From: Endotrypanum monterogeii
Lineage: Eukaryota > Euglenozoa > Kinetoplastea > Trypanosomatida > Trypanosomatidae
Length of the DNA stretch: 64,000 bases
Assembly (NCBI GenBank): GCA_000333855.2
Contig: CM007320.1
Span: forward strand, 1,601,162 to 1,665,161
Direction: 5' to 3'
In this document: positions 1-64,000 of the stretch, piece by piece
How positions within the stretch are numbered: the first letter of the stretch is position 1
Layout: every line of letters starts with the position of its first letter
The notes under the pieces: model-generated
The model's database searches: none
Told to the model about the DNA's origin: nothing
Seen by the model: the letters and a program-made list of their open reading frames with translations, nothing else
Made by a program: the position numbers and the translations under genes

Positions 1-1430
1 AACAGCAGCGCAGTGGTGGACGAGCGTCGGTGCTTGAGTTGTTGGCGGAGCAACGACTCTTGGAACGTCGCTATGGGGAGCTTCTCACACAAGCCCAGCC
101 TACTGTTTCTCTGCACCCTGGCGAACCGCAGCTGCGTCGGCAGTGTTTTGCGCACGTCCGCGACCCGACACAGACAACTTTGGAACGCGAGCTAGACTTG
201 ATCTCTACCAGACTCCGAGACACCAATCGTCTCCTGTGCACACAGCTTCAGGACAACCCTCAAGACCTGGATAACTGGGCCAAGGTGAGCAATGGACGAC
301 GAGAACTCACAGCATTGCTGAAGCAGGTGATAAAGGAGCTGACGGTGGGGTACAAGGGAACCACCCAACACCACCGTCCTCCACAGCAGCAGAGTACAAA
401 CTCCGCCATGGACGCCGCTCTGCGCGGAGGAACCGCATCGTTCGGCGCCAGCGAAGACGCACGCAGCGGCATCTTGGAAACGGAAGACGATTCTCCAGGC
501 CACGATAGCGCCAATCTCGGTGCCACTGCACTCACCCGCAACGGCAGTAGACAGTCATCCGTGGTAGGCGGCCACGGGCTCACCAACGGCTCTACTGAAA
601 GCGGCTCAAGGGCTTCCCCCTTTCTTCGAAATTTTGGTAATGCAATGTCTCGGCGTCATCAGTCTCGAGCGATACAACAAGGGCCGCGTATCCCGCTCAC
701 CTCGTCGTATCAGCAGTTCGCCGTGAAGATCCTGCAAGAGGAGGCCTCGCAGCGCTGGGCAGACGACGTTCTAGCCAAAGAGCGCGCATTGAATCAGAAC
801 GTGAAGCAGCTGCAGGCAGATCTTGTGCGTGAAAAGGAACTGAAAGACAAAGAAGTGGCAGAACGCCAAGCCCGCATCTCGGCATTGCGGCTGGAGCTGC
901 GTCAAAGGAGGGCCTCCTTGCAGCAGCGCACTGAAGCAGCCAAGGCCCGTGGCGCGGCAGCTACCGAAAACCTTCAGCGTGAAGGCACTGCCGAAGTGCA
1001 GGCCGTGCGACAAGAGATGCAGCGCTACGAGCAACTGCTCGTCATCGGCTCCGCGACACACGAAGCCTTCAGCGCCTATCTGCTAAAGCGCACGGAGGCG
1101 ATGGATGGGCTAGCTAGCGAATGGGAAGCGAAAACCCTCCGGGAGCTCAAAAAGAAGGAGGCAGCGAAAATCGACGCTGAGGGCAATCGCCAGGCGTGTG
1201 CACAGCGTCTTACTGACCTCGAACACGAACAGGAGGTTCAACAGGAACTCAAGGAGCAGCGCGATGCTGAACAGAAAGTCGAAGAAGACGCCCGCAAGCT
1301 CGCTGACGACCAGCGGAGCGCTGAATACATGGCAGCCTCGGTGCTGCAATCTGCCCTAAAGGCGTTGATGACACGGAATGCACTTAGCAAGCTACAGAAG
1401 GGATCCAAAAAGAAAAAAAAGAACCAGTAA
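1..1430 (+). CDS. Coiled-coil protein, probable dynein regulatory complex subunit 9 (DRC9/IQCG-like), 5'-truncated
   Basis: The reading frame is open from the window edge (first full codon at 3) to a TAA at 1428-1430, with no ATG near its left end, so the N-terminus lies outside the window. At least 475 residues are visible. An early helical segment containing 'LLCTQLQDNPQDLDNWAKV' recalls the conserved 'LCRNLKDNPN' region of DRC9/IQCG as I remember it. A low-complexity Ser/Gly/Thr linker follows. The last 230 residues are a strong coiled coil rich in Glu, Lys, Arg and Gln. The C-terminus has a weak IQ-like segment ('VLQSALKALMTRNALSKLQ') and a Lys-rich tail, an architecture typical of IQCG. 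DRC9 is part of the nexin-dynein regulatory complex linking outer doublets of motile axonemes. The coiled coil and truncation are seen directly; the DRC9 assignment is inference, and DRC10/IQCD or another flagellar coiled-coil protein is possible. Confidence 0.6.
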   Translation, partial: QQRSGGRASVLELLAEQRLLERRYGELLTQAQPTVSLHPGEPQLRRQCFAHVRDPTQTTLERELDLISTRLRDTNRLLCTQLQDNPQDLDNWAKVSNGRRELTALLKQVIKELTVGYKGTTQHHRPPQQQSTNSAMDAALRGGTASFGASEDARSGILETEDDSPGHDSANLGATALTRNGSRQSSVVGGHGLTNGSTESGSRASPFLRNFGNAMSRRHQSRAIQQGPRIPLTSSYQQFAVKILQEEASQRWADDVLAKERALNQNVKQLQADLVREKELKDKEVAERQARISALRLELRQRRASLQQRTEAAKARGAAATENLQREGTAEVQAVRQEMQRYEQLLVIGSATHEAFSAYLLKRTEAMDGLASEWEAKTLRELKKKEAAKIDAEGNRQACAQRLTDLEHEQEVQQELKEQRDAEQKVEEDARKLADDQRSAEYMAASVLQSALKALMTRNALSKLQKGSKKKKKNQ

Positions 1431-2275
1431 ATACACAGACGCGTCCCTCCGATCTTTGCAAGCGAGCCTCACACCAATGCCGCTCGCTCCCGTGCTCCCG
1501 TGTTTGTGTTCTCTGGCAGTTAGTTCTTTAGAACACGTAAGATTCGTTGAGGTAAAGGCAGAAAGTGAATCGTAATACTTCAAGGTCTTCATTACGTTAC
1601 TGGACTGGTTTATCTATGTACATAGGGTATCCGTATGGAGTTTTCTTGACCACAACTTTGTTATGTACTCACACGGACGTTTTCTCTCTTGCGTCTTGGC
1701 ATCTTCCACATGCAACAAAGGGAACCTACAGGTCTGCACCCGGGACACTCACACTCCTTTTTTTCTTTTTTTTTGAGTGGTGCCCTCGACGCTTTAGAGT
1801 AACGACAGTGCGACACCGTCCACAGGCCTTTAGTGCGCAAGGATGTCAAAAGACTGATCTCATATCGATGCTAAGGCGACGCCCGAGTAAGTAGTATCAC
1901 TGTGAGGTGTCGGCTGCGTTGAGGCTATTTTGGGGCGAGGGTAAAGAAAGCAAGAAAAGTGGTGCACAGCACCCACGCAGAAATCCAACATGCACAATGC
2001 TTATTATTCTCCTTGATATCTGACTCGCTCGCTCACCCCCCCCCTTCTCGCCTGCTCCAACGTCCTCTCTATCTCAAAGGTCCAGGCAGTCCCTCTTGAA
2101 CACCGACTTCTGCAGATACCCACACGAATCCGCCGCCGTTGCCCAGGCGAAGTGTTGTTGCCCCTTCTCGCACCTCTAAGCGGGTGCGCTCCTCATTCCT
2201 TTTTTCCCCCGCGTGTTACGTAGGAGCAGTGCCCACCCCACCCGTCAAACGCGGCCTTTGGACTTGCCCAAGACC
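1431..2275. other. Intergenic spacer between the DRC9-like gene and the hypothetical gene
   Basis: No convincing coding sequence. It holds a T-rich tract near 1757-1776 and a C-run near 2036-2045. A strong pyrimidine tract at about 2191-2210 is followed by the first AG at 2222-2223, a good candidate spliced-leader acceptor for the next gene (about 52 nt of 5'UTR). The acceptor role is inferred from position only. Confidence 0.6.
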
Positions 2276-3256
2276 ATGCACAAGGAGAAAAATTGTCGCC
2301 AGGCGACAAAGATGAGAAATAAAACTCGCTCTAGGTGCCAACAAACCACGTCCTTTCCGTCTGTGGCATCTGGTGAGCACTCCCATCGCATGCGAAATAC
2401 GGAAAGCATACCTTATGCGCCTAAGTCTATTCAAGACATTGCGCGAATCTTCATTGAAGAGGACACATGTGTCTGCAGCGGAAGCAGCTCTGGGGAAACG
2501 CTAAAGCACGCCGAGTGCACTGCTACCCAGTCAAAGAATGCGAGGAGTTCTACCAAGCGACTTCGTAAAGGTGCAGAGAGCGGCACAGCCGGAAAGCACT
2601 CTCAAGTGAAACGACAAAAATGTTCGCAGCTCAGCTCATCTTCATCGCCCACCACCAACGCCGCCGCCATCGGTCTGAATAGGAAGACAAGTAAAGAGCG
2701 GGAACGGACAGGGAATCATGAACCTGAAGACGATGAGAGCGATGCTGAGCTCTCCGAGGCCGTACAAGCGCAAACGCTGCGCTTTCTGCAGCGCTTGAAT
2801 CCAAAGAGTAGCCAAACCTTTTGGGGGCTGCGCGACGTTGCACAAGGCAAGCGATCGGGGTCTGTAGCCACTTCTACGAGGCCCTCCTCTTCGGTTAAAA
2901 AAGCAGCGAAACGCGCCGTCAAAGGTTCCAAGAAGGCGCTCCATGACGGAGAGGAAATGTGGCGCGTTGGCGGACCATACATTCCAAGCGAAGAAGAAGG
3001 TGACCCCGATGCAAGTGGGGCTGAATGTGGGCACAGCGGCAGTTCGGAATCGGAGCAATCTGTATGCAGCAGCGAACCTTCTCTGATTACAGACAACAGC
3101 GAAGAGGAGGATATCAGCAGCGACAACGAAGCGAACAACACCCCAGTCACTAGTAGCGCTACAAGCCGTCGCAGTGCACCGGCACCACCAAGGCGGAGTG
3201 GAGGTGGTGGTCCCTTGTTCCAGGGCGGCAGCGATGGCGTCTGGGATGACGACTGA
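2276..3256 (+). CDS. Hypothetical charged, low-complexity protein
   Basis: 326 residues from the first ATG of the frame at 2276; the open frame extends upstream to a GTG at 2213, which is not a credible start in a trypanosomatid. I do not recognise the family. The N-terminal 60 residues are basic (Lys/Arg), followed by Ser/Lys-rich low complexity with basic clusters that could serve as nuclear localisation signals. A short more ordered segment ('AVQAQTLRFLQRLNPKSSQ', near the middle) sits just after an acidic stretch. The C-terminal third is acidic (Glu/Asp/Ser, likely phosphorylated) and ends in a Gly-rich tail with 'GVWDDD'. There are no membrane segments or signal peptide. Codon use and the length of the open frame support a real gene; nuclear location is only a guess. 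Confidence 0.7.
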   Translation: MHKEKNCRQATKMRNKTRSRCQQTTSFPSVASGEHSHRMRNTESIPYAPKSIQDIARIFIEEDTCVCSGSSSGETLKHAECTATQSKNARSSTKRLRKGAESGTAGKHSQVKRQKCSQLSSSSSPTTNAAAIGLNRKTSKERERTGNHEPEDDESDAELSEAVQAQTLRFLQRLNPKSSQTFWGLRDVAQGKRSGSVATSTRPSSSVKKAAKRAVKGSKKALHDGEEMWRVGGPYIPSEEEGDPDASGAECGHSGSSESEQSVCSSEPSLITDNSEEEDISSDNEANNTPVTSSATSRRSAPAPPRRSGGGGPLFQGGSDGVWDDD

Positions 3257-4117
3257 TGTGATCAAAAGAATCTGAGAATAAAACACCCTCCGAAATATGC
3301 AACTTTGTTCTACTCCTCGCCTGCATACTGAATCGATCGTCTCTTGGTGTGTCTACAAAAAAAAAAAAAGCATGCACTTCTGTAACTCCACTGTCGCGTA
3401 CTTTGCTCATCGAGGAGAAGGGTATTACACACAAAGAAGATGAATATAATCGGACAACTTGCATCAAAGATGGGTGCTCAGTGCACTAGGTAAATCGGCG
3501 AAGCGAACAACGCCCCTAGTCCCTACATGACAACTGTAACGTAATCGTGAACTGTGAACACATTGCGCAACTAAGAAAAAAGATCTGTATCTCATTTTGA
3601 CGGGTGAATCACCTGTGACTGCCTAGCGGAGCACGTCTATGCGCTTTCAAGCGTTCAATACTGTTCTTTGCTCCGATGTCACTGTCTTGTCGTTTCTCGG
3701 TGCTCATTTTTCGCTCCCTTTTGGAGCGCCTTGTTCCTCCTCGCTGTGTCCCATCCCCGCCCCCTCCTCTTCCATCCTCACCCTACCCCCCCCCAAAAAA
3801 AAAAAAAATGCACGCACGCACACACAGAAACTACATGAAAGGCAAGTTTTATTATCGAATAACAAAACGCAGATAAAAACACGACTGGCTTCATCATTTT
3901 TTTGCACTTACAACACGCCACTTTTTCTTTCTTATTATCGGTGCTGTTCAATTATTCCTCCCTCTGAGTTCTGCGAAAGCCCCACTCGCTCACAAATAGG
4001 CCCTGCTTCCAACGCACAAACGTACAGTCAGTCACCTGCTCCTCTAATACGTCTCTGCACCACCACACAAACCACCGCGCGCGCTCCGTACACACACACA
4101 CACAACAAAAAAAAAAG
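3257..4117. other. Intergenic spacer
   Basis: No supported gene. It contains A-runs near 3358-3369 and 3796-3808 and a C-rich tract at about 3750-3795. A T/C-rich tract at about 3919-3965 is followed by AG at 3967-3968, a plausible spliced-leader acceptor for the oxidoreductase gene. Confidence 0.6.
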
Positions 4118-5140
4118 ATGGCCTCACCCAGTAACTTCAAGAAACTGCAGGTCACCTGCCTCTCCAGAGACTTTCGAAAATCCACTGCGATCGTTGAAGC
4201 ACAGCTCCCCGAGGAGGTGCCGGAGGGAACAGTCCGTGTGTGTGTCAAGTATGCCGGCATTAACGCAAGCGACTTGAACTTCACAAACGGCTCGTACCTT
4301 CGGAAAGCGGTGCCACCGTTCGACTGTGGCTTTGAGGCCGCTGGCACGGTGGTGAAGGTCGGCGCCGGCGTCACGAACGTGAAGGAGGGTGACAAGGTGG
4401 TCATGATGCAATACGGGTCCTTCGCCGAGTTCATGGACGCTCCTGCGGAAGTGTGCGTGCAGGTTCCAGAGCTGAAGCCTGAGTACATTGTTCTCCCAGT
4501 GAGCGCCCTCACGGCTGCCGTCGCGCTTGGTGAGGCGTGCCACGTAAAGAAAGGCGATGTGGCGCTGGTAACAGCAGCTGCTGGTGCTACCGGTATGATT
4601 GCAGTGCAGCTGTTGAAGCACGTTTACGGGTGCACAGTCATTGGCACCTGCTCCACCGACGAGAAGACCGAGTTCCTTAAAAGCATTGGCTGCGATCACG
4701 TTATCAACTACAAGACGGAGAGCCTCGACAGCCGCCTCCATGAGCTTTTCCCGAAGGGCATAGATGTCGTCTATGAAAGCGTCGGTGGCCAGACCTTCAA
4801 CGATGCGGTGCGCAACATTGCTATTCATGGGCGCTTAGTGGTCATCGGCCTGATTTCGAGCTACAAAGACGGTGAGACGGTGCCTTTCTCTCATCCAAGC
4901 GGCGCCCCACTGACTAAAGTGCTCCTGGGCAAGTCCGCATCTGTGAACGGTTTCTTCCTTCCACAGTTTCAATCCTTCATGCCACAATACATGGAAAAGC
5001 TTCTACAGTACATGGAAGAGGGCAAGGTCAAGCTCTTCGTAGACAAGAAAATGTTTCACGGACTGAGCAGTATTGCGGATGCCGTTGATCACCTCTACTC
5101 GTGCACGAGTTACGGCAAGATTGTTGTTGAGATTCAGTAG
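4118..5140 (+). CDS. MDR-superfamily NAD(P)H oxidoreductase (quinone oxidoreductase / prostaglandin reductase-3-like)
   Basis: 340 residues, ATG at 4118, about the usual size of zinc-independent medium-chain reductases. The N-terminal GroES-like catalytic domain (about residues 20-130) contains 'VKYAGINASDLNFTNGSY' and 'GFEAAGTVVKVGAGV', both typical of the quinone-reductase/PTGR branch; the Cys/His ligands of catalytic zinc in alcohol dehydrogenases are absent. The Rossmann domain has 'VTAAAGATGMIAVQLLK' (about residues 150-165), the AAxGxxG nucleotide-binding loop that usually favours NADPH. 'VVYESVGGQTFNDAV' and the C-terminal 'GLSSIADAVDHLYSCTSYGKIVV' also match the family. The family reduces alpha,beta-enones or quinones with NADPH; overall it looks closest to ZADH2/PTGR3, but the substrate cannot be read from the sequence. 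It is probably soluble, with no targeting signal seen. Confidence 0.88.
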   Translation: MASPSNFKKLQVTCLSRDFRKSTAIVEAQLPEEVPEGTVRVCVKYAGINASDLNFTNGSYLRKAVPPFDCGFEAAGTVVKVGAGVTNVKEGDKVVMMQYGSFAEFMDAPAEVCVQVPELKPEYIVLPVSALTAAVALGEACHVKKGDVALVTAAAGATGMIAVQLLKHVYGCTVIGTCSTDEKTEFLKSIGCDHVINYKTESLDSRLHELFPKGIDVVYESVGGQTFNDAVRNIAIHGRLVVIGLISSYKDGETVPFSHPSGAPLTKVLLGKSASVNGFFLPQFQSFMPQYMEKLLQYMEEGKVKLFVDKKMFHGLSSIADAVDHLYSCTSYGKIVVEIQ

Positions 5141-7117
5141 TGCAAAGAAGAACGTGTAACTCGTCGCTGCGTCTACGGGGTTGGAGTGTCTGCGCGTGTA
5201 CGTGTATACCGACTGGCAACATGGAAGTGAAAAGGCGAAGAAAACAGTGGCAGTAATCGATGTTGCGCAGTGCAACCGTCACCAGCATCCCTGGCGGACA
5301 TTGGTAGCGTCGACGCGCACGCACAGTTGCACTTGAACGTACCGCCTCACTCCCCCCGCCCCTCCTTCCTCTACCTCTTGTCACGCCTGCCGCTGCACCG
5401 ACATGAATCCAATCCCATCTTTTTTTAAACATCGTAACCTCGAGCCTGATAGGGACGATTGCGGCCAAGCAGCCCATGGCGTTGCACACCCTTTTCTTCT
5501 TCCTCTGAAACATTGCATGCGCGTTTGTTGGAGAAGGGGAGGAAGAGGAGGCGAAGCGAGAAAGACCTCACATTTGTTTGTTTTTTTTACCCATTTTCAT
5601 AGACGTGACCTCACGCTATGCAGCACATGATGCTGTTTTTTCGTTATTTCTCTTTTACCTAAATTTTATTTGTCCTTTGCGTATTGAGGCATACTCAGGA
5701 GCTGCAACACCAGACATCAGCACTACCGAGGAAGAGAGTAGTATATATACATAAATATACACATATATATACGGACATGTTTGTGACTATATCATCTCAT
5801 ATTACCTCAATACACGTCTCTTGATGATGCGCTCTTTTTTTTTTTGACCCCCTCCCCCGCAGTGTGCACCCCTCATAATTTATTTTTCTACGGCGTGATG
5901 TGCTCTCCCTTTTTCCGGCCGTCTCGCGTTTTGTTATTTCGTTAGGGATTAATGGGTGCTGGAGCAATACTGGTTGTGCATGTGGTGACACAGACGCTCC
6001 AAGGAAAATCCCCTTGAGGCCGCCATCCCAAAAGGCTGCAGTGTACATCTGTCGTCTCACTGCATTCAAACAAAGAAATTTTACGAGAGCTTTGTGCAAA
6101 AAAAAAAAACATATCGGACCTTTTGTCTGCAACTTATAAGAAAAAATATATACGCTTATGCATACAAAGATATCAAATCATCAGAACTAGTGAAATGGAT
6201 GTCCCCATCTTTTTTCTGATTGATCAAAAAGCGGCAGCGTCAGGATTGAGGGCGTTTTTTGAGAGTGAAGAAATAACTCCTCCGGAGAGATGGAGAACGA
6301 GGCGTAGATGGAAATACAGCACTGCCGCGCAGTGGTCTCCCCTCAGTCACCGCTCCTGTTTGGATTACCACCTCTTCTCCCTACCCTCACGATCTTTCTT
6401 TCACTGTCTCCAGTTGCACGTCCCTCGTCATGCGCAGTAGCCCTTATGCAACATCACACATCTAGAGGCAAAAGCGCATACCTCACAGCCTCTTCTTCCC
6501 CCTCCCCAGGAATATCTCGCCAGTACCTGTGAATATATATATATATATATATACTATATCATTCACACACACCACCAGCAGAGGCGCTTGTGGAGAAGAA
6601 GAAAACAGGTTTGGAAAACGCACGACGTCCGTGTATCCCCTCCTATTAATCGAGGTGTCTCAATCGCTCATCCCCCCCCCCTACCCTTACCCCCTTCCCA
6701 ATACTTTGGTCATTGGATTCGGTGACTGGTTAACGTACCGGGGTGGATGTTGCATACAACCACCTCTGCACGCCCCCTCCTCTCCCTTCCCTTGCCTTCC
6801 CTTTATCTTTCTGCCAATCTTCGCCACTGCCAACATAATTGAGAATGAAAAGTAGGGACAAAAATTAAGTCCCCAAATATATGTATATTTATTAGCATGC
6901 GCGGGAGGAAAATACAGTGAAGAGTTGGAACACTACTCGGAGAGCAGCACCGGTGCCCCTGCAGTAGCGTTTTTTTTTTTCTTCCCCATCCTCTTTTTCT
7001 CAGACTGAAACTCTTTTTGCCGAAGGAGTCATTACCTGTTCTTGTTTCGAGTGTGAATTATACCCCAACACTAAATAGTGGTTTGTGCTACACAAAAGCA
7101 TATATATATATATACAT

Positions 7118-7150
<33 letters not shown>

Positions 7151-7412
7151 ATTGTGTGAAGACAAACTTTTAGTCAAGGCACATGCCATATCCTGATTTT
7201 TTTTTTCTCTCATCCCCCCACCTCCTTTAACCCCTTCCCTGTTGCTCAGCTTACGGGGTCTAGTATTTTGTGGGTGCAAGGTTTAGTCAGGTATAGCGAC
7301 TTCCAAATACGTGGCTGTCGCACCTTCTTCACCCTCCACTCAGTAACCCCGCTTCGGGTGTACACCAGGCACGTTACGAAAGTTCACTTTTATTTTGTTC
7401 TATTGCATCATC
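5141..7412. other. Long gene-free spacer with TA microsatellites
   Basis: No ORF here looks coding. TA-rich stretches lie at about 5740-5770, 6532-6554 and 7100-7148, and poly-C/CT tracts at about 6668-6700 and 6765-6820. Just before ALG7 a pyrimidine tract (about 7323-7340) leads to AG at 7342-7343, a candidate spliced-leader acceptor giving a 5'UTR of about 69 nt. Confidence 0.6.
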
Positions 7413-8807
7413 ATGACTACTGGTCTTGTGGAGGCAGTCAACGACACAGCCGCCGTGGTTGCAGCACACGCACCAGTGCTCGGGCTCATCCTACTCGGCA
7501 GCATCGTGGCGTATGTTGGTACGATACGCTATATGCCGAAGGCGTCGAGGACACTCTTCGAACGCAATATCTTTGGTGTAGACATGAACAAGACCACATC
7601 GGAGGAGCGTCAAAAGTTTGCGGCAATGCGCCGGTCCGGGCGAACCGAGGAAAGGGAATTTCAGAAGCAGGCGATCCCAGAATCTCTCGGCATCCTCTCA
7701 GGTGCCGTGTACCTTTCGGTTGTGATGGTGCTCACTGTATTTCTCGAACTTCTTGGCGCTGTGAGTGGTGGTGTAAGCAATGTGCATGCGTCACTGTCGG
7801 GTCCTTTGATGACGATCACTGTGATGCTTCTGCTGGGCTTTGTAGATGATGTTCTGGATGTGAGATGGCGCCACAAGATCATACTCACCACACTTGGCTC
7901 GCTGCCGCTGATTATGACTTATGAGGGCAGCTTATCAGTCTTGATGCCGCGTGTATTCGGTCGCTTTGCTCTGCCAACGATAAACGCAGCAAGGGATTGG
8001 CTGCTTAGCTTCGCCGCTACCCAAAAAGATACAACTACGCTCTTCAGCGTTAGTGCGCCTTTAGGGTGGCTCTCTTATGCTATAAATTATCGCTCCTACA
8101 TTGATGTCTACCCTAGTGGCGCAGTGCTGATCTACCTAGGACCAATCTACCTTATCTACCTGTCTATGCTGTGCATCTTCTGCACCAATAGCATCAACAT
8201 CCTCGCTGGCATCAACGGTGTTGAAGTTGGGCAGAGCATTGTGATAGCAGTCGCGTCGGTTGTATACAATCTGTGCCAAATGCGACTTGAAAGGCGGGTG
8301 TCAACATATTCGAGGAGCACCGAGGCCGCGACGCCACTGGACATGACCAGTGATCATCAGCTTCGTGCGCTTCTCTTGCTTGGCCCCTTCATCGGTGTCA
8401 GTTTGGCGCTCTGGCGCTACAACCGCTACCCCGCCCGCGTTTTCGTGGGAGACAGCTACACCTATTTTGCCGGCACAGTCCTGGCAGTTTCCGGCATTAC
8501 GGGGGTGTACAGCAAGACGTTGCTCCTCTTTTTTGCGCCGCAAGTGTTCAACTTTATCATATCGTTGCCGCAGCTATTCGGTATCGTGCCGTGTCCGCGT
8601 CACCGCGTGCCGACGTGGAATCCGAAGACGAACATGTTGTCGAACAGCCACAACTATACAATCCTCAACGTCATCCTTTACTGTCGCGGAGATATGCATG
8701 AACAAAAGCTAACGATGGCAATTCTAGAATGTCAAGTTATCGCTTGTGTTCTCGCCTTCACGGTACGGTATGTGCTGAGCTCCTTTCTTTACGATGAAGT
8801 ACGCTAG
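7413..8807 (+). CDS. ALG7: UDP-GlcNAc:dolichyl-phosphate GlcNAc-1-phosphate transferase (ALG7/DPAGT1, the tunicamycin target)
   Basis: 464 residues from the ATG at 7413; the frame continues six codons upstream only to a TTG. The enzyme transfers GlcNAc-1-P from UDP-GlcNAc to dolichyl phosphate on the cytosolic face of the ER, the first step of N-glycan precursor synthesis. It is a multi-pass membrane protein of the polyprenyl-phosphate N-acetylhexosamine-1-P transferase family. Visible signatures are the Asp pair in 'GFVDDVLDVRWRHK' (D145-D146), the NAGxNG-type loop 'NILAGINGVEVGQ' (N262-G269), 'RVFVGDSYTYFAGT' (D347) and the cytosolic 'CPRHRVPTWNPKTNMLSNS' loop. Length is close to the Leishmania NAGT described in the literature. 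In laboratory Leishmania this gene is amplified on selection with tunicamycin (established knowledge). The gene looks intact. Confidence 0.94.
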   Translation: MTTGLVEAVNDTAAVVAAHAPVLGLILLGSIVAYVGTIRYMPKASRTLFERNIFGVDMNKTTSEERQKFAAMRRSGRTEEREFQKQAIPESLGILSGAVYLSVVMVLTVFLELLGAVSGGVSNVHASLSGPLMTITVMLLLGFVDDVLDVRWRHKIILTTLGSLPLIMTYEGSLSVLMPRVFGRFALPTINAARDWLLSFAATQKDTTTLFSVSAPLGWLSYAINYRSYIDVYPSGAVLIYLGPIYLIYLSMLCIFCTNSINILAGINGVEVGQSIVIAVASVVYNLCQMRLERRVSTYSRSTEAATPLDMTSDHQLRALLLLGPFIGVSLALWRYNRYPARVFVGDSYTYFAGTVLAVSGITGVYSKTLLLFFAPQVFNFIISLPQLFGIVPCPRHRVPTWNPKTNMLSNSHNYTILNVILYCRGDMHEQKLTMAILECQVIACVLAFTVRYVLSSFLYDEVR

Positions 8808-9580
8808 AAGCCGTTGCGGAGAAAAAAGGTACGAGAAAGACCAGGCATTGCTCAATGGGGGGGGGGTTACGTGTGTTGAGTGATCCTGCGTGCCCTGACG
8901 AATGCGCGCTCACAAGGCACATTTTACAGTGAAAGTAGGCGCAGAGCTGTCGTCTAGGCAAGAAAAAGAACAAATACCCCACTGGCTTCGCGACACGGTC
9001 TGCAACGCTGAGATCATCACCCGCCAACATCTGAAACAAAACGGAGAGGGAAAAAATGTCAAGGATGGTGAAGCAAGCGTAATATGCCGGTGTACATGGT
9101 CGGTGTAGTCTCCATTCACAGCTACTGTACATCGTCAGCACCTTAAAATATATATACACTCCCTGGTATCCTTAGGAATTGCAGAAAGAAAAGAGGCATA
9201 ACAGGGAGCTTCTCCGTATAAAGACTGTCTTCCCCACCTCCCTCCAACCGGCCTGCTCCCTATTTCCTTTTCGTGGGGTACATTCCTGATCACCGTCTCT
9301 GCCCCTCGCATACACCAGAACATCCCTCCTCATCATCCGCTGCCCCCCTTTTCCCCGTCTGTGTGTTTATGTATGTGTCTATCATACATCATCGGGGTTC
9401 GGACCGGCTCACGAATACAGCTCATTTGCACCCCAACACATTTGCACCACGTGTGCGGGAAGGAAACAGCGTGGCACGCTCTCTCTCTCTCTCTCTTTGT
9501 GCATCTTCATAGACTTGCATACAGCACATTAGCACCCTCATAAACTCTTTGACGCTCTCACACACACCCCTTCCCCCGAT
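8808..9580. other. Intergenic spacer
   Basis: No supported gene. Contents: a G-run near 8858-8866, a short TA stretch near 9147-9157, and a (CT)n tract at about 9480-9497 followed by AG at 9511-9512, the likely spliced-leader acceptor for PSF2 (about 68 nt of 5'UTR). Confidence 0.6.
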
Positions 9581-10597
9581 ATGTCTTCATCGGCAGCAAA
9601 TGGAGGTTCTGCAAGCAGTGGTGCCAATCTCGCCGTCGGCTCTCTGGCAGATGAGCGAGCGTTCAACAACTATCACCTCTCCTCCTTCATGGCGATGGAA
9701 GTTCCAGCCACAATTGTGCCTCGCTTTTCGATGGACCGCGTTGAGTGCCTTGGCGGCAGCTACGGGCCATTCGCGCCACAGTATCCCATGGACGTTCCAC
9801 TGTGGTTGGCCCTCTACTTGAAGCGAACCGACACGTGCGCCATCCAACCGCCGGACTACCTCCGCGTGGCGTACTTGCGTGATGTCATGGAGCGAGAGCG
9901 ATCCAACGATCAGGGCTTCGAGAGCCTGCCATTCTACTTTTATGAGATTGCGAAGATGCTCACAGAACGAGGTGGCGGGGTCGGGGGAGGGAGCGCCAGC
10001 GGCACCACCGAAGAAGGCGATACGATTCCCCACGTCGTAGAAGTTATTCGCCTTGTCAATGAAATACACGCGATGCGGCAGCAGAAGCTAAAAAATCTCA
10101 TGACCGTGTTTGAAGCGGAAGGCTCCCCGATGTTTATTCCAGGCGTCTTGCTGACAAACATTGTCTGTCATGAACTGCACTTCCTGCGATCCAGCTTTGG
10201 AATTGTTCTTCAGCAGGCTGCGTCAATGGAACGACAGCGACAACAGTTGATAAGACTGCCATCCGTCTCCGTCGCCATGCAGGGTCGTCTGTCGTCCACC
10301 GTTGGAGGGACAACGCTCATGAGTGGGGTAAGCAGTCCGCGCACGACAACGACGCTAGACTCTACAAGCACGCCAGACGGAACTACAACAGCTGCAGACC
10401 TCATCTCCCGAATGGGTGATGACAGCTTCATTCACGACGGAAACATCAATTCTCAAGGATCGGCACTGACATCGGCAACATCGGCGACGACGACGGCCAT
10501 GACACCAGGCGCTGCAATTGAGTCTAATGTGATGGCGGATGTGGTCGCGTTGGCGCAACCCGCGGTGAAAAAACGTCGCACTCTTCGACAGACATAA
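9581..10597 (+). CDS. PSF2: DNA replication complex GINS subunit PSF2
   Basis: 338 residues, ATG at 9581. GINS (SLD5, PSF1, PSF2, PSF3) joins MCM2-7 and CDC45 to form the CMG replicative helicase in the nucleus. The segment 'GGSYGPFAPQYPMDVPLWLA' with 'YLKRTDTCAIQPPDYL' directly after it matches the N-terminal B domain of PSF2 (human '[20 protein letters not shown]' with the 'PPEWM' that follows). The 'ESLPFYFYEIAKML' helix corresponds to 'PMPSPYYMELTKLL', and later helices cover 'IHAMRQQKLKNLM' and 'VLLTNIVCHELHFLR'. Other eukaryotic PSF2 proteins have about 185-210 residues. This one has an extra N-terminal segment of about 45 residues, a Gly/Ser insertion near residue 130 and a C-terminal Ser/Thr-rich extension of about 110 residues ending in a basic 'VKKRRTLRQT'. 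Such low-complexity extensions are common in trypanosomatids. The tail could carry a nuclear signal (inference). Confidence 0.87.
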   Translation: MSSSAANGGSASSGANLAVGSLADERAFNNYHLSSFMAMEVPATIVPRFSMDRVECLGGSYGPFAPQYPMDVPLWLALYLKRTDTCAIQPPDYLRVAYLRDVMERERSNDQGFESLPFYFYEIAKMLTERGGGVGGGSASGTTEEGDTIPHVVEVIRLVNEIHAMRQQKLKNLMTVFEAEGSPMFIPGVLLTNIVCHELHFLRSSFGIVLQQAASMERQRQQLIRLPSVSVAMQGRLSSTVGGTTLMSGVSSPRTTTTLDSTSTPDGTTTAADLISRMGDDSFIHDGNINSQGSALTSATSATTTAMTPGAAIESNVMADVVALAQPAVKKRRTLRQT

Positions 10598-12047
10598 TGA
10601 GATTTTTTTTTTTCTTTACTTGGAAAAGGAAAACAAAGTTTGGCAAGAGCTGTAGGCACTGGAGAGGAATGTGCGTCACAATATCCGAATCACCTCGTTG
10701 CGATTTACGAATAGCTAGGAACTTACCTGGCGCACGTCCGGGGACCCCGTGGAATCTCGCTTTTTTTTTTCTCGGCAGCTCTGCACACCCCATCCAAAAT
10801 TGGAGATACTTCCCCTCCGCACAAGAAAGTCACCGCCATGCACCGATATCTCATGCGTTTACCTCAAAAAGAGAAAAGCACATAGTTTTTTTATTTATTT
10901 GGTGTTTCCGAGGAAAACGCTGAACGTAAATCTCAGCAACTGTTTTTAGATTATTACACACATTCTTTTCGGGGTGGTTTTTGACTTTGTCTCTCCCTCC
11001 CACACCTCATTCGCGGGTGCAACATAGATGGAAATGGAAAAACAAGCATGTTGTAGAATGCACTCATTGATGCCAAGGAAAATAATCTATATTTCTAACC
11101 ACTACATCCCTCTGTCCATGACGTGTTCCTCTTCTTGCACTTCTCCCCCAAGAACCAACTGGTGTCACAGTGCCAGCATACAACATCGATTTTTTTGTCT
11201 GGGCGCAGAAAAGACAACGTACTCGATTACCTGGGGGGGAAAAACGCTGGAGAGGTCATTTTTTTCTCAACAATACCTCATAAAAGGGAAACTTCTTATC
11301 CATTTTCCCGCTCAGCGCTTTCTCGCGAGCATATTCACATCACTAACCGCGGTACCCACCAGCACCCCCTTCTTTGGTGACTACACTACATTCCCTTTCT
11401 AGTACCTCTCACGCGCACTCTTGCTTTGTTCTCTTTTCTGTCAGCGGTGTGATTCACATCCTTTTGTGCGTGTGTGTGTAAGATTGCATGTATGGTGTTT
11501 GACGTTCCTTTACAGTTACTTGATATTTTTCCTTCGTTCCTTTCTTTCTTTCTTTCTTTTTTTTGGGGGGGCGGCTACGTCTCGAGCTTGGTTGCTGCTT
11601 GAACCGATCTACCGGAAATTCGTTCAGCTGTTCCTCACTTCTTATTTCTCTACCGGGTCCTGACTGCTGTTTCCTCATAAGATCGTCCCCAGTAAATCGG
11701 TCTTTGAACCCCTCCTTCTACCCTTACCCATTTTTTTTTTAGTTCTTATTACGAGTATTTTCATAATTTGCATTGTGCTAGCGCTACGTCTCCCCCCCCC
11801 CTCCCTTCCCCCAATCCATCTATGTGTATGTGTGTCTGTGCTTCCCAATCATCTCAATTTTTCGTTTTCCCTCCTGAACTTTTTCGAGATTTCCTTCTGT
11901 TCTTATCCGGTGAGCATTGGGCTTTATGTCATCGGCGGGCGTTGTGCGTCCGTTAACATCTACACATATCATAATCAATACACATTTGTGCCATCGGGCT
12001 TGAAACTCCAAAGAGATCTGGGAGAAGATTTTCAGCTGCCCGCACCC
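10598..12047. other. Intergenic spacer
   Basis: No supported gene. T-runs occur at about 10604-10616, 10760-10769, 11559-11566 and 11731-11740, and a TTTC repeat at about 11540-11562. The arrestin-like frame stays open back to 11775 but contains no ATG before 12048, so that part is treated as leader. Confidence 0.55.
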
Positions 12048-14504
12048 ATGCTTCGCAGAAACCGCCCTCATGAGAAGATGGTGCCGGAGCTGGTGGTGCT
12101 CCTGCGTCACCCATCTCGCTACCCCGGAGACCGTCTTCAGGGTGTCGTTATTTTAGACCTACCGTCTCCCAGCGATATTATCGCACTCGAGGTGCGAATC
12201 TTGGGAAATGAGAGATCTAGTTTGGGTGGGCTTCTGTTCACCGACAGGAATCCAGAGGCACGGCACACGACCTACTACGATCAGTTCATCACGCTGAGAG
12301 GAGTGGATCATGATCTGCTTCAGACGAAGCAATCACTGCTGCGCCGTCATTTTCATGTAATTTCGCGTGCGGCCTCCACCCGAAAATCAATGTCCCTCTC
12401 CTCTGAGGCGCAGACGACTAGCTCCTTTCTCGATACTGTGGACTCCCAGTCAACCTCGTCTGTGGGCGGCTCGGTTGCGGAATTGACACCATCCGTGATC
12501 GCGAGTACCTTCGAAGGGGCGTTTCATCTTGTTCCCGGCATCTACTCGTATCCCTTCTCGACCGTCCTTCCTGACTCCCTGCCCGCATCCCGCGAGGTTT
12601 CTCACGGACGCGATGGCCGCTGCGTGTTGCGCTACCATGTCATTGCCTCGCTTATAATGACAAACAAAAAAGTATACACCTCCGAGGCGCGGCTCCGCAT
12701 AAACCCACTGCCAGTTCAGGTGCAGCGCTGGTATCAGCTTCACGAAAATGAGCAGGTACTCTTAAAAGATGCACAAGAAGCCGCTGATGCAGACGACACC
12801 AAGTCTCGCTCTAGTATAATGATGCGACTTATGTCCTCGGCCGGGACCCGCCCAGTGGACAAGACAGGGCAGAATGATGAAGCAGAGTTCCTGCGCTGTA
12901 TGCATCACTTTCGCCAGTTTCCAAAGGAGCAGCTTGATCGCGAGACTGCCAGGTACAGAGAGACAGCCAGCGAACGCATCAGCAAGAAAGACCGAAAGCG
13001 CGGGAAAATGGCCACTATGAGTACTCCACTGGCGGCGGCGAGCGAGACCCCTTCTGTGAATGCAACTAGTAACCACGAGAAGCCTCAACGTCAAGAAAAG
13101 CAGGAAGAAGAGGAGCTTCGCTCTCTAGATGGAGAGGAGGTGAACGATGGTATGATGAACCACCCGGGTAGTGGCACCGATGACCAAGTGTACATTTTTT
13201 CGTCAGAGGGACCCCTCTTGTTGGCGCCGACGAGTACAGGAGAATTAAATGATGAAAGCAGTGGTGTCTACACCAATGGATGGGTGACTGGGGAGGGTCT
13301 CCCCTCCCTGAGTGATGAAGACGGGAAGATGAAGCCGCGTCGCTCGAGTCGCCCAAGATTTGCCGCTGAGGCAACAACCTGCACTGCCATGGTGGAAGAA
13401 AATGTGGAAAATATCTCTCTCACTCCGCATGAGGAACAACTTCCGATTTTCTCGAACACGGCACACTTTTTCGATCAACGAGAGGCTGTGTCGAGTGAGA
13501 ACAAGCCGAAAAACCGCGAGGAAGCCGAAAGTGAAAAGCAACATAATCGCACGGGCAGAGACCTGAGCACCATTCCACTGCAGTGGAAGCAAGAATTTAT
13601 CATCAACCTCCGAAGCGGTGTTCTGCGCACCGGCAAGGTGAGGGTGCTCCTCACACTCCGCAGCCCTGTAGTAACGGTTGGTTCCGGAAAGGTGAGCGCG
13701 ACGGTCCTCGTTGACAACTCCGGTGGCAGTGGCAACATATCACGTATCAAGTATTCCCTCGTCACACGGTCTTATATCCGTACCAAGACAGAGGTCTTCA
13801 ACTATGAGATGACCCCCGTCGAAACGAGTTCCGATGTGGACGTGAAGAAGGGAAAATCGACGACGCTACCAGAGGTAGAACTGCTCGTGCCCAAGTCAGC
13901 GCCTCTTACCATGCTGACAGAAGGCATGGGCACCCTCACCTTTCTGAAAGTACGACTCTATGTCAACACTAGCCTCAAGACCTTCTCGAAGTCTGTGGCG
14001 ACAGAAGTAGTGCTCGTCTCTGGGCAGGACATTCTCAATTGCAGTCGCCGCCTTCTTCGCTGGACGTGCTGTTTCCGCCGCGGAGGCGACATCGGCGCCT
14101 GCGACATCACTATACGCCCCCCCATCATCAACCTCTCTGAGAAGAACTCTACGCTACGTGTCATTGGCGCCGGCGACCACAGCGCCACCGAGAAGCAGGG
14201 GGGAGGGCAGCTGCAGACAAGAGAAATAGACCCTCCATCCGTAGCATCTTCTTCGGTGAGTCGTTCTATGAGTATCCTCCGCGAAAGTCATCGCATCTCC
14301 AAGGAGGCGCCGTCTCTCGACGCACGAATCCTAGCCAAAGCACTCAACTACGAGGAAGCCGTCTTTATACCACGCGATGACAACAAGGATGGGATTGGCT
14401 TCCTGAGCCACGTAGATCCAATGGCGACGCTCAATCCGCTCTTGGCGTCAGCGTACAACGCTGGAAACACCCCGGCAGAGGACAACAATAACGATACATT
14501 GTGA
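12048..14504 (+). CDS. Arrestin-fold (alpha-arrestin-like) protein with a long inserted linker
   Basis: 818 residues from the only in-frame ATG before the conserved part (12048). Residues about 10-245 look like an arrestin N-domain: 'RYPGDRLQGVVILDLPSPSD' fits the start (PG-x-x-x-x-G-x-V), and 'GIYSYPFSTVLPDSLPAS' and 'RYHVIASLIMTNKKVYT' fit the 'YxFPFxFxLPxxLPxS' and 'VxYxVxA' strands. Residues about 505-690 fit an arrestin C-domain ('LLTLRSPVVTVGSGKVSATV', 'TTLPEVELLVPKSAP', 'VRLYVNTSLKTFSKSVATEV'). Between them lies about 230 residues of charged, Ser/Glu-rich low complexity, and a further tail follows. Arrestin-fold proteins act as adaptors for membrane-protein trafficking and ubiquitylation or for retromer-like sorting. 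No PPxY motif is obvious, so a direct Nedd4-ligase adaptor role is not supported. VPS26-like proteins are an alternative, but the length argues against them. Confidence 0.72.
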   Translation: MLRRNRPHEKMVPELVVLLRHPSRYPGDRLQGVVILDLPSPSDIIALEVRILGNERSSLGGLLFTDRNPEARHTTYYDQFITLRGVDHDLLQTKQSLLRRHFHVISRAASTRKSMSLSSEAQTTSSFLDTVDSQSTSSVGGSVAELTPSVIASTFEGAFHLVPGIYSYPFSTVLPDSLPASREVSHGRDGRCVLRYHVIASLIMTNKKVYTSEARLRINPLPVQVQRWYQLHENEQVLLKDAQEAADADDTKSRSSIMMRLMSSAGTRPVDKTGQNDEAEFLRCMHHFRQFPKEQLDRETARYRETASERISKKDRKRGKMATMSTPLAAASETPSVNATSNHEKPQRQEKQEEEELRSLDGEEVNDGMMNHPGSGTDDQVYIFSSEGPLLLAPTSTGELNDESSGVYTNGWVTGEGLPSLSDEDGKMKPRRSSRPRFAAEATTCTAMVEENVENISLTPHEEQLPIFSNTAHFFDQREAVSSENKPKNREEAESEKQHNRTGRDLSTIPLQWKQEFIINLRSGVLRTGKVRVLLTLRSPVVTVGSGKVSATVLVDNSGGSGNISRIKYSLVTRSYIRTKTEVFNYEMTPVETSSDVDVKKGKSTTLPEVELLVPKSAPLTMLTEGMGTLTFLKVRLYVNTSLKTFSKSVATEVVLVSGQDILNCSRRLLRWTCCFRRGGDIGACDITIRPPIINLSEKNSTLRVIGAGDHSATEKQGGGQLQTREIDPPSVASSSVSRSMSILRESHRISKEAPSLDARILAKALNYEEAVFIPRDDNKDGIGFLSHVDPMATLNPLLASAYNAGNTPAEDNNNDTL

Positions 14505-14601
14505 CACACCCTAGGGTATATGAGCCTACAGGGAGGCCATCGATTCGTGGACACTGACAACTAATCGCAGTGACTATCGCTGGCTTCTGTCACCCGCCCC
14601 A

Positions 14602-14637
<36 letters not shown>

Positions 14638-16682
14638 TCATAAAGCCGCACATCGGGTCCGGTCTTTCTCGCGCACGCGTTCTTGGGTGGACATTGTGAA
14701 AAAAAGTGCCGGTGGATTCCTCCTTTCCTATATATGATGCCTTCATTTTTTTGCTAACCCTTCCCCCACCCGGCCGACCCTCGAGTGTAAAGCACATGAG
14801 GAGCTCGGCCCAGGGTATCCTTTATTTTATTCTTCCTCATAATATGGTGGCCGTTCAGCATTTTTTTTTTTTTTGCGCTTTCTCCCCACTCACCACCACC
14901 ACCACCACCACATGCATCTCCCTGAGCGAGGAGAGAAGGCAAGGAAATCGGAAGAAGCAAAACGTGTATATTGGCAGAAACACGTTCATTGATACCCACC
15001 CACCCCCACCCCTTCACAGTACATTTTCTCGCTCTTGGAAGTGTAATCAATTTTCCTGTCGTCGATTTTCTTTGTCCTTTCCTGTCGTAGATACGGCTGT
15101 CGACTTTTTTTTTTAAATGACCTCTTGACTCGTACATTTTTGTTGGTGTGTATATCTTTTGGGGGATTCATAAGCGTTTTTCTTTTCGTCTTACAGCCTC
15201 TGGTCTGCTTCGGATCCCACCCTGTCGCTGTTGATACGGGTTTTTCGTCCAGCCGTACAACTGCTTACGCGGTGGAGTGCTAGAGTTATGTGATTCGTTT
15301 TCTGTTGTTGTTGTTGTTGTTATTTCTTTTTTTTTTTTGCTAACGGCATTCCCGATATTTCATGTCCTCAATTTCGTCATCTGCTGATGCTTCCCCCATA
15401 AACGCCATGGTGCGTATGCATATGCTTGATATATAAAAATACCCTCCTTCCCCCCTCCCTTTCTATTTGCACTTGGATAGTGCGCGAAAATGCAGTCTTC
15501 GGGAAAACAACAGCAATATTTAGTAAAAAGAGAGAACTGTCGAGAATGGCGACACGTTGGAGAAAAGAAAAGAAGCGTTTTGCTTGTGGTTTGAAAAATT
15601 ACACGCTCAGAACACACACACACACATTTATTTATTTTTTGTCAATTATTTACTCAGCTGCTAATCTTTGGGATTGGGGCAGAGAAAACCCCTAGCGCAC
15701 CCGCACACGCCATCTTACCCACGAGAGCACTTTTTTTTTTTTCGGTGAATATATATCTCTTTGTGTCTCTTTTAGTCGCTTGTGGTCTGTGCATCTGTGT
15801 ACACTATGCTACACACAATTGTGTAAAAAAAAATTTTTTCATGTCAGTCGTTCGCAGCGATGCACACTTGACGAACGACCCCACCTACCGCACGTACTGA
15901 ATTACTGGTACTCATCCGTTCATTGTGGCTCACTGTTTTCTCCCTTACCTCTACCCCACCCACCATAACTGCCACCTTCTTGTAGTCTTTATGTAGGCGA
16001 CAACAGATGCAGGAATGAAGACACACACACACACACACACATCCTTCACTGCTCTGGGGCAGAAGATAATGAGCGTGCAGACCTGAAAGCACAGAGAGGA
16101 TTTCATTCGTAACAAAAATATCCTTGAGAAAACACATGCGGAGAGAGTCGAGGAGGTCCAGAGGCTCACTGCGTGCGATATCACTTAAATCGAAATAGAT
16201 TCAATATCTATTATTTGGTCCGGGCTAAACCGGCTATCGAATAGCAACGCGCCTTGAACTATGCAAACGCAGGAGACGTTGCATAGTGAAGCAACAAAAA
16301 CCCTAATAACCACAAACGTGACCGGTGCGTCGTGCAGACCTCTCCTCCTTCATTGCGAGTCTCCTTTGCATGTTATCCACGTTTCTGAGCACTGTTCAAC
16401 CCTGTTCACATACTATCTATTCATGTCACACACACACACACACACGCACCACCACCACCTACTCATTCACCCCCTCCCTCGCAAGAAAAAAAAAAGGTGG
16501 CCACCAATAGTTCCCTGTTTGCTTTGTTCTCAAATCGTAGACGACGAGAAAAAAGGTGGAGCGTCAGGTGACCCCATCGCAAATCTCGAACCTGCCTTTG
16601 TCTTTGAGCAGGCGAACATCGACCTCTTTTATTTTTTTTGCCTACTCGACATCTATTCCATCTCTCGGATTCACTAGCAACG
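14505..16682. other. Gene-free spacer with CA microsatellites
   Basis: No supported gene in 2.2 kb. Contents: (CA)n at 14602-14635, a CAC trinucleotide run at about 14892-14911, (GTT)n near 15302-15321, (CA)n at 16020-16040 and 16429-16446, and many T-runs. A T-rich tract at about 16622-16640 precedes UTP21. Confidence 0.6.
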
Positions 16683-19646
16683 ATGCACTCCTTCGATGCA
16701 TTTCGGGTTGTGGGCTCGATCTGCGGATCGGTCCCAGTGTCCCCCACGCTGCTCTACGGCACACCAGTACTGATGGTAGCCACTGGCCGAACCTTTCAGC
16801 TGTATAAGGGCAAAGAACTGGCAATGATGCGGGGTGGTCCCACGTTCCAGGACTCGGTGCGAGCGGTGGCTCAAGTTGGCAAATACCGCGCCGTCGCGGA
16901 GGGACCGCGGCTGCACGTTTACGTCCACCACAAGCCACTCTGGTCAGATCACCATGAGCCCTCCACGAAGCCGAACATCACAGTCTTACATGCCCAAGAT
17001 GATCTTCTTTTCAGCGTCGGCGAGGACAAACGTGTTGTTGTCTGGGAACTCAAAACGGGTACGATGCTGCAGGAGATACTGGTGGACCGCAGCCAGACAG
17101 TCACGTGCCTCGAACTGTTGACCGGGTATACTAACAAAATGCTACTCGCAACCGCGGAAGGAGCACTGCAGCTCTGGAACTTCCGCTCTGGAACATGTCT
17201 GTGGTACTCGGTGCACAAGACTAGTAGCAGTGGTTGCAGCACCAGGCAGGCGTCACGCGCCACCACCGGGAGGACCACCGCTATCACTGCGCTTGCTTGC
17301 AGCCCGTACAAAGATATCATCGCCTACGGTACGACAGAGGGAGAAGTCGTCGTCTGCAATGTGGCAACGGACGAAGTGATCACTACGTTTGAACACAGCG
17401 ACGGCGATGCTGTTACATCACTCCTGTTTCGGACAGACAAAGATGGTTTGCTTGTGTCCGGCACAAGCCTCGGCGAGGTGGTCATCTGGGACCTCGAAAA
17501 TCGATGCATGGACGGCACGTTGACACGTTCCAAACAAGTGCGGTCAGAACTGGAGGCGTTGGAGCGTCCTCACGTTGACACAGTGCACTCGCTCGTCATG
17601 TTCAACCTGCCTGAATATACATCGTTGCTCATTACGGGTGGCGCTGACAATGCGCTCATGCAGTTCCGATTTGACACCGTCGACGGTCTTGGTGTACTGG
17701 TGCGTGAGCGCCGCGGACACATGGGAAGTTGCACAGATGCCATCTTTTATAACACTGATCTCCTTGTTACCGCTGGCAACGACCGAGCCTTGCGCGTTAC
17801 ACACGTCTTCTCTGATCGTGCGTCCTGGGAACTGTCGCAAGGCAAGCTGGGGAAGCGCGGGCGCGAGCAGAACATGGGGCGGGAAGCCGTGAAGGTACCT
17901 CCGGCCACCGCGCTGGCTGCGGCAACGACCCGCAACTATCAGTGGTCAAGTCTTGTATCGCTACACGCCGCATCGGCACTGGCATGCGGCTGGCGTATGG
18001 ACAGCCGCGCGTTGGAGTTCAAACTTTCTGGGATCCAGACAGCTGCCCACACAGCCCGCGCGGTGGCACTGTCCGACTGTGGTAACTACGCTGTCGTTGG
18101 ATACTCCAGTGGAAACGTCGCCGTGTTGAACTTGCAGAACCGCAGTGTACGCCATTTCTTCGACGCAGACCTCGGTGCCGACCGAGCCCACGACAGCTCC
18201 GTGGAGTGCGTTGAAGTGGCGTGTGGAAACACCGTCGTCGTGACAGCCGGACTAGATGGTGTGATCAAGATGTGGGACTTGTGGAATGGAAAGCTGAAGG
18301 CCGCCATTCCCACTAACCAACCAATGACCAAGTCCTGCTTGCACGAAGCATCGTCGCTCTTCATTGTTGCACAACATTTTACGATTCGTGTCTATCATGT
18401 CAACCCCGACATCTGTCTCACAGGAGAGGAGCTCTGCATTCCAGTCCGACAATTGGAAGGCCACAATAGCCCGGTCACGGCGCTCGCGCTCGCGCCTGAC
18501 ACGTACCGCTACGTAGTCTCGACCTCTGGCGATGGTGCACTTCTTGTCTGGGACTTGGCTGCCGCTGCTTGCGTCGGGCAGTACCGCTTCGCGTCCCCCG
18601 CTCTCTCGCTCAGTTTTCATCCCGACGCGCTTTTCCTTGTCACCACACACGCCGGTGAGCGAGGCGCGTATCTCTGGGTGAACAACATCCGCTATGGTTA
18701 CGTGCCGGAAGTGGTTCCGACGCCCAAGGAAAACGCGGTGGAAACGTTACCATGGCTGCATTTCCCCACTGCGCATGGGGCACCTGAGGAAGTTGTTGAG
18801 GACAACGCAAACAGCGGCGTGTCACGCACGCCTGCGACAACAGCTCTCACTGAGGCAGAGGAGGAAGAGCGCATCGCTGCAGAGGTGGAAGCACGGGAGG
18901 CGGCAAGTGCAGAGGCAAATCTGTTTGATGTCTCGCAAGACATTGCACTCGTGCGTCGCCGACAAACAGAGGCGCAGCAGAAAGCACTGGATGCCATCGA
19001 GACAGAGGGCATGCAGCTTTCAGGCGTGCCACAGCGTTTGTGGTTCAACCTCACCGTACTGGATCAAATCAAGGAAAAGAACCAGCCTCTGCTCCCGCCA
19101 AAGAAAAAGGATGTGCCTTTTTTTTTGCCAACCACACAAGAGCTGCGCCCAACATTTCTTGTCGTGGTGTCCGACAATGTCAAGACTGGCGATGACAACG
19201 CAAACGGTCGGCTGATGCGCGCCAACATGGAGGAACTAACACCAGTGCAGGAAATGCTTGTCAACCAAGAGCATGACGCTCTAATGGAGTACTTGCTCTC
19301 GCTCAAGACAGCGCAAGCGATCGACCTGGAGGTGAAGCGCGCGGTGGACTATGTGGACGGCAGCAACTACACGGCCGCCGAGCTGGCGAGAATACAGGCG
19401 TGTGCAAAAGGGCTGCTGACCTTCATCACGGAATGGCTTCGGCGTAACAAGAACGTCGACTTGGTGCAAGGGATCCTTGCAGACGTCGTCCGCTCACATG
19501 GAGCATTGCTGACTCGCTTCGGCGACGCCATCGTACCGGTCTTGGAGGAATTGGCAGAGGTGCAGAACACCGTGCGCTACTCAGTAGATCACCTTGTATC
19601 GTACCCAGCCTGTCTCGCAGGGACCTTCTCAGGAACAAACTTCTAA
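16683..19646 (+). CDS. UTP21: U3 small nucleolar RNA-associated protein 21 (UTP21/WDR36 homologue)
   Basis: 987 residues from the ATG at 16683, close to the 900-950 residues of UTP21/WDR36. It is a component of the UTP-B module of the SSU processome, which processes pre-18S rRNA in the nucleolus. About the first 690 residues form WD40 repeats (two propellers expected), with the starting 'VATGRTFQLYKGKELAMMRG' typical of the family and clear repeats such as 'VTAGLDGVIKMWDLWNG' and 'VSTSGDGALLVWDL'. The C-terminal 'LWFNLTVLDQIKEKNQP' and 'VPFFLPTTQEL' match the start of the Utp21-specific domain (human 'LLDLDVIKKRNKP' and 'APFFIPT'), followed by helical sequence to the end. An acidic coiled segment rich in Glu/Ala links the propellers to that domain. 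The gene is intact. Confidence 0.92.
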   Translation: MHSFDAFRVVGSICGSVPVSPTLLYGTPVLMVATGRTFQLYKGKELAMMRGGPTFQDSVRAVAQVGKYRAVAEGPRLHVYVHHKPLWSDHHEPSTKPNITVLHAQDDLLFSVGEDKRVVVWELKTGTMLQEILVDRSQTVTCLELLTGYTNKMLLATAEGALQLWNFRSGTCLWYSVHKTSSSGCSTRQASRATTGRTTAITALACSPYKDIIAYGTTEGEVVVCNVATDEVITTFEHSDGDAVTSLLFRTDKDGLLVSGTSLGEVVIWDLENRCMDGTLTRSKQVRSELEALERPHVDTVHSLVMFNLPEYTSLLITGGADNALMQFRFDTVDGLGVLVRERRGHMGSCTDAIFYNTDLLVTAGNDRALRVTHVFSDRASWELSQGKLGKRGREQNMGREAVKVPPATALAAATTRNYQWSSLVSLHAASALACGWRMDSRALEFKLSGIQTAAHTARAVALSDCGNYAVVGYSSGNVAVLNLQNRSVRHFFDADLGADRAHDSSVECVEVACGNTVVVTAGLDGVIKMWDLWNGKLKAAIPTNQPMTKSCLHEASSLFIVAQHFTIRVYHVNPDICLTGEELCIPVRQLEGHNSPVTALALAPDTYRYVVSTSGDGALLVWDLAAAACVGQYRFASPALSLSFHPDALFLVTTHAGERGAYLWVNNIRYGYVPEVVPTPKENAVETLPWLHFPTAHGAPEEVVEDNANSGVSRTPATTALTEAEEEERIAAEVEAREAASAEANLFDVSQDIALVRRRQTEAQQKALDAIETEGMQLSGVPQRLWFNLTVLDQIKEKNQPLLPPKKKDVPFFLPTTQELRPTFLVVVSDNVKTGDDNANGRLMRANMEELTPVQEMLVNQEHDALMEYLLSLKTAQAIDLEVKRAVDYVDGSNYTAAELARIQACAKGLLTFITEWLRRNKNVDLVQGILADVVRSHGALLTRFGDAIVPVLEELAEVQNTVRYSVDHLVSYPACLAGTFSGTNF

Positions 19647-20810
19647 CCTAACAGGTAGCGGTGAAGCAGAGGGCGGGGGATGAGGGTGTGTGAAGGGGCT
19701 AAAAAGGTGAAGTTATGCCCAAGGAACAAACTGGGGCGCTGCCGACATGGTCGACTATTATTCTCAGAGAGAGCATGTCATGATGAGGCGGTACTCCTTG
19801 GCGTGCGAGACCTGCACACTGTCATATTAACCAGGACCTGGCTTTCTTGATTGCACTCGCTTTGATCATATCAATTTTTTTTTTACGTGTAAACAGTCAT
19901 GATCGCTAGCGCATCATCTTTCTCCCCTTCGCCGTGTCAGTAGCGATTTGCGCTACACTAAGAGTCGCGGCGTAAGAGTGTGTCGCCGATTGTGATTTCT
20001 CTTTTTTCAACGTGTAACAACGCTCGTAGGGTGCGGGAGACTTCAGCCTGGGTAGTGTCGGGGGGGAGAGGGGGGGACGGGATTCACTACGCCAAGCAGT
20101 CCCCGATTTCCTCCATCCCCGTCAATGCTGAAACGTTACTGCTGCGCAAAGGGTCTGGTACCTGCAACGTATTGAAGTTACAAAAAGATCTCACTGGCGA
20201 AGCGGGTACCCCCAGGTCCTGGACGGCGCTGCTCATTTGTGTGAGTCAACACTACTCTACCACCTGATCATTTTTGTGTTCCCCCCCCCAAACTGGGAGT
20301 GTGTGTGTGTCGGGTCAGCGGGTGGTTTGTCAAAGTGGACGCAAGTTGTCCGACAAGGCGGGCCTGCATCCAGGGTACCAAGTGCGTAACAGATTAATTT
20401 AAAAAATGGGAAAATCCAACATGCACACGTGGAAACTTCACTTCTCAGTGTGTGCATGCAAAGGGAGGGAGTCATCGCCGGGCACGCAAACCCTCGCAAG
20501 CAGGCTTGACGGGTGGTGTGGATCTGGTTTATACTGAGGGGAGTACGTGTCCTTGGACACATACACGTTAACCTACGTTGCTTAGACACGAAAAATCCCT
20601 CACCGTTTTTTTTTTTCCGTATTGGGATATTCACATAGCATCCCCACTTTTCGCGGTAGGGGGGCCGCGTAATGATCCACCAACATCAACATCTCATATG
20701 TCCCCTCCCCACCGCTGATTCGTAACTCGACAACCTCCTTATCGCACATTTTTTGCCGGTTTATCTTATTTTTCCCCTCCGTAGTCAAGAACCATTGATA
20801 GACGAGTGCG
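19647..20810. other. Intergenic spacer
   Basis: No supported gene. G-runs lie at about 20058-20077 and a C-run at about 20281-20289. A pyrimidine tract at about 20766-20780 is followed by AG at 20783-20784, a likely spliced-leader acceptor 26 nt before the next ATG. Confidence 0.6.
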
Positions 20811-22664
20811 ATGACCGACCCCTGTTCATTCCAGCCGCAAATCAATCCACACAGTAGGCATCTTGCGAGGCATGCACCGACTCTTCGCGAACGCCAGAAG
20901 CAAGAACAGCAGCAGTATGCTGATCGTGAGGACCGGCACGGGCAGCCGCAGCGAGGCGCAGGGACACACAGCCCTAGGGCACAGGCATTTACTGTGGAAA
21001 TTGAAAACGATGTCACAGAGTCCGTGTGGGACCTCTGGCGCGCAGTGGCAAGGAAAGAGGCACGCGAGAGCGAAGCACCCTTTGTACGCTCTGTCCACTC
21101 TAGAAACGACGACGGCGACTCTTTTCAATGTTGTCGGCCTCGCGTAGTGTACGTGAAAACAGTGCTTGGGATGCTCAACTCTCTCGGTGTTACTTCACCT
21201 CGGCATGATGACCTCATCGCCAAGTTTCTCAAGGCCATGTCAGTGGAAAGCAGCGTCTTGGAAGCCTCCAAATGTGACGTAACGGTGGACGCGGCGCGCT
21301 TCATGTACGTATTCTCGATAGTATGGCGGGCGGCAGTCACAAATGGCACGCGGTCGATTTCCACGCCGACGCAACTAACCGTGCAACAACGCTCGTCACC
21401 CGTTGCACAACAGCGCGGCAAGTCCTCCAGCAGGGCAAAAACGTGCTGCACCGTCGCCGAAGAAGATTCGCGCCGAGGTCCCGTATCATCACGAATGAAG
21501 ACTGCACTCACACTCGAGCCGTCCACGCCGGAGGTCGTGAAAAAGGAAAGAAACCTCTCCGCGGTCAGCGACAGGGCATCGTCCCTACCTTCCGTCGTCT
21601 CGATCAGCAGCGAAAGCAGCGTGAAAGACGCACATTCGGAGCAAGGCAGCGCATCTCACTTCACCAGCAGTGGAAATGAAAACGGAAGGGAAAATGACAC
21701 AGTCCAGGGTGATGCTGAATTTCTGAGCACCAACGTGACAGATACCTCGTCCAGTACCTCGGACCAGGAGGAAAAGCTGCAGAGCGGTGTTCGCGACGAT
21801 AAACTGTCTCCAACGTCCACAGTGCCGCTGGCAAAGCTCAGCTCTCCACCGGACCCACGCAACCCAGATAAATTTGACACCGACACATCAAGCAGTCCAA
21901 TCATCACACACCACACCCATCATCGCCCGCCGTCGGCCGCCGCGTTGAGGCTTTCCAGCACAGCCATGCCGCAGAATAGTCGCATGCGCTCGTCCTTGCG
22001 TGCGATACCCAACAACTCTCATTTGCTCTCGAGCACAACCAGCAGGGAACTCAAGAAGTCAGCGAAGTGCGTGCCGGGCGGACCGATGCGCGAGTGTACC
22101 TTCAAGCCCATTATCAACCCCGTCCCAAATTCGTTCCCTGCCAGCTCCCACACCGCGGTTATCGTCCCACAACGCAGGCCCTTGTCGGCCCCCTTTCCTA
22201 CATACCAGTCCATTACGCAGCCGTTGCACCAGGTGCGTGACAGTCTTACGCAATGGACACGCAAGTCCATCCACGCTAACGACTCCGACCGAATTGAAAC
22301 ACCGGCAGCCCCAATGCCGGCCGAGTTTGAGACGGCGGTGCGCCGCATGGTTGCCGCGCGGCAGCAGCGGCAGTGTCTTGAGTCTCCCCAGCGAGCCGAA
22401 CAGTACTCTGCCCAACACTCAGCGAACATGCACCAGTCTGTCGCGCACACAACGGCGGCAGACCCCCGCAAGCCGGTGCTGTATGTCGACGTTGATCTGC
22501 CGCACGGCATACGGGACCGCCTGGCCCTGTACGCCGGAGACACGGCAAGCCATGTAGCACTGCGCTTCAGCATCTTGCATGGACTGAGCGACTCCCTGCG
22601 GCAGCGGTTGGAGAGAGCGCTGGCAGCTGAGCTCCACGCCCTCTCGATAGAAAATGTTGCATAG
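20811..22664 (+). CDS. Hypothetical protein with paired FxPxIN motifs and a folded C-terminal segment
   Basis: 617 residues, ATG at 20811. I do not recognise a named family. The N-terminus starts 'MTDPCSFQPQINPHSRHLA', and a second, similar motif 'CTFKPIINPVPNSF' occurs near residue 425. Motifs of the form T/S-F-x-P-x-I-N are recurrent in trypanosomatid and ciliate axonemal or cytoskeletal proteins, so a flagellar role is a reasonable guess. Residues about 65-180 look globular and helical ('VYVKTVLGMLNSLGV', 'LIAKFLKAMSVE'). The middle (about 190-420) is Ser/Thr/Glu-rich and disordered. The last 60 residues ('LYVDVDLPHGIRDRLALYAG' with 'VALRFSILHGLSDSL') look like a small beta-grasp/ubiquitin-like module as found at the C-terminus of several coiled-coil and cilia proteins; that fold call is weak. 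No membrane segments. Confidence 0.78.
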   Translation: MTDPCSFQPQINPHSRHLARHAPTLRERQKQEQQQYADREDRHGQPQRGAGTHSPRAQAFTVEIENDVTESVWDLWRAVARKEARESEAPFVRSVHSRNDDGDSFQCCRPRVVYVKTVLGMLNSLGVTSPRHDDLIAKFLKAMSVESSVLEASKCDVTVDAARFMYVFSIVWRAAVTNGTRSISTPTQLTVQQRSSPVAQQRGKSSSRAKTCCTVAEEDSRRGPVSSRMKTALTLEPSTPEVVKKERNLSAVSDRASSLPSVVSISSESSVKDAHSEQGSASHFTSSGNENGRENDTVQGDAEFLSTNVTDTSSSTSDQEEKLQSGVRDDKLSPTSTVPLAKLSSPPDPRNPDKFDTDTSSSPIITHHTHHRPPSAAALRLSSTAMPQNSRMRSSLRAIPNNSHLLSSTTSRELKKSAKCVPGGPMRECTFKPIINPVPNSFPASSHTAVIVPQRRPLSAPFPTYQSITQPLHQVRDSLTQWTRKSIHANDSDRIETPAAPMPAEFETAVRRMVAARQQRQCLESPQRAEQYSAQHSANMHQSVAHTTAADPRKPVLYVDVDLPHGIRDRLALYAGDTASHVALRFSILHGLSDSLRQRLERALAAELHALSIENVA

Positions 22665-22853
22665 ACCATTTAATCCTTTTTCAAAACAAGCACATCACGG
22701 ACCCATGTCTCCTTGCCATGCGAATTCGCAAGGGAAAAGGACAGCTGAAAAAAAAATCCTAACCCCCAGCGGCCCCCTCCACCTCCCCGCCACCGCCCCC
22801 AACGCATGGGCGCATGACCACCACCATCCCCCACCCACGCCGCCAAAAAAAAA
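22665..22853. other. Spacer ending in the tRNA Pol III terminator
   Basis: Short C-rich non-coding stretch. An A9 run at about 22845-22853 on + reads as T9 on the - strand directly after the tRNA 3' end, a standard RNA polymerase III stop. Confidence 0.75.
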
Positions 22854-22925
22854 CACTCCTACCTGGACTCGAACCAGGGTTATCGGATTCAGAGTCCGAG
22901 GTGATAACCGCTACACTATAGGAGC
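22854..22925 (-). tRNA. tRNA-Gln (anticodon CTG)
   Basis: Read on the - strand, all four arms fold. The seven-pair acceptor stem is 22919-22925 with 22855-22861 (G-U at the outermost pair). The T arm has five pairs around a 7-nt loop (CCTGG stem at 22862-22866 with 22874-22878 on +). The anticodon stem TCGGA/TCCGA encloses loop CTCTGAA, giving anticodon CTG (reads CAG, Gln). A short D arm starts at the GTG/CAC pairs. The internal A and B box sequences are intact, there is no intron, and a T-run terminator follows. CCA is not encoded, as expected for a eukaryote. The gene is antisense to the protein genes on both sides. Confidence 0.95.
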
Positions 22926-23863
22926 GCGTACATCCTTCATATTTATATTGTTTCTGAAACCCTTTTCTCGGCATAACCGCGCCGGCCTCGGGGCCCTTGG
23001 CTCCTGCCGGGGGGGCATGGGCATGGGTCGGGCTGCTCACGGGGGGGGCCTTTCTACGAGCAATAGGGGCGCTGTAGAACGGAGTGCTGGTGTTCGCGTA
23101 GTGGTCTCGCACTTGTGTGGTACACCATGCAATTCGGCCATATCGCGGCCGGGGTGTGGAATGAGAGGTGCTCCGACCAAATTCAACGACCGAGGAAAAG
23201 AGATCGTGCGATAAAGTTCTAAGCGAACGCTATCTTCTGTTGATTATCATCGCGGAGAAGTGAAATCGCGAAAAACACTTTCTATTTGTTTACCCCAGAA
23301 ATCCTGCTTTACTCCAAAAAAAAAAAATATCCTGTTTTCAGCACATACCCGAGCAACACAAGAATACAACAACGCCGTGGTCGCCAATAGTACCGCGGGG
23401 CGCTTTACTGGGAAAGTGCACATACAGTTCTTCGTCACAAATCAATCTTCTCCTGCTTCGGATAGGAACAGTTTCAACAAGAACGTAACAAAAACGGATG
23501 AGTTCGATGTATGAACAAATTAGATGGATAATAAATTAACGAAAAAAACGTTTTCTAAGAAACGTCTTTTTCTTCAACTCAGCGATCCCGTAAGCTGATA
23601 AGTATCATGACAAAACTGGAGACACTGCACTGCACTACATCACCAAAGAACATTAGCCTTCTGAAAATGCTGCACTTGCCTACGCTCACTCGGCATACTT
23701 GTAACTCATTTACTCTCTTTTCTTCCTCTCTCATAGCTCTCCTAGTTTTTCAGCCAGATCATTCGCTAGACCACCGACAACCGCACAGCTCATCTCTTCT
23801 CTGACTTCGCACCTCCTCGAAGCTTTTTACATCCTCACCGAAAAAATTAAAAAACAAGCGGAA
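22926..23863. other. Spacer with a GC-rich block divergent from the tRNA
   Basis: No protein gene seen. Roughly 22976-23215 is clearly more GC-rich than its surroundings, with G-runs at about 23009-23015 and 23041-23048 and several short self-complementary segments (for example CCGGC near 22981 with GCCGG near 23006). It lies 50-290 bp upstream of the tRNA 5' end and would be transcribed divergently from it. Further right, a pyrimidine tract at about 23709-23734 precedes AG at 23735-23736, the probable spliced-leader acceptor for the LRR gene. Confidence 0.5.
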
Positions 23864-26800
23864 ATGTCGGAAGATCTCTTCAAGACACAATTGGCCGCTC
23901 TGGCAAAGAAGGGTGAGAAGCATGTCAAATTTACAGGGATGGAAATTGATGACCAACAGTTGCGGCTCATCGTCACTGCGATGGACCAAACCCGTCCCGG
24001 CCCTAAAACAATCGATGTATCTAACAACAAAATCACCTCCGCCGGCGTCAAAAATCTTGTGAGCTTTCTCAACTCTGTGTCAGTGGAATCAGTAGACCTT
24101 ACCAAAAATCAGATCGATGAAGATGGTGCTCTTGCATTTTTCACACTATTCGAAGCTGCGACAACGATCAAGATGCTTGATGTTCGGAGCAATCCTTGCA
24201 GTCCCCTGACGGCGTTGCGCTTGTACTACCTTGGCAGAAGCGAAACCTACAGCCCTGACGTGCGATCCGCACTACTCAAAGGGAAGGCGACTCATATTTG
24301 TTTCTCAGGCATGTCCTACGCTGACTTGGGAAAGGATTTTTTGGAGTGTCTCTTTAGCACAGAGGGCCTGGAATCTGTCGATTTCGCCGATATCAGCCTT
24401 GGCACAGGAGATTTATCTTCGATCGGAAACTGTTTAAGAAACACGCAGATATCTGCAGTTTCTTTCCGAAACTGTGGCTTGTCTAACGATTCACTCTTGT
24501 CATTCATTGAGATCGCCGATCTCGCCAACAACAAGCACTTGAAGAGCTTGGACTTGTCTCATAATTTGTCATTGAAGAACGAGATCGTGGGGAAGCTCAT
24601 CCCGTGCCTTTTTGATCACAACAACAACATCGTTAACTTTGATCTAACCGAAACAAGCGTCACATCCACGTTTTACACGACGATCGAAAAAGAGTGCAAG
24701 CTGAACCAAGAGCATCCCGCCATCAAGCGTGCAGTGATTGCCCTTCGCAACAATCTGCCTGCTGCAGAAAAAATTATTCTCCAGTGGGATTCACCGTTGC
24801 CCATGTGCATGAATTACCTTGCAGCAGTCATCGCAAAAAGTTCCGTGATACAGCACCTCAATGTCAGCAATACTTTGATCGATGATGCAGCGCTGCAGCT
24901 ATTGTCTGATGCGCTCCGGAAAAACACATCTCTTAGAGTGATTGAACTCGCAAATTGTCGTATCACGGCTACTGGAGTCGAGGCGCTGTTTACGGTTCTG
25001 CAAAGGCCAACTTGCTCAGTGACTGAAGTCAACATTGCGAACAACAATCTCGATGAAGACAGCGTCAAGTTCATCACGGCCGCTCTCCGTTCAAATCCCA
25101 AATTGATGACACTGAATGTCGATGTGAACCCCGACATTTCATCCGCATCTATGCAGGAAATTGCGGGCCTCGTCATGGTGAACCGTGCTCCACAGCAAAT
25201 TCGTGAGTTATTACCTTTGGTCGAAAGCAACTCAAAGAGTCTGGTTTCACTTGATTTCTCCGCCATGGATGTCACGGTCAACGATGACTCGGTGTGGCTA
25301 CTTGTGCAAGCTCTCCGGCTGAATTCGACTGTCCGGCGACTTGATTTCTCGCACAACTGCTTTGGAGATATGGGGGCATCTTACCTTGCAGACTACCTCG
25401 CCCATAACCGCTTCATACGGGAAGTAAACCTATCCAACTGCGCGATAGGGAACCGGGGTGCACAAAGGATTTGCAAGGCACTTCTGTCGAATAGTGCGCT
25501 CATAATGATCGATTTGTCAGGCAACATGATGGACATCGAGGGTCTCGACATGCTTCCCTTCGTGTTACGCGAAAATGACACATTGCGCGAGCTCAAACTT
25601 AAGTCCACCCGCGTGGATTCTGAGTTTATCAAGCAAGTCAATAAGGCGTGCTCTCTAAATCGTGAATGTGGGGCAGTGAAAAATGTTTACTACCGCCTTA
25701 AGGATGGAGATGCGTCTCTCAAAAAAATTGAGCTCTGCAATCCTGATAACGAACGTATCATCGACGACCAAACAGTTCGGACAATCTGCACTGTTTTGAC
25801 CAACAAAACGTTTGTGGAGGTGATTGACCTGAGTAAGAATCATATTGGCAAAGATGGCTGTGCTGCGCTCGCCGCGATCTTATCTGAATCCACATGCAGG
25901 GTGAGGAAGATTATTTTATCTCAAAACCCAATCGATGACTATGCAGTGATAGAGCTTGTGGCCTGCTTCCCACTAAACGAAAGCTTGCGTGAGGTTATTT
26001 TGTACAACACCACTATAACCAACTCAGGCATCAGGTCGCTGGCCAAGGCCCTCGAGAAAAACAACAACATTTACTGGATTGGCATCTTGGAGGAAGATGC
26101 AGCCGGTGATGAGGTGACGCTTCTCCAGCGGAACCTCGCCCTCAACGACAACTCATTTCCACTAAAGAAGGTAATTCTTTCCGTCGAATCCGGAGAGGAT
26201 GTCCAAGACATCAACCTGAGTGGGCCTGAAGGCACCAGGTTGAATGATGTGCTGTGCCAATATTTGTGTGCGTGCTTGGTGGGCTGCCGTACGATACAGT
26301 CTTTGAATCTGTCGAACAATGTGATTACCTCCGCATCTGTGCCGTATATTGTGGAGGTGATGGAATTGTGCCCTACACTCTCTTTGTTGGATTTGTCCAA
26401 CAACAAGATCGATGAGAGTGGGGCTAAGCAGATCATCGCTTGTTTAGAGCGTGTTTCACACGTGCGTATCGTGCATGTCGCCGGTAATCTTTTTTCCAAT
26501 GAAAGCATGGTGCGTGTTGCTCATTTGGTTTCCTTGAACTTGGGATCTGAGCTTCTTAAGAAACTGTTTCTGTCGACGGCTCGTGGCGAATCACTACCCA
26601 GAGAAATCGATCTAAGCGGCACTACTAACTCTTACCAACTGACAAATGAGGAGGTGGTTGCGCTTGCTGGTCTACTGCGGAGCAGCAGCACTGTAAGAAT
26701 CCTGAATCTCGGCAGCAACATTTTCTCTGATGAGGGCTGCATCGCAATTGCTGAGGTTCTGCGCGCCAATCACACGCTTGAGACGCTGAACCTTGAAGGG

Positions 26801-27100
26801 AATGCAATTGGCGCAGACGGTGGTGAGGCTTTGTACTACGCCCTCAAGATTAATCCGCAGCTGCAATCGCTGAACTTGCAGAACACAGCTATTTCTGCTG
26901 AAATCTTGGAGGATATCGGTAGTTTGCTGCATGTTAATCAGGCGCCTAACCGTGCACCGATTGATATGCGTGGTATGAAACTCGAGGAACTCGATGACGC
27001 GACCCAGTTTCGTTCTACAGACTACTATGTGTCGCAAACAATCACCATTGATGAGACCGTAAAGAGTGGCCATGAACCGAAGACTCAGCTAATCAAGTAA
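23864..27100 (+). CDS. Large leucine-rich-repeat protein (RNase-inhibitor-type LRR)
   Basis: 1078 residues, ATG at 23864. Almost the whole length is built of leucine-rich repeats of the ribonuclease-inhibitor type. Consensus units such as 'LKSLDLSHNLSLKNEIVGKL', 'VRRLDFSHNCFGDMGASYLA', 'LSLLDLSNNKIDESGAKQII' and 'LETLNLEGNAIGADGGEALY' recur at 28-32-residue spacing, interrupted by segments with 'ELLPLVESNSKS'- or 'LNRECGAVKNVYYRLKDG'-like breaks that divide the array into blocks. It begins directly with a repeat-containing region and has no signal peptide, membrane segment or GPI-type C-terminus, so it is presumably a cytoplasmic or cytoskeletal scaffold. The partner is unknown. RNI-type arrays also occur in RanGAP1 and in proteins of the flagellum; the lack of a RanGAP acidic tail argues against RanGAP1. 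It is intact and ends in 'EPKTQLIK'. Confidence 0.88.
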   Translation: MSEDLFKTQLAALAKKGEKHVKFTGMEIDDQQLRLIVTAMDQTRPGPKTIDVSNNKITSAGVKNLVSFLNSVSVESVDLTKNQIDEDGALAFFTLFEAATTIKMLDVRSNPCSPLTALRLYYLGRSETYSPDVRSALLKGKATHICFSGMSYADLGKDFLECLFSTEGLESVDFADISLGTGDLSSIGNCLRNTQISAVSFRNCGLSNDSLLSFIEIADLANNKHLKSLDLSHNLSLKNEIVGKLIPCLFDHNNNIVNFDLTETSVTSTFYTTIEKECKLNQEHPAIKRAVIALRNNLPAAEKIILQWDSPLPMCMNYLAAVIAKSSVIQHLNVSNTLIDDAALQLLSDALRKNTSLRVIELANCRITATGVEALFTVLQRPTCSVTEVNIANNNLDEDSVKFITAALRSNPKLMTLNVDVNPDISSASMQEIAGLVMVNRAPQQIRELLPLVESNSKSLVSLDFSAMDVTVNDDSVWLLVQALRLNSTVRRLDFSHNCFGDMGASYLADYLAHNRFIREVNLSNCAIGNRGAQRICKALLSNSALIMIDLSGNMMDIEGLDMLPFVLRENDTLRELKLKSTRVDSEFIKQVNKACSLNRECGAVKNVYYRLKDGDASLKKIELCNPDNERIIDDQTVRTICTVLTNKTFVEVIDLSKNHIGKDGCAALAAILSESTCRVRKIILSQNPIDDYAVIELVACFPLNESLREVILYNTTITNSGIRSLAKALEKNNNIYWIGILEEDAAGDEVTLLQRNLALNDNSFPLKKVILSVESGEDVQDINLSGPEGTRLNDVLCQYLCACLVGCRTIQSLNLSNNVITSASVPYIVEVMELCPTLSLLDLSNNKIDESGAKQIIACLERVSHVRIVHVAGNLFSNESMVRVAHLVSLNLGSELLKKLFLSTARGESLPREIDLSGTTNSYQLTNEEVVALAGLLRSSSTVRILNLGSNIFSDEGCIAIAEVLRANHTLETLNLEGNAIGADGGEALYYALKINPQLQSLNLQNTAISAEILEDIGSLLHVNQAPNRAPIDMRGMKLEELDDATQFRSTDYYVSQTITIDETVKSGHEPKTQLIK

Positions 27101-27917
27101 AGAATGTAAAACAGCACAATGTTGGTATCAAAAAGGGTGCGGTGGACTGCCCCCTTTTCCGCTCCTCCTCGGGGTGTTTTTAACAGCGCCCCTCGCATTT
27201 TTTTTCCCCGCTTGAAATGTTACTTGCTTATTGATGTAACTCAAATTTTATGCCTCGCGCAAGGCTTTTTAAGTATATTGGCTCTATTAGCCCCTCTTTT
27301 TTTTTCAACTTTTTTTTTTTTTGGCGAACAAAATTTTCCTCTGATTCGCCTGGTGAGGATCTACTGTGCTTGGGCTCATTTGATCTTTATGATGTACATT
27401 TCTCTAATTTGCTCGTAGTGCGTCGAAATCCCACCGGGCGCATCCTCTCTGTTCCATGCTTGTTCACCTTCTAGCTGTTTATCCTAATGGTATTCCTTTT
27501 CAATGGGTTGGTTTACCTCCTGGAAGCTTATTTTAAGGTAGGATAACAAAACAAAACAATTATGTCCTTCTCTGAGAGGTTTTCTCTTCGCTTCAGCTCA
27601 ATGTCACCGACGCCTCCTTTTTTCCCTTTATCCCCCCCAAAAAAAACCTTGGGTGGCGCATGGGAGTTCCAGACGCATCTTTTCCCGACACCAGGCTCCC
27701 GTAGAGTCTGCTAATCATGCTATCCTCGTACAACCTTGATATCGATACACTGTAATCTTTTGCTCTTATGGGGTGTGCTGAACGGCCACTCTTTTTGTTT
27801 ATCGTCTACTGGTGTGCAGTCAATATTCGCATGTTGGTGCATGTGATGGGATTCCAGGTACTCACACAGTTCACCTTCAGCGTGTTTCAGCTGTAGTTTT
27901 TTTTCCCCCAGGATCCC
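27101..27917. other. Intergenic spacer
   Basis: No supported gene. T-runs at about 27200-27207, 27297-27305 and 27311-27322. A very strong pyrimidine tract at about 27896-27909 ends in AG at 27910-27911, only six bases before the next ATG. Confidence 0.6.
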
Positions 27918-30035
27918 ATGTCACACAGGACAGAACAATCAGTGCCACCTTTGTTTGTGCTACAAGAGCATGCACATCCAGTTCTTAGCTGCAATTTCTA
28001 CCCATCCGAGGGGTATCAGCGGGATGAGTCAAACTGGTTTCTTACGGGAGATGCTGGCGGCGTTGTGGTCTTGTGGAACCTTTTAACAAGACGCAAGATT
28101 GTTTCGTTCTCTGTCTTGACAGAAGCCTATCGGCAACTCCGTGGAGGCTCACAGCTCAATCCTAATAGCAGCACTCCTACGGGTGGTGATTCTGTGCCCG
28201 CAAAACAAGTGCTGCCGGAGCAAGCTAGTACTTCAGCTTTTGGCGCCCACAGTCCGAGCATTTTGTCTGTGGGGTTCATTCCTCTGTCACTTTCCCCTCG
28301 AAAGCACACCCTACCCACAGCGCATTGCGGAGACGTCGTAAACGTATTGGGGACGGACATAAATACAACTCTCTCAAGCGCTGCTGTGTGTCCCACTGCT
28401 GCCGAGTTTGCTGCTAGGGGCACTACGGGATGGAAGCACCAGGGGCGGCAGCGATTTCGTCTTCCTCGACGAGCATCGACGCCGTGTGGCCTTACGGGAC
28501 AGGCATCTTATCCCACAGCGGGTGACGTTGTGGATAGCAGTGCGCCTGAAATCACCTTCACCCCGTCGTCCACTATTTGCTTTTACACACATTGCCGTGA
28601 TCAGCGGTTGTACATCTGGTGCCTTGGGCGTCCGTGCGCTGGTGCACCTCCGGTGCCACTATGCGATATGGAGCCGAAGCTGATTGTAGTGCTTACCGCT
28701 CCACAGCACGGGTTCTGTCCCGTGGAGAGCATCTCCAAGGCACTCGGGTCACTGACGCGGACGTATCTCGCTGTTCCTCACGACTCTGGAGGCGAGGTGA
28801 CGATCTGGGAGTTGGAATGGCGACAGCCTAACAGTACACACCTCGCTAGTGAGGTCGAAAAGGAGAAGGCAGCTCTCGACCGCCCACCCTACTCTCCGGG
28901 CTATGCGAGCGAGTGTGAGGGTGAGGAAGAGGAGGTGAACACATCAGAGTTGAACCCGATGGATGCTCTCATTGCACGAGCCGCTGCAGAGGAGCGGCGG
29001 CGAGCGAAGATGGAGCAGAAATCTTGCCGCCTTCCTGGAGAAAGCGAGGGGGACCATCTTTTCTCGTCTGCAGGACTCCCCACATCTTTCGTCTCCAAAG
29101 GTGAACGCTCTTCCACGCTGTGCTACGTGGATCCTACAGCGACTGCAATGTCCAGCAACTTCTCCGTTCGACCCCTTTGCACCTTCTCAGCGTGCCCTAC
29201 GTTTAAGGGGGGCACCATCATGCGCCTCACCATGTGCCGTGATGCAGAGCACGTTGCTGTTGCATTTGAGAGCGGTCACATTGTATTGGTTCGCTATCAA
29301 AACGGGATCGGGTCTGGCGTGTCAAACCAGCCAGGAGAGAGGTGCGACGCTCGTGGGCACTCATCTGTTGCCCAGGTGCGCCACGTCACCCGTGCCTTTG
29401 CTGAGTCGGCGTTGGTCTGCTGGTGCAGCGGAGACCGCATGGTTGCCTGCTCTGCCGAGGGGGGCATTCATTGCTACAACTTGATGATGGCAGCGGGGGG
29501 TCTTTTAGAGGCGCAGTTAGCGTGGAGTGTGACTCTGCGCAAAGGTATTGGTAGCGTCTTCCTCCAAAGGAATCTCGTCGTAGCTGGCTGCTGGGACAGC
29601 ACACTTCGGCTGTATGATGTGCGTGACGGACGACTCGTCAGCATCCTAAGCTACCAGAGGGAGGCGGTGAATGAAGTGCGAATGGCCCCTTCCACTATCG
29701 CACGCGTCGCGGCGTTCGGGTTTGACGTGCGTCATCCAAAACTGTATGGTGACCTGCCCAACGCTTCTTGCACCACGACTTGCATTGCTTCCAGTACGCC
29801 TGCTATCAAGCAGGAAAGCACGACACGATGCTGTGAATCGCCTCCTTCCAATGCCGACGTCTTGGACACACAGCTCTCTACTGACCTTTTGGGGTCTCAG
29901 GCTGCAGAGGAGGACCTGGTGTACTTGTTTGCGTCTGCGAGCAAGGACAATACCGTTGCCCTCTGGCGTGTGGACCTTGGGGTGGTGGTGGAGGAGCAGG
30001 CGGCCCGAAAGTTCCTCACTGCTAGAGCTCCGTAA
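27918..30035 (+). CDS. WD40-repeat protein resembling GNB1L / ASTRA-associated protein ASA1
   Basis: 705 residues, ATG at 27918. The first repeat 'VLQEHAHPVLSCNFYPSEGY' with 'FLTGDAGGVVVLWNLLTRRK' and the last two, 'NLVVAGCWDSTLRLYDVRDG' and 'FASASKDNTVALWRVDLG', follow the pattern of human GNB1L, whose final blades read 'GGWDHRIRVF' and 'AAGSKDQRISLW' as I remember them. GNB1L/ASA1 works with the TTT complex in maturation of PIKK kinases. Between blades there are long insertions: a Ser/Pro-rich one at about 75-190 and a charged one at about 320-395 ('ECEGEEEEVNTSELNPMDAL'). This makes the protein about twice the length of human GNB1L, a common trypanosomatid feature. WD40 is certain; the GNB1L family assignment is moderate, since WD40 proteins resemble each other. 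Confidence 0.72.
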   Translation: MSHRTEQSVPPLFVLQEHAHPVLSCNFYPSEGYQRDESNWFLTGDAGGVVVLWNLLTRRKIVSFSVLTEAYRQLRGGSQLNPNSSTPTGGDSVPAKQVLPEQASTSAFGAHSPSILSVGFIPLSLSPRKHTLPTAHCGDVVNVLGTDINTTLSSAAVCPTAAEFAARGTTGWKHQGRQRFRLPRRASTPCGLTGQASYPTAGDVVDSSAPEITFTPSSTICFYTHCRDQRLYIWCLGRPCAGAPPVPLCDMEPKLIVVLTAPQHGFCPVESISKALGSLTRTYLAVPHDSGGEVTIWELEWRQPNSTHLASEVEKEKAALDRPPYSPGYASECEGEEEEVNTSELNPMDALIARAAAEERRRAKMEQKSCRLPGESEGDHLFSSAGLPTSFVSKGERSSTLCYVDPTATAMSSNFSVRPLCTFSACPTFKGGTIMRLTMCRDAEHVAVAFESGHIVLVRYQNGIGSGVSNQPGERCDARGHSSVAQVRHVTRAFAESALVCWCSGDRMVACSAEGGIHCYNLMMAAGGLLEAQLAWSVTLRKGIGSVFLQRNLVVAGCWDSTLRLYDVRDGRLVSILSYQREAVNEVRMAPSTIARVAAFGFDVRHPKLYGDLPNASCTTTCIASSTPAIKQESTTRCCESPPSNADVLDTQLSTDLLGSQAAEEDLVYLFASASKDNTVALWRVDLGVVVEEQAARKFLTARAP

Positions 30036-30765
30036 AAAATGTCAGGGAGGCAAAGCGAATACAAGAAAAAAAAATTAAACCATTCCAGCACCAAAGCCTA
30101 TGGCTCGCCATTTTGATGACTTCCGTACATATAAAATGTGCACCTACGTCTCGTGCGCGAGACAAAACAACAACAACAACAAAAAAGCACTGCGGTATCG
30201 CCGATCAAAAGATGCTCAGCAACACCGCCAACTTCCTAGTGGCCAAGGATAGCGAATTCACTCTTGTTTTTTTTTTCAAAATAGGGGCCAGTAAATAAGA
30301 GACACAGTCGTAGGAGGGTCAACAGATCTTTTCCCCCCTTTCTTTCTGATGCCCTCGCTTCCTCATCACAGACTAATTCTTGGTGGGTGGCTTCGTTTAA
30401 TGAAAAAGAGATTTCAAGAGGCGTCACCCCCCTTCGCATCCTGTCATCTGTTTTTGCACTTTTGTCCTCTTCTTCACGGATCCTCTCTCTATCACTCATT
30501 TTCTTTATTTTTGCTTTCCCCCACTCCCGTCACACCGTATGCACCCCGCTTTCCACATGAATGAACGCAAACACGCGGTTTGGCTTTGTTCGTCTTTTTC
30601 TTCTTTCTAGTTCTCTATATAATTTCTTCACGCGTGCAGGAAATACGTCCCCACACACAGACTCCTCCGTGTGTGCCTTCTTTAAGAGTACCCGGTCTTC
30701 TGTGTGTTGAACTTCTCGAGCGCTCGATCTCTAGTAGATACAGCAGTACCGTTCTTCCCACAAAA

Positions 30766-30853
<88 letters not shown>

Positions 30854-31132
30854 TGACACGAACGGGGGGAGCAGAGAAGAATACAAGTTACATCCCGAAC
30901 GTGTGTTTATTCGCTTCTTCCCATCACCGCTACTAACGAGCTCCGTCCCCACCTCTCTTCATTGCTTTCCTGAAAGCTTTGCTCACACCTTGGAGGTTCC
31001 TCACATACACTCTCCATGAAATGAATGCCTGCATACTCGTACCGAGGAATGATATCTGGGCATCACCATTGCACCACCAGCCACACCTCTCTCCCTCAGA
31101 TTCGTTGGCGACTTTCTCATCGCCCCTGTCCC
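30036..31132. other. Convergent (tail-to-tail) strand-switch region
   Basis: Genes to the left are all on + and genes to the right all on -, so two polycistronic units end here. No coding sequence is supported. It contains (CAA)n at about 30167-30181, T-rich tracts near 30267-30278, and the CA/TA/GA compound microsatellite listed separately. In Leishmania such regions are known sites of Pol II termination and base J; neither can be seen from sequence. Confidence 0.85.
30767..30853. repeat. Compound microsatellite (CA)n-(TA)n-(GA)n in the strand-switch region
   Basis: Alternating CA at about 30767-30795 runs directly into TA at 30796-30838 and then GA at 30839-30853, 87 bp of uninterrupted dinucleotide repeat. 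It is the longest such tract in the window, roughly level with the 63382-63460 array. Confidence 0.97.
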
Positions 31133-32476
31133 TCATTCCTTCCCCTCCATCAGGCGTTTCTCCATGATATTCTGCAGGCGGTGAATAACCGACTCCGAGG
31201 TGGGCCGCTCTGCAGGACGGTGAACAAGCATCGACACCACTAGGCGGATGAACTCGTCCGAGTAGGTGTAGCGCCGCACTTGTTTGATATCGCGCTGAAT
31301 GGCGCGCTCTAGCGCCGACGGTGTCCACTCGGAGGCGGAGAGCACAAGTGCCTCGCCGGAGTCTGTGCGCACGCATGGAAAGTCTGGGAGTGTAGCCAAC
31401 ACGAACATAACCACGCCGAGGCTGAAGACGTCTGCCTTGGTGTCTCCATGGGTCCTCTCTAGCTCTGGTGCACGGTATTCATAGGTCGGTGACACCTCGC
31501 GTCTCTTGATGACGCTCGCCGTCACGTCTACACTTCGACAGAGATCTAGGTCCATCAATAGCACCTGCTCCTCGTTGTTGAGCAACAGAATATTCTCAGG
31601 CTTGATGTCTCGGTGGACAAGAGGCGGATTTTGACGATGCAAGTAGTTGAGGGCGCCGGCAATTTGCAGCACGATAGAGCAGAGCTTCACCTCCGTCACA
31701 GGTGCGCGCCGCCTCTCGATAAACTTTTTCAAATCACCCTCGTTGTAGTAAGGCATGACGACACAAATACGCAGGGGGTCCTGCCTCACCGAGACGTCAA
31801 GGTAGCGAATTAAGTGAGGGTGATTCAGCCTGCGCATGCGCTCCACCTGCCGCGCGTGGGCATCGAATGCACTAACATCCGTATCATTGAAAACCATCTC
31901 CTTCACGACAACCACCTCGTTGTCTTCGGTGTGACATTTGTAGACAACACCCTGCGCGCCCTCACCGAGTTTCTCCCGCCCAAAAAGATTTCGGTATTTC
32001 GTGCACATCGTCGTTGTCACTGTCGCAGCCTCTGCACGCGCTTGGGGAGATGACAATCCCACCGGTGGGGCTCGGGATGCGAGGGGTATGGGAATCTGAT
32101 ACAACATGGCCTCATCAACCTCATGGTGGATCACCAGATTACGTGATTCCTGCGACATGGGGCACCTGCAACACTGGCTGCACTTCAGTTGGCCGCACTC
32201 AAAGCTAGTTCCGCTCTCCACACAGTGGTAGCAGATGGGAATGGCACACATGTCGCAAAAAAACTCAATGTCCATGTACGAGATGTGCTTGCAACATCGT
32301 CCACAGGCAAAGCCGTAATCGGGTGCTGTACACCGCACGCAGAGACCTACATTCATGCGGTTCGCATAGTTGATCCGGGTACATTTCCCACAGGCAGCCT
32401 CTCGGCAGCAGACACAGAAGTTCAGCTCACTTCCTGGGAGCACCGACTGACAGAGGGAACACTGATGACTGGACAT
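31133..32476 (-). CDS. Ser/Thr protein kinase with two N-terminal FYVE-like cysteine cross-brace fingers (NEK-like kinase domain)
   Basis: 447 residues from the ATG at 32476. Cysteines at 6/9, 21/24, 29/32 and 46/49 follow the CX2C-X11-CX2C-X4-CX2C-X13-CX2C spacing of FYVE-type cross-brace zinc fingers. A second set at 58/61, 74/77, 82/85, 94 and 99/102 repeats the pattern. The basic R(R/K)HHCR motif that binds PI3P is absent, so membrane binding is not implied. The kinase domain (about 164-440) has the glycine loop 'GEGAQG' (from G171), a candidate VAIK-type lysine (K192), 'HRDIKPENILL' (H288-R289-D290) and 'YEYRAPELE'. In place of DFG it has D-L-D (309-311); the metal-binding Asp is kept but the Gly is lost. 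The overall look is NEK/NRK-like. T. brucei ZFK, a kinase with a FYVE-related finger, is a precedent for the combination. It is the first gene of the - strand half, nearest the convergence. Confidence 0.88.
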   Translation of the reverse strand: MSSHQCSLCQSVLPGSELNFCVCCREAACGKCTRINYANRMNVGLCVRCTAPDYGFACGRCCKHISYMDIEFFCDMCAIPICYHCVESGTSFECGQLKCSQCCRCPMSQESRNLVIHHEVDEAMLYQIPIPLASRAPPVGLSSPQARAEAATVTTTMCTKYRNLFGREKLGEGAQGVVYKCHTEDNEVVVVKEMVFNDTDVSAFDAHARQVERMRRLNHPHLIRYLDVSVRQDPLRICVVMPYYNEGDLKKFIERRRAPVTEVKLCSIVLQIAGALNYLHRQNPPLVHRDIKPENILLLNNEEQVLLMDLDLCRSVDVTASVIKRREVSPTYEYRAPELERTHGDTKADVFSLGVVMFVLATLPDFPCVRTDSGEALVLSASEWTPSALERAIQRDIKQVRRYTYSDEFIRLVVSMLVHRPAERPTSESVIHRLQNIMEKRLMEGKE

Positions 32477-34567
32477 CGTGAAGTTCACATATCGATTAAA
32501 ACTGTTCTATGGACTTTCTTTTTCTTCCTTTCAGTGAGTATGCGTCTGTATGTGTGTGAGTGTCGCCGGGGGAGGAGGGCTCATGTCAACCTGTGCGCTT
32601 AGAGCCCAAGATAAGCTGCTCCTTGCTCTTGAGATAATATGTTCTGAGTCAGAAATATATATCTATCGCGATGTGGACGAACGGACTCGTTACGTAAAAA
32701 GTAAAAAGGATAGATCAACGACACGCAGCTCAACCTTCACCCCTTGAGTAGTGAGATGTGTGTACCGGGTAAGCACAGCTGTAGTATACCGAGTGCGTCG
32801 AAGGCGTGCACCTGCGTGAAAATGTGTGTACGACTGCGAAGTACACTCCCTGACTATCGACCTCCCCACCCCTTCTCCCATAAACACGTGCTCCTGAGGC
32901 AAAAAAAAAAAAGCAGGCACTAACGCCACGTGAGCACACACCCGCTGTGTTACCAAATGATGGGGCTAGAGAAGTGGGAAGGGGAGGGAAAAGGAGATAC
33001 TCCTTCACGTAACTCCAAAGCAGGAAGAAAAAGAGGAGCAAAGGGAGCCGAAGATGCCGAGTCCGTGCACATCTGCTAGTGTATCGGAAAATCAAGAATT
33101 GGGAAAAAAGGGAGGAGGACACAGAGATGACTTGTGAGAAAAAAAGAAAAAACGGGCAGAGGAAACAACAAGGGACAAAGGGAACTCCCCCCCCCCTCAA
33201 CTGGCAATGCCTGACAAAAAAAAAAATGTGCAGACTCAACACATCCGGGAAAAAAAAAGAAGCGCATGCAAATCTATGGCGATCGGGGGGAGACTATCAG
33301 CGCTTCGCAGCATCAAATGAACACCCACGGGGCAATAATATTCGCTGAGATCGTGCACAGCTGAGGAAGGGAGGGGCACAACAGAATGCCCTGACGGAAG
33401 TAGCTGAGACTTTCCCTCAAAGAAGAGTCTGCGTTCCCATGGCTCTGACTCATGCGCAGGCACAAATGCACTTTTTCGAGCGAGCACTTTATTTTTTTTT
33501 TTACAAGGTGTCTTGTACCTCGAATTGTTGGATTCGAGTTTGAAAAGAGAGGTTAGTGCTGAGCGGAGAACGATAGCGAGACGATAAATCAATAAATCTG
33601 TAGCGAGTACTCAGAGCGATCGTGAACGAAGTTTATGGGAAAGAGACCTCCCCTCACCCAATCGGAACCCTTCACGACAGAACTAGTGGCCAGAGAAAGC
33701 AAAACAAACAGCAACGCGAACATAAGCATGAACACAACATATTCGATGGCCAGAAGAAGCAGGATCGAGTAAGAAAGTTGCATTCATCTTAGGGAAAATA
33801 GAAAGAGGGCTTGCAGCCAAAAAAAAAAGGAAAAGGTAATGAATTGCGTGGGACCTAAGCGAAAGGGAATTTTTTTTTCAGTTACCGGGAAAAAAAAAAC
33901 GGGTTGAACGGAAACCTTAAAACGGAAATGTTTTTGAGAATGCATATCTATATATATATATATATATATATATACAACTACGTCTAAGTGAAAGGAAGAA
34001 AAAAAAGAGATGCTCTGCCATGGCGGCTTGGAACAAGGGTACAGTGATCTAGGGAGAGAGAAGTGATGCCTTCAGAAACCCCACCTATATCGCGGGGCTG
34101 CGCTTGATACACACAGACACACCGCTGCCCCTTCCCCTCCCAGTCGCAGGGAAATACTAGCAAGAAAAATCCCCGCTAATTCTGGTGATTTTCCCTTCGC
34201 AGCTGTGAGGAGTGATGCAGCGGGCAGTAAGGGGGTGGTGGTGAGAAGCAACGCGAAGTTGGGACCACCTCCTCAGTCATGAACCAGAAAGGGGCAAGGT
34301 AAGCGTGACAAAGACGCCTGTGACCGGTGCACAAAAAAAAAAAAGGTGAAAAGGGGGCTCAAGATATGTCGAGGAGGTGACGCTCGATCGCCACCTTGAC
34401 AAATCCCATCAGATGCAAAAATGCTCAAGTGCGAAACGGCTGATGCATGGGAGCTCGGGCGAGGTGGGAGAAAATATATATCGGGCACATTCTTCCAAGT
34501 ACCCTATATCTTCTGGAGTCCCCCCCCCACACCCACACCCACACCCACACGCGTCGACGGGAGTGCG
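32477..34567. other. Gene-free spacer, purine-rich on the + strand
   Basis: No supported gene in 2.1 kb. Purine-rich stretches at about 32975-33050 and 33090-33170 read as pyrimidine tracts on the - strand and could serve trans-splicing of the kinase mRNA. Also present are A-runs at 32901-32912 and 33226-33235, (TA)n at 33949-33974, and a C8 plus ACACCC repeat at about 34519-34550 next to the stop of the gene on the right. Confidence 0.55.
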
Positions 34568-37486
34568 CTACACAGTTTCAATCTCGGTTTGGATCTCAGA
34601 AAAACTGTGATGGAAGCTACTCGATGTCTTCACCGCATCCTTCATGGTGAAGGACAGCTGCGAAGAGGACAAGACGGCGCCGTTGCTCGCTTTATCTAGC
34701 ACACGCTCATTACCGACGTCGCCATGATGATCCTCGCGCGTGTGAAACGGAGAGTGGCTCTCGTGCCCTTGTGGTTGGTCTTTAGGGTCAGTAAGGTTCT
34801 GAAGCGACTGCCTCGACCGCCTCGTTGACGAGCCGATGGCGTTCTCAGAGCTCCGAGAGAGGGAAGACCGCCTGGGCGTCAAAGAACGACGAGGGCTCGC
34901 AGCCCGGCTCTGGACGGGCACCTTGCGCAAGCGGTAGAGGCGATCAAACACCGATATGGAGTGCGGAGCTGCAACGTTTTCCTCCGAATGGCGCTGCGAA
35001 AAGCGGCCATCGTGCCCATGCCCGTACAGTTGACGTGCCATCTGTGATATGTTTGGTACGTGCGTGAAACCATCGCCCTGATATGGGGGTGAGGGGCTGC
35101 GAGGCCGGTAGAGGCGCTTGAAGACACTGTAAGCGGGCCTCACGGACTCTTTAGCGTATTCTGAGATTACAGGTTTGAAGGATGGCAGCGCGGGCTGTCT
35201 CGGTGTGCAGCGCGGCTCCAGCAGCCGTGCAGACATGCGGTGAATTCGATTGCGGCCTGGGGACGATTCCCAGAAACCAGATGCAGGCGAGTACTCGGGA
35301 GACCCGTGCACGCTACCAAGAGGCGAGTGCTTGCGCCCCGTCGCCACATCCCGCCCGAAATGGGCGTCGTTGCTGAAGGGGTTAACGTGTATGTGAGGTC
35401 GGAAAGTAAGGTCACGCCACTCCTTTGCCGCCTCCTCAGCGTCACGCCGCTCTCGAGCGCGAAGATCAAGCAAAATGCGCCGCTGATACGCTGGCATGAG
35501 CAATAAGTGCTCCTCTTGAAGTACATAATTACTCGATTGGGGATTCTGTCGGGAGGGTGAAGAGGTATCGTAAGCACTGAGGTGTCCAGAGGGTGCCGTG
35601 GAGACTCTGGGCGAGTGTCTCAGCGGGGTACCTGAGACCGGCGGTCTATGTGCTACAGAAAAACTCGTAGATACCGTGCTTGGTAGCCCAGATGCCCGCG
35701 AACCCTTGCGGCGGTTCGAGTGTGCGTGAGATGATGATGATGATCCGGTATGTTTTCCATTATCACTCTGTGAAGGGGAGCTGCTCGGTGCACCCACCAC
35801 CGCGTGCGAATGAGATAACATTTTCATGGCCTCGATGGAAGCAGATGATGCCATGGTCGAAGAAACAGTTTTGCCTCCGCTGAGAGAGCCTTGTGACGGT
35901 GGTGTTGCGGAAGCTTTCACAGCACGGGTGCCCTTGGTGTAAGCTGACTGCTGGAGCCCCTCGCTTTTGTCGGAAGTTTTCTCCAAGTTCGCTGACTCGG
36001 CTACATTGGGCCCCCTGTCTGCTTGCTCCCGCGAATTGCTCTGGACCACCCCCTCAACCCCCTTATCTAATGACTCCTCGGATGTCTGACCTTGTACGTC
36101 TACCATCCCTGCAGAGACGCTTTCCGGTTGCTCTGAGTCTGTCCAGGACATCTCTGCACCCTGCGAGGCAGTGGATCGTGGTGACTTCCTGTGCGCCAAG
36201 GCGACTCCATCTCCCTTGCCCTCGGTATGGGAGCTGCCAAGTAGCCCGCTGCCTGCTTCCTTTGGGGAAAGAACTGCCTCAGATACCGGCATCTTAGCAG
36301 AGGCACTTGCAGCCAGCTCGTGATCGGACGAAAGCAACGCCGCCTGCCCTTCCCTGACCTCGCTTTCCTGTGGTGCTGAGTCGTGTCCAAAGGCAGCGGC
36401 AGCCGAGGCAGCAATGTTTGGCCTTTCGCCAGCGGTAGCTGTAACGCAAGACTGCGCTTCTGTGTTGACCACCGCCTCCGCCGCGGCTGATGAAAGAGCT
36501 GGAACTGGGTCGGATGCTGACATCGACTTCTTCTTCTGTCGACAGAAAGAAAAAAGCCCACAGTAGGCAGAAACCTTCTTTGGCGAGGCCGCCACTGGGA
36601 CAGGCAGAGAATTATTGTGTTGGGTCGGTGCGGCAATCGCGGCGCTCCACTGCGCACTGTTTAAAGGGGAAAAGTGCTGTGCCACATCGACGGGGAGTCT
36701 TGGAAGAGATGCCCATCTACCATCAGCAGCGGTATCCCCGGCAGTCGCGGTCGCGGTCGCGGTCGCGCCCCTCTCTGAACTGGACTTCAACGGATCACAC
36801 GCGTAATTCATTGATTCGCGAAGTGTTGAGAGCTCAGCGGAGGGGGAGGTGGTGGTGCGCTGTGGGCGAATACCTGCTTGCTCTCCCGATTGAGTGTCCT
36901 GCACCCCCGTCACAGCCGCAACGTGAGTGTCCAGGGGGGCAGTGGGGATACGACTACCCAACGGTGCTGTCATTAGTGGGGCATTCACAGCGGAAGCTCC
37001 GGTCAGCACAGAGTTCTTATAGTAGATGTCCGGAGCGAGAGATGCTCCCTCGATGTGCGGGGAAACTGCGTCTGCGCTGAATGACTTGATGCCGGTGGCG
37101 TGCGCAGCCTCTGGCAAAAGAGAGTATGCCTGAGAGCCATCTCTCCACGAAGGCAAGTCAGGCATCGGCCTACCCTGTGCACTAGCACCATCCGACAGAG
37201 TCAGCGACCCGAGCAAGGAGGCATGATACCCGGTCGAAGCGCCCTGTGGGTTGGTCTCAGGCGAAGTGGACGGTGGGGCGCGCAGCTGTGTAGCTGCCGC
37301 CGTGTCACGCATAGAAGCTCCCTGCGAACGGTCAACTCTCTCACGTTCTGTGTGCCCGTCGGCATCGGGTCGGTGGAGAGGGACATCGTCCCTTTTGCCA
37401 GCTTCTACCGTGCGAGCAGTCGACCTCTCAGAGCTGTCCGAGTCACTGTCATGGATTAGCAGATAGCTGAAGCGCTGCATTGGCAT
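34568..37486 (-). CDS. Large low-complexity protein with paired VFxRLYR motifs (possible cytoskeletal protein)
   Basis: 972 residues from the ATG at 37486 ('MPMQRFSYLLIHDSDSDSSE'); a second ATG two codons later is equally possible. The frame is open upstream to 37792 but only to a GTG. I do not recognise a family with certainty. About the first 690 residues are Ser/Ala/Thr-rich and disordered. The C-terminal 290 residues carry order: 'EWRDLTFRPHIHVNPFSND' (near 690-705), then two copies of a V-F-x-R-L-Y-R motif, 'YSVFKRLYRPRSPS' (V788) and 'ISVFDRLYRLRKVP' (V846). 'TFxPxI' followed by 'RLY' repeats is a pattern I associate with trypanosomatid flagellar and subpellicular microtubule proteins, so cytoskeletal location is inferred. 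A helical stretch, 'LPAYQRRILLDLRARERRDA'-like, precedes the motifs. No membrane segment or signal. Confidence 0.78.
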   Translation of the reverse strand: MPMQRFSYLLIHDSDSDSSERSTARTVEAGKRDDVPLHRPDADGHTERERVDRSQGASMRDTAAATQLRAPPSTSPETNPQGASTGYHASLLGSLTLSDGASAQGRPMPDLPSWRDGSQAYSLLPEAAHATGIKSFSADAVSPHIEGASLAPDIYYKNSVLTGASAVNAPLMTAPLGSRIPTAPLDTHVAAVTGVQDTQSGEQAGIRPQRTTTSPSAELSTLRESMNYACDPLKSSSERGATATATATAGDTAADGRWASLPRLPVDVAQHFSPLNSAQWSAAIAAPTQHNNSLPVPVAASPKKVSAYCGLFSFCRQKKKSMSASDPVPALSSAAAEAVVNTEAQSCVTATAGERPNIAASAAAAFGHDSAPQESEVREGQAALLSSDHELAASASAKMPVSEAVLSPKEAGSGLLGSSHTEGKGDGVALAHRKSPRSTASQGAEMSWTDSEQPESVSAGMVDVQGQTSEESLDKGVEGVVQSNSREQADRGPNVAESANLEKTSDKSEGLQQSAYTKGTRAVKASATPPSQGSLSGGKTVSSTMASSASIEAMKMLSHSHAVVGAPSSSPSQSDNGKHTGSSSSSHAHSNRRKGSRASGLPSTVSTSFSVAHRPPVSGTPLRHSPRVSTAPSGHLSAYDTSSPSRQNPQSSNYVLQEEHLLLMPAYQRRILLDLRARERRDAEEAAKEWRDLTFRPHIHVNPFSNDAHFGRDVATGRKHSPLGSVHGSPEYSPASGFWESSPGRNRIHRMSARLLEPRCTPRQPALPSFKPVISEYAKESVRPAYSVFKRLYRPRSPSPPYQGDGFTHVPNISQMARQLYGHGHDGRFSQRHSEENVAAPHSISVFDRLYRLRKVPVQSRAASPRRSLTPRRSSLSRSSENAIGSSTRRSRQSLQNLTDPKDQPQGHESHSPFHTREDHHGDVGNERVLDKASNGAVLSSSQLSFTMKDAVKTSSSFHHSFSEIQTEIETV

Positions 37487-38691
37487 TGCCCACAGAAAAC
37501 GTCGGAATAAAAAATTGAGAGGTGAAAGCGGAGAAGAGAGCGGAAGATCGTGTGCGGCAGACTGTAGGCCAGGTTTTTCAGCCAGGGGAGGGAGAGAACG
37601 AAGGGTTTCTTCGATTTCGATACCTGAAAAAAACTCAACTAGCAGCAGCACAAAAAAAAAAAGAGATGATAATGAGAAGCTGGGTGCCACAGAGCCCCTC
37701 ACCAGAGAGTGGCCCGATAAACGAAAGAGGGAAGTAAAGCAAGCAGGAGGACTACCTTGCTGGGAGAAGACAGAGAGACAGAAGGGGTGCACTCAGGCAC
37801 AGTCGCTGTCAAAAACGAACGGAGCAGCTAAATATAGGGAGTTACCCAGCGATAAAAAAAAAAAACCGAGGGAAAGTCAGCCGAGAAATACTTCTGTGAA
37901 AATTCACAAATAATGAAAAATTCTCCGCACGTACGCCTACACGCATACACACATGCGTGACGTGTTTCTCAGCAGCAGACGACGGGTACACAACCGCAAC
38001 GACCTGACACAGAAACAGACAGCATACACACGCGAACACACACACACAGAAATAGAAAGACTTCGCAAGATTTTTCGGAGAGGCAGGGATGCCAAAAAGG
38101 ACAAGAAACGACAAGAGAAAAGAGGTGAGTAAGCAGGAAGACATCGAAGGTAGGACTCGTGAAAAGACTGGAAGGTTGAGGAGGGGGCGCCGCCACCAGA
38201 GATCAAGAAGCCACCCCCCCCTCCCCCCCCCTGGTGCATAAAAAAAGAGCGAATGTAGCGCCAGGATCAAGGCAGCTGCTCCTGCTCCCATATTGCCTCC
38301 TTCGTGGCGCCCATGAAATATACCTCTGAAATGCAGGAGTTTCACGCTGCCTCTCCGTCCTCCCTAGCAAGATGCACGCGCAGGAGTAGCTACGGAAGCC
38401 TGTCGGTGGGGAAGAGGATGGATTGCCCACGTAGACACGGGACCATGAACATGGTCTCCCTGGCATCCACTTCTGTTGCCGTGGGATAGTCGCAGTCCTC
38501 TGCGTATCAAGTATTTTATTTTTTTCGAGACATTTTCTGGAGTGAAATAATGAAACAAAAGAAAAAAAAAGTGCGAACATCCAACCCTGGAACGGTGCTA
38601 CAAGTAGCGCCTGTCGCAGAAGCACAAAAGAAGTGACAGAAGGGCACAGACAAACATGAAGACCGCATCCCGTGGATGACAGCAGCAGTCA
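37487..38691. other. Intergenic spacer (leader of the low-complexity gene and downstream region of eL13 copy 1)
   Basis: No supported gene. A-runs at about 37652-37661 and 37854-37865 (pyrimidine on -), a C-rich tract at about 38213-38231, and T/A-rich sequence near 38513-38524. Confidence 0.5.
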
Positions 38692-39419
38692 TGCTGAAGA
38701 AAAACCAAGAGCGGTGAACGACCGCCAGCGAACAAGCGCAAGCACACGTCACTTGCCGACCTTGTCCTCCTTTGCAGCCTCCTTGCGTGCAGCACGGGCA
38801 GAGCGCACACCGAAGAAGCGCACGGCAGAGTGGTTCTTCTTGAGGAAGGCATACACGTTCTTCGTCTTCTCCTCGGCAGACACAGCGCGCGAGGCCTCCG
38901 TAGACGGGAACACCACAGCACCGACAGCGGCATCGCCGAAGCGAGAGCGGTCCTGGGTGGCCGCCTTCACCTCCTCCTCCGACGCCTCGCCCTTCTGCAC
39001 CTTATTGTGGTTCACCGGGAACAGCACAAGCTTGCTCATGTAGGTCTTCAGGCGCTGCACGTTCACGTTCATGCCCTCCTCGGACTTGTTCTTTCGGCGG
39101 CTGTCCACGCGGATTCCGATCGTGGCGGCGTACCGGGGGCTAAGACCAGCAGCCTTCAACTCAGCCGGAGAGAAGCCACGGCCCAGGCGACGCTTCATGT
39201 TGTGACGCACCGTGGGGCAGTTCACCTGAGGGCGCAGCGCCTTCAACGGGCGAGGGAACACCTTCTTGGCCTTCACCAAGCGCAGACGGCGACGGCGGTT
39301 CTTCTGAGCCGGCTGGTTCAGGAAAACCTTCACGTTACCCTTCTGCGAAGAGCACGGGTTCCAGTGCTTCTTCTGGTGAACATGGGGGATCGCGTTGTTA
39401 CCCTTCGGCATCTTCTCTA
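38692..39419 (-). repeat. Direct repeat unit, copy 1 (eL13 gene plus short flanks)
   Basis: 728 bp that recur at 40516-41243 (offset 1824). The only difference I found is at 38743 (C) versus 40567 (T), just past the stop codon. Similarity ends abruptly 57 bp beyond the stop and 8 bp before the ATG. Confidence 0.92.
38749..39411 (-). CDS. RPL13: 60S ribosomal protein eL13, copy 1
   Basis: 220 residues, ATG at 39411. It is an assembled component of the large ribosomal subunit. It starts 'MPKGNNAIPHVHQKKHWNPC', then the basic 'QKNRRRRLRLVKAKKVFPRP', 'LRPQVNCPTVRHNMKRRLGR', 'GFSPAELKAAGLSPRYAATI' and 'GIRVDSRRKNKSEEGMNVNV', which is the eL13 core in its trypanosomatid form. The C-terminus ('KNVYAFLKKNHSAVRFFGVR' and a Lys/Ala tail) is trypanosomatid-specific. 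Length fits the family. Tandem copies of ribosomal protein genes are normal in these parasites as a way to raise mRNA level without promoter control. The protein is identical to that of copy 2; the 3' flanks diverge beyond 57 bp, so the two mRNAs would differ mainly in their UTRs. Confidence 0.96.
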   Translation of the reverse strand: MPKGNNAIPHVHQKKHWNPCSSQKGNVKVFLNQPAQKNRRRRLRLVKAKKVFPRPLKALRPQVNCPTVRHNMKRRLGRGFSPAELKAAGLSPRYAATIGIRVDSRRKNKSEEGMNVNVQRLKTYMSKLVLFPVNHNKVQKGEASEEEVKAATQDRSRFGDAAVGAVVFPSTEASRAVSAEEKTKNVYAFLKKNHSAVRFFGVRSARAARKEAAKEDKVGK

Positions 39420-40515
39420 CTCAGAGGTTGTGCTGTGCTGTGCGAAGACGCGAGAACAGAGATGATAAGTGAAAGCACCACGAAACGTGTGCAACAAAGC
39501 ATGAATGGGAATGAGCACAGGGGCCACACACGAAACGGGGTAAAGCCAATGGGGAAAGAAGGACAAGAGTCAAAAAGAAGTAGCAGCAGCAGCAGCGAAA
39601 GAAGCATGCAGCAAGAGAGCATCAATACACCAGAGTGTTACCCATTTCTGCAATCGAGAAGTAGCATGTACTTACATTATGATAATATTAGCTGCCCCTA
39701 GCGGAGGCGAAGGGGTGCAAGCGCGCAAAGCCGTCACCCGCTCAGGTATCTCCGCATCCTTCTCCCTGTACTCTTCCACCTAGAGAAAAGCGAGTATGAA
39801 AGCAGGGCGTTGGCATCTCTGGATCTGTAGCCCCTACGCGTTCTTCGGCGACATGTGTATGTCCTCTGGGTACCCCTCGCAACTTCGCCAGCCACCTCTA
39901 CACCTCTAGTGAGCAGAGAGAGAGAGAGCCGGTATGCGGCGAAATTGACGAAGGCCCGCAGAAGAAAAACAAAGCACCTCAGCCTGCTGGATACAACGAT
40001 GGCACGAACACAGCCCATTTTTTGTTAGCCTGCCTCTTCGAGGATGCCGCACACCCCCTGCTCTCATCCTCCACGACAAACTATCGCATGTGACTTGTTG
40101 CAAAACCCGCCCTAGCAGACACGCCGAGCACCGATTCCCTCCCCTCACCTAGCTGTTGTGTGTGTGTGTTTTTTTTTAGTGGTTAGTCTTTGAGTCGAAA
40201 TAAAATCAAAATAAAATCACAGGGAGAAAAGTAGAGAAAAGAGCAATCCGAGAAGCAACGCATACACAGAAACGCATTAGCTCAATCTGCTGCATTCAAT
40301 GCTTCATGCCTGCCTGACGAATGCAAGAAGTGCTAACGAAGTGACACGAGATGCAGACATACGGACCCAAGCATGATACACGCGAACACATGCTCCTTGT
40401 GGATATTTGACAGATGATGAGGCACGTAAGCCGGTAGACGTGACAAAAAGGGATTTTGCCACTTCTTCGTGCATCAACCGCAACGCGATCAGGCCGACGT
40501 TGCGAGCTGCAGCAC
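39420..40515. other. Spacer between the two eL13 copies
   Basis: No supported gene. It is not similar to the flank of either copy outside the repeat unit. It contains an (AGC)n-like run at about 39580-39598, a TTATAT-like stretch near 39672-39690, (GA)n near 39916-39926 and (GT)n/T-run at about 40157-40178. Confidence 0.55.
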
Positions 40516-41243
40516 TGCTGAAGAAAAACCAAGAGCGGTGAACGACCGCCAGCGAACAAGCGCAAGTACACGTCACTTGCCGACCTTGTCCTCCTTTGCA
40601 GCCTCCTTGCGTGCAGCACGGGCAGAGCGCACACCGAAGAAGCGCACGGCAGAGTGGTTCTTCTTGAGGAAGGCATACACGTTCTTCGTCTTCTCCTCGG
40701 CAGACACAGCGCGCGAGGCCTCCGTAGACGGGAACACCACAGCACCGACAGCGGCATCGCCGAAGCGAGAGCGGTCCTGGGTGGCCGCCTTCACCTCCTC
40801 CTCCGACGCCTCGCCCTTCTGCACCTTATTGTGGTTCACCGGGAACAGCACAAGCTTGCTCATGTAGGTCTTCAGGCGCTGCACGTTCACGTTCATGCCC
40901 TCCTCGGACTTGTTCTTTCGGCGGCTGTCCACGCGGATTCCGATCGTGGCGGCGTACCGGGGGCTAAGACCAGCAGCCTTCAACTCAGCCGGAGAGAAGC
41001 CACGGCCCAGGCGACGCTTCATGTTGTGACGCACCGTGGGGCAGTTCACCTGAGGGCGCAGCGCCTTCAACGGGCGAGGGAACACCTTCTTGGCCTTCAC
41101 CAAGCGCAGACGGCGACGGCGGTTCTTCTGAGCCGGCTGGTTCAGGAAAACCTTCACGTTACCCTTCTGCGAAGAGCACGGGTTCCAGTGCTTCTTCTGG
41201 TGAACATGGGGGATCGCGTTGTTACCCTTCGGCATCTTCTCTA
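40516..41243 (-). repeat. Direct repeat unit, copy 2 (eL13 gene plus short flanks)
   Basis: 728 bp matching 38692-39419 with one difference seen (T at 40567). Confidence 0.92.
40573..41235 (-). CDS. RPL13: 60S ribosomal protein eL13, copy 2
   Basis: 220 residues, ATG at 41235. The protein is residue-for-residue identical to copy 1 (38749-39411), and the coding DNA shows no difference that I could find. It is upstream of copy 1 in the transcription direction. Its own 5' flank (sequence right of 41243) is unrelated to that of copy 1, so each copy must use a different spliced-leader acceptor. Perfect identity of coding sequence next to unrelated flanks points to recent duplication or ongoing gene conversion. 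Confidence 0.96.
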   Translation of the reverse strand: MPKGNNAIPHVHQKKHWNPCSSQKGNVKVFLNQPAQKNRRRRLRLVKAKKVFPRPLKALRPQVNCPTVRHNMKRRLGRGFSPAELKAAGLSPRYAATIGIRVDSRRKNKSEEGMNVNVQRLKTYMSKLVLFPVNHNKVQKGEASEEEVKAATQDRSRFGDAAVGAVVFPSTEASRAVSAEEKTKNVYAFLKKNHSAVRFFGVRSARAARKEAAKEDKVGK

Positions 41244-41347
41244 GTCACACTCCTGCGAACCATAAAATAGTTTCAGTAATCGGGGGACAGAAAATGTCGG
41301 AAGAGCGATACACACACCCAGTGAATGGCGCAACAGATATAAGTGAG

Positions 41348-41388
<41 letters not shown>

Positions 41389-42734
41389 TGGAACAGAGTA
41401 ACGTTTTGTGAAAGATGTGCGGGGATGTGGCACAACAGAGGGAACAGTGAGTGGTGAAAAAAAAAAAACGCATTCAAACGAGTGTTGAAAGAGTGGGAAG
41501 CAAAGGTGAAGTGAGAAAAAAGCGCAGAAGAGGTATAAACATATCGAATCAAAACGGAGGCAGGCGAGAAGCAACACCTCTCCTCCCACCCGTCCGCCCC
41601 CCCCCCCACACACACAAACAAACAAACGCGCACGCGCGCACATCCAAAGAAGAACTTTGCAGGAGATCGAGCATATCAGCCGAAAATCAAGCGTAGCCAC
41701 GGAAGGGTGGAATGAATGTGTGCCAGGAAAAAGCGCTTGAGTCCAGCCAATATCGTTTCTTTGCTGCCTGGAAAGTGGCAACTCGAGACACTTCAAATCT
41801 CTCTGTCCCAGTGCATCAGCTGATGGGGTAGTGTGACTTTACCTGTATGAAGGCGTTGCGCCTCCCTCCGCGCCAACCCTTCGCATGATGAGACTGTTCT
41901 TTATTTGGTCCTGCGGCTCAAAGTGCCCCAGCACTTATAGGCTTTATGCGATTGTAAATACACAGATCATAGAAACGTGTGACATTCAGGGCAAAATCAT
42001 GCGCTTCATAACTGTGCCAGAGCCCTCGCTGCCCTCAAAACTTTCTCTCTCGGACCCCCATGCATCTGCAGACAGTAGTAGTTCATAAGACAAAAAAAAA
42101 AGGGCTGCGTGTGGAGGACACTTAACTGAAACCATGAAGAAAAGGTTGGGAAGCCCAAGGCAAAATCATCATAACGCCACAGCTCAGCAACAGTCGTGGT
42201 AGAAACGATGATACAAGCTGCAGGGTTGGAATAAGGAAAAAAATGGGGGGGGTAAATATGAGAAGAAAGACCACAAGAAGCGCATACGAGTGGAAGGAAG
42301 AAGAAGCACCGGAGGGACAATCTGATTTTTTTGTGGAAACGGGAACCCCAAACAAAAAAAAAGGGGGAGATCCCAAAACAAAAAAAAAATGAGATCAAGT
42401 ATTTTTCGCGACACGCTCCACCACCGGATAAGCAAGTTCTGAACGTCGACTAAGGCATTTGATGAAAAAAAAAAGACATCCATCGCCGAAAAACGGGGAT
42501 GATGTGGAGAATATGGATCAGAAGATCCCCCACCCGTGCAGTTCACTGTGCAATGCCAGTTGCCCTGTTGAGTACAGAGCAACTATGCTATGGATGGAGA
42601 GCGAGTCAAAGCACAACGGCACCGGCCAACGCCACGACGACTGAAGTCAACGACAGCGCGAAGGCAACAGCACCGACTTCTAGTACACCTTTCGAGTTTT
42701 TTTTCTGAAAACACTGTGATCCACCACTTGGGTC
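41244..42734. other. Gene-free spacer with a GT microsatellite
   Basis: No supported gene. (GT)n at 41351-41386, an A-run at about 41457-41468, a C-run followed by CA repeats at about 41598-41620, and several A-runs between 42090 and 42400 that read as T-tracts on the - strand. Confidence 0.55.
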
Positions 42735-43635
42735 CGACCGTCTCAGTACTACGGCTAGCAAGTGGATCAGGATACGCACACACAGCCACACCTCGACCCT
42801 CCTCTGTTGCACCACGGAGACAGCCGTGGTCATCCGAGAAGAGCGCCTTTTGCCAGCCAGTCCGCACGTGCGTCTAGCGCGTCGCTCGCGTCATTCCTTG
42901 CTCCTGTCTCCGCGCACACGGTCCCTGTTGGGTCTCAGGCTTAAGTAGACTGCGTGCCTGCGGGCGAGCGCCTTGTGGGCACAGAATGCTGCCCCACAGT
43001 GGGAGCGGCGGTAGCCGCTGATCAGGTGATAAGGGATGACCTGTATGTGCTCCAGGGGAGCAGCTGGCGAGCCTCGGGCCAGGTCCCACTCACGCCCAGA
43101 ACCTCTGCCTTGGGGCCACACATCTCCCTCCCCCCCTCTCACCTGAAGTCGCCGCGTGCCACCAGCTGGTGTGGAAACTCGTGTCTCCACAGGGTGTCAC
43201 GGCGTAGCTCTGGGGTACACTCGCCATGTTCCCCCCACCTGGGCTCTGCCAGTCCCCCGCCTCACACCTGCATATGAGAGGCGTCACATACTCCAAACAC
43301 ACGTACAGCCCCACGCAGGTGCTGTGTGGCCGGGTGCCCCGCCCGAGCTCCCTCATAACTCCGTTACTCTTCGAGCCTTGCCCCACCTTTCGCTGAGGAG
43401 CGCTCGTCTCGAATGGGATACACAACCGCTCATGAATGTCAGCAGTGCGCCGGCACCTTGACTGACTTGCTTTGGCACGCCGGCGCTTGCTCGATGAGGG
43501 GGGGGGGCAGTTTCACGAGACGGGTTGCAGCCGATGCGCAGGCGCGTGCCCACGCTGTGCGTGTGTGCATGTGCCTCCTTATCCCATGAGTCAAGTTGTG
43601 TTTTAGTTGAGCCTTTTCTTCACTGGGCGTCGTTG
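42735..43635 (+). repeat. Inverted-repeat arm, left (IR-L)
   Basis: 901 bp that are the reverse complement of 46166-47067. Pairing positions sum to 89802 from 42735 up to the G-run at 43498-43507 and to 89801 beyond it, because the left arm has 10 G and the right arm 11 C there. One substitution was seen: C at 43261 against A (expected G) at 46541. Edges are sharp on both sides. The arm is GC-richer than its surroundings and encodes nothing recognisable. Frames of about 100 codons in it are probably by-products of GC content. Confidence 0.95.
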
Positions 43636-44610
43636 TCGTCTCAGATGGTTCACCGTCTGTGTCGTGGAGCTACACCGGCAACGTACATGAAAAAGTATCG
43701 GGAGAACAGTACCGCATTGGTATTGATCCGCCAGAACCTTCCGTGAATACGGCGACCAGGTAAACGTGTCGTATCCGCATCTACACTGGTACGTCTTCGA
43801 GGGGGCTATTGGTGCCTCGAGAGAACAAGAAAACGCGTCCGGTGATGATCGGGAACCGAACCCCAAAACACGTACCGCTTTCTCTGCGGGAAGAAAAAGG
43901 AAGCGCGAGTAACCTTTTTTTTTTGAAGAAGGTAAAATCATGCCGTATCAAAAGCATGCATGTATTTTATTCTTGATGTGGATGGTACTATAGCATGACA
44001 TGTGGTGAGCTGTGAACGTGGAGCTATCCTGCGAAACCCGCTGAGAGTATTGAGGAGAACAAAGCGTGGAGTGACCTCAAAAAAAAAAAAAGATGCAGTG
44101 ATATGTCTGCAATAGGTGGTGTGAAGAAAAATATATAACGCCTCCATATAGTTGTGGACACAACACGCACACACACACACGCACACAAGCTTTCTACTCT
44201 CAGGCTATCCACCCCGGCGAGTCGGTCCCGAAAAAAAAAAAACAGGGCAGGCACCCATTTTGTGCCGGGTGATACGGGCTTTACCCGCCGCCTCGCAAAA
44301 CCGATATGCTTGATATTGAATGTGAGACGCCTGCCTGAAAAACAAAAAGTCTTTGTTGGTGTATCTTTTCGTGTGTTTCGCGGCCACGCGAAACGTGGAC
44401 GTGTTGTCTCGAACTGGTGATGGCCTCTGGAAGCCCTAGAGAAACAACTCAAGAAGGGGGAAAGAAGAAAAACGATCCGCTTCACGCGGTCAGGGGAGGT
44501 CTCTTATCCAGTCACAGCGCCGGGGCCGTGCACGCACACGGCAACCGGACTTACTCCCCCGCCCCTATCCCTCTCTTATATGGCTACTGGTCTCCCCTCA
44601 TCACTGTGCC
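43636..44610. other. Loop segment downstream of HSP20
   Basis: No supported gene. T-run at 43916-43924, A-run at 44079-44091, (CA)n near 44163-44187, A-run at 44231-44242. Probably holds the HSP20 3'UTR on the - strand. Confidence 0.5.
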
Positions 44611-45078
44611 TCAGTTGATAGGTATGGAGCTGGACGTACGAGAATCGGGGTTGCGTAACTTGGGAATTATCACGTTCAGCTGATTTTCGGTGTAAGTGGC
44701 CTTGACATCGTTGGTGTCAATAGAGGTGGGTAGTTCAAAGCAGCGCTCGAAGTGACCGGCACCACGCTCAGCAACGAGCATGTGTACGTCCACCTGCTGC
44801 TTGAGGTGTTTGCGGTTACCAGACATACAGATCACCCTCGCACTCTCTGTGTAAACGCGTACGTCTTCCTTCTTTACCTGGGGCAAGTCAGCAACGAGGG
44901 TGTAGCTGTCGTCCTGCTCCGATATGTCAACGGCTGGGATCCACGACCCACGAGAGCGAGAGGAGAAGAAAGAGCTAAGCATTTGACTAGGGTATAGACC
45001 AGTGAAGGGGAAAAAAAGTGGGAACAACGCCTCGTCGTTGATGTCGTTCACGTCTTTTTTTTTGAGAGGGTTCCACAT
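44611..45078 (-). CDS. HSP20: Small heat-shock protein HSP20 (alpha-crystallin domain)
   Basis: 155 residues from the ATG at 45078 ('MWNPLKKKDVNDINDEALFP'); the frame extends seven codons upstream only to a TTG. The alpha-crystallin domain covers about residues 45-145: 'WIPAVDISEQDDSYTLVADL' followed by 'PQVKKEDVRVYTESARVICM' is the typical start, and 'HFERCFELPTSIDTNDVKAT' with 'YTENQLNVIIPKLR' the typical end (the A-x-x-x-N-G-V-L motif reads 'ATYTENQLNV'). It has a short N-terminal arm with 'FPFTGLYPSQMLSSFFSSRS', and a tail with 'SIPIN' as I-x-I-like motif. Small HSPs are ATP-independent holdase chaperones forming oligomers. A pyrimidine tract (45093-45115 on -) with AG at 45090-45091 could place the spliced leader only 11 nt before the ATG. 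The gene lies in the loop between two 0.9-kb inverted repeats. Confidence 0.88.
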   Translation of the reverse strand: MWNPLKKKDVNDINDEALFPLFFPFTGLYPSQMLSSFFSSRSRGSWIPAVDISEQDDSYTLVADLPQVKKEDVRVYTESARVICMSGNRKHLKQQVDVHMLVAERGAGHFERCFELPTSIDTNDVKATYTENQLNVIIPKLRNPDSRTSSSIPIN

Positions 45079-46165
45079 TTGTAATTGCCCTGAAAACAAA
45101 ACAAAAAAAGGAGGTAGTGAAGAATACTTAAATAGATATATGTGTGTGTGTGTGTGTGTACGCCTGTATATATTTCTTTGTCGTTGACAACGGAAAGTTT
45201 GATCGACTTAGGTGGGTAGGTTAAAATCCTGGTTGAACAAAACGACATGGACACGAAAAAAAAGTGAGTAGAGGTGTGTGACACAAAATGAAGGAGAGGC
45301 GAGTGGAAGCGAGCGAGATCATGGAAAAAATTCCGAAATTCTTGGAAGAACGAAGCTGCAAGCATCCAAGTCAAGGGAGGGAAACCCCCGCTGAGAGCGC
45401 CTGAGCGACTTCTGCAACCTGGAATCACGTTGATCATAGAGGTCGCACTTGTGTCCCCGCGAGGACGACAAAAGAAAGTGGATACCTTTCACGCTCACTG
45501 AAGCCGGACCACCACTGCCAAGGTTCCTGCTGGGATACCATGCAAACCCATCTGCTTCGCCCTACCCTACTCCTCTCCCCCCTCCCCTCAACCTCCCTAC
45601 CTCTTGACGTTTCGAGAAAACCTGAGGAGGGGGGGGGAACCACTGTGCGAGCGGCAGAAGTGCAGAAGACCAAAAACCGGTTAGCATACTCCTACCGGCC
45701 AAGAGCATCTATCGATTGGATACTGTTGGGTACTGGAATAAAACACGTCAACTTCCAGAAGAAAAAAAAAACAACACCGAAAGGACAGGGAAGGTGCATA
45801 CGGAAAAAAAAAAACAAATTAGGTGCATCCCCATATAACGAGATCAAACTGACTTTGACCCCTGAACAGCAACTCACACACAGAGAGAGATTGACCAAGA
45901 CACTACATGAGCTGTTCACGTTTATCGCGAAAATGACCGCCCGCCTACGTATGCGCATGTACACAAGTGTAGGCGAGAGGTTGTAACATTTTTTTTTTTG
46001 AGCTGAAAACACTGTCTAGAGACATTGAGCTTTTTTTTTGAATATCCTACTTTCTGGATCCGACATACGTATACGTTAGCATAAACATAGCAACATTTCT
46101 TTCTTTAGAGTGCTGGAGAACCTAAGCACAGCAGATCAACAAAAGAAAAATCAAACGAAGCTCAG
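45079..46165. other. Loop segment upstream of HSP20
   Basis: No supported gene. (GT)n at about 45140-45159, A-runs at about 45767-45776 and 45806-45815, a G-run at 45629-45638, and T-runs at 45990-46000 and 46031-46039. Confidence 0.5.
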
Positions 46166-47067
46166 CAACGACGCCCAGTGAAGAAAAGGCTCAACTAAAA
46201 CACAACTTGACTCATGGGATAAGGAGGCACATGCACACACGCACAGCGTGGGCACGCGCCTGCGCATCGGCTGCAACCCGTCTCGTGAAACTGCCCCCCC
46301 CCCCTCATCGAGCAAGCGCCGGCGTGCCAAAGCAAGTCAGTCAAGGTGCCGGCGCACTGCTGACATTCATGAGCGGTTGTGTATCCCATTCGAGACGAGC
46401 GCTCCTCAGCGAAAGGTGGGGCAAGGCTCGAAGAGTAACGGAGTTATGAGGGAGCTCGGGCGGGGCACCCGGCCACACAGCACCTGCGTGGGGCTGTACG
46501 TGTGTTTGGAGTATGTGACGCCTCTCATATGCAGGTGTGAAGCGGGGGACTGGCAGAGCCCAGGTGGGGGGAACATGGCGAGTGTACCCCAGAGCTACGC
46601 CGTGACACCCTGTGGAGACACGAGTTTCCACACCAGCTGGTGGCACGCGGCGACTTCAGGTGAGAGGGGGGGAGGGAGATGTGTGGCCCCAAGGCAGAGG
46701 TTCTGGGCGTGAGTGGGACCTGGCCCGAGGCTCGCCAGCTGCTCCCCTGGAGCACATACAGGTCATCCCTTATCACCTGATCAGCGGCTACCGCCGCTCC
46801 CACTGTGGGGCAGCATTCTGTGCCCACAAGGCGCTCGCCCGCAGGCACGCAGTCTACTTAAGCCTGAGACCCAACAGGGACCGTGTGCGCGGAGACAGGA
46901 GCAAGGAATGACGCGAGCGACGCGCTAGACGCACGTGCGGACTGGCTGGCAAAAGGCGCTCTTCTCGGATGACCACGGCTGTCTCCGTGGTGCAACAGAG
47001 GAGGGTCGAGGTGTGGCTGTGTGTGCGTATCCTGATCCACTTGCTAGCCGTAGTACTGAGACGGTCG
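46166..47067 (-). repeat. Inverted-repeat arm, right (IR-R)
   Basis: 902 bp, the reverse complement of 42735-43635; see the left arm for the pairing rule and differences. Wording such as 'CACCCGGCCACACAGCACC' (46472-46490) and the general GC-rich, frame-free character recall degenerate SIDER-type retroposons of Leishmania intergenic regions; this resemblance is from memory and was not tested. Confidence 0.95.
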
Positions 47068-48730
47068 AGGGCCATGAAAGAACAGAGCCCATCCGCTTCG
47101 CCTACTGATTTTTTCTCCTGCTGCACTTATCTCCTCTCCATGTCAAACCTCTAAATATCCCCCCCCCTCCCCACCAACTTTTGTCACGTATAAAGACTAG
47201 GTGGATAGAGGTGCGTATTGACACATCGAGCGACTGGACGTGAGCAGGTTGACGGCACATATCCTACGAGCAAAAAAAATGTTTTTGGAAAAACAGGAAA
47301 AAAAAAGTAAACCATTTCTGAAAAACCAACAGAACATAAGAAAACAGCAGCAGAGGTTAAAAAACTCAGCACATCGATTTTACAGTGGAGGTGTTTTGAA
47401 AAACAACACAGTGTGGGTCTGAGTGAGCATTTTCTTTCTGGTGGGAACGACTACGTACACACACACACACACACACACACAATCATGTAGAAGAAAAAAC
47501 ACACGTAGCTACATACACACAGCTAGAAACCGGGAGTCAACAAAAGGGAATTTCGCAGCGTGAGCTCGAAGGAAACAAAAACAATTCCGAAACATGAAAG
47601 CGCACGCCAACGCGCCTCCTGCTTTTCTGGTTTACCTGGCCCTCGGTTACCGGAAAAATATATTTGAAAATTCAGAAATTGTTGGAGGTTGAAGGGGAAA
47701 AAAAAAAAGATGAGGAGTTTCGGTTTCACTTCAAACCAAGGCATATGAGGACATCAACCCTTGATCAAAACACACAGAAAAAAAAACGACCATGTGAGAA
47801 AAGCAGCAGAAGCGGGGTAGAGGAAGAAACACCAGTTAAGCGATGAAAGCAAAAAAAAAAAAAGTGAGCTACAGAAGAAGAATGAGCACAGTAGGAGCAT
47901 AACAAAGCAAGCAGAAGGCAGTTACCCGATGCGAGAGCCAATTGAGGAGGGAAAGGATGACAACAGGGGTGTAAGCAATCGAGAAAGATCTACATTCACC
48001 TATTGATGACACCCAGACCCTAGCGAAACATGAACCTAAAAGAAGAAAAAGTAGAAGGGCTGAAAAAAAAAAAAACATGGAAACCTGCTGCGCACACGGA
48101 ACAGAAGAGAGGGGAAAAGAAGTGTTCGAGAGTCGAAAGGGTAGTAAAAAAGAGCACTTCAAAAAAAAAAAAGCGTACAGGGCGAGATGTCGGACGTATT
48201 GCGTGTGTGTATGTGTACGCGCGTTCCCTGGCGTGAGTGGGGATACAGGGGGGGGGTAAAGATGAGAACCTCTGGGTGGAAAAATCGTGAATCAGACAGG
48301 TAGATTCATCTTCTTTTTTCTTACAGGGGAAAACCGCTCGCCAAGTTGAATATCGAGACGAAGTGAGGGATTTTAATATTGTTCAACAACAAAAAAAAGT
48401 TTCTCACAAGATCACTCGGCAGATGGTACTTCGCTTGATATTTTAGTCCCCCCCCCCCTCATTTGCCCCTAGCCCTATCCCTCCCTCTCCACTCCCCCCC
48501 CCCCACGTCGGCACACGGCCTCGAGCTCATCTCTCTCGCTTTACCCGGAGCCTTTTCTGCGGCTCTCAGAGAAACCCAATGTGTTTTCTCTGCACAGCGT
48601 TTTGCATTCGATATCAGCACCTACCCACCCCTCTTATTCTCCTCTCCAGTGCCCTCTCATTGTTCTCTACGCCTCCACACGCCTTCAAAAGGAGGCCGCA
48701 CACCGAATCACATCCGATAGTACATCTTTT
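47068..48730. other. Gene-free spacer, A-rich on +
   Basis: No supported gene. C-run at about 47160-47168, (CA)n at 47456-47480, A-runs at about 47699-47708, 47850-47862, 48064-48075 and 48163-48172, G-run near 48250-48256, C-runs at about 48449-48458 and 48495-48504. Confidence 0.55.
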
Positions 48731-50902
48731 TCACTGTGTCTCCTGTGCCTCTTCGGTCTTCCGCCTCCAGTACTCCTTATTGTCAATACAAAGGTTTACG
48801 GCGAACGTCATAGACGGTAGCAGAGCAGATATAGCCTCCACCATCGGCTGCACAACATACACCATGAAGGATACCTGGCCCTTGGGGAACTCCTCCACCT
48901 CTTTTACCCGATCCATAAAAGGTGAGATGGACAGATTCAGCCTCCGCTCAGCGTCACCCTGTAGGTAAAACTCCCTTGAGATATTCTTGGCCCACTCGGC
49001 GTAGATGTGGTTTGGCCGTGCACAGTTGGAAATATCCGCCATTTTAATAGACATGGAAAGTGCGAGCCGCACGTCTTCCTTTTTTGAGTGCCAATCGCTC
49101 GTCTCCGACATGCGCACTTGAAAATTCTTGAAGATGCGCGCGTGGTTACCCATGTCTGTCGCGAGCACCATCTCCAGCATTGTCTCCCGTACAAGTTGTC
49201 GCTGTTCGCAGGACAACGTCGCGAATATATCATACCGCGGGTTGCGCAGCAGCTCAAAGGTGCAGGCGAGGTGATGATTCTCAAGGATCGACTTGTCGTT
49301 GTACAGGGTGGCCAGGTAAGCACCGGTGCGGGAATGAAAGTTATTGTTGAGTCCCGGATGATCAAAGTCATGCACGGCGCCGGCGATGAGGCTCGCCAAA
49401 ATTTCCTCTTTGCTCAAACGGCACTTCTCGCAAAGCCCGGCAACCATCATGATGTAGTAGTTGATCTGCGTCACATCTGCACCGTGCATGGCATTGTGGT
49501 ACGGATTTGGGTGGTAGGCACTCTGTACAGCTATGAGGAACCGCCGCAGCACGGCGTCGTCTATGTTGAAAAAGCGAACCAAGTCGAGCTTGTAGAGCAG
49601 GAGGTACGTCGTATAGAAGAGGGCATTGCCGTCGGTGATGATCTCGAGTTGGATCGTATCGTAGTCCCATTGATCGATTCCCTTGAAAATCTCAAAAGCC
49701 TCCATGATAAATTGGCCGTTGCCGCTCGCCTCCATCTGCTTTTGAATATCAGGACGCTGCAGTATATTCGAGATGTCCTGCAACTTTACACCCGGACCTA
49801 ATGGGAACACAGAGCGGATGCAAAGCGAAAGCAACTCATCTGGGTCCTCCTCTTGCGGGATATGCTCAGGAGACCATAAGCTATGCTGAAAGCGTTGAGC
49901 ACCCCCCTCATCGTAGAGCTGATCCAGTGGGTGCTTTTGGATGGTGTGCCCCTCACGGGCCTTCAGACGCCGTTCCAGGTTGCGCACCTCGCGGCCCACC
50001 ACCGTAGCGTACTGAGAATGGAGAGCTGACTCCTCACGCAGCGGGAGCACCGTGGGCAGCAGTTGCTCCACGTAGGCAGTATCTCGCTTTATTTCAGCGG
50101 TGTGGACCGCCAACTCGCATTCTAACTTAGCTGACCTTTTTTTTCGTTCGGTCGACTTGCCGCGGGTGCGATTGTGCTGCAGCGCGCGTGCCATCGGATA
50201 CGTCACAAACCGGTAGACCTCCTGTGCGTTTGGCGCGGAGCCGTTCGAAACCATTTCCATCGGAACCATGAACGGGTATGTCTGAGAAGGCTCCTTCGAG
50301 TTCGAGATGGTGAAACTCAGTGCTTTTCGGGTCGGGGTGAGAGAGCTAACCGCCGCGGTGGACTTGATGAGGGCAGTTGCGATGGATTTGAAAAAAGGGG
50401 CCCATGAGAAACCCACGCCGGATTGGCGCTTCGCCTCGCCCAACTCCTCATCCGTGTAGGTGCTGGCGTACACAGACCTGGTACTATTTTCGTAGTAGGA
50501 GAACACCGTGCGCTCCGTACCAGGGTCACAAAAAAGAAAGAGAGTCCCCAATGAGACCGCTTTCGATCGATCGCACATAGCCAAAGCCCCGTACTCTTTG
50601 ATGTATTTGTCCTTGCCCAGTAGCCGTGAGGCGCCACTGTGATGGGAAGACTTCAGCTCCTCCATCCGCACTGCAGAGGCGACAGGGGACTCGATCAGTC
50701 TGCGCGGCGCCGGGGCAGCCTGCGATATCAGTAGGGCTGTCTCTGCCGTGGTCGCTTCCGTTAATGCGGCATGGGCGTGGTTGTCAGTGGTAGTGTAGTG
50801 CACTGCCTTTGCATACGTCGGATAGAGATGATTCTGGTCAGGTTTCGCCTGCGCTATCGACGGTAGCGCTACAGTGTGACGCTTCGAACTACCACTACCC
50901 AT
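48731..50902 (-). CDS. Class I cyclic-nucleotide phosphodiesterase with a putative N-myristoylation site
   Basis: 723 residues from the ATG at 50902; the frame runs nine codons further to a GTG. The catalytic domain occupies about residues 400-715. It has the catalytic 'YHNAMHGADV' (H469, metal ligand H473), the signature 'HDFDHPGLNNNFH' (ligands H511 and D512), 'MADISNCARP' (ligand D623) and the invariant purine-binding Gln in 'GQVSF' (Q676). All the metal ligands are present, so the enzyme should hydrolyse cAMP to AMP. The N-terminus 'MGSGSSKRHTVAL' fits the myristoylation pattern (Gly2, Ser6, basic residue 7), so membrane attachment is likely. Residues 50-400 show no GAF or FYVE domain that I recognise, which separates it from PDEB (GAF) and PDEC (FYVE). 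It may be a PDEA- or PDED-type enzyme; the class is not settled. Confidence 0.94.
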   Translation of the reverse strand: MGSGSSKRHTVALPSIAQAKPDQNHLYPTYAKAVHYTTTDNHAHAALTEATTAETALLISQAAPAPRRLIESPVASAVRMEELKSSHHSGASRLLGKDKYIKEYGALAMCDRSKAVSLGTLFLFCDPGTERTVFSYYENSTRSVYASTYTDEELGEAKRQSGVGFSWAPFFKSIATALIKSTAAVSSLTPTRKALSFTISNSKEPSQTYPFMVPMEMVSNGSAPNAQEVYRFVTYPMARALQHNRTRGKSTERKKRSAKLECELAVHTAEIKRDTAYVEQLLPTVLPLREESALHSQYATVVGREVRNLERRLKAREGHTIQKHPLDQLYDEGGAQRFQHSLWSPEHIPQEEDPDELLSLCIRSVFPLGPGVKLQDISNILQRPDIQKQMEASGNGQFIMEAFEIFKGIDQWDYDTIQLEIITDGNALFYTTYLLLYKLDLVRFFNIDDAVLRRFLIAVQSAYHPNPYHNAMHGADVTQINYYIMMVAGLCEKCRLSKEEILASLIAGAVHDFDHPGLNNNFHSRTGAYLATLYNDKSILENHHLACTFELLRNPRYDIFATLSCEQRQLVRETMLEMVLATDMGNHARIFKNFQVRMSETSDWHSKKEDVRLALSMSIKMADISNCARPNHIYAEWAKNISREFYLQGDAERRLNLSISPFMDRVKEVEEFPKGQVSFMVYVVQPMVEAISALLPSMTFAVNLCIDNKEYWRRKTEEAQETQ

Positions 50903-51217
50903 AGTCCCTATATCGTACGACGACACCACTCAACAGAGAAAACGGAAAGATGATGATAAGATAGCTCACGCGCGATCACAAGCATGAACAGAGCACGGAT
51001 GCAGTGAGCACGAGAGAGAGGGGAATAAGGAAGTCAACGCAACCGACGTCTCCACTGGTTTTTTTTCAGAACTCTCCTGCACAGGTCGACCTACTTCGCT
51101 TCCGGTGTAAAGGAAGAAGAAAAACCTGCCAAGCTGAAGTGCCACCTGATGAGGTGCTTGTATCTAAACTCCTGTACAAATCCTGATCGTTGAGCAACAG
51201 CGGTTAGCTGGACCAAG

Positions 51218-51252
<35 letters not shown>

Positions 51253-51593
51253 ACAGTGTGTAGAGGAAAGGCTAAAAAAGAAACATAACCGTAGACCTTT
51301 GAATGGGTGAGACGTGTTGAAATGCGGCAGAGTCAGAAGACTCCAGCCCACACAGACACAGAGTTACGCACCAGAAGGGGGGGGGCAGGGAAAAACACTC
51401 AATGGCACGAGAATAGGATGCAAGGCAGTGCCGAAGAGGGAAACCAGATATATATCCGTAAAGAAATGAATAAGCAGAGAAACTACTCTTCTCCCGCTAT
51501 GTACGAGCTTTGACGTACTTTGATAGTCGAGCCGACTGAAAAAAAAATGAGATGATGAAGGGCAGTGGAGGTGGAGGTGGGGCTGGAAACTGA

Positions 51594-51639
<46 letters not shown>

Positions 51640-52609
51640 GTGTGTGTGTGTGTGTGTGATTGCAAGCGGAGAGGAGAGAGTGAGGTGATGAAAAAAAGGA
51701 AGAGAAGACGAGAGAGAAGACAGAATGAGAGAAATGGGGTGAAATATCCGCACCGACGCTGACACGTGCGAGCCCAAGTGAAAGATTGGCGCCAGTGTAG
51801 ATGTTCGAGCAATCGCGTGCTCAAGGATACCATCCAAGGGAAAGAAAGAAAAGGGAAAGATAGTATGCTCACGTCTTTCAAATATCGAGGAGGGAAGAAG
51901 TCAGGTGGGCAATCGCATACGCAACAAGGCGAAGATGCGCGTACGGCACAGAGAAGTAAAGCATTTGCCTTGCTGTACCAGCAATGAAGTGGAAGAGGTG
52001 ACGGTGGGGGTATGTACGTATGCCCTCTGTAACTGTGGCACCACAAATCTTTTCCCATTTGATCCCGTCTTCCTTATGCAGCTACGTATCGTCTTCCCTC
52101 TCCCTCAGAAGTGCTTGCGCTGGAAGCAGCAGCGCAATCACGGTTTCTGTGAACGTAACGCCTTGAGTGAGTCAGTGAGAAAACTAAGAGGCCCAAAAAA
52201 AAAAAAGGGGGACACACAAGAGATCAATTCTAGAACAAAAGGTAGATGCGCATGAGGTAGGGTGTGTTCTATTTCTAGGACGCTTCCTGTTGAACATTAA
52301 TCGATGACCTAAAAACACTCTGTATACGCACACACACATATATGTGTGTGTGTGTGTCTGTGTGTGTATAAAGACGAAAGCGTGGGGAAAAAAAAAAGAG
52401 GCAAAGAAGGTGAACCGACATAGGTTCGGGTGCACGCTCAAACATTTCCAGGAAGCAAATCATCTTTGAGTGCAACGGCTACAGTGACTTCACTCACCCT
52501 GACCTCGATATATATAGACCTGCACCTCTCCGCTTTTTCATGTCAGTTCAGTTAGCCTGCATTCAGTGGTGGTGCCTAGAACACCGTCATCTTTTGCAGC
52601 CGTATTTGA
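50903..52609. other. Gene-free spacer with TA/GT microsatellites
   Basis: No supported gene. (TA)n at 51222-51250; compound (TA)n-(GT)n at 51599-51658; G-run at 51378-51384; A-run at 52195-52206; CA/GT mixture at about 52328-52368. A + strand frame through 51905-52255 is open but is opposite to the direction of transcription and matches nothing I know. Confidence 0.55.
51599..51658. repeat. Compound microsatellite (TA)n-(GT)n
   Basis: TA repeat at 51599-51636 followed after a short break by GT repeat at 51641-51658. Confidence 0.95.
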
Positions 52610-54817
52610 TTACTTTTTCACTGCAACAGGACGGCGGGGCTCTGGCGAGGTCTCCCCCACACGGCGCACAAAATCAGCTTCCTGAAAAGCCCCTGGGCGG
52701 CCTCGGGGGGACTTCTTTCGCTTGGCCTTGTGAAGTCCCTTCTCTCCGCCAACAGCCGACAGCGGCGCAGTACACGTCTCTTTCGTTGGAAATTCTGAGG
52801 GAGCGTCAACGTTGTCGCCCTTTCCGGCTGAGACCATCTTCGCTGAGGTCAGAGGAAATGAAACTCGAGATGTTGCACAAGAGTGGGTGGCCGATATTGT
52901 CTGCGACGACTGAGGCGGAGCCTCCACGTGCAAAAACGGTACCACGGCAGGTGTCAGGGATGGATCGAGTGTCTTGGCCTTGGAGGTCGCCAACGGATCA
53001 GACCTTTGTGATGCTGACATTCCCAAATCTGCAGCGGGAGTAGGTGCAGAGGATATGCGGCTTGTCGACTGCATCGTTGATTGAGGTATGTTTGCCTCGA
53101 GAAACATCAATGAATAGGATGGCGACGCTCGCTTGACGGCCTGGACTGCAACAGGAGCCGCTGTCACAGGTGCCAACACCTTCGTTGAAATGGCGTCCCC
53201 CCTTCCCTTCTGATCTTTCAGCGATGGGGACGTTGCCATCAGTCCTGCTGAGACTATCGAATTTGCAGGATGCTTGTGCACCGCCTCAACCGGCTGTGGT
53301 ACAACGGTTGCAGTACTCCCTGGCTTCGCCTCGCCACACCCTGAAAGATCTGCCGCTCCAGTGTCCTGCTCCGCCGACTGAGGCACAAATCGGCGAGTTC
53401 GCACAACAATTGGTGGCTTCGACCCTGTACGCTTCGCTGGTGCCGATTGCACCTGTGTTGAGTTTTCGCTGCTCGCCGCCGGAGTCAAGAAATAAGACTG
53501 CGGCGATATCACTGCTGGTTGTTCAACCTTTACCACACTCAGCGCCGACGTACTTGAGGGCGTGGGCTCCGACGACACTATGTACGATTTTTGCCGGAGC
53601 TCTGTCTCACATCCGTTGAGCCGGCCCGACAACGCGGAGCTGGATGCCGTCGTGGATGACGTGCGTTGCTCTGTTGTGCCAGCCAAAGTCTCCCAGGACG
53701 CACGCGGCACGCGACTGCTGTGTCGTCCGTCGGAATGTTGTGAAGGAAGTGCAGTCGAGGTAGCTACCACAGGCATAGCTGGTATTGGAGTGGTTCCCCC
53801 ATAGTAGCGTTTTGGGGGTGCCCTCTCTTGTGGCGCATGCGGATCACAGTGATTCGAAGGAGTCCGTTGCTTTGGTTGTGCAAGGCGCTGTATGTATAAG
53901 TCGTGCCGCTGCTGCGTAAGAGCGCATGGATTCGATGCCTGAGAGCAAAGCAATCGTTCTCCGAGCGTCGTGGAGTCCTCGCTAGGTGGTGTCACAGACT
54001 TCTTCGGGGCGGCCAGACGGTCGAAAGTGGCGCTGCTGGACCTCAACGCCGGTGCACCGCCACCGCCACCGCCAACTACCGGCACAGGGGGATTTTTTTT
54101 CGGAGCAGACAGCTTTTCATAGTATGCCTTCTTCGCCGCGGAAAGGACAACAGTAGGCGGTGCAGCAGGTTCTTGCCTTTCCTTGCGTGGAGGCTGAAGC
54201 TGCACCCTCGCTGGTGGAACCCGCTCAACGGCGGGTACGATGCATTCCTCCGACGTGCGGCAGGACCGCTGCTGTCGCTGTCTGTCTCGCTCTTCTTCTT
54301 CTGTGAAATTAAGCAAGCGTCCGTAGTTCGGCTGCCCAGTTCTCACCACAGAACGGTGGTCAATTTTGGGGTGCGCCAGGCGCTCTATCTGTCGCGGATC
54401 AGCCGTAACAATGCGAGTCCCGTGTGCTTTATGTGGGTGCTTTGAGCTCTCGCATTCATTCCTATTGGGGATGCTCTGACATGAGCTGTAGTGGGAGCCA
54501 CAAGGGGTGGAGCAAGTGCCCAGTTCCCTGGACGACAGTGGCGACAGGCCGCTCGGTTGAATCTCCAGCCTGGCAATATGCTTTTGAGCTGCGCTAGACG
54601 CGCTCTCGGCTGCCGAGGAGGAGAGCGGGGGGCATACCGCACCAAGCTTAGCTGAACCCTCTGATGCCTTCAGGGATGCAAAAAGCGTCGCATCGTCGAT
54701 TACCGGAAGACGAGAAATCGGGCGACAGTCGTGATACGCTGCTCCATTTTCGTCGATCGAAAGGGATACAGCGGCCTGCTGCGAAGCAAGCTGGGATGGG
54801 GAGAGAGGAACCGGCAT
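52610..54817 (-). CDS. Protein with THEG-like 'RLAxPK' repeats (probable axonemal/cytoskeletal protein)
   Basis: 735 residues, ATG at 54817, TAA at 52610-52612. The N-terminal 320 residues hold spaced repeats of the form [R/K]-L-[A/S]-x-P-K: 'RQIERLAHPKID' (about 143-152), 'AYYEKLSAPKKN' (about 231-242), 'TFDRLAAPKKS' (about 264-274) and 'YIQRLAQPKQR' (about 308-318). Such units resemble the THEG repeat ('xxLAxPK') of sperm microtubule-associated proteins and related flagellar proteins, which suggests binding inside or on axonemal doublets. The remainder is Ser/Ala/Thr/Pro-rich and disordered, with a run of seven glycines near residue 250 and a basic C-terminus ('KAKRKKSPRGRPGAF'). No membrane segment. 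The repeat pattern is visible; the flagellar role is inference from the family. Confidence 0.8.
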   Translation of the reverse strand: MPVPLSPSQLASQQAAVSLSIDENGAAYHDCRPISRLPVIDDATLFASLKASEGSAKLGAVCPPLSSSAAESASSAAQKHIARLEIQPSGLSPLSSRELGTCSTPCGSHYSSCQSIPNRNECESSKHPHKAHGTRIVTADPRQIERLAHPKIDHRSVVRTGQPNYGRLLNFTEEEERDRQRQQRSCRTSEECIVPAVERVPPARVQLQPPRKERQEPAAPPTVVLSAAKKAYYEKLSAPKKNPPVPVVGGGGGGAPALRSSSATFDRLAAPKKSVTPPSEDSTTLGERLLCSQASNPCALTQQRHDLYIQRLAQPKQRTPSNHCDPHAPQERAPPKRYYGGTTPIPAMPVVATSTALPSQHSDGRHSSRVPRASWETLAGTTEQRTSSTTASSSALSGRLNGCETELRQKSYIVSSEPTPSSTSALSVVKVEQPAVISPQSYFLTPAASSENSTQVQSAPAKRTGSKPPIVVRTRRFVPQSAEQDTGAADLSGCGEAKPGSTATVVPQPVEAVHKHPANSIVSAGLMATSPSLKDQKGRGDAISTKVLAPVTAAPVAVQAVKRASPSYSLMFLEANIPQSTMQSTSRISSAPTPAADLGMSASQRSDPLATSKAKTLDPSLTPAVVPFLHVEAPPQSSQTISATHSCATSRVSFPLTSAKMVSAGKGDNVDAPSEFPTKETCTAPLSAVGGEKGLHKAKRKKSPRGRPGAFQEADFVRRVGETSPEPRRPVAVKK

Positions 54818-55949
54818 ACCCCAGCGAGACGCTCAACTCCAGCAGTGGGCACACTCCTCTGCGAACTGCGACCACACCGTTAAGAAAAAAAATTGTACAG
54901 GTGTTTGAAATTTTGGGTGCACGTTGAAGAGGTGAGGAGCGAAGTGAAGCAAGGAGGCGTACGCACCTACACGCGAAATACAGAAAGGAAGCAAAAAAAG
55001 AGGGAGAGAATGGAAATATGCAGTGGATAAGCAATTTTTTTTTTAAAAATGAGAACTTCAATCGAAAAAGTGAGTGTTAATGGGAGCACAGCAGGAAGAC
55101 ACATCGGATGGTCCAGCTCACGGTTGTTTTGCCGCTCAAGTTGGAAATATAATCGACTACTGTTGAGTGGCAGCGGACGCGTTTGTGGAAGGGTCAAGGG
55201 AAACCGCCACCTCCAAAAACCCTGATCTAGTGTGAGCGTGTTTGAGTATGGGTCCCCACAGTTCGAGAGAGGCTCACCAAGAAATTCTCCCTCTATAATA
55301 TATAAAAATAAACGACGACTGGGTGCAGGAGATGTACAGCACTGAGCCTGCGGAATCCCTCGAAGTGATACGCAGTCGTGCGATCTAGGAAGCTGACGTG
55401 GTTACTGCACCGACCCCGTTATACAAGCGGCGTGGCAGTTACGCAAAAGAATCATGTATATCCAAGGCGCATATTCGACAAAAAAAGGGGAAGAAGGTTG
55501 GAAAAGGCAGCGAAAAAATTACGAGATCAAATACCTTGAACAGCAATTCTACCTTGTGTGCCATCGTCTTTACCTCTCTTCCCATTATGGTTCTCACGTC
55601 TCCTCATGCGGCCGCCCTTTGGTGCCCCTGTGTGGATGCGGTAACTCTTTAGGTGCGTACAAACAGGTGCAATAGGCGGTAAGGGCAAGGAAACCAAATA
55701 AAGGCGTGGCCCACGCAGCTGATAATACACCTTCATGGGCAGCAAACACTCGAGCCTGGAGAAAAAAAAGGAGGCGTGTGTCTGATACTATATATTTTTT
55801 TTCCTGTCAAGCCTTGGTATAAAAATGGAGAGGTATAGAGCAGCCACATTTTAGAACGTGGTGAATAACTGCAGCTTTCCCCCACCTAGTGCAATGCATG
55901 AAGCAGCTATATCCGCCCGAGTGCATATAATGCCTTCATTACGGAAACT

Positions 55950-55980
<31 letters not shown>

Positions 55981-56375
55981 TGCACATACACACTCATGTA
56001 TACGTATACGTATACATATGTGATCCTACCTTGAGCCTAGGCTACCTAGTTGCGATGTTCATGGGAGAGTACTCATAGGCGAAGACATTTAAGAAAAAAG
56101 GGAAAAGAGCAGAAAATGTGCAGTGCCTTCAAGCGGGGATGTGAGGTCACGCCGTCTCCTTTCCATGGCGAACCAACACTCCAAATGTGAGCCCCCCCCT
56201 CAAGGGAGGCGATCAAAAAGGCGATAAGTGACTACTGCGACGCAGGCACAGGTACTACAAGTATGTAAATCGGTGAGGTTGCCAAGTCCATTGCAACACC
56301 GTTGTGATCGTGATACAGCTCCACCCAAATTCTGACAGAACGCGAAGTCGATGAGAGAAATTTGTGTGCGTGTGC
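54818..56375. other. Gene-free spacer
   Basis: No supported gene. T-run on + at 55035-55044, T-rich run near 55794-55802, (TA)n at about 55952-55979, and a TACGTA-rich stretch at about 55996-56020. Confidence 0.5.
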
Positions 56376-58044
56376 TCATTGGAGAAAACCGCCTCGGCAC
56401 AAAGAGGACCCCCTTGTGGAACCCGCCATCTGGCACACGTAAGTTCTTGCCAATACACGTATTCTCCCTATACCCCACAACGTAACACCTCCCCCCCCCT
56501 CCTGTAAATGGGGCTCAACAACGATAAGGTGATGCTGCAATGTGTGAAATGGAGGCCTCTCAGTCGCATACACCCGCCCACCCCTTCTTCTGCAGCTGCC
56601 TTTTCTCGATTCTACTGCCGCATCAGCTGGAGATAGCTCCATCGCTCAAGTATCATCCAAAGACAAAGGCACCCCGATTCGTGATCAGGAGGTGCCACCT
56701 TGCCGCTCGTGCGCTGCACAGCCTCTGGTGAAGCTCTTCCCAGTCACCGCTGTCGCTGGCACTCGTACGCATCTGGAGAGGCCAACCACAGAGCAGAAAA
56801 AGGGGGACTGTGTTTCGAGGAGCTGCAGGGGGGAAGGCGGGGAGGCTTGGGCGAACAGCCACGAGGTATTTGGATCTGTACGGCAGGAGACGAGGTGGTG
56901 CGCACACGAGACACCTCCGTGAGGATTCTGGGATCGGTGTAGAAGCAAAAAGGAAAGTCAGGAGTGCTGGATCGGCACAGCCGATCCATTGCCATGTTAC
57001 GCAGCCGCAGGGCGATTGCCGCTCAGGCTGGGCACATGGGGGTTGAAAAACATACTGTGGTGCCTAGCACAAAGACAACGAAATGTGGCCCTACCCAACA
57101 CCTACTAAAGGCACGCTTGCATCGCCCCTGCGCTGGTATAGCAGTGTTGTAGCAACGACAAGCGGCTGAAGCGGAACGCTCAGCCAACTCCTCACGCCTC
57201 TTTGCAATGCAAGCGTCGAATCTCCACGATGAGGATGTTCGCGTACAGACGTTCCTCCCCCCCCAACACAACCGGTGCGACGCACGTTGGTAGTCTGACG
57301 AGTAGTGGAAGAACCTCCCTGCGTCTGAGCCTCTCGCTTGGTCTCAGACGCCTGCCACTGGTGTGGTCGAGGGTGTTCCACACTTATAAGGAGAGCCTGA
57401 GAGACTCGCATCCCATCCAAAACCCTCCGTGTCTTCATCTGGGCCAGAAGTTTGGCAGAGTGTTGTTTAATAGACAAACCATCGTTGCGCATATACATGA
57501 CCCCCGCCCTCTCCCTGTGGCGAAGTTGCGCCTGCTCTCCTAACAACCTCGCCTGCGATGCAGACCGAACAGGTTGTGGCCTGTAGTACCCAGGTTTTGT
57601 ATTTCGGGCATGAACTGAAAATCTTTTGGGTAGAGTAGGGAATAGAACACCAGATTCTGAGTCTCGCGCTTCCGTCGCATCGGGAAACCTTTCTTTCTCA
57701 GTACACGCTTCTTTTTGGCCCACCAAAGAGGCTAGTCCTCCCTGTGATGAACTGTGGAAAGAATGCGGCGTGCTGAACGTGGTACCTCGATAAGTAGCTC
57801 AGCCACCGAGACAGCGTTGCGTGGTGCCGGGTGCATTCTCGCATCTCTCTCGCTCAGTCGCTTCCCAGCGCAGGCGCTCTCGACGCCCTTGCACTGGGCA
57901 GCCCTTCTGTAGGAGCACCTCGCACATGGGAAGAAAGTGCAGGACAGAAGTTGCAGTATTGCCCTCCGAGAAAGGCGAGACGTGAGGAGACACCAGTTGC
58001 CGCACCACCACCACCACCACCCCCTCCCTCTCACCAAGAGACAA
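56376..58044 (-). pseudogene. Probable decayed protein gene (several broken - strand frames)
   Basis: No single frame has an ATG and a credible length, yet successive - strand frames each contain stretches of protein-like composition. These are 57732-58037 (ending 'APRNAVSVAELLIEVPRSAR' and a few more residues), 57091-57726 (with 'TKPGYYRPQPVRSASQARLL' and 'GLSIKQHSAKLLAQMKTRRV'; its first ATG comes only about 76 codons in), 56744-56995 ('DFPFCFYTDPRILTEVSRVR'), 56653-56907 ('DSGDWEELHQRLCSARAARW') and 56376-56642 ('MELSPADAAVESRKGSCRRR'). The order along the - strand is consistent with one ancestral gene broken by frameshifts and stops. I do not recognise the parent. Part (56376-57726) could alternatively be a short real gene or chance open frames. 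Confidence 0.4.
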
Positions 58045-60298
58045 ATAGCTAAATAGTGCCGAGTCGGCTTGCGACTCGCTATCGGAAAAAAATGTTGTAA
58101 GGGAGCTGCAAATAACGCGCCGATACGCTCCTAAAGCCGACGGTCACGACAGCGAGGGGAAAGCGCAGTAGTTCCTCAGGGCAGCGATACTCAGGTCCTG
58201 TACTTCCATAGATATGTTCATGGTGACGAAGAGGCGAACTGATTCGTCATGTTTCCCCTAGAAAGATGCACCAAAATTCGGTGTTGTCATAAAGGGCAGC
58301 GTAGCTGGCGGTTCACCTTGCCCTACATCGCACACGCAGCCCGAGAAGAACACAACAGACATGTATGGTGGAGGACATTTCCTAGAGCATCCGTGCACCA
58401 CCGCTGCGCCAGAGTAAGCAAAGATGAGAAGAGGCAGGGCGGAAGCACAAGTTTTCGGGACCGTTGACCTAACTGCACCTTCACACACACACACACACAC
58501 TTAAGTACACACAGGGATTCTGTGCTGCTGGTGCTCAAGCTGCTGATATCTCTGTTCGATCGGATGAAGAAACATATACGATCGTGTGTGTATGTGTGTT
58601 TGCACACTGTCTCACCGCCTCTCTGCTGAACTTCACACTATCTCGCTACAAACCACTCTAGCATTCCTATGCCCACTCCGCCTTCCTCTGCCTACGAATT
58701 ATCGACAGGTAGCATTGCGCCAGCCCACCATTTCTTTTTTTTTTTTGGAAGGGGGGGGGGAGTCAGTGTTAGGGAAGCCAGTCGGTGATTCTCCTTTGGG
58801 GGGGGGGGGGGCTCACATCGAATGTTCTCTGGCATCTCTCCTCCGAAAATTGCAGTTTCAGACACCTACACACACACACACAACCTCGTCCCAAGACATT
58901 TGAGTTTTTTTTTTTGCGGTACTTTCAACACGATTTCTACGGAAAACGAACCCTGAGGAGCATTAAAAGGGTGCAATTTTTTATTTCTTTTGGCCTCAGC
59001 ATCACGAGCAGCTACAGTGAGACGAGAGCAGGGAAAATGGAAAGCAAAAGAGGAAAATAGAAGCCAAGCGAGCAGAAAGTAAGCGTTGCTGCTCGTATAT
59101 ACGTACAGGCACAGAAAAAAAAAAAGTAAATAACATAGTCCCATAGGAAGCGATTGTTTGTTCCACCGATCGATTTGCAGCTAAAACACGTGCGATATTT
59201 CACCCAACCACCCCCTGTGAAGCAGGTCATGGCTGTGTTGCACGATCCTAGAAAAGGTATAACATGCACACGGCCAAGACTCATTCCATCCGCCCAGCAC
59301 GACCTGCATCCAATTACATACACACCTGGTGAAATCACACCAGCCCCCTCTGGAGTGACTGCCGGGGTGTGATGAGTCCCTCGGGGTGAATCAAGCTCTA
59401 CACTAACGGCCAGCGAAGATGGGTCTCAATGCATTGGAATTCACTTCGCACTTTCACCATCATCCATGCGACGCAGGCATGCCCAACCTTGGAGAAGACG
59501 TTACCACAATTCTGCCCAGGCTGTGAGCACTCGCGTCTCTGCATCGTAAGCCTGTGACCCTGTCTCCACCATTAGTCATCGGTCATTGAAATGAAAGGCA
59601 GATGCTTTTTTTTTTATGCCGAGGGGCAGACGGAGTGATCCATTCACCGACAGGCACACAGACACCCTTCGCCATTGCGGCGCAAAACCCCAAGTACTCG
59701 TCAGTGCAGATGACCTAAGCCGATAACATCGACTTTCTTGAAGAAGACGCACGGAGTAAAGACTTTTTCTATCGAACAGAAATACAGATGGATAGCACGC
59801 CAAAAAAAAAAAAAAGAATCGAAACACTTTTACCGAAGAGGAGCGCAGGTGGTATCGCCTGACATCGGTACTCGCTCACCAGAGGGAATAGCACATTATT
59901 ACATCGTAACACCAATGTTGAGGGAAGACAAATGACTATCTGTAACTAACAGCCATAGCTGCTGACAAGAGAGGCAATACGATGGAAACAGGGCAACCGA
60001 AAGCGTACTTTCTTGTTCGCCCAGTCAGCGCGTGCACAAATCGTTCGAAACACAGCAAAATTCCATAGCTACAACCGTGATGAGGGAGTTCGGATCTGTG
60101 CGTGTGGGTGGGTGTGGGTGTGGGTGTGGGTGGGTATGTCGTTGTATGCGTGCACGGATCTATAGAGAGATGAAGAGTGCCGAAAATGATCAAGACCAGC
60201 GCTCGGTTCTTTAGACATGCAGCTCCACTGCCTCACCCCCGAATCACACCCTCCACGGTGAGCCCCCTCCCGCACACACACACACACACACACACACC
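58045..60298. other. Gene-free spacer with G-runs and GGGTGT repeat
   Basis: No supported gene. (CA)n at about 58482-58500, G-runs at about 58749-58760 and 58797-58812, T-run at 58906-58915, A-runs at 59115-59126 and 59802-59814, a GTGGG/GGGTGT array at about 60098-60136, and (CA)n at 60272-60297 ending right at the stop of the acyltransferase gene. Confidence 0.55.
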
Positions 60299-61546
60299 TC
60301 AATGGGTCTTCTTTCTCCTCGTAAAGTGATCGAGCGCCTCTTTATAATCAGCAAAGGATGCGTCACTGATACTCTCCCTCAGAACTGTCGCCATCATCTT
60401 CTGGCAATGCGTAGCGTACAGCTTGGGGTCTTTTTTTTCCTCTTCGGTTGGGTGGTAAACGGGAAGAATACGCACCTCAGCGTAGTTTACAAATTGGCAG
60501 CAGAGTCGAAGCAAAATATCCAATGCATTTAGGCCACCGACACCGCGCCCTGTCCATGCAGGATTGAAGTGTTTGTAGGGAAACATTATGCACACCATCT
60601 GTACCGGCACGGCAGCCTCGAACACACCTCTCTTGAACATAAACAGGGCATTTTGATTTCCTGTTGTCCCTTCTGGGAAGATCATGAGCTGCGGTGCCTT
60701 CGGGTCACGAGTGAGACGCAAAATGCCTTCCATAGCCTGTCCTCTAGACGATGCCGCGTCGCGGTCAACGATAATGCCGGAGCTACCGCGGACGATATTA
60801 CCAAAAAAGGCGAAGGATAGATTTTCTTTGCGTGAAACAAACGATGGAAATCTCGCCATGAGGAATACCCAAATCACCTCCAGGACACAGTTGTGATTTG
60901 CAACAAGGACTTTGCACTCAGAGCGGGCAGCGAACTGACCGTACTGCTGCACGCTGTGTATGCCGAGGAAAGAAAAGGAGACGATGGTGATCAACAAACT
61001 TGCACGGGACCAAAACCCAAACCACCACGGATGCGCAGTACGATCGAAGTAAACCGCCAAGCTAGCCGTGAAAAGCCCTGACATGATTAACATAACAGCA
61101 GCGAACATGCGCACGAACGCAACACCGGTCACTAAGAAGCAGAACATCTTTACACGCTCGTACGTGTCAGGTGGAGTGTCATACTGGAAAGCAGCCATTT
61201 TGCCCACCTTGGGGGGGTTTCCCTGCTCATAGTCCTCGGCCAGTGAGAGTCGCCTAGGGTTAGAACTCATGAGACAGCGGATGTTCTCGCCTAGAAAGAA
61301 CGTCGCAATAAAAAGCCCGATGCCACACATGTACGCATAAGCCCACGGTGCGATGGGCGAAAAAGAAATGAAGTGCGAACTCACAGCAACCTCGTCCGGA
61401 CTGCGCCGAAACGGCGAGAGGGCGCCACGCAGGAAAATACACCACAGTAGCGCCGCGCAAGGAACACGTAAATACTGCTCCACCTCGCCACAGATAATGT
61501 AGGGTGTGACGAGACCCGATACTTTGGTTGGATTGCGTTGTGTCAT
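60299..61546 (-). CDS. Membrane-bound glycerolipid acyltransferase (LPLAT/PlsC family, LPCAT-like)
   Basis: 415 residues, ATG at 61546. Four hydrophobic segments lie in the N-terminal half ('YAYMCGIGLFIATFFLG', 'MFCFLVTGVAFVRMFAAVML' continuing into 'IMSGLFTASLAVYF', and 'SLLITIVSFSFLGI'). The acyltransferase motifs follow: 'VLVANHNCVLEVIW' at the HX4D position, here H218-X4-E223 (Glu instead of Asp); 'SSGIIVDRDAASSRGQ' as block II; 'LMIFPEGTTGNQNALFMFKR' (F290-P-E-G) as block III; and 'VPVQMVCIMFPYKHFNPAW' as block IV. The order and spacing match LPCAT/AGPAT enzymes that acylate lysophospholipids in the ER. The C-terminus is basic, 'FTRRKKTH', with a KxKxx-like ER-retrieval look ('RRKKTH'). 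No EF-hands as in LPCAT1/2. It could act on lyso-PA, lyso-PC or another glycerolipid; the sequence does not say which. Confidence 0.82.
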   Translation of the reverse strand: MTQRNPTKVSGLVTPYIICGEVEQYLRVPCAALLWCIFLRGALSPFRRSPDEVAVSSHFISFSPIAPWAYAYMCGIGLFIATFFLGENIRCLMSSNPRRLSLAEDYEQGNPPKVGKMAAFQYDTPPDTYERVKMFCFLVTGVAFVRMFAAVMLIMSGLFTASLAVYFDRTAHPWWFGFWSRASLLITIVSFSFLGIHSVQQYGQFAARSECKVLVANHNCVLEVIWVFLMARFPSFVSRKENLSFAFFGNIVRGSSGIIVDRDAASSRGQAMEGILRLTRDPKAPQLMIFPEGTTGNQNALFMFKRGVFEAAVPVQMVCIMFPYKHFNPAWTGRGVGGLNALDILLRLCCQFVNYAEVRILPVYHPTEEEKKDPKLYATHCQKMMATVLRESISDASFADYKEALDHFTRRKKTH

Positions 61547-63381
61547 CGTATACAGCGGTGCACTAAGAGGGAAAGCTCAGCCTGCGGCTATCGGTAAAGA
61601 AGAAGGGAGCAGTAGAGTGAAGCCTTTGGACGCTGACACACCACGTCATACTTGGTAAAGCAAAAAAAGAAAAAAAACGGCAATGGTGGTAGGAGGAGCA
61701 GGTGTGATGAAGGGGGAGTGGGGAAGAAAACGTCAAGCACCTCTCCACAGACGAAACTGAAAGGATGAGCAGTAGGCACATCTGAACGAAACGACAAAAG
61801 TCAGGAGGACTTCTTTTTTTTTTTTAATTACTCACAGGCTCATTATACTGTACAACATGTCTCAAGAAAAAAAACACAGACAGTACACCCCAGATTGCCC
61901 ACAGAGATATCATGTGGTACACAGCCCAAGTAAATAAGCGATGGGCTCTGACCAAACAGTTACCCCTGAGCAAATAATGTTGAGCACTCTAACCACCCGC
62001 TTCGTAGGTCGCTCAACGGTCGCACCGAGCGGATGTGGGAATTTTCCGACTTTCTTCCACGTTTTACAACACCTCGTCTACCATACAAAATTGTGCTAAG
62101 AGCGATGCATTGTCGAAGTTCGCTCCAACACGATGGAATCCAAAACCCCGAATGTCAGCGACTATGCCAGAATGCTCACCTCTTCATGTCACAAGACCCC
62201 ACGGTCATACTATGGGTGATTCGGCAATTCATCACGAATAAGTAATCTGTTCGCCTCCTCAGAAAAAAATTGTGCCCAGCCCCTCTGATACACAAACGCA
62301 AACACACACAGAAATACACAATTATATATATATATATATATTCAGGGAAGAGTTTCCAAAAAAAGGGGGGGCAAGACATCACATCGACGAGGGGGAAGGC
62401 GAGGAAAAATGATGGAAAAAAAAACGAACGAAAAAAAAACGCCGTTGGCAGAGCTGTCTGCGGATGCCTGCGTGTGTTGGGCCATGGCAGATGCACATGA
62501 AGACCCATGAATTAACCCACCACCTACTTTTTTATGCATGATTCTCCCCAGCTTAAAATGAAAACATAAGAAAGGGATCTGGTCTACAATGTGAACACCG
62601 GGGAGGAAAAGAAAAAAGGGAGAGAACACTTGATGTGCAGAAAAGATTGATGTGTGTTTTGTTTTTTTTTCGAATGGGAGAAAGGGAAAAGGATGGGAAA
62701 GAAATTGCGTGGCATCACTGTAGTTACTGCTAGAATGCCTTCTCTTTTCTTCAGCGAGGAAGCCAAAGTGCACACACGTACGCACAACTCCCTCTGCTAT
62801 GCCGTTGGCGTTATCAGCCCCTCTTTCTATTTCTCCCTCGTTTTCGTTAGACGTAGCAACATCAAAAGAGCGAGCTTCGGTACCCAGCATAAAACAAGAG
62901 CAGGTGCCCAGAAATATACATAAAGGAGCTAGTATCCATGGTGAAGAAAAAAACTAATCGGAAAAAAAAAAAGCAGGGAGGGGAAGAAAGCAGCGGAAAG
63001 CGGTGTGGCCTCGAGGTCAGCTTTTTTGAGAACCGAGAGCATCACGTGATCAGAAGGGTTTCGGAAAAGGAGGAACGAGTGGAAAAGAGGGGAAAAAAAG
63101 ACTAATAGAGGGCGACTGTACTTTCACAAGGTCAAAAATTAACCGATCTTAAAACAAAACAAGAAGCATCCTCGTCGAAAAAGGAGAAAAAAAAGGATGA
63201 AAACACTACATTGTTTGGGTGGAACAGAAAGAAGAAAAAAAAAAGAATTTTGCACGAAGGCCTCATTCAGCAGAGCGCCGGGAATGGTTAAGCGGCGAGG
63301 AGGAGGGCTACGGGCAGATAAGGGCCAACTGCCTGGTCGCGAGCGAAGAAAAGAAAGCGGCCACCTAGCCTGGAAACGGAG

Positions 63382-63443
<62 letters not shown>

Positions 63444-64000
63444 TGTGTGTGTGTGTGTGTCTTCGCTTCATCTGAAAAGTTCAAGTGGAGATCGCGATGC
63501 AAATCTAAGGCGCCGGAGAAGAGGAGAGAAAGGAAAAGAAACTCCCCCGGCGAAAAATAAATGGGGAGGCGTTGAACACCCGTAATTTTTTCCCTCAATC
63601 CAGCATTGAAATCGAAAGGGAAATGCCACTGATGAGAGTAGAGTAGGTACCCGCAGTGATGAAATACGTGGGTGTGGAGAGTGCAAGGGTAACTGCAGCT
63701 AACATCAGAAAACAATATAGCAACACACGCATACGCACACACAAATACATCATGAGATAATCGAACCCCCCCCCACACACACACACAGTCAAATGAACAT
63801 TGCAAACGTATATACACAGCGTGACAAGGACAAAAGAAAGAAATGAACCTTGCAGGAAAAAAAACGAAGCCGTGGGTGTGACCGGGGAAAAAAAAATTCA
63901 ATCCCCACCCTTGGGGAAGAGGGGAGGGGAAAATGTGAAAGAAAAACAACAAACGGCAGCGCCACACGTTCCCCTCCCTCATTTTGTGAACTACAGGTAA
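61547..64000. other. Gene-free right end of the window
   Basis: No supported gene in 2.45 kb; the longest frames are driven by A-, CA- and TA-rich sequence. Contents: T-run at 61812-61824, (TA)n at 62324-62341, A-runs near 62418-62426, 62433-62441, 62959-62972 and 63234-63243, and the compound CA/TA/GT array listed separately. Confidence 0.55.
63382..63460. repeat. Compound microsatellite (CA)n-(TA)n-(GT)n
   Basis: CA repeat at about 63382-63412, TA repeat to about 63437, then GT repeat at 63441-63460. The order gives it partial mirror/inverted symmetry (CA arm complementary to GT arm), so it could extrude a hairpin. Confidence 0.95.

What the first reader, a model, noticed from the sequence alone, without database searches (positions are those of the whole stretch)
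42735..47067. HSP20 bracketed by near-identical 0.9-kb inverted repeats
Two arms (42735-43635 and 46166-47067) are reverse complements with a single substitution and one homopolymer length change seen, around a 2530-bp loop whose only recognisable gene is the chaperone HSP20. In Leishmania, inverted repeats of this size are known to recombine into linear or circular extrachromosomal amplicons, so this is a candidate stress-gene amplification unit, or a locus whose loop can flip orientation.
Basis: partly seen in the sequence, partly recalled or inferred. Interest (0 to 1): 0.8.

Follow-up and report, generated by a model that had tools for sequence, protein, structure and literature searches.

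The report
Inverted repeat pair around HSP20
A single-copy small heat-shock gene of a Leishmania-like parasite sits between two almost identical mirror-image copies of a 0.9-kb non-coding sequence; such pairs are an ordinary rearrangement-prone feature of these genomes, and the layout does not suggest a purpose-built way of amplifying this gene.

Summary
In detail: arms 42735-43635 and 46166-47067 are reverse complements over 901/902 bp with one substitution and one poly-G length change, around a 2530-bp loop whose only recognised gene is HSP20. The arms appear non-coding, G+C-rich, with sharp ends and no target-site duplication; a seeded search finds them only here in 30.7 Mb. About 230 bp of each arm resembles a degenerate element elsewhere on the chromosome (60% identity; 0 of 200 shuffles as good). 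By two proteins the genome lies nearest Porcisia hertigi, not clearly in Leishmania. The pair fits the two-member, chromosome-specific repeat groups of Leishmania, which can anneal and recombine. 'Stress-gene amplification unit' is weak: in published models inverted repeats amplify outward to a telomere, here 1.64 or 2.08 Mb away; no direct repeats found in 264 kb flank HSP20; HSP20 is single copy. A reversible loop flip and gene conversion between arms are likelier consequences; neither can be shown without reads. New member of a known kind.

The parts
42735..43635 (+). Arm 1 (901 bp), apparently non-coding, 62% G+C, between HSP20 and a tandem pair of ribosomal-protein genes
   Evidence: G+C 62% against 48% in the loop, 44% and 48% in the outer flanks and 52% in the window
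46166..47067 (-). Arm 2 (902 bp), reverse complement of arm 1, between the phosphodiesterase gene and HSP20
   Evidence: one substitution and one poly-G indel against arm 1
43636..46165 (.). Loop, 2530 bp, single copy in the assembly
   Evidence: 1 match in 30.7 Mb
44611..45078 (-). HSP20 / alpha-crystallin small heat-shock protein, 155 aa, single copy
43041..43272 (+). Core of arm 1 (arm positions 307-538) that resembles a degenerate element at C36:1720757-1720988 (60% over 240 bp) and its 96% copy at C36:1771693-1772025; mirrored in arm 2
48731..50902 (-). Cyclic-nucleotide phosphodiesterase (723 aa), upstream neighbour of HSP20 in the same direction; successive locus numbers in P. hertigi (JKF63_00430/00431) and L. 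enriettii (CUR178_04303/04302)
40573..41235 (-). Gene recognised by me (recalled name) as ribosomal protein L13, the copy nearer arm 1
   Evidence: the name comes from no call

Best explanation
The feature is a chromosome-specific, two-member inverted pair of a non-coding intergenic repeat. It arose by a recent inverted segmental duplication around the resident HSP20 gene, or was recently made uniform by gene conversion between the arms. Each arm carries a degenerate element core, possibly SIDER2-like. It works, if at all, as a DNA recombination and annealing substrate: crossing over between arms would invert the loop reversibly, conversion keeps the arms alike, and rare fold-back annealing could seed a large inverted duplication centred on the loop. 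Shown: anatomy, copy number in the assembly, place on the chromosome, conserved HSP20-PDE neighbourhood. Inferred: every recombination step, and the age. No dedicated role for HSP20 is needed.
For: Arms differ at 2 of 902 columns, with abrupt ends: flanks outside the arms are no more alike than shuffles (outer p 0.40, inner p 0.58, 300 shuffles each). Two matches only in the genome. No stop-free frame longer than 140 codons; no Pfam match over cut-off in pieces of 3 of the 6 frames; no Rfam match at E up to 1 in 42000-48000. The core resembles another element: 0 of 200 shuffles, 0 of 300 for each of two copies. That element has a 96% copy about 51 kb off on the same chromosome, the local-subfamily pattern reported for SIDER2 (PMC2424063). 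Homology limited to segments between subfamilies, and two oversized 1270-bp elements that are SIDER2-like in one half only, are on record there. HSP20 is single copy and co-directional with its neighbours. 242 of 507 L. major repeat groups have two members and groups are usually on one chromosome (PMC4028189 section 7).
Against: No reads, no second strain and no related genome could be examined, so neither recombination nor age is shown. This is the only inverted pair in 264 kb by my filter, so it is not commonplace there. The element core is weak evidence of a dispersed family: nhmmer gives it 18.2 bits with a bias of 15.7, a two-sequence profile finds only the two arms and that one place in 264 kb, seeded genome searches add one copy on the same chromosome, and the rest of the arm shows no clear homology to it (152, 19, 74, 24 and 23 of 300 shuffles as good).
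Confidence: 0.62

Rival explanations
1. RNA-level element: the arms lie in the 3' untranslated regions of the phosphodiesterase and HSP20 messages in opposite orientation, act as SIDER2-like stability elements, and make the two messages complementary over 0.9 kb.
For: Both arms lie in one minus-strand gene run, 1.66 kb after the PDE stop and 0.98 kb after the HSP20 stop. A tract-plus-AG acceptor candidate lies 11 nt before the HSP20 start. In L. major 73% of LmSIDERs lie in predicted 3' UTRs, a median 680 bp after the stop (PMC2323293 passages); in L. infantum 87% of SIDER2 (PMC11520807 passages).
Against: No transcript data. The script lists 35 pyrimidine tracts of 10 or more with an AG within 60 nt between PDE stop and L13 start, so UTR limits are unknown. 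Neither arm folds clearly better than shuffles: z 0.42 (13 of 20 as good) and -1.11 (4 of 20). The SIDER 79-nt signature was not tested. RNAi status is unresolved.
Confidence: 0.15
2. Dedicated HSP20 amplification unit formed by the inverted arms.
For: Arm length and spacing resemble inverted pairs used at PTR1 (identical 578-bp arms; a pair 3 kb apart among the most used), where genes through the loop rose in expression (PMC2530873, PMC4256157, passages). Rearrangements at inverted repeats are detectable in unselected L. major.
Against: Mid-chromosome place, 1.64 and 2.08 Mb from the telomeres; HSP20 single copy in the assembly; no direct-repeat row flanks it in 264 kb; the loop gains least in a fold-back product (deduction).
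Confidence: 0.07
3. Invertible on/off switch: arm-to-arm recombination flips HSP20 against its polycistron and silences it.
For: Long, nearly identical arms close together around one small gene. A synteny inversion flanked by SIDERs in L. infantum is on record (PMC2689281 passages).
Against: One orientation seen, in one assembly, and it is the co-directional one. No recombinase was looked for and no second state is shown.
Confidence: 0.06
4. Assembly artefact: one arm is false.
For: Only an assembly was available; reads were not.
Against: The arms differ by a substitution, the loop is single copy, the outer flanks show no repeat in 264 kb, there is no N in the window, and the contig has telomere repeats at both ends.
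Confidence: 0.04

Closest known systems
Repeat Alignment Groups (RAGs) of Leishmania, two-member inverted type (Ubeda et al. 2014, PMC4028189; sections 5, 7, 8 and passages seen)
   Same: Non-coding, 0.2-2.5 kb, over 85% identity, two members, one chromosome, inverted
   Different: Another Leishmaniinae lineage; far from the telomeres, whereas inverted pairs are said to lie generally nearer them; rearrangement not shown here
Inverted repeats near PTR1 on chromosome 23 (PMC2530873, PMC4256157; passages seen)
   Same: Near-identical intergenic inverted arms a few kb apart around a few genes
   Different: The PTR1 product runs to the telomere and was found in drug-selected lines; here the nearest telomere is 1.64 Mb away and no product is known
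SIDER2 degenerate retroposons (PMC2424063, abstract and section 5; PMC2323293, passages)
   Same: G+C-rich, intergenic, local subfamilies of high identity, homology between subfamilies limited to segments
   Different: Arms are 0.9 kb rather than about 0.55 kb (1270-bp exceptions exist); signature not tested; only a 230-bp core resembles another copy

Membership tests
Two-member RAG (Ubeda 2014) | Non-coding repeat of 0.2-2.5 kb | tested here: met
   901/902 bp; longest stop-free frame 140 codons; no Pfam match over cut-off in pieces of 3 of 6 frames
Two-member RAG (Ubeda 2014) | At least 85% identity | tested here: met
   99.8%
Two-member RAG (Ubeda 2014) | Members usually on one chromosome | tested here: met
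   2 of 2 matches on C36
Two-member RAG (Ubeda 2014) | Rearrangement junctions detectable by PCR | not testable with these tools
   No DNA or reads
SIDER2 retroposon | About 550 bp, G+C-rich | tested here: inconclusive
   62% G+C against 52% in the window, but the arm is 902 bp; 1270-bp members are on record
SIDER2 retroposon | 79-bp signature | not tested
   The passages and sections seen print no signature letters; they are in figures. 63% of chromosome-32 elements have it
SIDER2 retroposon | Degenerate dispersed family with local subfamilies | tested here: inconclusive
   Core resembles 2 other copies on C36 at about 60%; those two are 96% alike; none found on other contigs by seeded search
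Telomere-directed linear amplicon seed (PTR1 type) | Inverted arms a few kb apart | tested here: met
   2530-bp loop
Telomere-directed linear amplicon seed (PTR1 type) | Place near a telomere (a tendency, not absolute) | tested here: not met
   1.64 and 2.08 Mb away; contig ends carry telomere repeats
Two recent transposon insertions | Target-site duplication at each copy | tested here: not met
   No shared word over 6 bp within 25 bp of the ends; alignments no better than shuffles. SIDER2 elements of L. infantum chromosome 32 also lack clear ones, so this does not exclude a SIDER2 origin

The most novel reading that the evidence does not exclude
The arms make HSP20 an invertible gene: arm-to-arm recombination flips the only small heat-shock gene in and out of its polycistron, giving a mixed population of HSP20-on and HSP20-off cells in a lineage otherwise without control of transcription initiation; or the complementary arms tie phosphodiesterase and HSP20 messages together as duplex RNA.
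Probability: 0.06. Interest if true: 0.75.

Novelty: new member of a known kind. Interest (0 to 1): 0.25.

Why it matters
If the loop flips, this would be a compact natural test of whether inverted repeats change gene expression in trypanosomatids. Otherwise it extends the repeat-driven plasticity described in Leishmania to a neighbouring lineage, and warns that a gene lying inside an inverted repeat is not thereby an amplification unit.

Tried and rejected
Rfam scan of 42000-48000 at E up to 1: nothing. tRNA scan of the window: one tRNA-Gln, none in the arms. Pfam on HSP20 and on pieces of 3 of the 6 arm frames: only a weak VanA_C match below its cut-off, E 0.013, taken as chance. Pattern CCCACTGTGGGGCAGCA with up to 2 mismatches: 9 places, 2 of them the arms; the reversed control gave 3; the other 7 loci showed no match to the arm. 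RNAi as a user of the hairpin: one Piwi-domain gene whose relatives include an L. donovani 'argonaut-like' protein; that L. donovani lacks RNAi, and that trypanosomatids carry a Piwi-type gene separate from AGO1, is recalled. The PAZ search had no ringing control, so it says nothing; RNase III gave 3 matches, 2 marked over the cut-off. Left open. Telomere pattern: 366 places in the genome, only the first 100 listed, none of those on C36; the ends of C36 were read instead.

Paper searches: Leishmania + inverted repeats + HSP20 gave 0 papers; siRNA + inverted repeats + L. braziliensis + Argonaute + trypanosomatid gave 2, of which PMC4338418 was seen in passages on repeats and the other not opened; RNAi + Leishmania + Endotrypanum + Argonaute + lost gave 2, not opened; Porcisia hertigi + chromosome + fusion + Leishmania + synteny gave 0. 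PMC8004069 has no match for SIDER, retroposon, transposable, RNAi, Argonaute or Dicer; its section on repeats gives 45 repeat families over 4.49% of the P. hertigi genome, most without annotation, so this pair may be among described repeats there.
Full report
Observation. The two arms exist exactly where stated. They align over 902 columns with one substitution and one extra G in a poly-G run. The loop is 2530 bp. Searched against the whole assembly (30,695,936 bases, 44 contigs) the arm has 2 matches, both in this window (its middle 301 bases also 2), the loop 1 and the HSP20 protein 1. These searches are seeded, so diverged copies can be missed. In a contiguous 264-kb stretch around the window (10,581 N), blastn of the stretch against itself gave 9 rows of at least 100 bp and 75% identity after a filter on dinucleotide repeats (removed rows not counted): 8 direct and this one inverted pair.

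Where it comes from. HSP20 is 70% identical to Porcisia hertigi, 68% to L. enriettii and 63% to L. major. The phosphodiesterase is 81% identical to P. hertigi, 80% to L. donovani over 89% of the query, and 73-74% to the four other Leishmania proteins named in the list. So this is a Leishmaniinae parasite, nearest Porcisia among the proteins found; the species is not settled. The contig, 3,727,717 bases, carries CCCTAA repeats near its left end and TTAGGG repeats at its right end. The P. hertigi contig that holds both genes is 3,844,477 bases.

Anatomy. Of the ORFs of 150 aa or more kept by a mechanical overlap filter, 12 of 13 before 30.04 kb are on the plus strand and 11 of 11 after 31.13 kb on the minus strand, so HSP20 lies inside one minus-strand gene run, in the same direction as its neighbours. 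HSP20 and the phosphodiesterase bear successive locus numbers in P. hertigi (JKF63_00430/00431) and L. enriettii (CUR178_04303/04302), so their neighbourhood is older than the repeats need be. The arms hold 62% G+C against 48% in the loop and 44% and 48% in the flanks. They do not look coding by frame length (at most 140 codons) or by Pfam on pieces of 3 of the 6 frames, and match no Rfam family.

What the arms are. A sensitive search of the 264 kb finds one further relative at E up to 1, 60% identical over 240 bp, with 55.4 bits against at most 38.6 in 200 dinucleotide shuffles. Against this, nhmmer gives it only 18.2 bits with a bias of 15.7, and a two-sequence profile finds nothing beyond the two arms and that place. 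That relative has a 96% identical copy over 333 bp about 51 kb further on (reciprocal search). Arm positions 301-560 align to each of the two copies better than any of 300 shuffles; the ends of the arm do not (152, 19, 74, 24 and 23 of 300 shuffles as good). So each arm is a larger segment that carries a degenerate element. SIDER2 elements of Leishmania are about 550 bp, G+C-rich and form local subfamilies; between subfamilies only segments are alike, two 1270-bp members are SIDER2-like in one half only, and clear target-site duplications were not found on L. infantum chromosome 32 (PMC2424063: abstract and section 5 read). That fits, but I could not test the 79-bp signature. The ends of the arms are sharp, without target-site duplication or weak similarity beyond them. 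I read this as one inverted segmental duplication, or later uniformity by conversion, rather than two separate insertions.

How it would work. In Leishmania, direct repeats give circles, and inverted repeats anneal and give palindromes extending to the telomere (PMC4028189 sections 5, 7 and 8 read; PMC4256157 and PMC2530873 passages). At PTR1 the inverted pairs used most were 3-10 kb apart, and in unselected L. major 15 of 48 tested chromosome-23 amplicons were detected at inverted repeats, so this pair has a suitable geometry. But in such a product the loop is present once and each flank twice (deduction), and here the flank would be 1.64 or 2.08 Mb. Against this, loop genes rose at PTR1 as well. 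The simplest consequence is reversible inversion of the loop by crossing over between arms. In the flipped state HSP20 would face against its polycistron and probably not be expressed. This is inference; only the co-directional state is in the assembly.

RNA-level rival. Arm 2 lies 1.66 kb after the PDE stop and arm 1 0.98 kb after the HSP20 stop. If both are retained in the messages, the two 3' ends would be complementary over 0.9 kb. Splice-acceptor candidates are many (35 listed), so retention is unknown. Folding of either arm alone is unremarkable (z 0.42 and -1.11, 20 shuffles each).

Comparison with what is known. The pair meets the three sequence criteria of a two-member RAG: non-coding and 0.2-2.5 kb, over 85% identity, one chromosome. 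242 of 507 L. major RAGs have two members. Its mid-chromosome place differs from the stated tendency of inverted pairs to lie nearer telomeres. HSP20 is reported as single copy in each kinetoplastid genome examined except a draft of T. congolense (PMC6197667 passages). Repeats of P. hertigi and its relatives have been catalogued (PMC8004069 section 3.4), in tables that I could not read.

Verdict. A true and tidy feature, a new member of a known kind; the amplification-unit reading is weak, the flip untested. Interest 0.25.

Noticed in passing
38749-39411 and 40573-41235, minus strand: Two genes with the same 220-aa protein (name L13 recalled, from no call) in a 743-bp direct repeat of 99.2% identity, next to arm 1.
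   Followed up: partly
30036-31132: Convergent strand switch between a plus-strand and a minus-strand gene run, with AC/AT microsatellites at about 30.75-30.85 kb.
   Followed up: no
Contig C36 of G000: HSP20 sits on a 3.73-Mb contig with telomere repeats at both ends here and on a 3.84-Mb contig in P. hertigi, against a 1.22-Mb contig in L. major, where it is LmjF.29.2450; this suggests a chromosome fusion in this clade.
   Followed up: partly
C36:1720461-1721261 and C36:1771693-1772025 (L039, L040): A degenerate G+C-rich element with a 96% copy about 51 kb away in the same orientation; off-register matches between the copies hint at internal repeats.
   Followed up: partly
L034 (C21:121231-122160): A single Piwi-domain gene whose relatives include L. 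donovani and L. braziliensis 'argonaut-like' proteins; no second match to PF02171 in the genome.
   Followed up: partly
22853-22926, minus strand: tRNA-Gln (ctg) predicted in the plus-strand gene run.
   Followed up: no
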